DNA from: a virus
Virus record (IMG/VR): IMGVR_UViG_3300006484_000030
Location: 1 to 34,428 of that record
DNA length: 34,428 nucleotides
Reading direction: 5' to 3' (one strand)
Part shown: positions 1-34,428 of the stretch, piece by piece
How the letters are laid out: every line of letters starts with the position of its first letter
Numbering within the stretch: position 1 is the stretch's first letter
The notes under the pieces: generated by a model
What the model was told of the DNA's origin: nothing
What the model saw: the letters and a program-made list of their open reading frames with translations, nothing else
Databases searched by the model: none
Made by a program: the position numbers and the translations under genes

Positions 1-86
1 GTGGAGGAGCGATAGGGGGTTTAGGAGGCGGTGGTAATGGTGGTAGCACAGGCGCAGTAATATTGTATTGGACAGAAGGTTATTAA
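1..86 (+). CDS. Tail fibre protein, C-terminal end (partial)
   Basis: The frame that starts at base 3 is open from the window edge to TAA at 84-86. It encodes a glycine-rich run (GGAIGGLGGGGNGGSTG) followed by the hydrophobic/aromatic end AVILYWTEGY. Poly-glycine stretches ending in a short aromatic tail are typical of phage tail-fibre or receptor-binding tips. The next gene starts two bases downstream. Only about 28 residues are visible, so the family cannot be assigned; the tail-fibre call is inference from composition and position. Confidence 0.6.
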   Translation, partial: GGAIGGLGGGGNGGSTGAVILYWTEGY

Positions 87-87
87 A

Positions 88-555
88 ATGACAAATTACG
101 CTAGAAATGTTAATGACGTTGCCGTTGATGTAACAACCACAGACCCAACCACTATTTACTACCCAACTGTTGCTGCTGAGTTTATTATTGTGCCAGCAGA
201 TGTTCAAGATGGATGGTTGTATAATGAAACAACTAAGAAGTGGAGTGCGCCTCCACCTGTGCCTGTGCCTCCAACTCCTGAGCCTGTGCCTCCAATAGTA
301 ACAGCGGTTCAGTTTATGATGCTGTTTTATCCACAGGAGCAGGCGTATATTCAGAACTCAACAGACCCTATAGTAAAAGTGTTTTGGACTCGTTTTCAAG
401 ATATTAGGGTGACTGAAGTTAATCTTGCACTTGATTCTATGAGCCAAACGCTGGATTATTTATCAGCAACTAATGTTGAGCCAGCTTTAACACCTCCTGC
501 TCCCTATTTAGCAACAGGTCGTAAAGCTCAAATTTTAACTGGTCAACCGATTTAG
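88..555 (+). CDS. Putative tail fibre assembly or tail-tip accessory protein
   Basis: 155-residue protein starting 2 bp after the fibre stop, with an AAGGT ribosome site. The N-terminal part has a WLYNETTKKW segment followed by a proline/valine-rich linker (PPPVPVPPTPEPVPP, about residues 55-69). This is the arrangement of tail-fibre assembly chaperones, where a short N-terminal domain leads through a Pro-rich hinge to an alpha-helical C-terminus. The C-terminal half (QFMMLFYPQEQAYI, FWTRFQDIRVTEVNL) looks helical. Directly downstream is a strong intrinsic terminator, so this gene closes the fibre transcript. No catalytic motif is visible; function is inferred from position. Confidence 0.6.
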   Translation: MTNYARNVNDVAVDVTTTDPTTIYYPTVAAEFIIVPADVQDGWLYNETTKKWSAPPPVPVPPTPEPVPPIVTAVQFMMLFYPQEQAYIQNSTDPIVKVFWTRFQDIRVTEVNLALDSMSQTLDYLSATNVEPALTPPAPYLATGRKAQILTGQPI

Positions 556-570
556 TCAGTAACTCCGTTT

Positions 571-593
571 GGCGGCTTTATGCCGCCTTTTTT
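571..593 (+). terminator. Intrinsic terminator after tail-fibre module
   Basis: GGCGGC (571-576), loop TTTAT, GCCGCC (582-587), then six T residues (588-593). A perfect 6-bp all-GC stem with a U-tract is a textbook rho-independent terminator. It separates the fibre genes from the small genes leading into lysis. Confidence 0.85.
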
Positions 594-605
594 AAAGGAT
601 TTTAT

Positions 606-809
606 ATGAATTCTGCTCAATACGGGAAAGCTGGATACGGTCAATTTTATTATGCAAAACCTGAATTTAATTATATTGGAAGAGTAGCTAAATTAACTAT
701 TAGTGAATCTTTTGAATCAGCAATAATTATTTATGAAAATATAAATGTTATTATAGCTATTAGTGAAGAATATCAAGCAGGGATGGTGGTGTACCAAGAT
801 GCAATTTAA
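606..809 (+). CDS. Hypothetical small tail-region protein
   Basis: 67-residue protein with a good ribosome site (AAAGGA, about 7 nt before ATG). It begins MNSAQYGKAGYGQFYYAKPEF, rich in Tyr and Gly, then a predicted beta-rich stretch. No recognisable domain. The stop overlaps the start of the next gene (ATG at 799), indicating translational coupling. Its place between the fibre and lysis genes suggests a tail or host-interaction accessory role, but this is only positional inference. Confidence 0.6.
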   Translation: MNSAQYGKAGYGQFYYAKPEFNYIGRVAKLTISESFESAIIIYENINVIIAISEEYQAGMVVYQDAI

Positions 810-1095
810 TAATCAATATCTTATTGGCAATTCAAGCGTTTTAAACGCTAATATTACATCTAATAGTATATTGGCTAATCCCTCTACTTTAACGCTTACT
901 GTTGAAATGCCTGACGGCACAATCACAACATATACTTATGGTGTTGGAACATTTATTACCCGTGTTGCTACAGGTGTTTATAAAGCAACAGTTAATTTAA
1001 CCCAATCGGGTTACTGGAAATACAGATGGGACTCAATTGCGCCAAACGGTGCCGTTGAATCAACTTTTTGTGTAACACCAAGTATTATCCCATGA
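799..1095 (+). CDS. Hypothetical beta-sandwich protein
   Basis: 98 residues from ATG 799, chosen over an upstream in-frame ATG at 763 because 799 gives an 11-bp overlap with the preceding gene. The sequence alternates hydrophobic strands (LTLTVEMPDGT, YTYGVGTF, GVYKATVNL, GYWKYRWDSI) and resembles small Ig-like or BppU-like phage proteins. It ends in an ATGA overlap with the next gene. No enzymatic motif is seen; a tail-associated structural role is inferred. Confidence 0.6.
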   Translation: MQFNNQYLIGNSSVLNANITSNSILANPSTLTLTVEMPDGTITTYTYGVGTFITRVATGVYKATVNLTQSGYWKYRWDSIAPNGAVESTFCVTPSIIP

Positions 1096-1253
1096 AAATA
1101 GATTGGTCAGAAGCATCTACTAAGCGTGGTTTAATATGGCTAATTACAGCCATTGTAGGCACAGTATTCTTATTTATGGGCAAACCTATTGACCAATTAT
1201 TAATGTTGGCTACAGGTGTTGCTGGTGGACTTGGTGTCATACTAAAAGATTGA
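1092..1253 (+). CDS. Small membrane protein, candidate holin
   Basis: 53 residues starting at the ATGA overlap with the preceding stop. Two hydrophobic segments are visible: LIWLITAIVGTVFLFMG (about 12-28) and LLMLATGVAGGLGVIL (about 34-49), separated by a short turn (KPIDQ). The size, two membrane spans and a location immediately upstream of Rz/Rz1 and an endolysin fit a class II holin, which forms the membrane lesion that lets endolysin reach the wall. The 76-residue membrane protein at 1718 is a competing holin or antiholin candidate. Confidence 0.6.
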   Translation: MKIDWSEASTKRGLIWLITAIVGTVFLFMGKPIDQLLMLATGVAGGLGVILKD

Positions 1254-1254
1254 T

Positions 1255-1728
1255 ATGCCCTACTTATTTGTCGCCATTATTATTGCAAGTTTTGCTTCCG
1301 GTTATGGATTTGCTTATAAAGTATCGCAACTGGAAATTAAAGAAATGGCAGATAGCATTGCCACACAAAATCAAGAAGCAGAAGCACTGCTTGCCACATT
1401 GACTGAAGAAGCTAAAAAAGCCAACGCAAAGGCTTTACAGCTTAATAAAGAATTGGAGGACGCAAATGAATCAGCTATCAAAGCTATTAATACTCAGCGT
1501 GATGATTTTAAATCTCAACGCATGTACGACAACGGCAGGAAAAGTAGTCGTTGCACCACAGCCAAAAGTGATAATACCAAAACCGTTATTCGAGCCGATG
1601 AAAATAGATACGAACTTTCAGTGGAACTTACAGAATTTCTCAAAATGGAAGCCTATCGAGCCGACCAAATAGCATCTTATGCTCAACTATGCCAAAAATT
1701 TATTCAAGGATTAAACCGTGACAGATGA
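1255..1728 (+). CDS. Rz: Rz-like inner-membrane spanin (i-spanin)
   Basis: 157 residues. An N-terminal membrane anchor (LFVAIIIASFASGYGFAY, about 3-20) is followed by a long charged coiled-coil region rich in Ala, Glu and Lys (residues about 25-95) exposed to the periplasm. This is the canonical i-spanin layout. The Rz1 lipoprotein gene is wholly embedded in it in another frame, which is diagnostic. Together they span the periplasm and fuse inner and outer membranes in the last step of lysis, implying a Gram-negative host. Confidence 0.85.
   Translation: MPYLFVAIIIASFASGYGFAYKVSQLEIKEMADSIATQNQEAEALLATLTEEAKKANAKALQLNKELEDANESAIKAINTQRDDFKSQRMYDNGRKSSRCTTAKSDNTKTVIRADENRYELSVELTEFLKMEAYRADQIASYAQLCQKFIQGLNRDR
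1466..1672 (+). CDS. Rz1: Rz1-like outer-membrane spanin lipoprotein (o-spanin), nested in Rz
   Basis: 68 residues in an alternative frame entirely inside the Rz gene. The N-terminus is a lipoprotein signal: positively charged start, hydrophobic stretch LLILSVMILNL and lipobox LNAC with the modified Cys at residue 20. The mature part is rich in Pro and Lys (PQPKVIIPKPLFEP), as is typical of Rz1. A GGAGG-type ribosome site (TTGGAGGACGCAAATG) precedes the ATG. It partners with the Rz product to form the spanin complex. Confidence 0.85.
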   Translation: MNQLSKLLILSVMILNLNACTTTAGKVVVAPQPKVIIPKPLFEPMKIDTNFQWNLQNFSKWKPIEPTK

Positions 1729-1948
1729 TCTCAACATTAGGCTTGTAAAAGTGGAACAACGACTAGATAGTTTGTGCCGTGAATTAACTGAAGATAAGCT
1801 GGAAAGTAAACGCCAATATGAACGTATTTGTGAATCTTTGGATATTTTAAAAACACAGTCTGCATCAAATAAAGGTTTTTTTGGTGGCGTAGTCTTTGCT
1901 GTTGGGGCAATTTTTGCATTTATAGCGTACATCATGGGCGTTAAATAA
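1718..1948 (+). CDS. Coiled-coil protein with C-terminal membrane anchor (lysis cassette)
   Basis: 76 residues overlapping the end of Rz by 11 bp and ending in an ATGA-type overlap with the endolysin start. The N-terminal two-thirds form a charged helix (RLVKVEQRLDSLCRELTEDKL) and the C-terminus is a single membrane segment (FFGGVVFAVGAIFAFIAYIMG, about 54-74). The shape resembles XhlA/haemolysin-type or phage TM-anchored lysis accessory proteins. It may be a holin, antiholin or membrane anchor for lysis timing; the exact role cannot be read from sequence. Confidence 0.6.
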   Translation: MTDDLNIRLVKVEQRLDSLCRELTEDKLESKRQYERICESLDILKTQSASNKGFFGGVVFAVGAIFAFIAYIMGVK

Positions 1949-2412
1949 TGACAAATAATTTAAAAGCATTTTTAACTATGATTGCAAAGTCTGAGGGAAC
2001 TCAAGATATTGGAAATAATCAGGGTTATGATGTAATTGTAGGAAGTACAAAAACTAAACCTCATCTTTTTAATAATTATCAAGATCATCCTAGAGTAGTT
2101 ATTAATTTAGGAAAAGGTTTAAAATCAAGTGCAGCAGGGCGTTATCAAATTTTAACTCGTTATTATGATGTTTATAAAAAACAACTTAAATTGCCTGATT
2201 TTTCACCAGATAGTCAGGATAAGATTGCTATTCAATTAATTAAAGAATGTAAGGCATTATCTTTAATTGAAGCTGGTGATTTTGCTAATGCTGTTAAGGC
2301 TTGTGCATCAAGGTGGGCAAGTTTGCCTGGTGCTGGATATAACCAGCATGAACATAAATTAGATGTATTAAATAAATTTTATGTCGATGCTGGTGGCATT
2401 GTTAATGTTTAA
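1948..2412 (+). CDS. R: Endolysin, lambda R-type lytic transglycosylase (GH104-like)
   Basis: 154 residues strongly resembling phage lambda R. Shared landmarks are the catalytic Glu in AKSEGT (E16), NQGYDVIVGS, the DHPR segment, SAAGRYQ, DFSPDSQD and the C-terminal WASLPGAGYNQHEHK. The lambda R family cleaves the MurNAc-GlcNAc bond of peptidoglycan without hydrolysis, producing 1,6-anhydro ends. There is no signal peptide or SAR domain, so export requires a holin, consistent with the upstream membrane proteins. It is the last gene of the rightward lysis cassette before convergent early genes. Confidence 0.92.
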   Translation: MTNNLKAFLTMIAKSEGTQDIGNNQGYDVIVGSTKTKPHLFNNYQDHPRVVINLGKGLKSSAAGRYQILTRYYDVYKKQLKLPDFSPDSQDKIAIQLIKECKALSLIEAGDFANAVKACASRWASLPGAGYNQHEHKLDVLNKFYVDAGGIVNV

Positions 2413-2416
2413 ATAA

Positions 2417-2533
2417 TCAACAATGATTAAGAAAATACACAATAATTGATATTAATGTAGATACAACCATACCCATTATTAAATATAAATTTTTAATTGC
2501 CTTTTCCAGCTTGTAAACATCATAAAGTTTCAT
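2417..2533 (-). CDS. Small single-span membrane protein
   Basis: 38 residues, start ATG at 2531-2533 overlapping the stop of the preceding gene (ATGA). The upstream GAGGAT provides a ribosome site. The sequence is MKLYDVYKLEKAIKN followed by a hydrophobic segment (LYLIMGMVVSTLISIIVYFL) and a short NHC end. It is the last gene of the leftward chain and converges on the endolysin gene. The membrane span is clear; function is unknown. Confidence 0.5.
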   Translation of the reverse strand: MKLYDVYKLEKAIKNLYLIMGMVVSTLISIIVYFLNHC

Positions 2534-2766
2534 CGCATATCCTCACCTAGTTTTTGCAAAATAGCATCATGCTCATCCATAAGAGCATCAACCGTATCTT
2601 CAATTTCGTTAAGCCGTTCTACCAATTTAATGTGTTTTTGTAGTTTGTAATAACCTTTATCATGTAAACAAGCTTCATAACTACCATCAGATGATGAAAG
2701 CCAATGACTCGCTTGAGATTTTATTTGCTCAAGCCGTTTTTTCATTATTTCAAGATTAATTATCAT
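2530..2766 (-). CDS. Hypothetical coiled-coil protein
   Basis: 78 residues from ATG 2764-2766. This start is preceded by GGAGG, which lies inside the codons for the C-terminal HGIGG motif of the upstream gene. The protein is helical and charged (KKRLEQIKSQ, KLVERLNEIEDTVDALMDEHDAILQKL), suggesting a small coiled coil. The frame extends further upstream within the preceding gene, but the strong ribosome site favours this start. Function is unknown; it is probably an early accessory gene. Confidence 0.6.
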   Translation of the reverse strand: MIINLEIMKKRLEQIKSQASHWLSSSDGSYEACLHDKGYYKLQKHIKLVERLNEIEDTVDALMDEHDAILQKLGEDMR

Positions 2767-3160
2767 TATTGCCTCCAATGCCGTGACACTTCTCTGCATA
2801 TAAAGCACCATCTTTAAAACCTTCTCTGTAATCTTCACTACCGCAGAAATCCATAATTTCCAATCCCAAAGGCTCACGTTTTAAATCATGCTCTGCTTGT
2901 GCATAACCTCGTTGGTAAGCTTCACGCTGAGTCATAGGATCGCGTTTTGCATCTTCTACACCTTGTCGGTAATTAACCCAATCTGGTTTAAAAGGCTCTT
3001 TCTCAGTCTGCTCAGGTTGGGCGAGTAGTTCTTGTATAGCTTCATCAATACGATAATGGATGCCGATAGGAACACAGTATTCGCACCACGAATCTGAACA
3101 ATCTTTTAGTTCTAATAGTACAGCCAGTGCTTTATTTAACAAATCTCTTTCAGCACTCAT
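2756..3160 (-). CDS. Modular early protein of the AQPEQ/REPL/HGIGG family (copy 1)
   Basis: 134 residues. It starts MSAERDLLNKAL and ends EKCHGIGGNNDN. It shares with the genes at 3505-3840 and 3837-4352 an N-terminal ER-LL helix, a LLAQPEQ linker, a REPL segment and a C-terminal AEKxHGIGG box. Between linker and REPL this copy has a different module (WVNYRQGVEDAKRDPMTQREAYQRGYAQAEHD), so the family is mosaic. The end of the gene carries the ribosome site for the next gene. Similar proteins are common in phages but I know of no assigned function. Confidence 0.7.
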   Translation of the reverse strand: MSAERDLLNKALAVLLELKDCSDSWCEYCVPIGIHYRIDEAIQELLAQPEQTEKEPFKPDWVNYRQGVEDAKRDPMTQREAYQRGYAQAEHDLKREPLGLEIMDFCGSEDYREGFKDGALYAEKCHGIGGNNDN

Positions 3161-3288
3161 AATCTTTTTCTCAGCTCATTAAATTTATCAAAAATAAGTT
3201 TGAATATGCTATACATTATGAATATAACCGCACCACCTAATATAATAAAAGCAAGCATAGCAATAATTAATTCTAAATCAGTTTTCAT
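3157..3288 (-). CDS. Small single-span membrane protein
   Basis: 43 residues, ATG at 3286-3288, preceded by a GGGGAAG ribosome site. It overlaps the upstream gene by 11 bp and its TGA overlaps the next ATG. The sequence is a short acidic N-terminus (MKTDLEL), a long hydrophobic segment (IIAMLAFIILGGAVIFIMY), then a basic helix (FDKFNELRKRL). The tight overlaps at both ends support it as a real coupled gene. Function is unknown. Confidence 0.6.
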   Translation of the reverse strand: MKTDLELIIAMLAFIILGGAVIFIMYSIFKLIFDKFNELRKRL

Positions 3289-3508
3289 CATCATCATCTT
3301 CCCCAATATAAAACTGAAATTGCTCGACTAAAAATTTGGCTTGTTCTCTAGTAAAATTTACTTCCTGTACTTGGCTACATGATTTAATGAGAAAATTAAC
3401 ACCGCCACTCTCTCCAAGCCCAATATAATATGTTGCAGGTTGATTTTCATTCATGACATCCTTTAAATCTAATTTGTATGCCTCAGCATTTTTACTAAAT
3501 AGATTCAT
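3278..3508 (-). CDS. Hypothetical small acidic protein
   Basis: 76 residues, ATG at 3506-3508 inside the ATGA overlap with the preceding gene, using the GGAGG embedded in the codons of that gene's HGIGG motif. Beta-type strands (ATYYIGLGESGGVNFLI) precede a helix (REQAKFLVEQFQFYI) and an acidic tail (GEDDDDEN). An acidic tail could mimic DNA or bind a basic partner, but nothing further supports that. No family recognised. Confidence 0.65.
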   Translation of the reverse strand: MNLFSKNAEAYKLDLKDVMNENQPATYYIGLGESGGVNFLIKSCSQVQEVNFTREQAKFLVEQFQFYIGEDDDDEN

Positions 3509-3840
3509 TCCTCACCTCCAATGCCGTGTGCTTTTTCTATTGCTCTAACTAAATTAATTGCGTACTCATGTTTACTCGTTAACTCTAATATTTTAATTGA
3601 ACTCAAAGGCTCACGTTTTTGTGGTGCTGTGTAGAGAGCCGTCCAATTTTCACTATACTTGTTACCGTCAGATAGAAAACATCCACCAGAATCATTCATC
3701 CAAGCCACAGGCTCTTGCTCAGGTTGGGCTAATAATTTTTCAATCTCAGCAATTAGTATTTCAGTTCTTTCTTGTGCATCTTCTGTATATTCTCCGATCA
3801 CATAAAGTACCTCTTTCAATAAAGCTCTTTCTTTACTCAT
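3505..3840 (-). CDS. Modular early protein of the AQPEQ/REPL/HGIGG family (copy 2)
   Basis: 111 residues beginning MSKERALLKEVL and ending AIEKAHGIGGEE. It shows the full module order: N-terminal helix, KLLAQPEQEPVAW, a short variable part with NDSGG and SDGNKYSENWTALYTAPQ, KREPL, then helix plus HGIGG. Its start overlaps the stop of copy 3 by 4 bp. The final codons GGA GGT encode both Gly-Gly and the ribosome site for the next gene. This architecture recurs widely in phage early regions; the biochemical role is unknown. Confidence 0.7.
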   Translation of the reverse strand: MSKERALLKEVLYVIGEYTEDAQERTEILIAEIEKLLAQPEQEPVAWMNDSGGCFLSDGNKYSENWTALYTAPQKREPLSSIKILELTSKHEYAINLVRAIEKAHGIGGEE

Positions 3841-4352
3841 TCCCCACCTCCAATGCCGTGATGTTTTTCAGCAAATTCAACACCTGCCCAATAACTGTAG
3901 GGATGTGTGGCTTCATCATCAGCTTTAAAAGCGTTTAATACATATATATTAATTAAAGGCTCACGTTTTGGCGGAGCTGTATATATCTTTGTTCCTGTTG
4001 GCAGTTTTTGCAATTTTTTAAAGTCGTCTGCTGATACATGGAAAGCGGTGAACTGATGACTTTCTAGTTTTGTTGCCACTGGCTCTTGCTCAGTCTGCTC
4101 AGATTTTACTGGTGGTGCAGTGTATAAGGGTATTACGTTACAAGCTTCCTCGTCTAAATCTGTAGGTTTATAAGCGGATTGTCTTCTATATCCTGTTTTT
4201 TTATCTTCCAGTATCCAAGCTTCAGGCTCTTGGGTAGACTCAGGATGGGCAAGAAGCTCATAAATCTCTTTGTATAGATCATAACTGACAAAAAAATCTC
4301 CTTTGTTGTCGCCAGATATAACTTTCTCCAGCAGCTCTCTCTCAATGCTCAT
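3837..4352 (-). CDS. Modular early protein of the AQPEQ/REPL/HGIGG family (copy 3, with duplicated module)
   Basis: 171 residues, the longest paralogue. It contains two copies of the central module: EPEAW...PLYTAPP (about residues 41-80), then EPVATKL...KIYTAPPKREPL (about 92-134). It ends in WAGVEFAEKHHGIGGGE. The internal repetition suggests growth by recombination between the conserved DNA blocks that also link it to the two neighbouring copies. ATG lies 4350-4352, overlapping the upstream gene by 11 bp. Function is unknown. Confidence 0.7.
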   Translation of the reverse strand: MSIERELLEKVISGDNKGDFFVSYDLYKEIYELLAHPESTQEPEAWILEDKKTGYRRQSAYKPTDLDEEACNVIPLYTAPPVKSEQTEQEPVATKLESHQFTAFHVSADDFKKLQKLPTGTKIYTAPPKREPLINIYVLNAFKADDEATHPYSYWAGVEFAEKHHGIGGGE

Positions 4353-4542
4353 AATAATTGCCTCGAAAATCTATAAACAAATTGCAATCCATTTCTTTTA
4401 ATTCCTTCATTGCATCCATGTGCCAGAAATAATCTTGAGTGTCTATTTCAATAGACAAGTACCTAGCACAATCTTGCTTTTTATCACAGTTACTACCAAG
4501 ACATCTGGCATTTTCAGTTGGGAGCGGATATTTCATCTTCAT
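4342..4542 (-). CDS. Small Cys-containing hypothetical protein
   Basis: 66 residues with four cysteines, three of them in CLGSNCDKKQDC (residues 14-25) and the fourth at about residue 52 (EMDCNL). The spacing could bind a metal or form a small Cys-stabilised fold. The start lies inside the preceding gene (29-bp overlap) and the end overlaps the next gene. It is a member of the coupled leftward chain. No function can be assigned. Confidence 0.6.
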   Translation of the reverse strand: MKMKYPLPTENARCLGSNCDKKQDCARYLSIEIDTQDYFWHMDAMKELKEMDCNLFIDFRGNYYEH

Positions 4543-4846
4543 GTATAAGACCCTCTTTCATTTGTTGAATTGCAGTTAAAGTGTTTTCTAGAATAAGAAT
4601 GTTTTGGCTATCAACAGTAAACGCAATGCCATGTGATGACACAATATTGTTAAATTCAGCCACTTGTATGGGCGTAATTGATTTACCCGTACCAATACAG
4701 TTAAAAGCTAAAAACGTGCCTGAAACACACGCTATTATGTCAGGAATGGCTGATTTTTTATAGCCAGTAGTAGAAGGGCAAACATAATAAATTTCCAGCT
4801 TATCAAGTATAGCTTTTGTATGTGTTTTTACTTCAGATTTTTTCAT
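4514..4846 (-). CDS. Degenerate VRR-NUC-like protein (probably catalytically dead)
   Basis: 110 residues with the outline of a phage VRR-NUC/PD-(D/E)XK small nuclease. The PD of the active site is present (IPDIIACVSGTFLAF, P35-D36), followed by the typical TPIQ...F...HGIAFTV segment. In active members the strand after PD reads E-x-K; here the corresponding positions are N49 and I51 (FNCIG), so both catalytic residues are lost. An apparently intact VRR-NUC is at 9734-10000. This copy may be a structural or DNA-binding remnant. The alignment is by eye. Confidence 0.6.
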   Translation of the reverse strand: MKKSEVKTHTKAILDKLEIYYVCPSTTGYKKSAIPDIIACVSGTFLAFNCIGTGKSITPIQVAEFNNIVSSHGIAFTVDSQNILILENTLTAIQQMKEGLIHEDEISAPN

Positions 4847-5108
4847 AATAATCCTCTAATTCAATGTAATCTCCCACAAAAGGAGCGTTTGTACCTATTG
4901 CTTTACGATAGTATTCCTGTAATGCAATTCCTTCCCAGCCATCATACCAATGCTTAGGTACGCCTTTGGTCTCTTGTTTGACAGTTGATAATGTGCTTAT
5001 TGCAACACCTGTTTTTTTTCCAATGTCGTATAAGCTATATCCTTTTTTATGTAATACTTGGAGTATCAAAGAATAATCAACATCCCTAGCCATTGTTAAT
5101 TCGTCCAT
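4833..5108 (-). CDS. HTH DNA-binding protein (phage regulator-like)
   Basis: 91 residues from ATG 5106-5108; a second in-frame ATG (5091-5093) overlaps the upstream stop and would give 86 residues. A helix-turn-helix is visible at about residues 11-45: LILQVLHKKGYSLYDIGKKTG followed by VAISTLSTVKQE. It ends with the WYDGWEGIALQEYY segment seen in many small phage HTH proteins. A role in early transcription or replication control is likely. Which promoter it binds is unknown. Confidence 0.65.
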   Translation of the reverse strand: MDELTMARDVDYSLILQVLHKKGYSLYDIGKKTGVAISTLSTVKQETKGVPKHWYDGWEGIALQEYYRKAIGTNAPFVGDYIELEDYYEKI

Positions 5109-5553
5109 CCATTTGTTTACGTCTTAATTCATTGCAAAACAATTCTACTTTTTTGTTTTTATGCATGAACTGAACTATTTGAGCAGACATACCGGACAAA
5201 ACTATAGGCTTACTTTTTTTCATAAAAGCACAGGCTTCACGGATATAAGGTATCCACTCCATTACTTCAGCTCTGTTAAACAAAACTGTTCCATCAAAAT
5301 GTAGTTCAGTATGCTTTGGAGCTAAATACTTCTTATCTTTTAGGATCTTTTCAAGCATCAACATTTTAACGCCAATTAACTTGGCGATTTCTTTTTTGGT
5401 GATGTTTATCTGTTCATTTATCTCTGGCATTTCCCCAATCCTCTCTTTTAATTTTCTTGCTCTAACTCTAGCATTTATTGATGCCCGATTTTCTTCACGA
5501 TAGCGTTGATTATGTAACCTTCTTTTTTCTTTTTTCTCTTCTTCTGTCAACAT
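5086..5553 (-). CDS. Basic hypothetical protein with excisionase/MerR-like HTH
   Basis: 155 residues. The N-terminal 40 residues are a very basic helix (KKEKRRLHNQRYREENRASI), which could contact nucleic acid. A segment ITKKEIAKLIGVKMLMLEKIL...FNRAEVMEWI (about 51-100) resembles the winged-helix of excisionase/AlpA proteins, where a helix-turn-helix is followed by a residue pattern ending in a WI/W-helix. It is the first gene of the leftward block after the non-coding stretch at 5554-5755. DNA binding is likely; the target is unknown. Confidence 0.55.
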   Translation of the reverse strand: MLTEEEKKEKRRLHNQRYREENRASINARVRARKLKERIGEMPEINEQINITKKEIAKLIGVKMLMLEKILKDKKYLAPKHTELHFDGTVLFNRAEVMEWIPYIREACAFMKKSKPIVLSGMSAQIVQFMHKNKKVELFCNELRRKQMDGRINNG

Positions 5554-5755
5554 AATAAATTCTCATAAAATTAATAATGTGCTGGATTAACAATTGAGCC
5601 GTTATCAATAACCGCCAGCCTTTACTTTTGATTATGCCGAGAAAGTTGGCAGAACATAATCATTAGCATTGTTAAAATTTCAAGCCTCCAGCGTAGCCTA
5701 GCTACGTCCCTGTCTTTTATTCAAAGAGTGCGGTTACACTGCCTATAAAATTTGT
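5554..5755. other. Non-coding, hairpin-rich intergenic stretch
   Basis: About 200 bases without a credible gene. Three inverted repeats stand out. GTTAT-ca-ATAAC lies near 5602-5613. TGATTATG (5629-5636) pairs with CATAATCA (5655-5662), with inner GCC/GGC pairing. CGTAGC-CTA-GCTACG is at 5692-5706. The region separates two leftward gene blocks and includes a candidate promoter, so it could be a regulatory leader or a small RNA. Confidence 0.5.
5656..5683 (-). promoter_or_regulatory. Candidate sigma70 promoter for the 5553-2417 gene block
   Basis: On the minus strand TTGAAA (5678-5683) is followed after 16 bp by GATTAT (5656-5661). This is 5/6 to -35 and 4/6 to -10, about 100 bp upstream of the ATG at 5553. 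It overlaps one arm of an inverted repeat. Moderate match only; AT-rich DNA produces such matches by chance. Confidence 0.35.
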
Positions 5756-5935
5756 TTATTTCCCACACTCCATCCACAACCGTTCAGCTAATTTGTGCTT
5801 AATAGGGTTATTTGTGCGTACAGCATGTCGATACTGCCTACCAAGCTGTAGGCAATGTTTGCTTGTTGGTTCTTTTGCAAAAGCGGTGTTGCTGATCGCC
5901 ATTAATATTATGGCTGTAATTATGTAATTTCTCAT
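5756..5935 (-). CDS. Small secreted/periplasmic protein
   Basis: 59 residues from ATG 5933-5935, preferred because GAGGT lies just upstream. The first 20 residues form a signal peptide: MRN, hydrophobic YIITAIILMAI, then SNTAFA with a likely cleavage before KEPTSK. The mature part is about 39 residues, basic, with two Cys (KHCLQ and WMECGK) that could form a disulfide in the periplasm. Similar small exported phage proteins occur, sometimes linked to superinfection exclusion or envelope modification, but the role here is unknown. Confidence 0.6.
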   Translation of the reverse strand: MRNYIITAIILMAISNTAFAKEPTSKHCLQLGRQYRHAVRTNNPIKHKLAERLWMECGK

Positions 5936-5944
5936 ATAAACCTC

Positions 5945-5971
5945 AAAAAAATGCCCAGTCATAAGCTGGGC
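5945..5971 (-). terminator. Intrinsic terminator/attenuator, leftward
   Basis: On the minus strand GCCCAG, a 7-nt loop and CTGGGC (5953-5971) are followed by A and seven T residues (complement of 5945-5951). It lies between the gene ending at 5981 and the ATG at 5935. Its U-tract sits within the leader of the exported-protein gene, so read-through would decide that gene's expression. Confidence 0.75.
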
Positions 5972-5980
5972 GAGTGGTTT

Positions 5981-6316
5981 CTACCCTAAGGAGGTAACTG
6001 TTTTTACTGCTTGCCAGTTCATGGCAGTTTGAATAAGTTGATTTATTGGTTCATGGCGATCTTCAAATCTTGGTGAAATAACCGCATGTTCTATAATTTG
6101 AAAAAACTCTGAACCATCGCTGTCAATGATTTCTCCATTGATTAATGCTTGGCAATAATCAACAAATGATTGTGCAATCATAGTACCACCAATTTCACAA
6201 TCTGTTAGCATGTTATCAACCAGATCATCAACTTGAAGCTGAATACCAATTGCGTCATCATCAAACTCATATTCAAACTCTTCCGCCATGCAATCATAAG
6301 TTACTTGACCTTTCAT
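5981..6316 (-). CDS. Acidic hypothetical protein
   Basis: 111 residues, strongly acidic (FEYEFDDDAIG, VDDLVDNMLTD, EIIDSDGSEF). It overlaps the upstream gene stop by one base and has GGTGAG upstream as a ribosome site. It is followed by an intrinsic terminator. No motif was recognised. The acidic charge pattern could suit a DNA-mimic or protein inhibitor, but this is speculation without a family match. Confidence 0.6.
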   Translation of the reverse strand: MKGQVTYDCMAEEFEYEFDDDAIGIQLQVDDLVDNMLTDCEIGGTMIAQSFVDYCQALINGEIIDSDGSEFFQIIEHAVISPRFEDRHEPINQLIQTAMNWQAVKTVTSLG

Positions 6317-6540
6317 CAGAACTCACCTCTTGGCGTTACAAATGAAGGAACATTGCTAGGCAATTCTAGCACCTGATAGATTTGCTCCTCTCCCTTCAGA
6401 TTCTTTTGGATAATGAAGCTACCGCTACGGGTTTTGTGAATCAAAGATGCTTTATCGTTGTAGGAAAACGTATAGCCAAAGATAAAACCGCATGTTAAAG
6501 CGATTGATAGTGCGATTATTGCTATTTGTGTATTACTCAT
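6316..6540 (-). CDS. Hypothetical protein with N-terminal membrane segment
   Basis: 74 residues. Residues 5-25 (QIAIIALSIALTCGFIFGYTF) are one membrane span. The remainder (KTRSGSFIIQKNLKGEEQIYQVLEL) looks like a small beta-rich soluble tail. It is the first gene after the promoter/operator at 6573-6614. Function is unknown; it may act at the inner membrane early in infection. Confidence 0.6.
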   Translation of the reverse strand: MSNTQIAIIALSIALTCGFIFGYTFSYNDKASLIHKTRSGSFIIQKNLKGEEQIYQVLELPSNVPSFVTPRGEF

Positions 6541-6572
6541 AACTTCTCTCTAGTTGTTGTTAATGTGGGCAT

Positions 6573-6601
6573 AGATTAAAACCAATAAACAATCATGTCA
6601 A
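6573..6601 (-). promoter_or_regulatory. Sigma70-type promoter for the 6540 leftward genes
   Basis: On the minus strand a perfect TTGACA (6596-6601) is separated by exactly 17 bp from TAATCT (6573-6578). It lies about 35 bp upstream of the ATG at 6540. The -35 box is one arm of the 19-bp inverted repeat at 6596-6614, so it is probably repressible. Confidence 0.7.
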
Positions 6602-6614
6602 CCCTAGATTGACA
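6596..6614. promoter_or_regulatory. 19-bp inverted-repeat operator, site 1
   Basis: TGTCAA, 7-bp spacer CCCTAGA, TTGACA. Related 19-bp sites occur at 13128-13146 and 14325-14343, all near starts of transcription units. The left arm coincides with a -35 box. A Cro-like regulator encoded next to site 3 is the likely binder. Confidence 0.6.
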
Positions 6615-6618
6615 TTTA

Positions 6619-9600
6619 TTAACGCAATGCGCTCAATAGCCGATTCTGCGTGGCATCTTTCTCATTTATAACTTGCATCACCCTGCCATCAATGCCGTCT
6701 TTTACAACTAAATGTACAATACGTACGGGTTTAGTTTGCCCTTGACGATGTAATCTCGCATTGAATTGTTGGTAATATTCTAATGACCAACACAATGAAA
6801 ACCAAACGGTCATACACCCACCGTCATAAAGGTTGATACCATGTCCTGCTGATTGCGGATGAGCTAATAACAATTTAATTTCACCTCTATTCCATGCTTG
6901 TATAGTTTCATCATGTTTGTCTAAGCGTACTGCTGTTGGAAAACGTGCCTGTAGGCGTTCAAGATCACTTCTATAGTTATAAGCTACAAGGATGTTTTCG
7001 TCATTTTGCTCAATTAATTCAGCTAGAGCATCAAGTTTTGCGGTATGAATTTCTCCCCAATTCTTATATTCATCAACATATATTGCCCCGTTGCAATTGT
7101 GGACAATAAGTAATTGACCTGCGTCGCCACGCACAGTAAATCTATTTCTTTTACCGCAATTTACAATGTCATAGACTCTTTTTTTTTCTTTATCGGTTGA
7201 TTGAACCATTGAGATTCGTCCCATTTGTACCGAAATATCCTTGCATACAATGTTACCGTTTTTATTTTGTAAAAAACTGACGCTTGAGTTACCGTCATTT
7301 TTCCATTCGGAGTATTTATCCAACGGTTCACACGAGTATTGTTTGATTGCTCTTGCACAGTTGCCCAACGACAATTTTCTTTCGAATAGCCTTTTTCGTT
7401 GTCCATTCTCTCTAATGTCAAATGATCCTGATAACTTTCCGACATATCTTCCCAAAAATTTTTGAAAGAAACTTCCCATTCTTTGCAAACCAGTATCCCT
7501 CTTGCCCCATAGTTTGAAAAATCCTTGTCTTTTTTGTTCAAACACCGAGAACGCATATTTGTCCAAATTCGATAGGGTCTTGTGCGAGCCATACCGTGAT
7601 GGGATAGACCTAATCGTTTGCGACCTTCCAATATTGTTTCTCCAAGTGAACATCCGCATGATGCTTTTCCGGGTCTTAACGGTCGATTGTGCAAATTGCT
7701 TCCAATGCGAATAATCTCGTTTCCACATACACATTTGCATAACCATGTTGCATTTTTGTTTTTGCTTGTTCCGGCTTTCTTTAAAACCGTCAGGTAACCG
7801 AACGTTAGCCCTGTTAAATCTTTCACTGGCATTACCATTTAATATATCTCCGGCTGTTTCCCATCCCGATATTGTTAAAACCTTGTGTTCGGGTGTCATT
7901 TTTACACCGTCCAATTTTATTACATCTTTATATCCGTTGCAAACTAATTTGGAATAGTTTGACCATTCTATACCGTCCCACAACATATCGTTTTCGTGTA
8001 ATATTTCTATTGGTTTCCAACCACCATCTGTTAATACTTCAGTACCTTCAGCTATGCAATATTGCAGCAACTTATTAGCTAATACAGCAGCGTTAATGGC
8101 TTCTACTTGATGCCCTTCAAACTCTATGAATAAATCACGCTCAAAGGCTTTATATAAAGCTAAACTTTTACTATCTAATTCTATTTCTTCTATCAAATCA
8201 ATTCGATCTGGCAATTCCAAATAATCAGCGGTTTGCATTGATAAACTATAAGGTTGCATCAGTTTTTGAATTGATGCTTGTGCGCCTTTTCTTGGGGTAA
8301 AGCTATATCCCATATAATCTTGCTCAAAAAAGCGTTGCTTATATGCAGTCATCGTGCGCCCTAATGAATTACCATAGTCAACAAGATAACATTGCGACCA
8401 CAAGTCTAATAGCCCATTAGGGGAAGGTGTACCCGTCAGGAGAACCATATACTCAACAAAAGGTAGTATCTTTTTCATGGCTTTAAAGCGTTGGCTTGCA
8501 GGGTTTTTAAATGAAGAACAATTATGAACTAAAATCCCTTCGGCAAAGTAATCGTTAATCCCGTCTGTTTCCAAATTGTATACTGTTCTTCCACTTTCAC
8601 ATTTGATATTCTCAATATAGTCCACCCTAACTGTTGAAGAAAGGTATCTTTCTTTTCGTCTTGACGCTTTCGCGATCTGTGAGAGTTTCCATCCACCTCT
8701 ATAGCTATTTTTTTTGAATAAATGCCAAAATCTACTTTGTAACATGTTGGATAACCCGACCCTCTTGGCATTTTGGTAGGTATCACACATTGCATTTTCC
8801 ATTCGTCTGATAACATTTCTAACATTAATTGTTCGCAACGTGCTATTTTTCCATTTCCACCTCTTGTTATCGGTCGATGCCCACTTTTCTTGTGTGCATC
8901 GCTTAATTTTTTCTTTATTTCTTCTGACCATTCTTTCCCTTTGTTCCAAATTTTTATTTCCCCATTTGCATATCTTCTTTTTGCAGTAGTTCCAGATTTT
9001 AATAAAATAGCTGCTCTTTCTTCTGGGGTTTTCATCAAATGCATTTGTTTCTTTGAACAAGTTTTGCTGCATAGCTGATGAGTCAGCTTTCGTTTCATAA
9101 AAATCGTTCCGCACAAAATGCAAGCCCCTACATCGCCATGCTTGTACCCACCCCTTTTCTGTTGCAAAAGGATGATCTCTTGTACATTCAATTGTTGATC
9201 CATCGGATAAATATAATTTAACGAGTTCATTTGTTTGTTTCCTAAAAGTTTTTGTAATAGGCATTTCACCGACAGATGTCATTACTAAATCACCTGTTTC
9301 AAGATGTTTTATATCACGAACTCCTAAAGGGGTCAATATCATAGTTCCTTCAGGGAAACATTCATCAATAACCACCATATCAAATGCCCATTTTTTACCG
9401 TAATGATTAACTAACCATTGGACATTTTCTCGGTTAATGACATAAACATCGTAGTCATAGTGTAAAACTTTAAGGCGTGCATTTTGGTCACCCAACACCC
9501 TAGCTACAGATAAATGTTTAGTATGTTCCCATTTGCGTGATTCTTGAACCCACACAGAATTGGCTACTCGCAATGGGGCTATTACTAATACTTTTTTTAC

Positions 9601-9750
9601 TAATTTAGTTTTTAATAAATCGCTAATAGCAGTTAATGTTGATACGGTTTTGCCCAAACCCATTTCTAACATTAAAAATGAGCGTTTTTTATCTTTTATA
9701 AAATCAACAGCTCTATTTTGATATTCGTGTAAATCAATTCGGGAAGGCAT
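6619..9750 (-). CDS. SF2/SNF2-like phage DNA helicase containing two inteins
   Basis: 1043 codons in one open frame. The helicase itself is about 442 residues: 1-130, 411-564 and 886-1043. Visible motifs are Q/I (LHEYQNRAVDFI, LEMGLGKTVS), Ia (VLVIAPLRV), II (VVIDE then CSSFKNP), III (LLTGTPSPNG) and V-VI (HPQSAGHGINLYDGG, QQFNARLHRQGQ). Residues 131-410 and 565-885 are inteins, each starting with Cys, ending His-Asn and followed by Cys. Intein 1 splits motif II, so the unspliced protein should be inactive. The gene follows a VRR-NUC and a polymerase, a standard phage replication cassette. Long internal stretches are also read in the +1 frame as homing endonucleases. Confidence 0.9.
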   Translation of the reverse strand: MPSRIDLHEYQNRAVDFIKDKKRSFLMLEMGLGKTVSTLTAISDLLKTKLVKKVLVIAPLRVANSVWVQESRKWEHTKHLSVARVLGDQNARLKVLHYDYDVYVINRENVQWLVNHYGKKWAFDMVVIDECFPEGTMILTPLGVRDIKHLETGDLVMTSVGEMPITKTFRKQTNELVKLYLSDGSTIECTRDHPFATEKGWVQAWRCRGLHFVRNDFYETKADSSAMQQNLFKETNAFDENPRRKSSYFIKIWNYCKKKICKWGNKNLEQRERMVRRNKEKIKRCTQEKWASTDNKRWKWKNSTLRTINVRNVIRRMENAMCDTYQNAKRVGLSNMLQSRFWHLFKKNSYRGGWKLSQIAKASRRKERYLSSTVRVDYIENIKCESGRTVYNLETDGINDYFAEGILVHNCSSFKNPASQRFKAMKKILPFVEYMVLLTGTPSPNGLLDLWSQCYLVDYGNSLGRTMTAYKQRFFEQDYMGYSFTPRKGAQASIQKLMQPYSLSMQTADYLELPDRIDLIEEIELDSKSLALYKAFERDLFIEFEGHQVEAINAAVLANKLLQYCIAEGTEVLTDGGWKPIEILHENDMLWDGIEWSNYSKLVCNGYKDVIKLDGVKMTPEHKVLTISGWETAGDILNGNASERFNRANVRLPDGFKESRNKQKQKCNMVMQMCMWKRDYSHWKQFAQSTVKTRKSIMRMFTWRNNIGRSQTIRSIPSRYGSHKTLSNLDKYAFSVFEQKRQGFFKLWGKRDTGLQRMGSFFQKFLGRYVGKLSGSFDIRENGQRKRLFERKLSLGNCARAIKQYSCEPLDKYSEWKNDGNSSVSFLQNKNGNIVCKDISVQMGRISMVQSTDKEKKRVYDIVNCGKRNRFTVRGDAGQLLIVHNCNGAIYVDEYKNWGEIHTAKLDALAELIEQNDENILVAYNYRSDLERLQARFPTAVRLDKHDETIQAWNRGEIKLLLAHPQSAGHGINLYDGGCMTVWFSLCWSLEYYQQFNARLHRQGQTKPVRIVHLVVKDGIDGRVMQVINEKDATQNRLLSALR
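7096..8058 (-). mobile_element. Intein 2 in helicase (residues 565-885), mini-splicing domain with out-of-frame endonuclease gene
   Basis: Block A starts CIAEGTEVLTDGGW with Cys565 as residue 1. Block B carries TPEH (MTPEHKVLTISGWETA, about 618-633). Block F is KRVYDIVNCG...FTVRG and block G is LIVHN ending His884-Asn885, with Cys886 as +1. These are the residues needed for class 1 splicing. Between blocks B and F (about 635-855) the helicase frame has no LAGLIDADG, HNH or other endonuclease motif. It is unusually rich in Lys, Arg, Trp, Cys and Asn, as expected of an out-of-frame read. The +1 frame encodes an HNH endonuclease (7161-7838). The host site is LLQY|CNGAIY between helicase motifs. 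Confidence 0.88.
7161..7838 (-). CDS. HNH homing endonuclease with zinc-ribbon, nested out of frame in intein 2
   Basis: 225 residues in the +1 frame relative to the helicase. The N-terminus is the typical phage zinc-ribbon (DLTGLTFGYLTVL...WLCKCVCGNE...SCGC, residues about 7-63). The core is HNH-like: RIWTNMRSRC, FSNYGARGILVCKEW, LTLERMDNEKGYS and KENCRWATVQEQSNN. A C-terminal NUMOD1/HTH-like segment (VTQASVFYKIKTVTLYARI) follows. The ATG at 7836-7838 has GGAGA about 9 bases upstream, supporting independent translation. The gene is full-length for its family, so it is not a decayed fragment. It would cut an intein-less helicase allele to drive intein homing. Confidence 0.85.
   Translation of the reverse strand: MVMPVKDLTGLTFGYLTVLKKAGTSKNKNATWLCKCVCGNEIIRIGSNLHNRPLRPGKASCGCSLGETILEGRKRLGLSHHGMARTRPYRIWTNMRSRCLNKKDKDFSNYGARGILVCKEWEVSFKNFWEDMSESYQDHLTLERMDNEKGYSKENCRWATVQEQSNNTRVNRWINTPNGKMTVTQASVFYKIKTVTLYARIFRYKWDESQWFNQPIKKKKESMTL
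8521..9360 (-). mobile_element. Intein 1 in helicase (residues 131-410), mini-splicing domain with out-of-frame endonuclease gene
   Basis: Block A is CFPEGTMILTPLGVRDI with Cys131 as residue 1. Block B has TRDH (STIECTRDHPFATEKGW, about 185-201). Block F is GRTVYNLETDGINDYFAEG and block G is ILVHN ending His409-Asn410, with Cys411 at +1. It interrupts helicase motif II (VVIDE|CSSFKNP), the ATP-hydrolysis site. Residues about 205-385 have no endonuclease motif in frame and are rich in Lys/Arg/Trp/Asn. Read in +1 the same DNA encodes an EDxHD-type nuclease (8529-9230). Splicing residues look intact, so the intein is predicted active. Confidence 0.88.
8529..9230 (-). CDS. EDxHD (Vsr-like) homing endonuclease, nested out of frame in intein 1
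   Basis: 233 residues from ATG 9228-9230, chosen for its AGGAAA ribosome site; the frame is open to a GTG at 9269. Domain order: a zinc knuckle (CILC...CSKTC), a NUMOD3-like segment (IWNKGKEWSEEIKKKLSDAH), then a Vsr/DUF559-like nuclease with CEQLML, YKVDFGIYSKKIAIEVDG, SHRSRKRQDEKKDTF and GWTILRISN. The E-x-D, H and D residues match the EDxHD class described for endonucleases in phage split inteins. The core lies exactly between intein blocks B and F, and the last 20 codons overlap block F/G. It is in the +1 frame of the helicase gene. Confidence 0.85.
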   Translation of the reverse strand: MNSLNYIYPMDQQLNVQEIILLQQKRGGYKHGDVGACILCGTIFMKRKLTHQLCSKTCSKKQMHLMKTPEERAAILLKSGTTAKRRYANGEIKIWNKGKEWSEEIKKKLSDAHKKSGHRPITRGGNGKIARCEQLMLEMLSDEWKMQCVIPTKMPRGSGYPTCYKVDFGIYSKKIAIEVDGNSHRSRKRQDEKKDTFLQQLGWTILRISNVKVEEQYTIWKQTGLTITLPKGF

Positions 9751-10000
9751 TAACTTGCTCCATACTGTCTATTACTCTTACATCAAACCCCATAGCTCTT
9801 CTGCGGTCATGGTCATTTTTTTGAGCTATTGTTGGAACTTTACCTAGTGCTTTGCACTCTACAAAAATAATACGTTTATCAGGGAGCATAACCAATCTAT
9901 CAGGTACAAAACGTCTACTTGGAGAGGTATATTTTTCACATGTCCCCCCTAATTCTTTTACTTTTTTACATAATGCTTTTTCTATATCTCGTTCAAGCAT
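9734..10000 (-). CDS. VRR-NUC domain nuclease
   Basis: 88 residues from ATG 9998-10000, with AGGAG 7 bases upstream. An upstream in-frame TTG is less likely. The sequence has the compact VRR-NUC fold signature: helix LERDIEKALCKKVKELGG, PDRLVMLPD, FVECKALGKVPTIAQ and a final DHDRRRAMGFDVRVID. Catalytic residues PD...E-C-K are intact. VRR-NUC proteins act on branched DNA and are regular partners of phage polymerase-helicase cassettes. It overlaps the polymerase C-part by 8 bp and the helicase start by 17 bp. Confidence 0.88.
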   Translation of the reverse strand: MLERDIEKALCKKVKELGGTCEKYTSPSRRFVPDRLVMLPDKRIIFVECKALGKVPTIAQKNDHDRRRAMGFDVRVIDSMEQVNAFPN

Positions 10001-10799
10001 AACCAACTCCTGTTAATAATTCATTTGCTTTCATAATGTAATAATCATAATCAATATCAGTAGGAAAAGTATCTGGCAAATCCATAAGGGGCATACATCC
10101 TAAACTTAATGGCACTTTATTGCCATTTTTAGCATAGGTTATAGTTACTTCTTTCAATTCTGGTATTGACGTATGGTAAAATCTTATGGCTTTTCCTAAA
10201 TATGTATCCTGCCACATTGCACCACCGGTAACCGTACGCACAGTCACAAATTTAGTAATGTCAGTGCATTTTTTAATAGTTTGGCTAATCGGTTTACCTG
10301 ATGCTATTTTAGCTATTACCGCTTCATAAATTATTTGCCCGTCAGGGTTCTTAGACAATGACGGATCAGCAAAACAACCTTTTCCTTTTGTCTTGCCATC
10401 AGTTTTAACTGCTAAATAATTATTAACATCCCTTGAAGCTATTATCCTATAATCTGTTTGTTCAAGATTGTAGGTTGTTTTTAATGTCCATTCAGCAAGT
10501 AGTTTCTGCACTAACTCACTATCTTCTGCTCGATATTTAGTTACAATTCCATCAGTGTTTGCACTAACAACTTGTATATTATTTTCTTCTAATACTTCAA
10601 TTAGCATTAGCAAACTTAATTGCCCTGTTATAGTAGTTTGTAGTAATAGTTCAGGTGAATATAAAGCACTAAATCTGCTTCCAAATTTGCCGTATGAGCC
10701 ATTGAGTTGTATTTTTTTACTAGCCTCCTCAGTCTTATACATATTTAATTGTGCTTTTGCTTCAACCAGTTCTTTCTTTAATAAATTTATGTCTTGCAT
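9993..10799 (-). CDS. Family B DNA polymerase, C-terminal polypeptide (motifs B and C)
   Basis: 268 residues. It begins with a helical segment (DINLLKKELVEAKAQLNMYKTEEASKK), which continues the helix ending the N-terminal polypeptide. Motif B is KIQLNGSYGKFGS (about 29-41) and motif C is VVSANTDGIVTKY, with the catalytic Asp in NTDG. A thumb-like region follows. The ATG at 10797-10799 has GAGGAA about 9 bases upstream inside the endonuclease gene, supporting translation as a separate chain. It must pair with the product of 11411-12511 to make an active enzyme, unless the insertion is removed from RNA. Confidence 0.88.
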   Translation of the reverse strand: MQDINLLKKELVEAKAQLNMYKTEEASKKIQLNGSYGKFGSRFSALYSPELLLQTTITGQLSLLMLIEVLEENNIQVVSANTDGIVTKYRAEDSELVQKLLAEWTLKTTYNLEQTDYRIIASRDVNNYLAVKTDGKTKGKGCFADPSLSKNPDGQIIYEAVIAKIASGKPISQTIKKCTDITKFVTVRTVTGGAMWQDTYLGKAIRFYHTSIPELKEVTITYAKNGNKVPLSLGCMPLMDLPDTFPTDIDYDYYIMKANELLTGVGYA

Positions 10800-11436
10800 C
10801 AGACGCTTCCTCTATAGTTTTAAAATATCCAATATAATGACGGACACCTTTAACACCCACTCTGACAATATAACCCCCATCAACATGGGGTGTGACTCCT
10901 CTTACTTTTGTTTTAGAATTATTCCACACGGTTTCATTTGAAATGGATTTTATTGCTTGCTCTTTATCAAGATGGAGCATTTTTATAAAGGCTTTTCTAG
11001 CCTCCACAGCTTCTTGAAAAGTTATAAAGTGTCCAATATGATATCTGACACGTTCGTAATCGTAACGTGCTGAAAAACCAAAGTTTGTTTTTTGTATCCC
11101 TCTCTCACCGGAAGTATTATTTTTAAATGTCCGCCTGTTATCACATTGTTGTGATCGAGTTGCCCATCTACAATTATATTTTGAATAACCCAGATCGTTA
11201 TCAATACGATCTAAACTATGATATTTAGATGGTTTATCACCCATATCTTTTAAAAAATTTTTAAAACGATGCCATTCTTTGCAAACCACAATACCTCTAG
11301 CTCCATAATTTAAAAATGAATTGTCTTTTTCAAAATAACATCTTCGCATCATGTTGTGCCAAGTTATGTATAAAGGATGTTTTACACATTCTTCTTTATC
11401 CCCTCGTTTACTATAAGGTCTTTTTGGTAATGGCAT
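10762..11436 (-). CDS. HNH-AP2 homing endonuclease interrupting the DNA polymerase gene
   Basis: 224 residues from ATG 11434-11436. The frame is open further upstream within the polymerase, but this start begins at the HNH region and has a GAGAG ribosome site. HNH core: ITWHNMMRRC, FLNYGARGIVVCKEW, YHSLDRIDNDLGYSKYNCRWAT. Two AP2 DNA-binding domains follow: RGIQKTNFGFSARYDYE...GHFITFQEAVEARKAF and RGVTPHVDGGYIVRVGVK...GYFKTIEEASDARHKF. It overlaps the 3' end of the polymerase N-part by 26 bp and the start of the C-part by 38 bp. The HNH core is clearly related to the nuclease in intein 2. Confidence 0.88.
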   Translation of the reverse strand: MPLPKRPYSKRGDKEECVKHPLYITWHNMMRRCYFEKDNSFLNYGARGIVVCKEWHRFKNFLKDMGDKPSKYHSLDRIDNDLGYSKYNCRWATRSQQCDNRRTFKNNTSGERGIQKTNFGFSARYDYERVRYHIGHFITFQEAVEARKAFIKMLHLDKEQAIKSISNETVWNNSKTKVRGVTPHVDGGYIVRVGVKGVRHYIGYFKTIEEASDARHKFIKERTG

Positions 11437-12511
11437 TTTCGATCTCTCTTTCCAAAGTTTCAATTCGACATTGTAATTCAGAAACCATTTTTTTTGCAAA
11501 TATTCTACGTTCAACAATAGATTTATATAAGGTTAAAAACTCTCTACCCATATTTTCAGGATAAAGTTCTTGTTGCAAAATAATACTAGGATAAAAAGAA
11601 GTTACATCAAAATCGCTTATTAAATAAGTAGATGATGCTTTTACTAATTGGCTTTTCTCACAACTATGTAAACCACCAATCCCCATTTTATAAATAGTGT
11701 TACCTATTGTTATTTTTTGTCTAGCCAACCACGTTGGCATCTGTACAGAGCCTTTAGCTGACAAAGTAAATTCTTGTTCAAGCAAACTATTATAAATATT
11801 AATTAGCTCTGGATTTTTAAACGAAATAATCAAAGGGTCTTTATAATTAAAGACAAATCCTTCTGCATAATCTTTGGGGCTATATGCATCATTAGTTATA
11901 GCATTAAGTTCTGATTTAATAACTGTTTCAGCAATTTGAGCATCAGATTTAGAACGTAAATCCATACCGTAGGTGGCTTTCATTTCTCTACGGAGATTTA
12001 TTTGAGGTAATAACTTGTTATAAAGAAGCTCCGTCAATTCCAAATCGTTTTGACAATAAAGTTCTAATATTTCACGTTGTTCTGGCGAGATAGAACTTTG
12101 TGGGTCTATAGGTAAATCTTGCATCTTTTGAGTATGCAATCTACCACCATATATCTTTAATGACGCAACTCCAATGGCAACTTCTATAAGGTCAATATGG
12201 TTATAATTTTTTACCGTTAAATCTTTATCTTTTAAAATCTGATAAGTGGGTTTATCACTTAATATTATTTGATTTGATAATTTATGTAATTTTTGACAAT
12301 CCCATCCTGCTAATGCTCCAGATATAATTGGTAGATCATAGTTATTACCATTAAAGCTAATAAGTTCTACTTTTAATATTTCACCTAATAGTTCTTTATT
12401 TAACTTACAATCAGCGTGCATAGGAATTTTAGTAATCTTCCCTGACTTACTATTTTTAGCGCAAAAAAGAAAGTAGTCTTTATAACATTCCACATCAATG
12501 AATACTGCCAT
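11411..12511 (-). CDS. Family B DNA polymerase, N-terminal polypeptide (exonuclease and motif A)
   Basis: 366 residues. Proofreading exonuclease motifs are visible: ExoI FIDVEC (D6, E8), ExoII ISFNGNNYDLPII and ExoIII YCQNDLELTELL. Polymerase motif A is DFDVTSFYPSII (about residues 300-311). The chain ends in a helix (IVERRIFAKKMVSELQCRIETLEREIENA) and then a few residues from the inserted endonuclease gene. The break falls where family B polymerases have their fingers helices, a position tolerant of splitting. The ribosome site AAGGACC precedes ATG 12511. An intrinsic terminator lies just upstream. Confidence 0.9.
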   Translation of the reverse strand: MAVFIDVECYKDYFLFCAKNSKSGKITKIPMHADCKLNKELLGEILKVELISFNGNNYDLPIISGALAGWDCQKLHKLSNQIILSDKPTYQILKDKDLTVKNYNHIDLIEVAIGVASLKIYGGRLHTQKMQDLPIDPQSSISPEQREILELYCQNDLELTELLYNKLLPQINLRREMKATYGMDLRSKSDAQIAETVIKSELNAITNDAYSPKDYAEGFVFNYKDPLIISFKNPELINIYNSLLEQEFTLSAKGSVQMPTWLARQKITIGNTIYKMGIGGLHSCEKSQLVKASSTYLISDFDVTSFYPSIILQQELYPENMGREFLTLYKSIVERRIFAKKMVSELQCRIETLEREIENAITKKTL

Positions 12512-12530
12512 TGTTGGTCCTTGTGATGAT

Positions 12531-12554
12531 AAAAAAGCCCCAATTAAGGGGCTT
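12531..12554 (-). terminator. Intrinsic terminator between ssDNA-binding protein and polymerase genes
   Basis: Minus strand: AAGCCCC, 6-nt loop, GGGGCTT (12535-12554), followed by a T-rich tract (complement of 12531-12536). Placed between the DUF2815-like gene and the polymerase, it probably sets a higher level for the binding protein than for the polymerase. Confidence 0.75.
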
Positions 12555-12580
12555 AGTTGATAAGTATCAGTTTAAAAGTA

Positions 12581-13090
12581 TTAGAATTCAGACACATCTT
12601 CAAAATCATCAACAGATGCTGATGCGCCATCGGAGAATGGTTCACCATTTCTATAGAATTGTACTGCACTCAAATTACCTAGTATTTGTTTACCACCTTT
12701 TGGGTGATCTGAATACCAGAAATCTAATATGGCATTTACGTAACAACCTGCGTATAAACGACCATCTTCTTCCGCTAAAGGTGTTTTATCAGCATCAATT
12801 AGCAAAGGTCTTTTGGTACTTCCGGCTTTAAGAGCCATCATACCTTCATAACCATCATATTCCTTCTCATCACCATCTTTAAGAGCAGTGATTTTTAAAC
12901 CTTTAGGGATTTTACCTTCAAATTTTTCTTCTATGTAGTCATCAATCGCTTTTTCTACTTTTTTATGAGTAGGTGAACCTTTTTCAAACAAAAAAGTTGC
13001 TTCAAACTTTGTTTCGACACCATCAAATACAGATTTTTTGAACAAAGATGGGAAAGAAAGACGTACATTTTCTATTTTAATTTTTGACAT
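12581..13090 (-). CDS. DUF2815-like phage single-stranded DNA-binding protein
   Basis: 169 residues starting MSKIKIENVRLSFPSLFKK, the signature opening of the DUF2815 family, followed by FEATFLFEKG, LKAGSTKRPLLID, GRLYAGCYVNAILDFWY and LSAVQFYRNGEPF. It ends in an acidic tail (ASVDDFEDVSEF), the usual feature by which ssDNA-binding proteins contact partner enzymes. DUF2815 members are found with phage family polymerases, DUF2800 nucleases and SNF2-like helicases, exactly as here. The ssDNA-binding role is known from fold similarity rather than seen directly. A promoter and operator lie upstream at 13128-13161. Confidence 0.85.
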   Translation of the reverse strand: MSKIKIENVRLSFPSLFKKSVFDGVETKFEATFLFEKGSPTHKKVEKAIDDYIEEKFEGKIPKGLKITALKDGDEKEYDGYEGMMALKAGSTKRPLLIDADKTPLAEEDGRLYAGCYVNAILDFWYSDHPKGGKQILGNLSAVQFYRNGEPFSDGASASVDDFEDVSEF

Positions 13091-13127
13091 TTTATTTTTA
13101 CCTTTTAGTTTTGTGCCTTAATTGGCT

Positions 13128-13161
13128 TGTAAAGTCTACATTGACATTTGCTAAGTGTCAA
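13128..13161 (-). promoter_or_regulatory. Promoter with operator site 2
   Basis: The 19-bp site TGTAAAGTCTACATTGACA (13128-13146) matches sites 1 and 3. On the minus strand TTGACA (13156-13161) is followed after 17 bp by TAGACT, whose complement lies inside the 19-bp site (13133-13138). So the operator covers the -10 box and spacer. A third half-site (TGTCAA, 13156-13161) forms an inverted pair with 13141-13146. Confidence 0.6.
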
Positions 13162-13168
13162 ATTTATT

Positions 13169-14290
13169 TTAATCAAAATCATCAGCCGAAACTGATATTG
13201 ATCTGCGGTTATCGTTTGCCGGCACTAATGTTGGTTTACCTGCTTTTTTAATAATCAAATCATTAATAATATCCATATTCTTTTTACCCAATAACTTCTC
13301 AGCTTTGGGAACTGATATAAATGATTGTTCAAACAGTTCTTCATGTGTGTATAAATTTGTTAAGGTTGTAACTGCTAATGCCTCATTAGTCCATGTGCGG
13401 CTACTGCGACCTTCTACCAGTTTAAAACCTTTAAATTCTTCACCATTTTCTAGTTTGTCTTTTATATAATCTTCTACTGCTGACAGCCATGACTTAATTA
13501 AAGGTGCATTAGTCAATACTTGTGTCAACTGGGCATCGGTTAATCTGTTTACTGGCGTTGTATCGCAGTTATCAAACTCACTTAATAGTGTATCCGTTGT
13601 TAATTGCAGTAGTTCTGGGCATAGGGGTTTATGTCTGCACCATCGGCATTGTTCATCACCTGGTGTTCTTGGGGCATCATCAGATAAGGCTATTGTTGCT
13701 TGTTGTTTAACAAATTCCCCCCACCGGTACAACTCGTCAACAGTGGTAGAAAACTCATCTATATGGTCTAGGCGTGGTTGCACTATTACCATATTAACTT
13801 TTTTTATTTTATAGTTAAGGGGATAATCAGATAACGCTCCAAGTGCATAAAGTTTTAACTGGCTATTTTCATAAGCATTAACTTTTATACCTTTTCCATA
13901 CTTCAAATCTACAATAGTTAATAGATTTTCATCAGGGTTATAAATTATACAATCTGCTGTACCAAACCCTTCAGGCGCATAATCTGAAAAGTCTACTCGT
14001 TTTTCTATTTCGACCCTTCCCTTTATTAATGCAATAAAATCAAGATAGACTTGTATGTTGCTACACATTTCTTTAGTAATAAAGTTAGCTGACCCATCTA
14101 ACTTTTTACCTTCAAAGTCAAAAGGGTTTAATTCTTTGCTCAAACACCATTCAGCCAACTCATGTGCATCAGTTCCTTCTTGAGCAAATGTACTAGAAAT
14201 ATTGGTGTAAGGTTCTTGGGCTTTTATGCTACCAGTACACTTTAACCAAGTGTGTGATCCTGATGCACTTAATTTCGCATGTGCTGTCAT
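13169..14290 (-). CDS. DUF2800 RecB/Cas4-like nuclease
   Basis: 373 residues. PD-(D/E)XK core: EGTDAHELAEW (about 38-48), GTADCIIY (D113), TIVDLKYGKG (D128, K130) and NSQLKLYALG (Q-x3-Y). Four cysteines at C18, C215, C218 and C224 (WLKC; CRWCRHKPLC) have the spacing of the Fe-S cluster of Cas4/AddB-type nucleases. DUF2800 proteins sit with DUF2815 in phage replication/recombination modules and are thought to process DNA ends. The ATG is at 14288-14290; operator site 3 lies 35 bp upstream. Confidence 0.87.
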   Translation of the reverse strand: MTAHAKLSASGSHTWLKCTGSIKAQEPYTNISSTFAQEGTDAHELAEWCLSKELNPFDFEGKKLDGSANFITKEMCSNIQVYLDFIALIKGRVEIEKRVDFSDYAPEGFGTADCIIYNPDENLLTIVDLKYGKGIKVNAYENSQLKLYALGALSDYPLNYKIKKVNMVIVQPRLDHIDEFSTTVDELYRWGEFVKQQATIALSDDAPRTPGDEQCRWCRHKPLCPELLQLTTDTLLSEFDNCDTTPVNRLTDAQLTQVLTNAPLIKSWLSAVEDYIKDKLENGEEFKGFKLVEGRSSRTWTNEALAVTTLTNLYTHEELFEQSFISVPKAEKLLGKKNMDIINDLIIKKAGKPTLVPANDNRRSISVSADDFD

Positions 14291-14324
14291 TTTTATTTGC
14301 GCCTTCTATTAAAACAAAGTAGAG

Positions 14325-14343
14325 TGTCAAGTCTACATTGTCA
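14325..14343. promoter_or_regulatory. 19-bp inverted-repeat operator, site 3, in divergent region
   Basis: TGTCAAGTCTACATTGTCA lies between the leftward DUF2800 gene and the rightward Cro-like gene. It shares the inner GTCTACATTG with site 2 and the arms with site 1. It ends 17 bp before the regulator ATG, a natural place for autorepression and control of the divergent promoter. Confidence 0.65.
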
Positions 14344-14360
14344 TTGGGAAGAAAGCAACT

Positions 14361-14555
14361 ATGAATACAGAATTAATTATTAAGCACTTTGGTAATCAAA
14401 GGAAGATGGCATTGCGACTTGGTGTAAGCCGGCAATCTGTTGGGGAATGGGCAAAGTTAGGTACTATTCCAGCCAATAGAGCCATTCAGATCGAGAAGAT
14501 AACCAATGGAGAACTGAAGGCTATTGAGATGCCTATCATAGAGCATCGGGGCTAA
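14361..14555 (+). CDS. Cro/YdaS-like transcriptional regulator
   Basis: 64 residues. The helix-turn-helix covers about residues 11-45: NQRKMALRLGVSRQSVGEWAKLGTIPANRAIQIEKIT. The LGVSRQSVGEW recognition region and the PANRAIQIEKITNGEL end are characteristic of YdaS/Cro-type phage repressors. The gene starts next to operator site 3 and precedes the primase/helicase by 1 bp. It likely represses its own promoter and the divergent recombination genes, and perhaps sites 1 and 2. No larger CI-type repressor is visible in this window. Confidence 0.82.
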   Translation: MNTELIIKHFGNQRKMALRLGVSRQSVGEWAKLGTIPANRAIQIEKITNGELKAIEMPIIEHRG

Positions 14556-14556
14556 T

Positions 14557-17094
14557 ATGCAAACATATACTATATCCAGAGGTGAAAAGACAAGTGCTAA
14601 GTGTACACTTAGAACCGCTACTTGGGAGAAGTTGGTCAGTGTGTTTACTACTCACAAAGTTGGTAAAAGTAAAGATGAACATGGTTATTTTGTAGGCGGT
14701 ACTTTTGCAAACAATTACCGCAACGCTGAGAACATGCTCAGTAGAAGTTTGGTTACTATTGATGTTGATAGTTATGAGGGTACTGCTGAAGATGTTTTGT
14801 TGGAGCTTGAACACACGCTTCCTTATGCATTGGTGGCTTACTCCACTTACTCCAGCACTGTTGATGCTCCACGTTTTAGAATAGTTATACCTTTAGCTTC
14901 AGAAATACCTGCTCAGGATTATGAACCTTTTTGCAAGGCGTTGGCAGATGAGTTTAAAGAGTTTAAATTTGATGCTCATGGGTTCAAGCCTGAACTCGCT
15001 ATGTATATGCCATCTGCATCTGTTGAGGGTGTTTATGATGCTTTTACTTTTAGCAAAGAAGGTGAGTTATTAGATATTAATGATTTTGACATAGAGAAGT
15101 TTAGAGCAATTGAAGATGGTTATTCTTTTTCTGAAGGTGATTATGATTTAGAAGCATTGGTAGATGACCAACCTTTGTCAGATGTTACTGATGAGCAAGT
15201 GGCTGAGTGTTTAGAAATATATAAAGCTGAAGGGATAGTTGAGTATGAAGATTGGTTGAATGTTGGCAGGGCTTTGTATCATCAGTATGAAGGAAGTGAG
15301 GAGGGTTTTAGTATTTGGTGGCATTGGTCTGTACTTGATCTTGCTCGATTTGATGAAAGTAAAATGGATCGTAAATGGAAATCTTTTGCTAAAAAACGTG
15401 TAGGCAAAAAGCGATTGACTTTCGCTACTGTCATTATGAAGGCTAATGAACTAAAAGAAAAAGAGGTGTTGGGGTATTTTGAAGAAATAATGAACCCTGC
15501 TGAAGTTGTGGATGTTGAACACGCTGATGGCACTGTTGAAGTTGTTTCTGTTGGCAATGGTGTTGTTGTTGATGTTGATAGTTACGACAAGTTGCGTAAG
15601 AAGTTAAGCAAAACAGCGTTAACATTATTTCCTGAAAGCAAACGGCAATTACTTGCTCAAGAAATTTACGAATCTTGGGGGAAAGAAGTTGGTGTTAGCA
15701 AAGCAACTATTAAAAAGGAGTTGATGCCTAAAAAGAAAGAAACCGTTAATGAGTTAGTAGCTAGTGACTTTCCTGAGTGGGCTAAAGATTGGATTTATAT
15801 TGAAACACGTTGTAAGTTTCATAATATTATTAAGAATTATAGTTTAAACCGAGAGGCTTTTAACCAAAAGTTCAGTGGCACTATTGAATGTAAAGATGAA
15901 GAAACATCTGCATCGCAATTAATGAGTGTTAATTACCCTATGCCAACTGTTGTTGATGGCATGTACTTTCCGCTTGCAGGTGAGTTTTTTGAGTATCAGG
16001 GTAAGGCTATGCTGAATACCTATAGGGTCAGTGATGTTATGTCTTTGGCTAGTTTAGAGAATCAGGGTGAGGGTAATATTGATGCTGATGGTCAAAAAGT
16101 AGTTGATTTGTTTCTGGCACATGTTCGTATGACTTTTGCCAATGAGCGTGAACAGACTATTATGTTGGATTGGATGTCCCATATTGTGCAAAACCCTGGT
16201 GAGCGTTTACATTGGGCTTTATTATTGCAGGGCGCACAAGGTACAGGTAAATCTTATTTTAGTGTTGTGATGCAGGGTATTTTAGGGCGTAATGTACAAA
16301 AGGTTAAACCTGAAGCCATATTGGGTCGGTTTTCGGCATGGGCTACAGGGTCTGTTCTGAATATCATTGAGGAGATTTATGTATCCGGCAATGATAAATA
16401 TGCTTTGATGAACAAGATTAAAGATTATATTCGAAATGAGGAATTGCAAATTGAAGAAAAAGGTCAGGATCATAGGAATGTACCTAATTTTGCCAGTTAT
16501 TTATTTTTTACTAATCATCCTGATGCTTTGGCTATTACTGAAGATGAACGGGCTTTTTGCATTATTTATGGGGCTATTCAATCCACTGAGCAGTTGTATA
16601 AGGTTTTAGGGGGAACGGAAGCTGCTGATAATTATTTTGAAACTTTGTTTTTGGAAACTAGAAGAAGAATAGATGCTATTGCTTGTTATTTAATGAACAG
16701 GCAAATTAGCAGTGATTTTAAACCTAAAAGTCGTGCGCCATTGACAAGTGCAAGAACGGCTATGATTAATTATTCGGCAAATGTGGAGGTTGAGCATATG
16801 CACGATTTGATTGATAAGTTTAATTGTGAAATTATAAATGAAGATGTTATTGATTTAACCTATCTGGCATCTTGCATAAAAATGGATTTTGAAGCTGATG
16901 GCATTCAGTTACCACCAGCAAAAATGACTCAACATATTTTGTTAGGAATGGGTTTTCAGAAAGTTCCTAACCGAGTTAAGATTTCAAAAAATGATGGTAA
17001 GAAAGAAAAACACACTGTTTGGCTGAAAAATTTTGAAAATGGTGACCCACGCATTTCAGCAGTGCAAAATTTTTACAGAAAGTGTGATTTTTAG
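14557..17094 (+). CDS. Primase-helicase (AEP-like primase, PriCT linker, VapE/DUF5906-like ATPase)
   Basis: 845 residues. N-terminal primase-like domain: LVTIDVDSYEG (D69, D71) and a YSTYSSTVDAPRFRIVIPL strand (about 95-113). A PriCT-2-like segment follows (CLEIYKAEGIVEYEDWLNVGRALYHQYEGSEEGFSIW). The C-terminal half has an SF3/VapE-like ATPase: Walker A GAQGTGKS (about 559-566), SVLNIIEEIYV as Walker B region, and a sensor ASYLFFTNHPDAL with a following Arg. Such fused proteins prime and unwind at phage origins. A cluster of GGTCACC/GGTGACC sites begins inside its last codons and continues downstream, so the origin is probably there. Confidence 0.87.
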   Translation: MQTYTISRGEKTSAKCTLRTATWEKLVSVFTTHKVGKSKDEHGYFVGGTFANNYRNAENMLSRSLVTIDVDSYEGTAEDVLLELEHTLPYALVAYSTYSSTVDAPRFRIVIPLASEIPAQDYEPFCKALADEFKEFKFDAHGFKPELAMYMPSASVEGVYDAFTFSKEGELLDINDFDIEKFRAIEDGYSFSEGDYDLEALVDDQPLSDVTDEQVAECLEIYKAEGIVEYEDWLNVGRALYHQYEGSEEGFSIWWHWSVLDLARFDESKMDRKWKSFAKKRVGKKRLTFATVIMKANELKEKEVLGYFEEIMNPAEVVDVEHADGTVEVVSVGNGVVVDVDSYDKLRKKLSKTALTLFPESKRQLLAQEIYESWGKEVGVSKATIKKELMPKKKETVNELVASDFPEWAKDWIYIETRCKFHNIIKNYSLNREAFNQKFSGTIECKDEETSASQLMSVNYPMPTVVDGMYFPLAGEFFEYQGKAMLNTYRVSDVMSLASLENQGEGNIDADGQKVVDLFLAHVRMTFANEREQTIMLDWMSHIVQNPGERLHWALLLQGAQGTGKSYFSVVMQGILGRNVQKVKPEAILGRFSAWATGSVLNIIEEIYVSGNDKYALMNKIKDYIRNEELQIEEKGQDHRNVPNFASYLFFTNHPDALAITEDERAFCIIYGAIQSTEQLYKVLGGTEAADNYFETLFLETRRRIDAIACYLMNRQISSDFKPKSRAPLTSARTAMINYSANVEVEHMHDLIDKFNCEIINEDVIDLTYLASCIKMDFEADGIQLPPAKMTQHILLGMGFQKVPNRVKISKNDGKKEKHTVWLKNFENGDPRISAVQNFYRKCDF

Positions 17095-17510
17095 ATTTTT
17101 AGATTTTTAGATGAAATAGGGGTCACCACTTGGTCATTTGGGTCACCATAAATAGGTATGGTGACCCAATGGTGTCCCCTAGTAAGTTATTGATTTTTAT
17201 ATTATATATACTATATGGGTCACCAAGACAGGGTAATATAGGTAAAATCGGTATCATGAGAGAAATATATATTTTTTACTGTATAGGTTACATAAATGCT
17301 ATTAAGAAATAAAAAAAAATATATTCTCTTATAGAAAAGACTGCGATGGCAAAAATGGTGACCCACATGACCCAAATGGCATATTTGTTATAAAAATCAA
17401 TTAGTTATTAGGGGTCACCATAAATTTAGGGTGTTTTTATGGTGACCCACGAACAAGTATTTATTTTAAAATCAACAAGTTATCTTAAAAATGATAAAAA
17501 TTGGAAAATT
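17095..17510. repeat. Iterated GGTCACC/GGTGACC region, candidate replication origin
   Basis: Non-coding region downstream of the primase-helicase. The palindrome-type heptamer occurs at 17121, 17141, 17160, 17218, 17357, 17413 and 17441, with an eighth at 17041 inside the gene. Flanks are conserved (GGGTCACCAT). Two perfect inverted pairs form: 10-bp arms 17140-17149/17158-17167 and 13-bp arms 17412-17424/17436-17448. The spacers are very AT-rich (e.g. 17195-17215). Iterons plus AT-rich DNA next to a replication initiator gene fit an origin; a regulatory array is the alternative. Confidence 0.65.
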
Positions 17511-17609
17511 ATGAAAAGAAAAATGACTAAATGGTACTTAATGCCTATTGCTTTGGTGATAGGGTTTTTTATTGGTTTGTTTGGATTGATGTTATGGTTG
17601 ATACGTTAA
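17511..17609 (+). CDS. Small single-span membrane protein
   Basis: 32 residues: basic start MKRKMTKWY, then a hydrophobic span (LMPIALVIGFFIGLFGLMLWLI) and Arg. It starts right after the iteron region; TTGGAAAATT gives only a weak ribosome site. Membrane topology is clear but length is short, so reality as a gene is uncertain. No family known. Confidence 0.35.
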   Translation: MKRKMTKWYLMPIALVIGFFIGLFGLMLWLIR

Positions 17610-17677
17610 AGATTTTACCCTATGCCATTTGTGTTATTATTTTTATTATTGTGTTATGGAATGAGTGGGTTGAGTGA
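17594..17677 (+). CDS. Possible small membrane peptide
   Basis: 27 residues (MVDTLKILPYAICVIIFIIVLWNEWVE) in another frame, overlapping the end of the previous small gene. Its stop is directly before the ATG at 17678, as in a coupled unit. A hydrophobic core is flanked by charged ends. A weak ribosome site and small size keep confidence low. Confidence 0.3.
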   Translation: MVDTLKILPYAICVIIFIIVLWNEWVE

Positions 17678-17902
17678 ATGAAACATAATCATTATTTTAA
17701 GAAGGTTACCCATTTAGATGCGGTTGATGTGTATCGAGTGTTGGAGTTGTTTGAAATTACAAATCCTTGTTTGCAACATGCGATTAAGAAGTTGTTGTGT
17801 GCAGGAGCTAGGGGAAGTAAGGATGAACAGCAAGATGTGCAAGAAGCGATAGATGCGTTGGAACGTTATCAAGACATGAAAGCTGAAGAGGAAATGAAAT
17901 GA
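17678..17902 (+). CDS. Conserved phage hypothetical protein
   Basis: 74 residues. The sequence HYFKKVTHLDAVDVYRVLELFEIT...LQHAIKKLLCAGARGSKD...DVQEAIDALERYQDM resembles a small helical protein frequently found in phage early regions, recognised by VYRVLELF and HAIKKLL-AG-RG-KD. It is probably all-helical and soluble. It forms an ATGA overlap with the next gene. No function is established to my knowledge. Confidence 0.7.
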   Translation: MKHNHYFKKVTHLDAVDVYRVLELFEITNPCLQHAIKKLLCAGARGSKDEQQDVQEAIDALERYQDMKAEEEMK

Positions 17903-17982
17903 TTGAAGTAATGATATGGGTTGCTGTTGGTTATGTTGCTGTGCAATGGCTTTATTTCGAGATATTTAAGGATTTGTTATGA
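17899..17982 (+). CDS. Small membrane-associated peptide
   Basis: 27 residues (MIEVMIWVAVGYVAVQWLYFEI...) starting at the ATGA overlap with the preceding stop. Mostly hydrophobic, probably one membrane helix. Coupling supports translation; role unknown. Confidence 0.4.
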   Translation: MIEVMIWVAVGYVAVQWLYFEIFKDLL

Positions 17983-18016
17983 GAAATAAAAGATGAAAAT
18001 AAATTATCACAAAATA

Positions 18017-18077
18017 TGATATAATTAAAATGTGGCTAGGTAATGCAAACCGAAAACCCTTAAGCAAGGTTGCCACA
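18017..18077 (+). promoter_or_regulatory. Extended -10 promoter and structured leader of HNH gene
   Basis: TGATATAAT (18017-18025) is an extended -10 match. Six bases later the leader folds: TGTGGC (18031-18036) pairs with GCCACA (18072-18077), and directly stacked on it AACC (18048-18051) pairs with GGTT (18068-18071), leaving an 11-nt bulge and 16-nt loop. There is no U-tract, so it is a leader fold rather than a terminator. Confidence 0.45.
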
Positions 18078-18118
18078 TAACTTTTCGCTTAATAATTCTA
18101 TGCTAAAGGAATTTTCAA

Positions 18119-18625
18119 ATGACAGAACTAACACAAAAACGTTTAAAAGAATTATTATCTTATGACCCAGAAACTGGTATTTTTACAAATCTTACGCAAA
18201 GAAGTAAAAAAATAAAAATTGGTAATGTTGCTGGATGTACTGATGAATTAGGTTATAAAAAAATTGTACTGGATGGATTTATATACAGAGGACATCAATT
18301 AGCTTGGCTATATATGAATGGAAAATTACCTATTACAAGTTTAGATCATATTAATGAAATTAAAAATGATAATCGTATTTGTAATTTAAGAGAAATAACT
18401 AAAAGTGGAAATGCACAAAATATATTAGCACCACAAACAAATAACAAGTCTGGATTTAAAGGAGTATGTTTAAATAAAAATAGTGGTAAATATAGAAGCA
18501 CTATTAATATTAATGGGAAACAAATATCTTTAGGTGAGCATATAACGCCTGAAGAAGCTTCAGAAGCCTATTTGAAAGCTAAACGTGAATTACATACTTT
18601 TTGGGTAGAGGATAAAGTTGCATGA
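18119..18625 (+). CDS. Free-standing HNH-AP2 homing endonuclease
   Basis: 168 residues. The N-terminal half contains KRLKELLSYDPETGIFTNL and an HNH_3-type core: GHQLAWLYMNGKLP, then LDHINEIKNDNRICNLREIT (D-H...N...N-L-R). The C-terminal AP2 domain is SGFKGVCLNKNSGKYRSTININGKQISLGEH...EEASEAYLKAKRELH. A good AAAGGA ribosome site precedes it. The gene lies between small phage genes rather than inside one, and its leader is structured. Base composition is more AT-rich than its neighbours, consistent with separate mobility. Confidence 0.85.
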   Translation: MTELTQKRLKELLSYDPETGIFTNLTQRSKKIKIGNVAGCTDELGYKKIVLDGFIYRGHQLAWLYMNGKLPITSLDHINEIKNDNRICNLREITKSGNAQNILAPQTNNKSGFKGVCLNKNSGKYRSTININGKQISLGEHITPEEASEAYLKAKRELHTFWVEDKVA

Positions 18626-18795
18626 AATGGAGTATGTTAAAGTCCCCTCCTATTAATTTATTTAATGCGCCAATGCAAGTAAAGATATGTAAGCATAAAA
18701 ATAAGGCAATCTATGTTTCATGGAAAAAGAAAGAGTGCATAGATTGTCATAAGGAATTTCCATTGTATGATATAAAAATACAACATCAAAGGTAA
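18622..18795 (+). CDS. Small zinc-ribbon protein
   Basis: 57 residues, ATG within the ATGA overlap of the HNH stop. It starts MKWSMLKSPPINLFNAPMQ and has a four-ligand pattern ICKH...ECIDCHKEF (about residues 22-46), i.e. Cys-x-His and Cys-x2-Cys, a likely zinc site. The overlap suggests it was the original downstream gene before the endonuclease arrived. Probable nucleic-acid or protein-binding role; family function unknown. Confidence 0.6.
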   Translation: MKWSMLKSPPINLFNAPMQVKICKHKNKAIYVSWKKKECIDCHKEFPLYDIKIQHQR

Positions 18796-18801
18796 TGATT
18801 A

Positions 18802-18885
18802 ATGGCGTTAAAGACAAGTAACAAAAATAGGAAAAAGGTAATGAGGTTTAAGGCAAATGAGAGTTCATACAAAGCCAAAGATTAA
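18802..18885 (+). CDS. Possible small basic protein
   Basis: 27 residues (MALKTSNKNRKKVMRFKAN...), strongly basic, starting 6 bp after the previous stop and overlapping the next start by 29 bp. Basic composition suggests nucleic-acid binding, but the ribosome site (TAATGATT) is weak. Low confidence as a gene. Confidence 0.3.
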   Translation: MALKTSNKNRKKVMRFKANESSYKAKD

Positions 18886-18994
18886 GTTAGATGGTAGACG
18901 CTGGAAATGTTATTCTAAAGACAGGATAGCCTATGGTGATTCACCTAAAATGGCGTATGTCAATTGGCGTACACCAAGTTTTATTTATTTTTAA
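18857..18994 (+). CDS. Small conserved-type phage protein
   Basis: 45 residues: MRVHTKPKIKLDGRRWKCYSKDRIAYGDSPKMAYVNWRTPSFIYF in two parts, a basic strand pair with RRWKC and a GDSPKMAYVNW helix. The pattern of a short beta-hairpin plus helix with YG-SP--AY-NW resembles small phage early proteins of unknown role. The AAGG before ATG 18857 supports translation. Confidence 0.5.
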   Translation: MRVHTKPKIKLDGRRWKCYSKDRIAYGDSPKMAYVNWRTPSFIYF

Positions 18995-19006
18995 AGGAAA
19001 AATGTA

Positions 19007-19585
19007 ATGAGTACAAATGGACACAATAACAACCAAACTTTTGATTCAGGTGCAATACCTGTTAGAACTGTGTTTGGTACAGTACCAACATCACCTACAT
19101 ATACAACAACTAATGCTGATATAACACCTGTAGCTACACCAACTGATGTAATAGCATTGATTGGTAGTGCGACTAAAACTATATTGGTGACTAAGTTTGA
19201 GATAACACCAACAGCAAATGCTAACGGTTCGTTGGATTTTTATGTTTATAAGCGAACAACAGCAAACACTGGTGGTACATCAACTGCAACAGCTATTACG
19301 CCTAATGATTCTAGCAATCCAGCACCTACAGCAGTTGCAAAGTTATACAGTGCTAACCCTTCTGCATTGGGGACAGGTTCATTGGTTCGTGCTACTCGTA
19401 TTACTTTAGCCTCTAAATCACCCAATGGTATCGCTGTACAAACATGGGTGGAAGCTTTTGGTACAGGTAATCAACAGCCTATTGTATTGCGTGGTGTTAA
19501 TGAATCATTGTGTATTAATATGAACAGTCAAGCATTACCAACTGGTACAGAAATTTATTTTACATTGGAGTGGGTAGAATTGTAA
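19007..19585 (+). CDS. Putative structural (decoration/tail) beta-rich protein
   Basis: 192 residues, start supported by AAAGGAAAA. Composition is Thr/Ala/Gly/Asn-rich with alternating strands (KTILVTKFEITPTANANGSLDFYVYKR; LVRATRITL; PIVLRGVNESLCINM; TEIYFTLEWVEL), as in small phage virion or fibre-like domains. It lies in the early region away from the head/tail block, which is unusual for a structural gene. No family recognised with confidence. Confidence 0.55.
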   Translation: MSTNGHNNNQTFDSGAIPVRTVFGTVPTSPTYTTTNADITPVATPTDVIALIGSATKTILVTKFEITPTANANGSLDFYVYKRTTANTGGTSTATAITPNDSSNPAPTAVAKLYSANPSALGTGSLVRATRITLASKSPNGIAVQTWVEAFGTGNQQPIVLRGVNESLCINMNSQALPTGTEIYFTLEWVEL

Positions 19586-19587
19586 GT

Positions 19588-19621
19588 AGCTTGCTTGCTG
19601 AAGGAGCTTGCTTGCTGAAGG
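19588..19621 (+). repeat. Two tandem 17-bp repeats
   Basis: AGCTTGCTTGCTGAAGG occurs at 19588-19604 and again, identical, at 19605-19621, immediately after the stop of the preceding gene. It contains an inner TTGCTTGCT repeat. Likely replication slippage; possible small regulatory site. Confidence 0.8.
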
Positions 19622-19650
19622 CATGTGTATATATTTATGGGGATAATATT

Positions 19651-19836
19651 ATGGCGATGACACCACAACAAGCTGGTGGGGAAGCTAGGGCTAAGGCACT
19701 TAGTTCTGAGCGTAAAGAAACTATTGCTGGTGAAGGTGGAGATGCAAGGGCATCATCATTAACACCTGAAAGACGGCATGAAATAGAGGTAGAAGGTGGC
19801 AAAGCATCGCATGGTAGCCGATTTACAAAAAAGTAA
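19651..19836 (+). CDS. KGG-type repeat small protein
   Basis: 61 residues from ATG 19651, with GGGGA upstream; this start is chosen over upstream frames because the conserved part begins here. Three GG-centred repeats: AGGEARAKALSSERKETIAGEG, GGDARASSLTPERRHEIEVEGG and GGKASHGSRF. This resembles the stress-induced KGG/conidiation-type repeat, here as GG-x-AR-x-ERR. Its role in phages is unknown. It is followed by a strong terminator, closing the rightward early transcript. Confidence 0.6.
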   Translation: MAMTPQQAGGEARAKALSSERKETIAGEGGDARASSLTPERRHEIEVEGGKASHGSRFTKK

Positions 19837-19860
19837 TACGTTGGTATAGGTTTGAAAAGA

Positions 19861-19898
19861 ACGTGGCTTAGAAGTGAAATTCTTGGCTACGTTTTTTT
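19861..19898 (+). terminator. Intrinsic terminator after rightward early genes
   Basis: ACGTGGC (19861-19867) pairs with GCTACGT (19886-19892, one G-U), with an inner AGAA/TTCT pairing (19870-19873/19880-19883), then a T-tract to 19898. It ends transcription of the KGG-protein gene before the repeat region. Confidence 0.75.
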
Positions 19899-19899
19899 G

Positions 19900-19955
19900 T
19901 GTTGGGATGTAGGTGTTGGGTGTTGAATGTTGGGTGTTGGGTGTTGGGTGTTGTG
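19900..19955 (+). repeat. Heptamer array TGTTGGG
   Basis: Eight consecutive 7-mers: TGTTGGG, ATGTAGG, TGTTGGG, TGTTGAA, three TGTTGGG and TGTTGTG. It is a G-rich, strand-asymmetric short tandem repeat in a non-coding stretch. It could form G-rich secondary structure on the + strand. Confidence 0.8.
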
Positions 19956-20003
19956 GATATTTTTGGAGAATGTGGGGATGTTGGAAAAATAGGGGATTTT
20001 TAG

Positions 20004-20147
20004 CAGTTTTTATAAGTCATTGATTTTAAACAGTTTTTATAAGTCATTGATTTTAAACAGTTTTTATAAGTCATTGATTTTAAACAGTTTTTATAAGTCA
20101 TTGATTTTAAACAGTTTTTATAAGTCATTGATTTTAAACAGTTTTTA
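20004..20147 (+). repeat. Five perfect 27-bp direct repeats plus partial copy
   Basis: Units start at 20004, 20031, 20058, 20085 and 20112, each beginning CAGTTTTTATAAGTC and ending GATTTTAAA, all identical. A partial sixth (CAGTTTTTA) starts at 20139. Exact 27-bp spacing (about 2.5 helical turns) and high AT content are features of iterons or partition (centromere) sites. A ribbon-helix-helix protein gene lies close by at 20498-20656. Confidence 0.9.
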
Positions 20148-20448
20148 AAATAATCGATTCTAGGCGTAAAAATGTAAAAGTAATGGTATTACATAAGTAA
20201 AATATAAAAGAGCTTTAAAACGTGATTTTTAGCGGCTTATGGTAATTACTTGAAGTAACTATATAAAATCAATGTAATGATTATAGAGTGATAGTTGACA
20301 GTTGATAATGTGACATAATGACACGTTAAAGTTATAGTTTTAAACTATCAAATAACGTTATAGTGGAATGATTTTGTATTAAGCAATGGTAGGATAGGAA
20401 TAAAACAAAAAAAACGGCTTAAAATGGATATTTTGGGATATTTTGGGC
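20148..20448. other. Non-coding stretch between 27-bp repeats and terminator
   Basis: No credible gene. Notable elements are a perfect 15-bp palindrome ATAGTTT-T-AAACTAT (20334-20348) flanked by GTTATAG copies, and an 18-bp string (20295-20312) that also occurs exactly at 4978-4995. Both could be protein-binding sites. Otherwise AT-rich with nothing else recognisable. Confidence 0.5.
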
Positions 20449-20475
20449 AAAAAAAAGCCGCTTTAGCAGCGGCTT
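20449..20475 (-). terminator. Intrinsic terminator of the leftward clamp/RHH operon
   Basis: Minus strand: AAGCCGCT, 5-nt loop, AGCGGCTT (20455-20475), a perfect 8-bp GC-rich stem followed by eight T (complement of 20449-20456). It ends the leftward operon a short distance past the RHH stop. Confidence 0.85.
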
Positions 20476-20497
20476 ATAGGGTTATGGGGTTATAGGG
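20474..20497 (+). repeat. Octamer array TTATAGGG
   Basis: Three consecutive octamers, TTATAGGG, TTATGGGG, TTATAGGG (20474-20497), then TTATAAC. It fills the gap between the terminator stem and the RHH stop codon. Confidence 0.75.
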
Positions 20498-20656
20498 TTA
20501 TAACTTAAAATGTTTTATTAACAACTCTTGTATTAACCGGCTTTTGTTTCGTTCAAGTTTTAATTTATCGATTAGCAAGACCGGTAAACTAATCATTATC
20601 GGTTTGTTTTTTAGTTCATCCGGTATAGTTGGGCGTCCTGGTAGTTGTTTGTACAT
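20498..20656 (-). CDS. Ribbon-helix-helix DNA-binding protein
   Basis: 52 residues, ATG at 20654-20656 with AGGAAC upstream, 1 bp after the clamp stop. It opens MYKQLPGRPTIPDELKNK, then IMISLPVLLIDKLKLERNKSRLIQELLIKHF: a beta strand followed by two helices with the S/N-K-S-R turn, the MetJ/Arc/CopG fold. Such proteins bind DNA as dimers on short repeats. Given its position beside the 27-bp array it may control that site or the operon. Confidence 0.7.
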   Translation of the reverse strand: MYKQLPGRPTIPDELKNKPIMISLPVLLIDKLKLERNKSRLIQELLIKHFKL

Positions 20657-20657
20657 G

Positions 20658-21218
20658 TTAGTTCCTGCATGGCATAATTACATAGATAATGTCATTATCT
20701 GATGACGGTATAAAATAACCGCACTCAGCGCAGCTATAAAGTCTTTTTGGTGTGGTGTTACCGTAATATTTGCATATTGCATCATTAGCAAGTGCGACAT
20801 ATGACCAGTCAAATTGATGCAAAATTTTATTTAAATTCTCGTCATGATTATTAGCTTTTACGGGCGTTAGTATTTTGTCAAAAGATGGATACTTGCCATC
20901 TATGGGCGTGAATACTTCGACTTCATTCAAGCATTGCAACTCATACCGCCCATTGTTTAAAAATATTCCAACTTCCTTATTCTCATGTTTACTACCCATT
21001 TTTTTAAGCAGTGCTTTGATAGTTTCTACTGGAACGATCAGATAATCATTTTCAATATTAACTGATATCTCGTTATGATATGAGTTGATATGGCATAAAA
21101 TATAACCATTGCTTGCGCTCACTGTGTCTTTTGTAATCTTTATGCCGTTTAAATAGTATCTAATATCAGTTTTTTTAGGTACTGCTGTCAGTGCTAGTCT
21201 TAAGTCTTGTATTTTCAT
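20658..21218 (-). CDS. Mini DNA sliding clamp (DnaN-like, about half length)
   Basis: 186 residues resembling domain 2 of the bacterial beta clamp plus its C-terminus. Matching segments are IRYYLNGIKI, VSASNGYILCHI (the TDGHRLA position), YLIVPVETIKALLKK, VFTPIDGKYPSFDKIL (the DGRFPDYRRVLP signature) and the last strand YVIMPCRN (the YVVMPMRL end). The usual clamp is about 366 residues in three domains; here the first and most of the third are missing. It could form a higher-order ring or load onto the host clamp. Assignment is by eye from motifs. Confidence 0.7.
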   Translation of the reverse strand: MKIQDLRLALTAVPKKTDIRYYLNGIKITKDTVSASNGYILCHINSYHNEISVNIENDYLIVPVETIKALLKKMGSKHENKEVGIFLNNGRYELQCLNEVEVFTPIDGKYPSFDKILTPVKANNHDENLNKILHQFDWSYVALANDAICKYYGNTTPKRLYSCAECGYFIPSSDNDIIYVIMPCRN

Positions 21219-21348
21219 TTTGATATACTCTTTTTAATTTAATTTGTTGAGCGACATTATCGTTGATTGATGATACGTTGCTAAAGTTACCCGCCAGTTC
21301 TCGAGCAACTTTAAAAGTTTCACATTGTGCCTTATATACTGAGCCCAT
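21175..21348 (-). CDS. Small hypothetical protein
   Basis: 57 residues from ATG 21346-21348; an upstream TTG is possible. The sequence is MGSVYKAQCETFKVARELAGNF followed by a basic helix QQIKLKRVYQNENTRLK. It overlaps the clamp start by 44 bp, so the two are likely translationally coupled. Predicted helical; no family recognised. Confidence 0.5.
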   Translation of the reverse strand: MGSVYKAQCETFKVARELAGNFSNVSSINDNVAQQIKLKRVYQNENTRLKTSTDSST

Positions 21349-21352
21349 AATG

Positions 21353-21742
21353 TTAGAAATAGTCGTTGTCAATGCAGTTTTGATAATAAGAAGGCCATTC
21401 TTTTTTTATATCATCCTCAGTTAAACCGTAAATTTTTAACGCTTCTATAGCATCACTGTAATCACCTGTTATTTGGCATTCATAATTAGCTAATGAATCC
21501 CATATAATAGTTTTTATTGAATTGTTGGCGAGTTCAAATTGTATTTTTTCAGCGCTTAAGTTATCAAGACCATCCGTTACAGTTTTAACGTTATCTGATG
21601 GGCATAACATACCAGCATACAATCTTTTATATTCAACACCTGGCAGAGCTTCCTGATTATATTGCTGTTCTGTAAATGCAAAGAAAGCGCCGTTTACGGT
21701 TAGTAAATCGTTAATTTTTATTTCTATATTAAAATGATTCAT
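21353..21742 (-). CDS. Hypothetical protein
   Basis: 129 residues, mixed alpha/beta, acidic. Segments include IKINDLLTVNGAFFAF, KRLYAGMLCPSDN and a C-terminal helix pair (SDAIEALKIYGLTEDDIKKEWPSYY). The ribosome site AGAGAA precedes ATG 21742. It sits upstream of the clamp in the same leftward operon. No function can be assigned. Confidence 0.6.
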   Translation of the reverse strand: MNHFNIEIKINDLLTVNGAFFAFTEQQYNQEALPGVEYKRLYAGMLCPSDNVKTVTDGLDNLSAEKIQFELANNSIKTIIWDSLANYECQITGDYSDAIEALKIYGLTEDDIKKEWPSYYQNCIDNDYF

Positions 21743-21755
21743 AATAAATTCTCTT

Positions 21756-21866
21756 TTAGTTAAGGTTAGTCAAGATTATGCAAATGATGCGAATACCGCC
21801 TATAAATGCGACACATGCCAAGGCCGCCATGGTGTAAATTTTGTAGTTAATGTCAAATAATTTCAT
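21756..21866 (-). CDS. Small membrane protein
   Basis: 36 residues: MKLFDINYKIY then a hydrophobic segment TMAALACVAFIGGIRIICIILT and NLN. It begins 2 bp after the previous stop. One membrane helix predicted; role unknown. Confidence 0.45.
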   Translation of the reverse strand: MKLFDINYKIYTMAALACVAFIGGIRIICIILTNLN

Positions 21867-21868
21867 TT

Positions 21869-22033
21869 TTATAAGCCTGCTTTGATGTTAGCGAGTACAG
21901 TATCGACTAAGTTGTATACAGTTTTGTAATATAAATTAGTTTCCCATCTGTAATCTTTACTAAAACGAAATCCAGTGATTTTTAAAACTGGTATTAATAA
22001 ATAAGCGTTAGTTGTTCTGATTAATTGTTTCAT
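21869..22033 (-). CDS. Small basic hypothetical protein, first gene of leftward operon
   Basis: 54 residues: MKQLIRTTNAYLLIPVLKITGFRFSKDYRWETNLYY in two parts, then KTVYNLVDTVLANIKAGL. It has an AGAGAA ribosome site and is the first gene after the promoter at 22080-22107. Tyr- and Arg-rich, with no recognised motif. Confidence 0.5.
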   Translation of the reverse strand: MKQLIRTTNAYLLIPVLKITGFRFSKDYRWETNLYYKTVYNLVDTVLANIKAGL

Positions 22034-22079
22034 TTTTATAATTCTCTTTTGTTAAGGGTTAAAATCAAACTACGATTAA

Positions 22080-22107
22080 ATTATACAACTTAATTAGTTA
22101 AAGTCAA
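22080..22107 (-). promoter_or_regulatory. Strong sigma70 promoter for the clamp/RHH operon
   Basis: Minus strand TTGACT (22102-22107), 16-bp spacer, perfect TATAAT (22080-22085), about 47 bp before the ATG at 22033. This is the best-matching promoter in the window. Confidence 0.8.
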
Positions 22108-22135
22108 TAAGTTTATTAATTATTTTTAAACTATT

Positions 22136-22164
22136 TTGTAATTGATATTTATTGATGATATATT
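22136..22164 (+). promoter_or_regulatory. Candidate promoter for terminase/head genes
   Basis: TTGTAA (22136-22141), 17 bp, TATATT (22159-22164), about 84 bp before the terminase small subunit start, divergent from the strong leftward promoter. The matches are moderate and late genes may use another signal. Confidence 0.35.
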
Positions 22165-22247
22165 TTGATTATCTTTTAACTTTTAAATTAATGGCTAAAA
22201 ATCAACCCCCATGCGCTCTAGCGACTCAATTATAAAATATTAAGCTC

Positions 22248-22655
22248 ATGCGTTGCACTGCTAAAAGTAAACGTTCAGGCGTTCAATGTGGAAGTCATGC
22301 AATAAAAGATAAAACTAAGTGTCGCATGCATGGCGGCAAGTCTACCGGCAAGCCTGGCAACAAAAACGCAAAAAAGGAGAATGGAGTGTATAGCAAATTC
22401 ATGAGTGAAGAGGATAAAGCAATCGCCAATCTTGCAGAAGATAGATTAGGCAAGCTTGATAGTGAAATAAAAACCGCGCGCGTGCAACTTGCAAGGGCGA
22501 TAAAAGAGCAGGCAAATGGTGGCACAAAAGATTATGATTTTATAATCGACAGGGCGTTGGCGCGTATAGGTAATCTTGAAAAAACCCGAAAAGAGTTACT
22601 GCATGATGATAGCCAGGATAATGTTTTAACCATTATTGGCGGTTTACCTGATTAG
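22248..22655 (+). CDS. Terminase small subunit-like protein
   Basis: 135 residues. The N-terminus has the pattern MRCTAKSKRSGVQCGSHAI...CRMHGGKSTGKPGNKNAKKENGVYS, a zinc-like Cys/His motif followed by the HGG-x-GxxGNxNA signature common in terminase small subunits or their partners. A helical middle (DRLGKLDSEIKTARVQLARAI) would oligomerise. It lies directly upstream of the large terminase. It would recognise the packaging site on phage DNA. Confidence 0.75.
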   Translation: MRCTAKSKRSGVQCGSHAIKDKTKCRMHGGKSTGKPGNKNAKKENGVYSKFMSEEDKAIANLAEDRLGKLDSEIKTARVQLARAIKEQANGGTKDYDFIIDRALARIGNLEKTRKELLHDDSQDNVLTIIGGLPD

Positions 22656-22768
22656 GTTGCATTGAATATTTGGGGGTATATTTGGGGGTATATTTTTATT
22701 TTAAAACTTAACAATCCAGTAAAACCGCAACTTGTAGACTATCATTCTATTGATGGTATAACTTCCTA

Positions 22769-24049
22769 ATGGCAAAAAAGCTATATTTACCGACTTTTCA
22801 CGCTGGGCAACTTGCCGCCTATAATAACAGATCACGTTTTACAGTCTTACGCTGCGGCAGGCGATGGGGTAAAACCGATTTGCTCAAAATACTAGCTGGA
22901 AACTATAGTGCTAAAGGGTTAAATATTGGAATATTTGCACCTGATTATCGAATACTCAGAGAAGTATACAACGAACTGCTTGATATGCTATCGCCTATAG
23001 TCAAGAACGCCAGTAAAACTGAAGGCGTTATACGAACCGAAACGAATGGGCGTATAGACTTCTGGTCATTAGAAAACGAACGAGCTGGGCGCTCCCGTAA
23101 ATATAATCACGTTTTCATCGATGAAGCGGCTTTCGCAAAAGACAATACAATGTCTGATATCTGGGAACGTGCTATAAAACCAACACTATTAGACATGACT
23201 GGTAGTGCATGGGTATTCAGTACACCAGATGGCATTAATGAAGCTAATTGGTTCTATCGCATATGCACCGACAAAACTCTAGGCTTCACAGAATTCCACG
23301 CACCAAGCGCAACTAATCCCTATCTCCCAGATAGCGAACTGCTAAAACTCGAAGCTGAAAACCACCCGGCAGTGTACAGACAGGAATACCTGGCAGAGTT
23401 CGTAGACTGGAGCGGTGAATGTTTTTTCAATCTTGAAAACCTGCTAGTTGATGGCAATGGCTACGTATTCGATAATATCCCAGTATATACAGTATTCGCA
23501 GTTATTGATTCAGCAGTAAAATCTGGTAGTCAACACGATGGAACGGCTGTAATTTATTGTGCTATCAATAAGCATTATGGAACGCCTTTATTAATACTAG
23601 ATTATGACATTATCCAAATAGATGGCGCATTGTTAGAAACATGGTTGACGACTGTTTACGAAAACCTTGAAGCCCTATCAGTACAATATAAAGCCCGTAT
23701 GGGTTCAGCCGGTGTATTTATTGAAGACAAAGCTTCTGGTATGATTTTACTGCAACAAGCCCTTAGGCGTGGCTGGAACGCAACGGCTATTGATTCAAAA
23801 CTAACAAGCGTGGGTAAAGATGAAAGGGCGTTATCAGTATCCGGTTATGTATATCGGGGAATGGTAAAATTAACAGAACAAGCCTATAACCGACAAATTA
23901 CCTTTAAAGGCGTATCACGCAATCATTTATTATCTCAAGTGCTATCATTCCGCCCAGGTGATAAAGATGCCTATAAAAGGGCGGATGATGCGCTTGACGT
24001 TTTTTGTTATGCAATTGCCATCGCTTTGGGTAATGATGTCGGATTTTAA
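22769..24049 (+). CDS. terL: Terminase large subunit
   Basis: 426 residues. The ATPase part shows Walker A-like CGRRWGKTD (about 29-37), an adenine/arginine motif region and Walker B HVFIDEAAF (about 114-122), followed by a STPDG coupling motif. The nuclease part begins around VFAVIDSAVKSGSQHDGTAVI with further acidic residues (ILDYDI, FIEDKASG, DDALD). The length is typical. It docks on the portal, cuts concatemeric DNA and pumps it into the head. A repeat of TATTTGGGGGTA (22668-22692) lies just upstream. Confidence 0.93.
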   Translation: MAKKLYLPTFHAGQLAAYNNRSRFTVLRCGRRWGKTDLLKILAGNYSAKGLNIGIFAPDYRILREVYNELLDMLSPIVKNASKTEGVIRTETNGRIDFWSLENERAGRSRKYNHVFIDEAAFAKDNTMSDIWERAIKPTLLDMTGSAWVFSTPDGINEANWFYRICTDKTLGFTEFHAPSATNPYLPDSELLKLEAENHPAVYRQEYLAEFVDWSGECFFNLENLLVDGNGYVFDNIPVYTVFAVIDSAVKSGSQHDGTAVIYCAINKHYGTPLLILDYDIIQIDGALLETWLTTVYENLEALSVQYKARMGSAGVFIEDKASGMILLQQALRRGWNATAIDSKLTSVGKDERALSVSGYVYRGMVKLTEQAYNRQITFKGVSRNHLLSQVLSFRPGDKDAYKRADDALDVFCYAIAIALGNDVGF

Positions 24050-24100
24050 AATAATATGATATATTACATTAACAAAGCCCTATCATCAGGATAAGAAAGA

Positions 24101-25576
24101 ATGTCAAGTATTGAAATAGGCGGCACTGCATTAGATAGCCCATTACAGCAATTATTGATGGCGGATTATATCCAGCCAGGTTCTGAACCAAGTTATCAAT
24201 TATGTAAAACAATATATACTTATCACCCAATGGGTAAAAAGCTAATTGATGCGCCCATATCATTGGCGTTATCTAAAGCCCGTGAAATATCCGTTCCAGA
24301 TAGCCCTGAAGATTTAGTAACTGAATCATTTGAACGTCAATGGCATTTGATGAAGTGCGATAAGTATATTGAAAATGTTTCTAGGCTTGCCGCTATCTAT
24401 GGGATTGCAACATTGGCGTATGATGTTGTAGGGATTAACCCTGATACTGATTTACCCTATAAGCGATCAGATATTATTCCACCAGATCGCTTACATGAAT
24501 TGGAAATAATATTTCATACGTTTGATCCAATGAACACTGCTGGATCATTAGTGCTAGATCAAAATCCTGCATCAAAAACCTTTCAAACACCTGTATCTGT
24601 ATCTGTAGCTGGTGAAGCCTATCACCCATCACGCTGTTTGGTGGTGATGAATGAAGATCCTATATACATTCAATTTACAGCATCTGCATTTGGTTTTGTT
24701 GGTAGAAGTAAATATCAACGTGCATTGTTTCCGCTAAAGTCATTTATCAGATCAATGATTACCGATGATTTGGTGCAGGATAAAGCTGGATTATTGGTAG
24801 CCAAGATGAAACAAGCTGGCTCTATTGTTGATAACATAATGAGCAAAGCATCAAATGTTAAACGCCAAATATTAAAAGATGCAAGAACTGGCAACGTGTT
24901 CAGCATGGGTTTAGAAGAGTCTGTAGAATCTTTGAATATGAAGAATATTGAAGGTGCAGTATCAATCACCCGTAAAAACATTATCACCAACATTGCCACA
25001 GCCGCAGAAACGCCAGCGCAGTTATTGACGCAAGATAGTTTTGCTGAAGGGTTTGGTGAAGGCACAGAAGATGCCAAAGCGATTGCAAACTTTATTGACC
25101 GTGTACGCATGGACATGGAAGATTCGTTTGAGTTCATGACCAAGATTGTACAACGCAAAGCATGGACACCAGACTTTTACGCAACATTGCAACAACAAAT
25201 GCCAGCCGAATATGGTGCTATAGACTATACAACTGCGTTTTATAAGTGGGCAAATAGTTTTACAGCAGAATTCCCTGATTTAGTAGAAGAGCGCAAAGAA
25301 ACTATATTAAATTCTGAAAAAGTAAAATTAGACGGCATACAAGGCATAGTTGATAAATTAGTAGAACATCTTGACCCACAGAATAAAGCCATATTGCTTG
25401 AATGGGCGGCTGAAAATGTTAATGAATTAAAATTGACATTCCCCAATAAATTAAATCTTGATATGGAATTATTAATGGCGTATGACCCACAGCCAATAAT
25501 GCCATTTGGTCAAGAGCAAGTATTTGGTCAAGAGCAAACTGAACAACCTGCGCCTTTTGGTAATAATGAAGTTTAA
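24101..25576 (+). CDS. Portal protein (DUF1073-type)
   Basis: 491 residues. DUF1073-like landmarks: LIDAPISLALSKAREI near the N-terminus, SRLAAIYGIATLAY, RCLVVMNEDPIY, FGRSKYQRALFPLKSFIRS region, and AAETPAQLLTQDSFAEGFGEGTEDAKAIANFIDRVR, the conserved stretch typical of this portal group. It forms the dodecameric DNA gateway at one head vertex. An AATATGATA-type element lies about 45 bp upstream. The C-terminus is Gln/Pro-rich and overlaps the next gene. Confidence 0.88.
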   Translation: MSSIEIGGTALDSPLQQLLMADYIQPGSEPSYQLCKTIYTYHPMGKKLIDAPISLALSKAREISVPDSPEDLVTESFERQWHLMKCDKYIENVSRLAAIYGIATLAYDVVGINPDTDLPYKRSDIIPPDRLHELEIIFHTFDPMNTAGSLVLDQNPASKTFQTPVSVSVAGEAYHPSRCLVVMNEDPIYIQFTASAFGFVGRSKYQRALFPLKSFIRSMITDDLVQDKAGLLVAKMKQAGSIVDNIMSKASNVKRQILKDARTGNVFSMGLEESVESLNMKNIEGAVSITRKNIITNIATAAETPAQLLTQDSFAEGFGEGTEDAKAIANFIDRVRMDMEDSFEFMTKIVQRKAWTPDFYATLQQQMPAEYGAIDYTTAFYKWANSFTAEFPDLVEERKETILNSEKVKLDGIQGIVDKLVEHLDPQNKAILLEWAAENVNELKLTFPNKLNLDMELLMAYDPQPIMPFGQEQVFGQEQTEQPAPFGNNEV

Positions 25577-26357
25577 AGAAGTATTGACCAAAGCAGTTAT
25601 TGACATTGCCATTCATGGCTTTGATAGCCAATCTCGCATTGACAGGTGGATGAAGGCTCTACGCAATGCGCTTGTTCAAGAAATGCAACCAGAGCATGTT
25701 ATTAAGCAAAAACTTGATGATGCTATGGGTGACATATTTAAACGCCTAGTAACAAGCCCTAATGCTATTACCAAGCATAAAGGGGTGTCTAAATTTACCA
25801 TTGATAAAGTTAAGCCAGAACTGCGTGGCGAATTGACAAGGCGTATTGCGACATCTGCTAATTTGATTACGTTAAATCGTGAGCAAATGATAGATCGCAC
25901 TATGCAAAGGTTTCAAGGTTGGTCAACGTCAATTCCTAATGGCGGTTCAGATATTGTTGCCAAAAGAGAAGTTAAGGCATCTATAGCAAAACCACTAGCA
26001 TCATTGCCTTTTGAAGAAAGAAGGGTGATGATAGATCAAGGGCATAAATTAACTGCTAACATTAATGCGGTTGTAGCTGAAGGTGGTGGAGCAATTGCGG
26101 CTATATGGCATTCACGTTATAGACAAGCAAATTATAACTACCGTGTAGATCACAAAGAACGTGATGATAAGATATATGCTATTCGTGGTAATTGGGCGAT
26201 AGAAGATGGATTGATGAAAGTAGGCGTTGCAGGATATACTGACCAAATAACAATGCCAGCCGAGGAAGTCTATTGTCGGTGTTCTTATGAATATATCTAT
26301 AGCTTAAGAAAGTTACCACCAGAAATGTTGACGAAAAAAGGATTGGAGTTGATATGA
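25566..26357 (+). CDS. Head morphogenesis protein (Mu gpF-like)
   Basis: 263 residues from ATG 25566, overlapping the portal end by 11 bp; the upstream open frame is ignored because coupling and family N-terminus fit this start. Features include helical N-terminal two-thirds and a C-terminal segment RQANYNYRVDHKERDDKIYAIRG...VYCRCSYEYIYSL, with the R-x-DH...CRC pattern of Mu gpF/minor head proteins. These bind the portal during procapsid assembly. Confidence 0.82.
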   Translation: MKFKEVLTKAVIDIAIHGFDSQSRIDRWMKALRNALVQEMQPEHVIKQKLDDAMGDIFKRLVTSPNAITKHKGVSKFTIDKVKPELRGELTRRIATSANLITLNREQMIDRTMQRFQGWSTSIPNGGSDIVAKREVKASIAKPLASLPFEERRVMIDQGHKLTANINAVVAEGGGAIAAIWHSRYRQANYNYRVDHKERDDKIYAIRGNWAIEDGLMKVGVAGYTDQITMPAEEVYCRCSYEYIYSLRKLPPEMLTKKGLELI

Positions 26358-27787
26358 ATGAACTAGATATAGCAAAAGCTATAATCAATGGCGACATGGA
26401 ATCGCCACAAGTCTATGGGAATATGTCCCTTTATGCTTTACGCATTACAGGCACTGGTGTTGCTTTTCGTGATGAAAAATGCGATAGCGATGACAATGTT
26501 ATCCAAAAACCTGAATACGTTTACCGTAATCCAGATAATTACCTCAACCAAGATTTCTTAGACCGATGTGCAGGGTTGCCTGTAATTTGGTTTCATCCAG
26601 AAAAACAAGTATTAGACCCTGACGAATTTGCTAAACGTGTAATTGGTTCAATTATGCAAGCGTATATTATTGACCAAGAAGTTTGGGGTATTGCAAGAAT
26701 TTATGATGAAAACGCCATTAAAGAGATGGAGAGCAAACAGCTTTCAACCTCACCAGGCGTGATACTAGCGAAAGCTGTATTGACAACATTAAAAGACAAT
26801 GATAGTGTGATGAGTGAAATGCAACGCAATAATATTGCAGAGGATGATGCTTATCCATTGTTAATTGAAGGTGAACCGGCTTTACTTGACCATCTTGCAA
26901 TTTGTTTGCAGGGCGTTTGGGATAAAAGTGGCGAACCGTTAGGCGTTTCCACACAACAACCAGTAAGGATTGATTCAATGAGCGACATCGCAGAAGCAGT
27001 ACCGGCTTCACCTGAACCCAGTTTGGGTGATTTATTTAAACTCGTGCAAGGACTAGCCGCTGATGTTGCTACTCTGAAACAAGCTGAAGCAAAAGCGGCT
27101 GAAGGTCACGAAGAAGGGGTTTCAGTACTTGGCGACCCAGAACTAGGTGGCGAACCTATTGTTCCAGTTGCTGATGCTGAAGAAGATATGGCTCGTAACA
27201 AAGCACAAGCTGATGATATGTGCGATGACGATGCAAAAACTCGTTTTGATGACGATGGTGATTATGATAATGAAAGTGATAACAAAAAAGAAGTGGAGGC
27301 TAAAGTGGTAGCTGATTCTATTATGAAAGAAAATGCAGCAATGAAAGCTAAGATTGCGGCTATTGAAGCTCGTATGCCAGCTATCTTGTCTGATGCTGAT
27401 CTTAATGAGCTATCTGCGGCACAAGCTAAAGCTGATTCTGTTGCTCACGCATTTGGCGACAAAGCACCTGCTCCTATGATGGGTGAAAAGCCTTTATCAT
27501 ATCGCAGACGTGTAGCTGATATGTTCAAAAAATACAGTGCTGATTGGAAAGATATGGACTTGTCTGTATTGGGAAGCTCACTCGGTATAGCTGAACGTGC
27601 TATCTATGCTGACGCTATGTCTGCTGCTAATATGCCAGCATCTTATGGTGAAGGCGTATTGCGTGAAAGCACTACTCGTATGCGTGGGGGTACAGAAATT
27701 ACTACTTTTACTGGCGACTCTAACGCATGGATGGGTCAATTTAAACTGCCTGGTTCTAAACTGGTCGGCATCAACACTAAAGGATAA
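26354..27787 (+). CDS. DUF2213-like prohead protease fused to scaffold
   Basis: 477 residues. N-terminal 200: DUF2213-type sequence with YVYRNPDNYLNQDFLDRCAGLPVIWFHPEKQ, VIGSIMQAYI, IARIYDE, LSTSPGV and LDHLAICLQGVWD, which fits a head maturation protease-like fold (His in WFHP, Ser in STSPGV, His in DHLAIC as candidate catalytic residues). The remainder is Ala/Glu/Asp-rich coiled coil, as in scaffolds. ATG overlaps the previous stop by 4 bp. An internal start may release a separate scaffold. Confidence 0.8.
   Translation: MNELDIAKAIINGDMESPQVYGNMSLYALRITGTGVAFRDEKCDSDDNVIQKPEYVYRNPDNYLNQDFLDRCAGLPVIWFHPEKQVLDPDEFAKRVIGSIMQAYIIDQEVWGIARIYDENAIKEMESKQLSTSPGVILAKAVLTTLKDNDSVMSEMQRNNIAEDDAYPLLIEGEPALLDHLAICLQGVWDKSGEPLGVSTQQPVRIDSMSDIAEAVPASPEPSLGDLFKLVQGLAADVATLKQAEAKAAEGHEEGVSVLGDPELGGEPIVPVADAEEDMARNKAQADDMCDDDAKTRFDDDGDYDNESDNKKEVEAKVVADSIMKENAAMKAKIAAIEARMPAILSDADLNELSAAQAKADSVAHAFGDKAPAPMMGEKPLSYRRRVADMFKKYSADWKDMDLSVLGSSLGIAERAIYADAMSAANMPASYGEGVLRESTTRMRGGTEITTFTGDSNAWMGQFKLPGSKLVGINTKG
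26978..27787 (+). CDS. Possible internal start giving free scaffold protein
   Basis: In-frame ATG at residue 209 of the protease-scaffold gene (MSDIAEAVPASPEPSLG), preceded by AAGGAT 7 bases upstream. It falls exactly at the boundary between protease and scaffold regions. Lambda C/Nu3 and similar phages make scaffold from such nested starts. It would be 269 residues; without protein data this is inference. Confidence 0.4.
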   Translation: MSDIAEAVPASPEPSLGDLFKLVQGLAADVATLKQAEAKAAEGHEEGVSVLGDPELGGEPIVPVADAEEDMARNKAQADDMCDDDAKTRFDDDGDYDNESDNKKEVEAKVVADSIMKENAAMKAKIAAIEARMPAILSDADLNELSAAQAKADSVAHAFGDKAPAPMMGEKPLSYRRRVADMFKKYSADWKDMDLSVLGSSLGIAERAIYADAMSAANMPASYGEGVLRESTTRMRGGTEITTFTGDSNAWMGQFKLPGSKLVGINTKG

Positions 27788-27792
27788 TAGAC

Positions 27793-28389
27793 ATGTCATT
27801 AAGTATTAACCCTATGCAAACTACCAATGCACTTGGTGGATTTAGTATTTCTTCAACTGGTTATGTTCAGGGTGAAGCTATTGATGAACCTGCGGTTCGT
27901 TATCAATTAGCTGGTGGCGTTATTGCTACTTCTGAAACTTTACCAATGTGGGGTGCAGTTGCACTTTATGAAAACCTACCATCAAACCCTGATTACACAT
28001 TAGGAAACACTGTTGGTAGAGCATTAACTAACGCTGCGGTTGCTGGCTTTTCAGTATTCAATCAAGCACATGCTTGGATCAATACTCCACAATCTCCAGT
28101 ACCAACTGGTCAAGCTGGTCAAACTGCAAATTTCTACCGTTTTGGTTCTGATGCTAAAATTCCAGTAGCTATTGATTCAGCATTTGCTGCAACTTTGGAA
28201 GCTGGCGCAACTAACGTACAAGTTAGCTGGGACTTTACTAACCAAAAATTGATTGCATACAGCGCAGGTATCGGTGCTTTACCATGTAAAATTATTGGTT
28301 TAAACATTGGTAACAGCAAAACTGTTTCTTACAGTGGTGGTAACGCTACTTGGAACAATTCTGGCTCTGTAGCCCTAATTCAAATCTAA
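27793..28389 (+). CDS. Putative capsid cement/decoration protein
   Basis: 198 residues immediately between the protease-scaffold and major capsid genes. Sequence is Gly/Ala/Thr/Ser-rich with alternating strands (GYVQGEAIDEPAVRYQLAGGVI; VQVSWDFTNQKLIAYSAG; IIGLNIGNSKTVSYSGG). The position and size match the structural cement (gp24-like) proteins found with DUF2213/DUF2184 head modules. Surface stabilisation of the capsid is the likely role. Confidence 0.65.
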   Translation: MSLSINPMQTTNALGGFSISSTGYVQGEAIDEPAVRYQLAGGVIATSETLPMWGAVALYENLPSNPDYTLGNTVGRALTNAAVAGFSVFNQAHAWINTPQSPVPTGQAGQTANFYRFGSDAKIPVAIDSAFAATLEAGATNVQVSWDFTNQKLIAYSAGIGALPCKIIGLNIGNSKTVSYSGGNATWNNSGSVALIQI

Positions 28390-28401
28390 AGGAATCTCAA
28401 A

Positions 28402-29424
28402 ATGGCTGGAAATATTACTCCAAGTTGGATTCAGGTCAATCCTTCACTGGTACTACCTGAGTTACTTCTTCAATATCAACAAGCGTCAGGTGCTTTTGGC
28501 ATGTTGCCAGAGGGTACGCCTATGGTACGTTTATCTGAAGGCGATCTTCAAGTTTACATCAAGAAAGTTGATGTAAGAACTAAAGTTGCCGCTGGTACTA
28601 ATGCTTACAATGTATTGCCTGGTGTTGCTATAGCAGCACAACAAATCAATACACCAACTTATCTTATCCGTACTCAAGCTGATTATGACCATCATGATCT
28701 AGCAGCGGCTGGCAACTGGGGTATTTCACTTCCAGAAGCGCAAAGATTAGGTATGCGTCAAGGTATTTTCCAACAAATGCGTAATGCTTTATTGTACGGT
28801 TTTAACCCTGCAAATGGTGAAGGTATTTTAAACGCTGCTGGTGCTACTGCTGTCAACCTACCTGCTGACTCTAATGGCAACACTACTATCGTAACTTACG
28901 ATAATGGTCAATTAGGTCAATTCTTGTTAGGTCAAATCGGTGCATTGAAAACTCGCATGATGCAAGTTGGTATGCCAGGTAAGATCACAATCACTACTCC
29001 ACAACGTATTCAAGTTGCATTGACTTATACTGGTATCGTTCAGTTGACTCAATTCCAACGTGAAGGTGCTGGTACTGCAACTATCGCTGAAATGGTAGAA
29101 AAAGTAGCAAGCCTACATGGTGATGATGTTGAGTGGTTGTTGGATGATACTTTGATTGGTCAAGGTGCTGGTGGTACTGATGCTATCATTATCTCTGCTC
29201 CTACCATCAAAAAACCTGTCGGCACTCCTAACACCAACGAATTTGCTAAACTAGCCCCAGGCTTAGATGCAACTATGTTGATGTTGTCTGATATGGCAGC
29301 TCCAAAAGAAATCGTGTCACCATTGCCACAAGGCGGTACTAACATTATTTCTGAATTGCGTATTACTTCTGGTTGGGTATTGCGTCCAGAAGCCGTGACC
29401 GTTGTTAGTGCCACATATCAGTGA
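28402..29424 (+). CDS. Major capsid protein (DUF2184-like)
   Basis: 340 residues. DUF2184-type features: LPELLLQYQQASGAFGMLPEG, YIKKVDVRTKV, YLIRTQADYDHHDLAAAG, GISLPEAQRLGMRQGIFQQMRNALLYGFNPANGEG, and KITITTPQRIQVALTYTG. It ends ELRITSGWVLRPEAVTVV, the last beta strand of the capsid fold. Codon usage looks more optimised (more C-ending codons such as AAC, TAC, ATC) than in neighbours, fitting high expression. It is followed by two hairpins and the GIY-YIG endonuclease. Confidence 0.87.
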   Translation: MAGNITPSWIQVNPSLVLPELLLQYQQASGAFGMLPEGTPMVRLSEGDLQVYIKKVDVRTKVAAGTNAYNVLPGVAIAAQQINTPTYLIRTQADYDHHDLAAAGNWGISLPEAQRLGMRQGIFQQMRNALLYGFNPANGEGILNAAGATAVNLPADSNGNTTIVTYDNGQLGQFLLGQIGALKTRMMQVGMPGKITITTPQRIQVALTYTGIVQLTQFQREGAGTATIAEMVEKVASLHGDDVEWLLDDTLIGQGAGGTDAIIISAPTIKKPVGTPNTNEFAKLAPGLDATMLMLSDMAAPKEIVSPLPQGGTNIISELRITSGWVLRPEAVTVVSATYQ

Positions 29425-29425
29425 T

Positions 29426-29484
29426 AATACTATCAACATAGTATTAATATGATACACTACCTCCTTATTTATTGAGGAGGTAGT
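29426..29484 (+). promoter_or_regulatory. Two consecutive hairpins; the second hides the endonuclease ribosome site
   Basis: Hairpin 1: AATACTAT-CAAC-ATAGTATT (29426-29445), a perfect 8-bp stem. Hairpin 2: ACTACCTCC (29456-29464), 11-nt loop, GGAGGTAGT (29476-29484), a perfect 9-bp stem. The GGAGG in the second arm is the Shine-Dalgarno of the GIY-YIG gene (ATG 29488). Read from the capsid transcript, translation of the endonuclease would be blocked. Confidence 0.75.
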
Positions 29485-29487
29485 TTC

Positions 29488-30366
29488 ATGATTCATTATG
29501 TATATACACATGCAAAACCTGATACTGAGGATGAATTTGGTATTTTTTATGTAGGAAAAGGAATTGGACGCAGAGCAAGACGTTTTGCAGGGAGATCACC
29601 TTATCATAAAAACATGGTTGCCAAATATGGCAAAGAAAATATCATTGTTCGTATAGTAAAAGAATTTGAAAAAGAAGTTGACGCATTAGCTTATGAGATT
29701 GAGTTAATCAATAAACTTAAAGGAATGAATATTGAATTAGTTAATTTCACTGATGGTGGTGAAGGATGGGCTGGAGCATATCATTCTGAAGAAACAAAAT
29801 TAATATTATCTGAAAAAAGCAAAGGTAATAAAAATTGTATAGGTAGAGTTTATACTGAGCAAATGCGTTTAAATATGAGCATTGCACAAAAAAATTCACC
29901 TAAAAAAGAAGCGGCAAATAAAAGCCAATCTGAAAAGAAAAAAGGTAAAAAACAAAGTGCTGAAACTATTGAAAAAAGAATTGCACCATTAAGAGGAATT
30001 AAAAAATCACCTGAGTTTTGTGCTAATCTTTCAGTAAAAATGAAAGGTCGTATTTTTACTGAAGAACAAAAAATAAACATGTCCAATGGGCAAAAAAATA
30101 GTGAAAAAGCAAAAGAAAATTTTAAAAAAGTAATTCAATCAAATATTGGAAGAAAAAGAAGTTCTGATTTTAAAGATAAATTAAGTATAAGGTTTAAAAA
30201 TGTTCCTAAATCTGAAGAACATAAACGAAAAATAAGTGAAGCCCATACAGGTAAAAAAAGATCTTTTGAAACTAGACAAAAAATGGTAGAAGCTCACGCT
30301 AGGCGAAAAGAAAAGATAATACAAGATTCTCTTAATGTTGTATTATCTAATCAGGAAGATATATAG
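29488..30366 (+). CDS. GIY-YIG homing endonuclease with NUMOD3 repeats
   Basis: 292 residues. N-terminal GIY-YIG domain: HYVYTHAKP (first tyrosine strand), FGIFYVGKGIGRRARR (the YVG-G plus catalytic Arg region), ALAYEIELIN (catalytic Glu) and a VNFTDGGEGW end (Asn). About eight NUMOD3-type repeats follow (SEETKLILSEKSKG, TEQMRLNMSIAQKN, TEEQKINMSNGQKN, EHKRKISEAHTGKK and variants), which wind along the DNA minor groove. The gene is inserted between major capsid and the next head gene. It is much more A-rich than its neighbours, a sign of separate origin. Confidence 0.9.
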   Translation: MIHYVYTHAKPDTEDEFGIFYVGKGIGRRARRFAGRSPYHKNMVAKYGKENIIVRIVKEFEKEVDALAYEIELINKLKGMNIELVNFTDGGEGWAGAYHSEETKLILSEKSKGNKNCIGRVYTEQMRLNMSIAQKNSPKKEAANKSQSEKKKGKKQSAETIEKRIAPLRGIKKSPEFCANLSVKMKGRIFTEEQKINMSNGQKNSEKAKENFKKVIQSNIGRKRSSDFKDKLSIRFKNVPKSEEHKRKISEAHTGKKRSFETRQKMVEAHARRKEKIIQDSLNVVLSNQEDI

Positions 30367-30383
30367 ATAAGGATGTTTTGGGC

Positions 30384-30406
30384 GACCCTCCTTAAAAAAG
30401 AGGGTC
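30384..30406 (+). other. Hairpin downstream of GIY-YIG gene
   Basis: GACCCTC (30384-30390), 9-nt loop, GAGGGTC (30400-30406). The following sequence is AATCTTCTAATT, not a clean U-tract, so it may be a weak terminator, an RNA-stability element or the edge of the inserted segment. TTTTGGG (30376-30382) and CCCCAAA (30426-30432) flank it as an outer imperfect pair. Confidence 0.5.
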
Positions 30407-30441
30407 AATCTTCTAATTAAAATAACCCCAAACATAAAAAA

Positions 30442-30915
30442 ATGAAGTTATACGTTGCTAATACTAAAAAACAAAATGAGCATTTTCACTACCGTGTAAT
30501 TGGCTCTAGCAAATTAATGAATCAGCATATTTCGGCTGGTCAACAAATTCAAATCTTTGGGGACATGCAACCTGAAGAAGTAAAAAGCATTATTGAACAA
30601 CATGAGCAATACGGCTTTATTGAAGCATCAAGGATTAAAGGACAGCGTGATTTTGTAGGTTTATGCTACAGTGTAGATGCACCTGTTAAATTAGATTATA
30701 TTAAATTGGCGTTTGATCTAAACGATAAGGTTTTAGATGAACGTGGTCAAGAAATAAGAAAAGCAGCGGCAATTGCGGCTGACCAATATATTGACCAACT
30801 AACACCTGGTGCTGTAAATAACACTCGATCATCAGTAATTGAAGAAGTTAGTCAAGACAAAGACCCTTCAATATCAGAAGGATTTGAAGTTTCACGTGGA
30901 CGTAAGAGAAAATAA
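30442..30915 (+). CDS. Conserved phage head-region protein
   Basis: 157 residues: MKLYVANTKKQNEHFHYRV...QQIQIFGDMQPEEVKSIIEQHEQYGFIEASRIK...FVGLCYSVDAPV, then a long helix (IRKAAAIAADQYIDQL) and a charged tail (SRGRKRK). The combination of an N-terminal beta part with a fixed LYVANTKKQN opening recurs next to DUF2184 capsid genes in other phages as I recall. Role unknown; likely head-tail interface or capsid accessory. ATG supported by position; the ribosome site is weak. Confidence 0.65.
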   Translation: MKLYVANTKKQNEHFHYRVIGSSKLMNQHISAGQQIQIFGDMQPEEVKSIIEQHEQYGFIEASRIKGQRDFVGLCYSVDAPVKLDYIKLAFDLNDKVLDERGQEIRKAAAIAADQYIDQLTPGAVNNTRSSVIEEVSQDKDPSISEGFEVSRGRKRK

Positions 30916-31353
30916 ATGCCAACACTAGCAGGGTATCTTGATTATTTGCGTAATATTGTAGGTATAACTACTACTTATTTACCTAACAACAGCCCTGTTA
31001 TTGCTAGTTCTTATGACATTGCTATTGAAATTGTAAATCTTCAATTGGCGGATATTAGTTCAAACATATATACATTATGTGTATATAACTTGGCGACAGA
31101 TAATTTAATTAATTTTGCTCAGGATCAACCCGGTCAATGCTATTTTGTTGACCTACGGGCAAGTTTTAAGATAAATAGTTTTGTACCGGGTGTTATAACA
31201 GAATCTCATGATGAAAGCACAGGTCAATCTTTATTAAACCCAGAGTTTATGAAGAATCTGACTATGGCTAACCTTCAAATGCTCAAAACCCCATATGGGC
31301 GTAACTATATGGGATTAGCGCAATCCTACGGCACTTTGTGGGGTTCTACATGA
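30916..31353 (+). CDS. Putative head-tail connector/adaptor protein
   Basis: 145 residues starting directly after the preceding stop. It is mostly mixed alpha/beta: GYLDYLRNIVGITTTYLPNN, YDIAIEIVNLQLADISSNIYTLCVYNLATDNLINFAQDQ in two parts, and a C-terminus LKTPYGRNYMGLAQSYGTLWGS. Position downstream of capsid and an ATGA overlap with the next gene fit the connector gene set. No clear family. Confidence 0.6.
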   Translation: MPTLAGYLDYLRNIVGITTTYLPNNSPVIASSYDIAIEIVNLQLADISSNIYTLCVYNLATDNLINFAQDQPGQCYFVDLRASFKINSFVPGVITESHDESTGQSLLNPEFMKNLTMANLQMLKTPYGRNYMGLAQSYGTLWGST

Positions 31354-31754
31354 AATTGCATTTGGGAATTGAGGAATTTCCTTATGGCGATAAAGGATCA
31401 ATATCTACAGGAGATGTTGCTGAAATACTAGAAGGTAAATACGGTATTATGGAGCATTTTTACTATAATCATGAACAAGAAATATTGAATGATATTGCGG
31501 AAACATATTTAGGTATCACAAGCGGTACAGATAGCCGTAGTTTAGATAGCGATATAGCAATAGATTCAATTAATGAAAGATTTAGACGTTTTCTTGCTGA
31601 TAAAGAGATGGATGGTCAAATAGATGGAGTTCCAACTAAAGCGTCATTACTGGGAAAAAGTATTCGTTTTAAAAGAAAAAAAGGTCCGGTACGTCCAAGT
31701 TTTATTGATTCTGGATTATATGAAGTAAATTTTAGAGCTTGGACAAATTCATGA
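31350..31754 (+). CDS. Putative neck/tail-completion protein
   Basis: 134 residues from ATG 31350 (ATGA overlap). Charged helices (DVAEILEGKYGIMEHFYYNHEQEILNDIAETYLG) are followed by a basic strand region and RPSFIDSGLYEVNFRAWTN. The FIDSGLYE--FRAW ending resembles virion-morphogenesis/neck proteins, where a D-T/S-G-L-Y motif near the C-terminus is common. It overlaps the next gene by 4 bp. Assignment is by context. Confidence 0.6.
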   Translation: MKLHLGIEEFPYGDKGSISTGDVAEILEGKYGIMEHFYYNHEQEILNDIAETYLGITSGTDSRSLDSDIAIDSINERFRRFLADKEMDGQIDGVPTKASLLGKSIRFKRKKGPVRPSFIDSGLYEVNFRAWTNS

Positions 31755-32683
31755 GCATATTAGAGCAAGCAGGAACGCAAGGCTCACAAATGAGTGCGTC
31801 ATTGTTATCTGGTTTAAATACTTTATCAGAAAACCAAGTAATAACTTTTAACCTGTACAAACAATTAATTTTACCGCTTGATGGGTTTGTATTTTGGGTT
31901 CGTGCTGATTTATTGGCAGATGTGCCACCAAGTCCTATAACTATACAAGTTGAAGGATCGTTACATTACAATTCTAATCAATCTCAGAATGAAGATGAAA
32001 CTATAGCTGTTCAAAAAGTTATATTTACTACAAATCAGGAAGTTGAATCATTTAATTATGTAGAATCAACCTCCATGTATTTGGGGTGTTTTGAAAACTT
32101 AGAATTTAGTTTTACCGCTCGTACGATGTATTATAAACAGTCTGGACTGTATCATTATTATGGTGATGCAGTATTTCCAGCTATGCGCTCACAAATCATT
32201 AATGATATAGCACAATTATCTGATACGTCCCAAGTTGTTTCTAACAGCTTACCTATTTGGTTGGCGCAAGATGCCCTAATGCCCATATATCCAGCATATC
32301 TTGTCCCAACCAACCTAACACCACCGTATGCGGTTATAAATATTCTTAGTAATTCACAAAAAGCATTACAATCATTTCCTTATCTTGACAGCACTTCAAA
32401 TCATTCGCAGTTGATTCAAGAAACTGTTAAGATAGTTATATATGGATTGCGAAATAACGTGGCTTTGGATTTTCAAGACTATATTTTATCAAATAGTCTG
32501 AATGATGAATTTGGTATTATGAATATGCCAATTATTAAGGATGAAGTGAGAACGCAATCTGAATTAAATGTTAGAGGCATGAAAAAATCAATTGAGTTTG
32601 AAATAAGCTATTATCAATCTGTTGCACAGGATATAGCACGTCAATTGATATTATCATCAATTCCAACCTATACTTTTATTTAA
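31751..32683 (+). CDS. Putative tail terminator/tail structural protein
   Basis: 310 residues from ATG 31751. Begins MSILEQAGTQGSQMSASLL...NQVITFNLYKQLILPLDGFVFWVRADLL, with beta-rich middle (GSLHYNSNQSQNEDETIAVQKVIFTT) and QQLSDTSQVVSNSLPIWL-type helix. It ends with a series of strands and IEFEISYYQSVAQDI. Situated between neck and sheath genes, it likely belongs to the head-tail joining or tail-tube set. No catalytic motif. Confidence 0.6.
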   Translation: MSILEQAGTQGSQMSASLLSGLNTLSENQVITFNLYKQLILPLDGFVFWVRADLLADVPPSPITIQVEGSLHYNSNQSQNEDETIAVQKVIFTTNQEVESFNYVESTSMYLGCFENLEFSFTARTMYYKQSGLYHYYGDAVFPAMRSQIINDIAQLSDTSQVVSNSLPIWLAQDALMPIYPAYLVPTNLTPPYAVINILSNSQKALQSFPYLDSTSNHSQLIQETVKIVIYGLRNNVALDFQDYILSNSLNDEFGIMNMPIIKDEVRTQSELNVRGMKKSIEFEISYYQSVAQDIARQLILSSIPTYTFI

Positions 32684-32702
32684 TTAACACAAGGACAAGG
32701 CA

Positions 32703-33059
32703 ATGCCACAATCTCCATATTATGTATCAAAAAATCAATCTAACGCATTAGCACCATTAGTATTAGATAACAATGGTAAATCGGTATTAGCTACTGGAAG
32801 TCTTAGTTCTTCTTTGAACGTAACTGCATTAACTTTGATTAAAGTTGGCGCTGGCAGAGTAGCTAAAGTTGTTGTAGTAACTGCTGGTTCAGCACCAGGT
32901 AAAATAAGCGATGTCGCTACTACTGGCGGTGTTGCTGCTGCTAACTTAATATTCAACATTCCAAACACTGTTGGTATCTATGAACTTGATTTCCCAATTG
33001 CATTGGGCTTAGTTGTAACGCCTGGTACTGGTCAAGTTGTTTCAATCTCTTACATCTAA
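32703..33059 (+). CDS. Small beta-rich structural protein
   Basis: 118 residues, ribosome site AAGGACAAGG. Ala/Val/Gly/Thr-rich alternating strands (LTLIKVGAGRVAKVVVVTAGSAPGKISD, VGIYELDFPIALGLVVTPGTGQVVSISYI). The profile matches small decoration or tail accessory proteins. Function not established. Confidence 0.6.
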   Translation: MPQSPYYVSKNQSNALAPLVLDNNGKSVLATGSLSSSLNVTALTLIKVGAGRVAKVVVVTAGSAPGKISDVATTGGVAAANLIFNIPNTVGIYELDFPIALGLVVTPGTGQVVSISYI

Positions 33060-33069
33060 GGATTAGATA

Positions 33070-34368
33070 ATGAGCAATATAGTAAATGTAAATGTAAGCG
33101 TACAGGCGGCATCTGCTCCTAGTACCTTACAAGCAACAGGGGCGATAGTAACGCAAGGTGGAACTACAACTTCATCTGGTACTTATACTCTATTAACTAG
33201 CGCATCATCATTAACAGCAATATTAGCTGCACCTAAAGCCATTACTACAATGACTTGGACATTGGGTGTTGTCACTGCTACGGTTACAGGTGGTCATGGT
33301 TATCCAGTTAGTGCTAACCCCATATCAGCTACTATTGCTGGTGTTACGCCAACTGGTTATAACGGTACTTATTCTATAACTGTTACAAGTGCCACTCAAT
33401 TTACTTACGCATTGGCTACAAACCCTGGTTCTTCAACAACACAAGGTACAGTAACTAATTATAATGCTGGTTTATTGACTAATTCAGTAGCTACATTTTT
33501 TGCACAAGGTACTGCTGGCAGTGTATATGTGTTGGAGTTAGGTTCTGGAACGGCTGCGGCTGGTGTAACAGCGCTACAAGCATGGATTACAGCAAATGCT
33601 GGCATATTCTACGCTTATTTGTTACCTGTATTATGGGACGCTGAAGCAACTACACTTGCTTTTGTAAATCAATATACAAGCGTATCAACAGCGGTTTATT
33701 TCTTCTTACCAGTTACTGCAACATCATGGGCAACTTATACTGGCGTTAAATCAGTTGTTATGGTGTCTAGTGCGCCAACATCAGCTTTAACTGAAGTACC
33801 ATCTGCCGCACCATTTCATTTGATGATTGGATATGCTCCAAGTGCAACTAATTTAGTTACACAAGCGGCTTATTCTTACATGTATGGTTTGACAGCATGG
33901 AATGTTAATAGCACTTCTATTCCAACAATGGAAACTGCTAAAGTAAATTACATGGCTTCAGGTGCTGAAGGTGGCTTATCAAATGTTATCCTGAAAAAAG
34001 GTGTAATGGCTGATGGATCATCTATTCAACATAACTATTCAGTTGATTGGGTATACATCAACGGTAAAATGGCATTAGCCGCAGCAATCATTAATGGGTC
34101 TAATAGTGCTGTTAATCCGTTGTACTATAACCAAAATGGTATTAACAGGTTACAAGCATCATTACAAGCCATTATTAACAATGGCGTATCTTTTGGTATG
34201 CTTGGTGGTACACCAGTTGTTAATGCTACATCTTATGTTGATTATACAACTGCTAATCCAACTGATTATGCAAATGGTATTTATAATGGATTATCAGTAA
34301 CTATCAGCACCCAACAAGGGTTCTTGACGATTACATTTAATCTTGTAATCTCTAACCTTGCACCATAG
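33070..34368 (+). CDS. Tail sheath-like protein (DUF3383-type) with Ig-like insertion
   Basis: 432 residues. The sheath-like frame is at both ends: IVNVNVSVQAAS...GAIVTQGG with SSLTAIL at the start, and VNYMASGAEGGLSNVILKKGVMADGSSIQHNYSVDWVYINGKMALAAAI...GINRLQASLQAIINNG...NGLSVTI at the end, with the D-W-V-Y and Q motifs usual in DUF3383 sheaths. Between about residues 60 and 120 lies an Ig/chitin-type insertion (VTATVTGGHGYPV...GVTPTGYNGTYSITVTSATQFTYAL). A sheath implies a contractile tail. ATG has AAGGAT upstream. Confidence 0.75.
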   Translation: MSNIVNVNVSVQAASAPSTLQATGAIVTQGGTTTSSGTYTLLTSASSLTAILAAPKAITTMTWTLGVVTATVTGGHGYPVSANPISATIAGVTPTGYNGTYSITVTSATQFTYALATNPGSSTTQGTVTNYNAGLLTNSVATFFAQGTAGSVYVLELGSGTAAAGVTALQAWITANAGIFYAYLLPVLWDAEATTLAFVNQYTSVSTAVYFFLPVTATSWATYTGVKSVVMVSSAPTSALTEVPSAAPFHLMIGYAPSATNLVTQAAYSYMYGLTAWNVNSTSIPTMETAKVNYMASGAEGGLSNVILKKGVMADGSSIQHNYSVDWVYINGKMALAAAIINGSNSAVNPLYYNQNGINRLQASLQAIINNGVSFGMLGGTPVVNATSYVDYTTANPTDYANGIYNGLSVTISTQQGFLTITFNLVISNLAP

Positions 34369-34380
34369 GACATATAAATC

Positions 34381-34428
34381 ATGGCAAGTAATCCTTTAAT
34401 AGCTCAGGGTACGCTTAACAGATTACGG
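34381..34428 (+). CDS. Start of next tail gene, probable tail tube (partial)
   Basis: The reading frame MASNPLIAQGTLNRLR runs off the window end. AGGACAT upstream provides a ribosome site. Position after the sheath and the short opening are those of DUF3277-like tail tube proteins, but only 16 residues are visible. Confidence 0.5.
   Translation, partial: MASNPLIAQGTLNRLR

What the first reader, a model, noticed from the sequence alone, without database searches (positions are those of the whole stretch)
7096..9360. Two inteins in one helicase, each with a homing endonuclease encoded in the +1 frame of the intein itself
Seen: the helicase frame (6619-9750) is open for 1043 codons and carries two inteins with intact blocks A, B, F and G. 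In both, the stretch between block B and block F has no endonuclease motif in that frame, while the +1 frame (offset one base in both cases) encodes a complete, well-conserved endonuclease of a different family. So the DNA is dual-coding and the intein linker is an out-of-frame read of the endonuclease gene. Known: in-frame endonuclease inteins, and split inteins with free-standing endonuclease genes between the halves. This looks like a third state: cis-splicing preserved, endonuclease independently translated. I do not know of a described example. Two independent cases in one gene argue against accident.
Basis: partly seen in the sequence, partly recalled or inferred. Interest (0 to 1): 0.95.

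Follow-up and report, generated by a model that had tools for sequence, protein, structure and literature searches.

The report
Inteins hiding endonucleases in another frame
A phage helicase gene carries two self-splicing protein inserts, and the DNA of each insert also encodes, in a shifted reading frame, the separate DNA-cutting enzyme that probably spreads it; the same double-coding arrangement turns up in many other phages and is mostly unannotated in those examined.

Summary
The minus-strand helicase ORF 6619-9750 holds two inteins (8521-9360, 7096-8058). Between blocks B and F the intein frame is only an open linker; the +1 frame encodes a VSR-like/DUF559 endonuclease (V) in intein 1 and an HNH endonuclease (H) in intein 2. 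Given those proteins, 12.9 and 16.6 stops are expected in the intein frame; there are none. It is not local: of 232 endonuclease clusters, 67 of 70 V and 18 of 162 H lie in an open cis intein at +1, none in frame; 80 loci chosen by splicing domain gave 63 clusters, all with HNH at +1. PolA inteins of 163 phage records probably carry a +2 version. The endonuclease is under purifying selection; the linker mainly avoids stops. Intein 2 is 88% identical to a relative's inside 61-66% identical exteins, so it has moved. Best explanation: cis-splicing inteins whose homing endonuclease is translated separately from an internal start. Four relatives with linker stops are split inteins. Out-of-frame HNH insertions without an intein are published; I found no paper on the intein version. 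Splicing and cutting are inferred.

The parts
6619..9750 (-). SNF2-like phage helicase precursor, 1043 aa, open through both inteins
   Evidence: (phrog_62 2e-138)
8521..9360 (-). intein 1 (280 aa), inserted after DE of helicase motif II (IDE^C...LVHN^CSSF)
8529..9269 (-). V endonuclease ORF (VSR-like / DUF559, N-terminal Cys cluster), +1 relative to the intein frame; start uncertain (GTG 9269, ATG 9230 or TTG about 9191), core 8532-9173
7096..8058 (-). intein 2 (321 aa), LLQY^C...IVHN^CNGA
7161..7838 (-). H endonuclease ORF (HNH by PHROG), +1 relative to the intein frame; ATG at 7838
7848..7851 (-). GGAG Shine-Dalgarno-like site upstream of the H ATG, just after intein block B

Best explanation
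Each element is a mobile cis-splicing intein whose homing endonuclease is not an intein domain but a separate gene overlapping the linker between blocks B and F in another frame. Translated from the helicase start, the mRNA gives one precursor; the two inteins splice out and leave the helicase. Translated from internal starts inside the inteins, the same mRNA gives two free endonucleases (VSR-like and HNH). Each probably cuts intein-less helicase alleles, and repair copies the whole intein. The intein-frame linker is a filler peptide under selection to contain no stop codon. Shown by sequence: dual open frames, purifying selection on the endonuclease frame, stop avoidance, start codons with Shine-Dalgarno sites (clearest in H), empty sites in relatives, horizontal movement of intein 2, co-inheritance of splicing domain and endonuclease. 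Inferred: actual splicing, actual internal initiation, cleavage of the empty site.
For: Zero stops in 85 of 85 nested +1 clusters against 624 expected in total by synonymous shuffling; 141 H relatives without a detected intein have a median of 16 (17.7 expected) and 2 have none. In 7 of 7 pairs tested (7 chosen from 31) the endonuclease frame has fewer amino-acid changes than all 400 random placements, while in 6 of 7 the host-frame linker has as many as random or more; host stops 0 against 3.2-9.3 expected per pair. Over 11 independent pairs, changes upstream of the overlap fall on host positions 1/2/3 as 301/210/450, in the overlap as 869/453/450, host position 1 being the endonuclease wobble. 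A start is found in 84 of 85 clusters, with stronger SD pairing than controls (mean best -7.55 against -6.31 kcal/mol; 0 of 2000 draws as strong). L002 has only intein 2 and L084-L090 only intein 1. Intein 2 is 88.0% identical in nucleotides to L002's, the exteins 61.4% and 66.0%. Splicing-domain and endonuclease distances correlate (Mantel 0.62 in 18 H and 0.36 in 67 V, 0 of 5000 permutations as high). Sixty-three of 63 clusters chosen by splicing domain carry the HNH at +1. No Rfam intron in the window.
Against: No expression, splicing or cleavage data. Structure models of both inteins failed (mean pLDDT 31.9 and 38.3, two-sequence alignments). The V start in the window and in L084 is unclear; best SD energy there is -5.3 and -4.9. 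In window/L084 the linker frame also shows slight constraint (1 of 400 random placements as low). In about 10% of clusters the best SD is weaker than -5 kcal/mol, and H cluster L199 has none. In 2 of the 11 pairs the upstream changes do not peak at host position 3 (L118/L133, L163/L170). Among the 141 H relatives without a detected intein, 24 also have fewer stops in this register than shuffles at p<0.05 and 3 at p<=0.001; why was not examined. The intein-1 transfer signal is weaker (74% against 58-64%). Pfam does not recognise H as HNH.
Confidence: 0.9

Rival explanations
1. The inteins are split: the helicase is made in pieces and trans-splices, with the endonuclease as a free gene between them (fractured gene), and the open linker is an accident.
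For: Four relatives in PolA-like contexts have this form, with an HNH between the halves and 5 (L003), 14 (L340), 21 (L348) and 26 (L352) stops in the intein-N frame.
Against: 0 stops in 85 of 85 nested clusters against 624 expected. Where the intein is split, stops are present in that register.
Confidence: 0.03
2. The endonuclease is made by a programmed +1 ribosomal frameshift as an IntN-endonuclease fusion rather than from an internal start.
For: In both families the endonuclease is +1 to the host frame, so a single +1 shift would reach it.
Against: In 14 of 18 H clusters the start with the best SD lies 202 or 220 nt from the intein start; related inteins use +2, which one +1 shift would not reach. 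No search for shift sites was made.
Confidence: 0.06
3. The inserts are introns or plain out-of-frame HNH insertions (ShiLan type) that are not spliced as proteins.
For: ShiLan-type insertions exist (PMC11855218); the nested HNH of Sodalis SO-1 is annotated as a type I intron.
Against: Intein blocks with Cys1 and His-Asn-Cys, profile matches to solved inteins, no Rfam intron in the window (relatives not scanned); V insertion directly after DE in 64 of 67 clusters.
Confidence: 0.02
4. The linker frame is open by chance or by high G+C content.
For: Two of 141 H genes without a detected intein are open in this register over the matched stretch, at 62% and 54% G+C.
Against: The window overlaps are 38-39% G+C, with 12.9 and 16.6 stops expected and none seen; openness is kept over many diverged clusters.
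Confidence: 0.01

Closest known systems
Canonical inteins with an in-frame homing endonuclease domain
   Same: Splicing blocks, insertion in conserved catalytic motifs, empty alleles, endonuclease between blocks B and F, horizontal movement.
   Different: Here the endonuclease is in another reading frame, with its own start, and is not part of the intein polypeptide.
Fractured genes: split inteins with a free-standing endonuclease between the halves (Dassa et al. 2009; paper not held, known from a citing passage in PMC7891396 and recall)
   Same: Free endonuclease gene between IntN and IntC; a VSR-like family is among those described (recalled).
   Different: Here the linker frame is open, so the intein is cis-splicing and the DNA is dual-coding. 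L003, L340, L348 and L352 are the split form with a related HNH.
[quoted passage not shown]
   Same: Out-of-frame HNH in an insertion that leaves the host frame open.
   Different: Its authors find no splicing motifs and no detectable ribosome-binding site; our elements are inteins and most have SD-like sites.
Solved homing endonucleases 3r3p (EDxHD, I-Bth0305I) and 1u3e (HNH, I-HmuI; names recalled or from papers)
   Same: Weak profile similarity of V and H (E 0.15 and 0.16). The best solved match of V is 3hrl, 'Endonuclease-Like Protein' (1.4e-9).
   Different: Intron-borne (recalled), not intein-borne; the matches are weak.

Membership tests
Cis-splicing (class 1) intein | Nucleophile at position 1, block B His, C-terminal His-Asn and Cys/Ser/Thr +1 | tested here: met
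   Both window inteins: Cys1, TRDHPF / TPEHKV, VHN^C; block names recalled
Cis-splicing (class 1) intein | Continuous frame from N- to C-extein | tested here: met
   0 stops in 1043 codons; more than chance
Cis-splicing (class 1) intein | Homologous alleles lacking the insert | tested here: met
   L002 lacks intein 1, L084-L090 lack intein 2
Cis-splicing (class 1) intein | Protein splicing activity | not testable with these tools
   needs expression
In-frame endonuclease intein | Endonuclease encoded in the intein frame | tested here: not met
   window: +1; 0 of 232 V/H clusters in frame with an intein
Split intein / fractured gene | Intein halves on separate ORFs | tested here: not met
   open through in the window; met in L003, L340, L348, L352
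ShiLan-type out-of-frame HNH insertion | No intein splicing motifs in the insertion | tested here: not met
   intein blocks present
HNH homing endonuclease (H) | HNH family match, conserved across homologues | tested here: inconclusive
   phrog_374 'HNH endonuclease' 1.2e-60 and 42 invariant columns in 6 sequences, but no Pfam HNH match and only E 0.16 to 1u3e
VSR-like / EDxHD homing endonuclease (V) | Conserved E-x-D-(3)-H-(2)-R-(3)-D core | tested here: inconclusive
   E159 D161 H165 R168 D172 invariant in 7 sequences; DUF559 3.3e-11; weak match to 3r3p. EDxHD name recalled and in PMC3943268 passages
Homing element | Horizontal movement and cleavage of the empty site | tested here: inconclusive
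   movement supported for intein 2; cleavage not testable
Group I intron | Ribozyme structure | tested here: not met
   no Rfam match at gathering in the window; four sub-threshold matches at E up to 5 in 6500-12600, none an intron

The most novel reading that the evidence does not exclude
There is a third, common class of mobile intein, the frame-nested intein, in which protein splicing and homing are two independently translated, overlapping genes. It arose several times (V +1, H +1, PolA HNH +2, another HNH +2), spread with the nested gene through helicase, PolA, DnaX and terminase genes of phages, and is connected by a continuum to split inteins (linker stops regained or not yet purged) and to mini-inteins (endonuclease core deleted).
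Probability: 0.8. Interest if true: 0.9.

Novelty: new variant of a known kind. Interest (0 to 1): 0.86.

Why it matters
[quoted passage not shown] Frame-nested inteins would break that dichotomy. They uncouple splicing from endonuclease expression and folding, give a plausible intermediate between split and cis inteins, and may explain some large intein linkers with no recognisable domain. Phage annotation has missed homing endonucleases of this kind: the V gene is unannotated in all five isolates I opened. They also supply long same-strand overlaps in which one frame is constrained and the other needs mainly to stay open, a clean test system for overlapping-gene evolution.

Tried and rejected
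AlphaFold models of both inteins from two-sequence alignments were useless (mean pLDDT 38.3 and 31.9) and are not used; no fold search was made. My idea that +1 is a rule, because stops there are always avoidable by synonymous choice while Met followed by I/M/T/N/K forces a stop in +2 (present in 56 of 67 V and 17 of 18 H), fails as a rule: +2 nested HNHs exist in PolA inteins (Sodalis SO-1, Pubbukkers, FSL SP-101, EBPR siphovirus 2) and in L301, L337, L021 and L343. +1 is inherited within V and H, so clusters are not independent nesting events. In seven +2 loci tested, zero stops is below shuffles in five (p 0.007 or less) and not significant in L021 and L343 (p 0.088, 0.081).

One search paired the wrong intein in 4 of 64 clusters; one search repeats it at the matched place. 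One search misparsed sites in L167 and L178. Programmed frameshifting was not tested by a motif search. One search dropped 19 of the 302 ENase places before counting (match or ORF under 240 nt). The scans keep only the best 80 of 253, 356, 597 and 374 relatives, so the counts describe those, not the whole collection.

Inteins without a V or H endonuclease: of 228 intein pairs in the loci then held (duplicates included) 221 had one; six distinct others were printed: L021 and L343 hold a +2 HNH-like ORF, L147, L175, L249 and L317 have no alternative-frame run over 111 codons. The portal intein of Mycobacterium phage Cane17 and the thymidylate synthase intein of Aeromonas phage PS1 look like in-frame LAGLIDADG inteins (motif recalled); Cane17 has alternative runs of 130 and 131 codons that I did not search, PS1 none of 90 or more; the Hint domain of Ruminococcus phage NatCom_3870 has none.

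[quoted passage not shown] title from a reference list). That title could cover part of this; I have not seen its text. The statement that the intein version is not in print rests on the listings (titles and abstract starts, several cut) of searches of the PubMed Central open library and on passages of the papers opened.

Full report
What is there. On the minus strand, ORF 6619-9750 encodes a 1043 aa SNF2-like phage helicase precursor. Two inteins interrupt it: intein 1 (8521-9360, 280 aa) after the DE of helicase motif II, and intein 2 (7096-8058, 321 aa) after LLQY. With both removed, the exteins make a 442 aa helicase. Pfam recognises intein 1 (Intein_splicing 4.2e-12). Intein 2 alone is below Pfam's and NCBIfam's cut-offs, but a profile of its family matches the Mtu RecA intein (1.1e-5) and the NEQ068 intein (9.4e-5). 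The intein-1 family profile matches a bacterial intein-like domain (1.8e-19) and the Mtu RecA intein (6.5e-14). Between blocks B and F no Pfam domain is seen in the intein frame. One base further on, the same DNA encodes an endonuclease: V (8529-9269; DUF559 3.3e-11; E-D-H-R-D core invariant in 7 sequences) and H (7161-7838; phrog_374 HNH 1.2e-60; no Pfam match). Rfam gives no intron in the window.

Relatives. L001/L083 is 100% identical over 10.7 kb and may be the same virus, so it adds no independence. L002 has intein 2 only, with site 1 empty; seven very similar contigs L084-L090 have intein 1 only, with site 2 empty. Lengths and registers are the same. Identity to L002 is 77% in the intein-2 frame and 84% in the H frame; to L084-L090 it is 58% in the intein-1 frame and 67% in the V frame. 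L182 and L183 also carry both a V and an H intein in one helicase.

Named phages. A nested V endonuclease lies at +1 in helicase inteins of Vibrio phages 159E43-1b, 1.088.O and CP-T1, Corynebacterium phage phi673 and Pseudomonas phage MR14, unannotated in all five. A nested H endonuclease lies at +1 in PolA inteins of Hamiltonella phage APSE-1 (where GenBank lists the HNH as a separate gene inside the polymerase gene), Caulobacter phage GB2A and Shewanella phage SFCi1. A related HNH lies at +2 in PolA inteins of Sodalis phage SO-1 (annotated as a type I intron), Escherichia phage Pubbukkers, Salmonella phage FSL SP-101 and EBPR siphovirus 2. The FSL SP-101 intein matches 166 of 50,697 phage records, 163 over at least 80% of its length; I checked frames in three of these (FSL SP-101, Pubbukkers, SO-1), not in the rest.

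Survey. From endonuclease-based scans (best 80 of 253, 8 of 8, best 80 of 356 and best 80 of 597) plus the phage records, 302 ENase places were found; 283 were kept, in 232 clusters at 95% identity. V: 67 of 70 cis-open at +1, 1 cut short (IntC only, +1), 2 without a detected intein. H: 18 of 162 cis-open at +1, 1 cis-open at +2, 1 split with stops, 1 IntC only, 141 without intein. None is in frame. Because these were chosen by endonuclease, I also took the best 80 of 374 loci by the H-type splicing profile: 63 clusters, all cis-open with HNH at +1. That profile was built from nested members and spans the linker too, so it is less biased, not unbiased. One of the 63, L351, is a 167 aa intein whose HNH core is deleted while both ends of the HNH remain in +1. 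Among genome contigs (one genome per GTDB species), 10 of 17 V matches are nested at +1, 1 has IntC only and 6 have no intein. Two of the ten are in DnaX (L263, L269).

Selection. Synonymous shuffling of the endonuclease predicts 482 stops in 67 V overlaps and 142 in 18 H overlaps; none is seen. The window overlaps predict 12.9 and 16.6. The 141 intein-free H genes have a median of 16 stops in the same register (17.7 expected); 2 have none, and 24 are below shuffles at p<0.05, which I did not pursue. In the other register nested genes show about the expected number. Over 11 pairs using each locus once, changes upstream of the overlap prefer host position 3 (301/210/450; 2 of 11 pairs do not) and inside it the endonuclease wobble (869/453/450). 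In 7 of 7 pairs tested the endonuclease has fewer amino-acid changes than every one of 400 random placements; the linker has as many as random or more in 6 of 7 (window/L084 is slightly constrained), yet no stop. The one endonuclease-frame stop counted there (L122/L139) is, by the ORF ends, their shared terminal stop. So the endonuclease is the constrained protein and the linker needs mainly to stay open.

Translation. A start codon is present near the endonuclease N-terminus in 84 of 85 clusters; mean best SD energy is -7.55 kcal/mol against -6.31 from equal numbers of out-of-frame starts (0 of 2000 draws as strong). In H the start with the best SD lies 220 or 202 nt from the intein start in 14 of 18 clusters (others 208, 187, 187 and 172), just after block B; in the window it is ATG 7838 with GGAG at 7848-7851. 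The V start in the window is uncertain.

Mobility. Intein 2 is 88.0% identical to that of L002, while exteins are 61.4% and 66.0% identical with more than half of fourfold sites changed; intein 1 against L086 is 74.2% against 57.9% and 64.3%. Splicing-domain and endonuclease distances correlate (Mantel 0.62 in 18 H, 0.36 in 67 V), so the two travel largely as a unit. V inteins sit directly after DE in 64 of 67 clusters as parsed.

Continuum. L003 (PolA-like) has a related HNH at +1 but 5 linker stops. L340, L348 and L352 have IntN, HNH and IntC in three different frames with 14, 21 and 26 stops in the IntN frame. These look like split inteins and show what happens to the linker when it need not be read.

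Mechanism. I infer one mRNA with two ways of translation: from the helicase start through the linker, followed by protein splicing; and from internal starts for the free endonucleases, which probably cut intein-less alleles. Splicing, initiation and cutting are not shown. A +1 frameshift is possible in V and H but would not explain the +2 families.

Known or new. Out-of-frame HNH insertions that are not inteins were described in phage methylases (PMC11855218: abstract, introduction, sections 3.5, 3.6, discussion and passages read). A review gives only free-standing-from-intron or intein-fusion endonucleases (PMC3943268, passages seen). Split inteins with a free endonuclease are known (PMC7891396, passages seen). 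In ten searches no listed title or abstract start, and no passage that I opened, describes an endonuclease out of frame inside an intein; most listed papers were not opened. One preprint whose title mentions non-canonical intein architecture could not be read. I file it as a new variant of a known kind, widespread and largely unannotated in the records opened.

Noticed in passing
window 9993-12511 (-): The DNA polymerase gene is broken into two ORFs in different frames (11411-12511 and 9993-10799) by an HNH-like endonuclease ORF (10762-11517) that overlaps both; no intein seen there. A third homing-type gene within 5 kb.
   Followed up: partly
L002 about 2442-3128: The relative L002 has its polymerase interrupted at a different place by an ORF that looks like a GIY-YIG endonuclease (motif recalled).
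   Followed up: partly
L340 135-1157, L348 1351-2364, L352 1286-2302: Apparently split inteins with IntN, HNH and IntC in three different frames, in contigs that also carry a nested H intein.
   Followed up: partly
L351 3001-3501: A 167 aa intein whose nested HNH has lost its core but keeps both ends in the +1 frame: apparent decay to a mini-intein.
   Followed up: yes
L021 9042-9965 and L343 4933-5877: Another HNH-like type nested at +2 in inteins of a terminase gene and of an unidentified protein; zero stops not significant alone.
   Followed up: partly
L263, L269: Nested V inteins at DE^C of dnaX in a Bacteroides MAG and an uncultured Lachnospiraceae genome; prophage or chromosome not determined.
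   Followed up: partly
L036: An HNH gene 52% identical to part of the H endonuclease lies directly upstream of a homologous helicase, a possible pre-insertion state.
   Followed up: no
L228, L230: Two HNH relatives without a detected intein are open in the register that nested genes keep open; what overlaps them was not examined.
   Followed up: no
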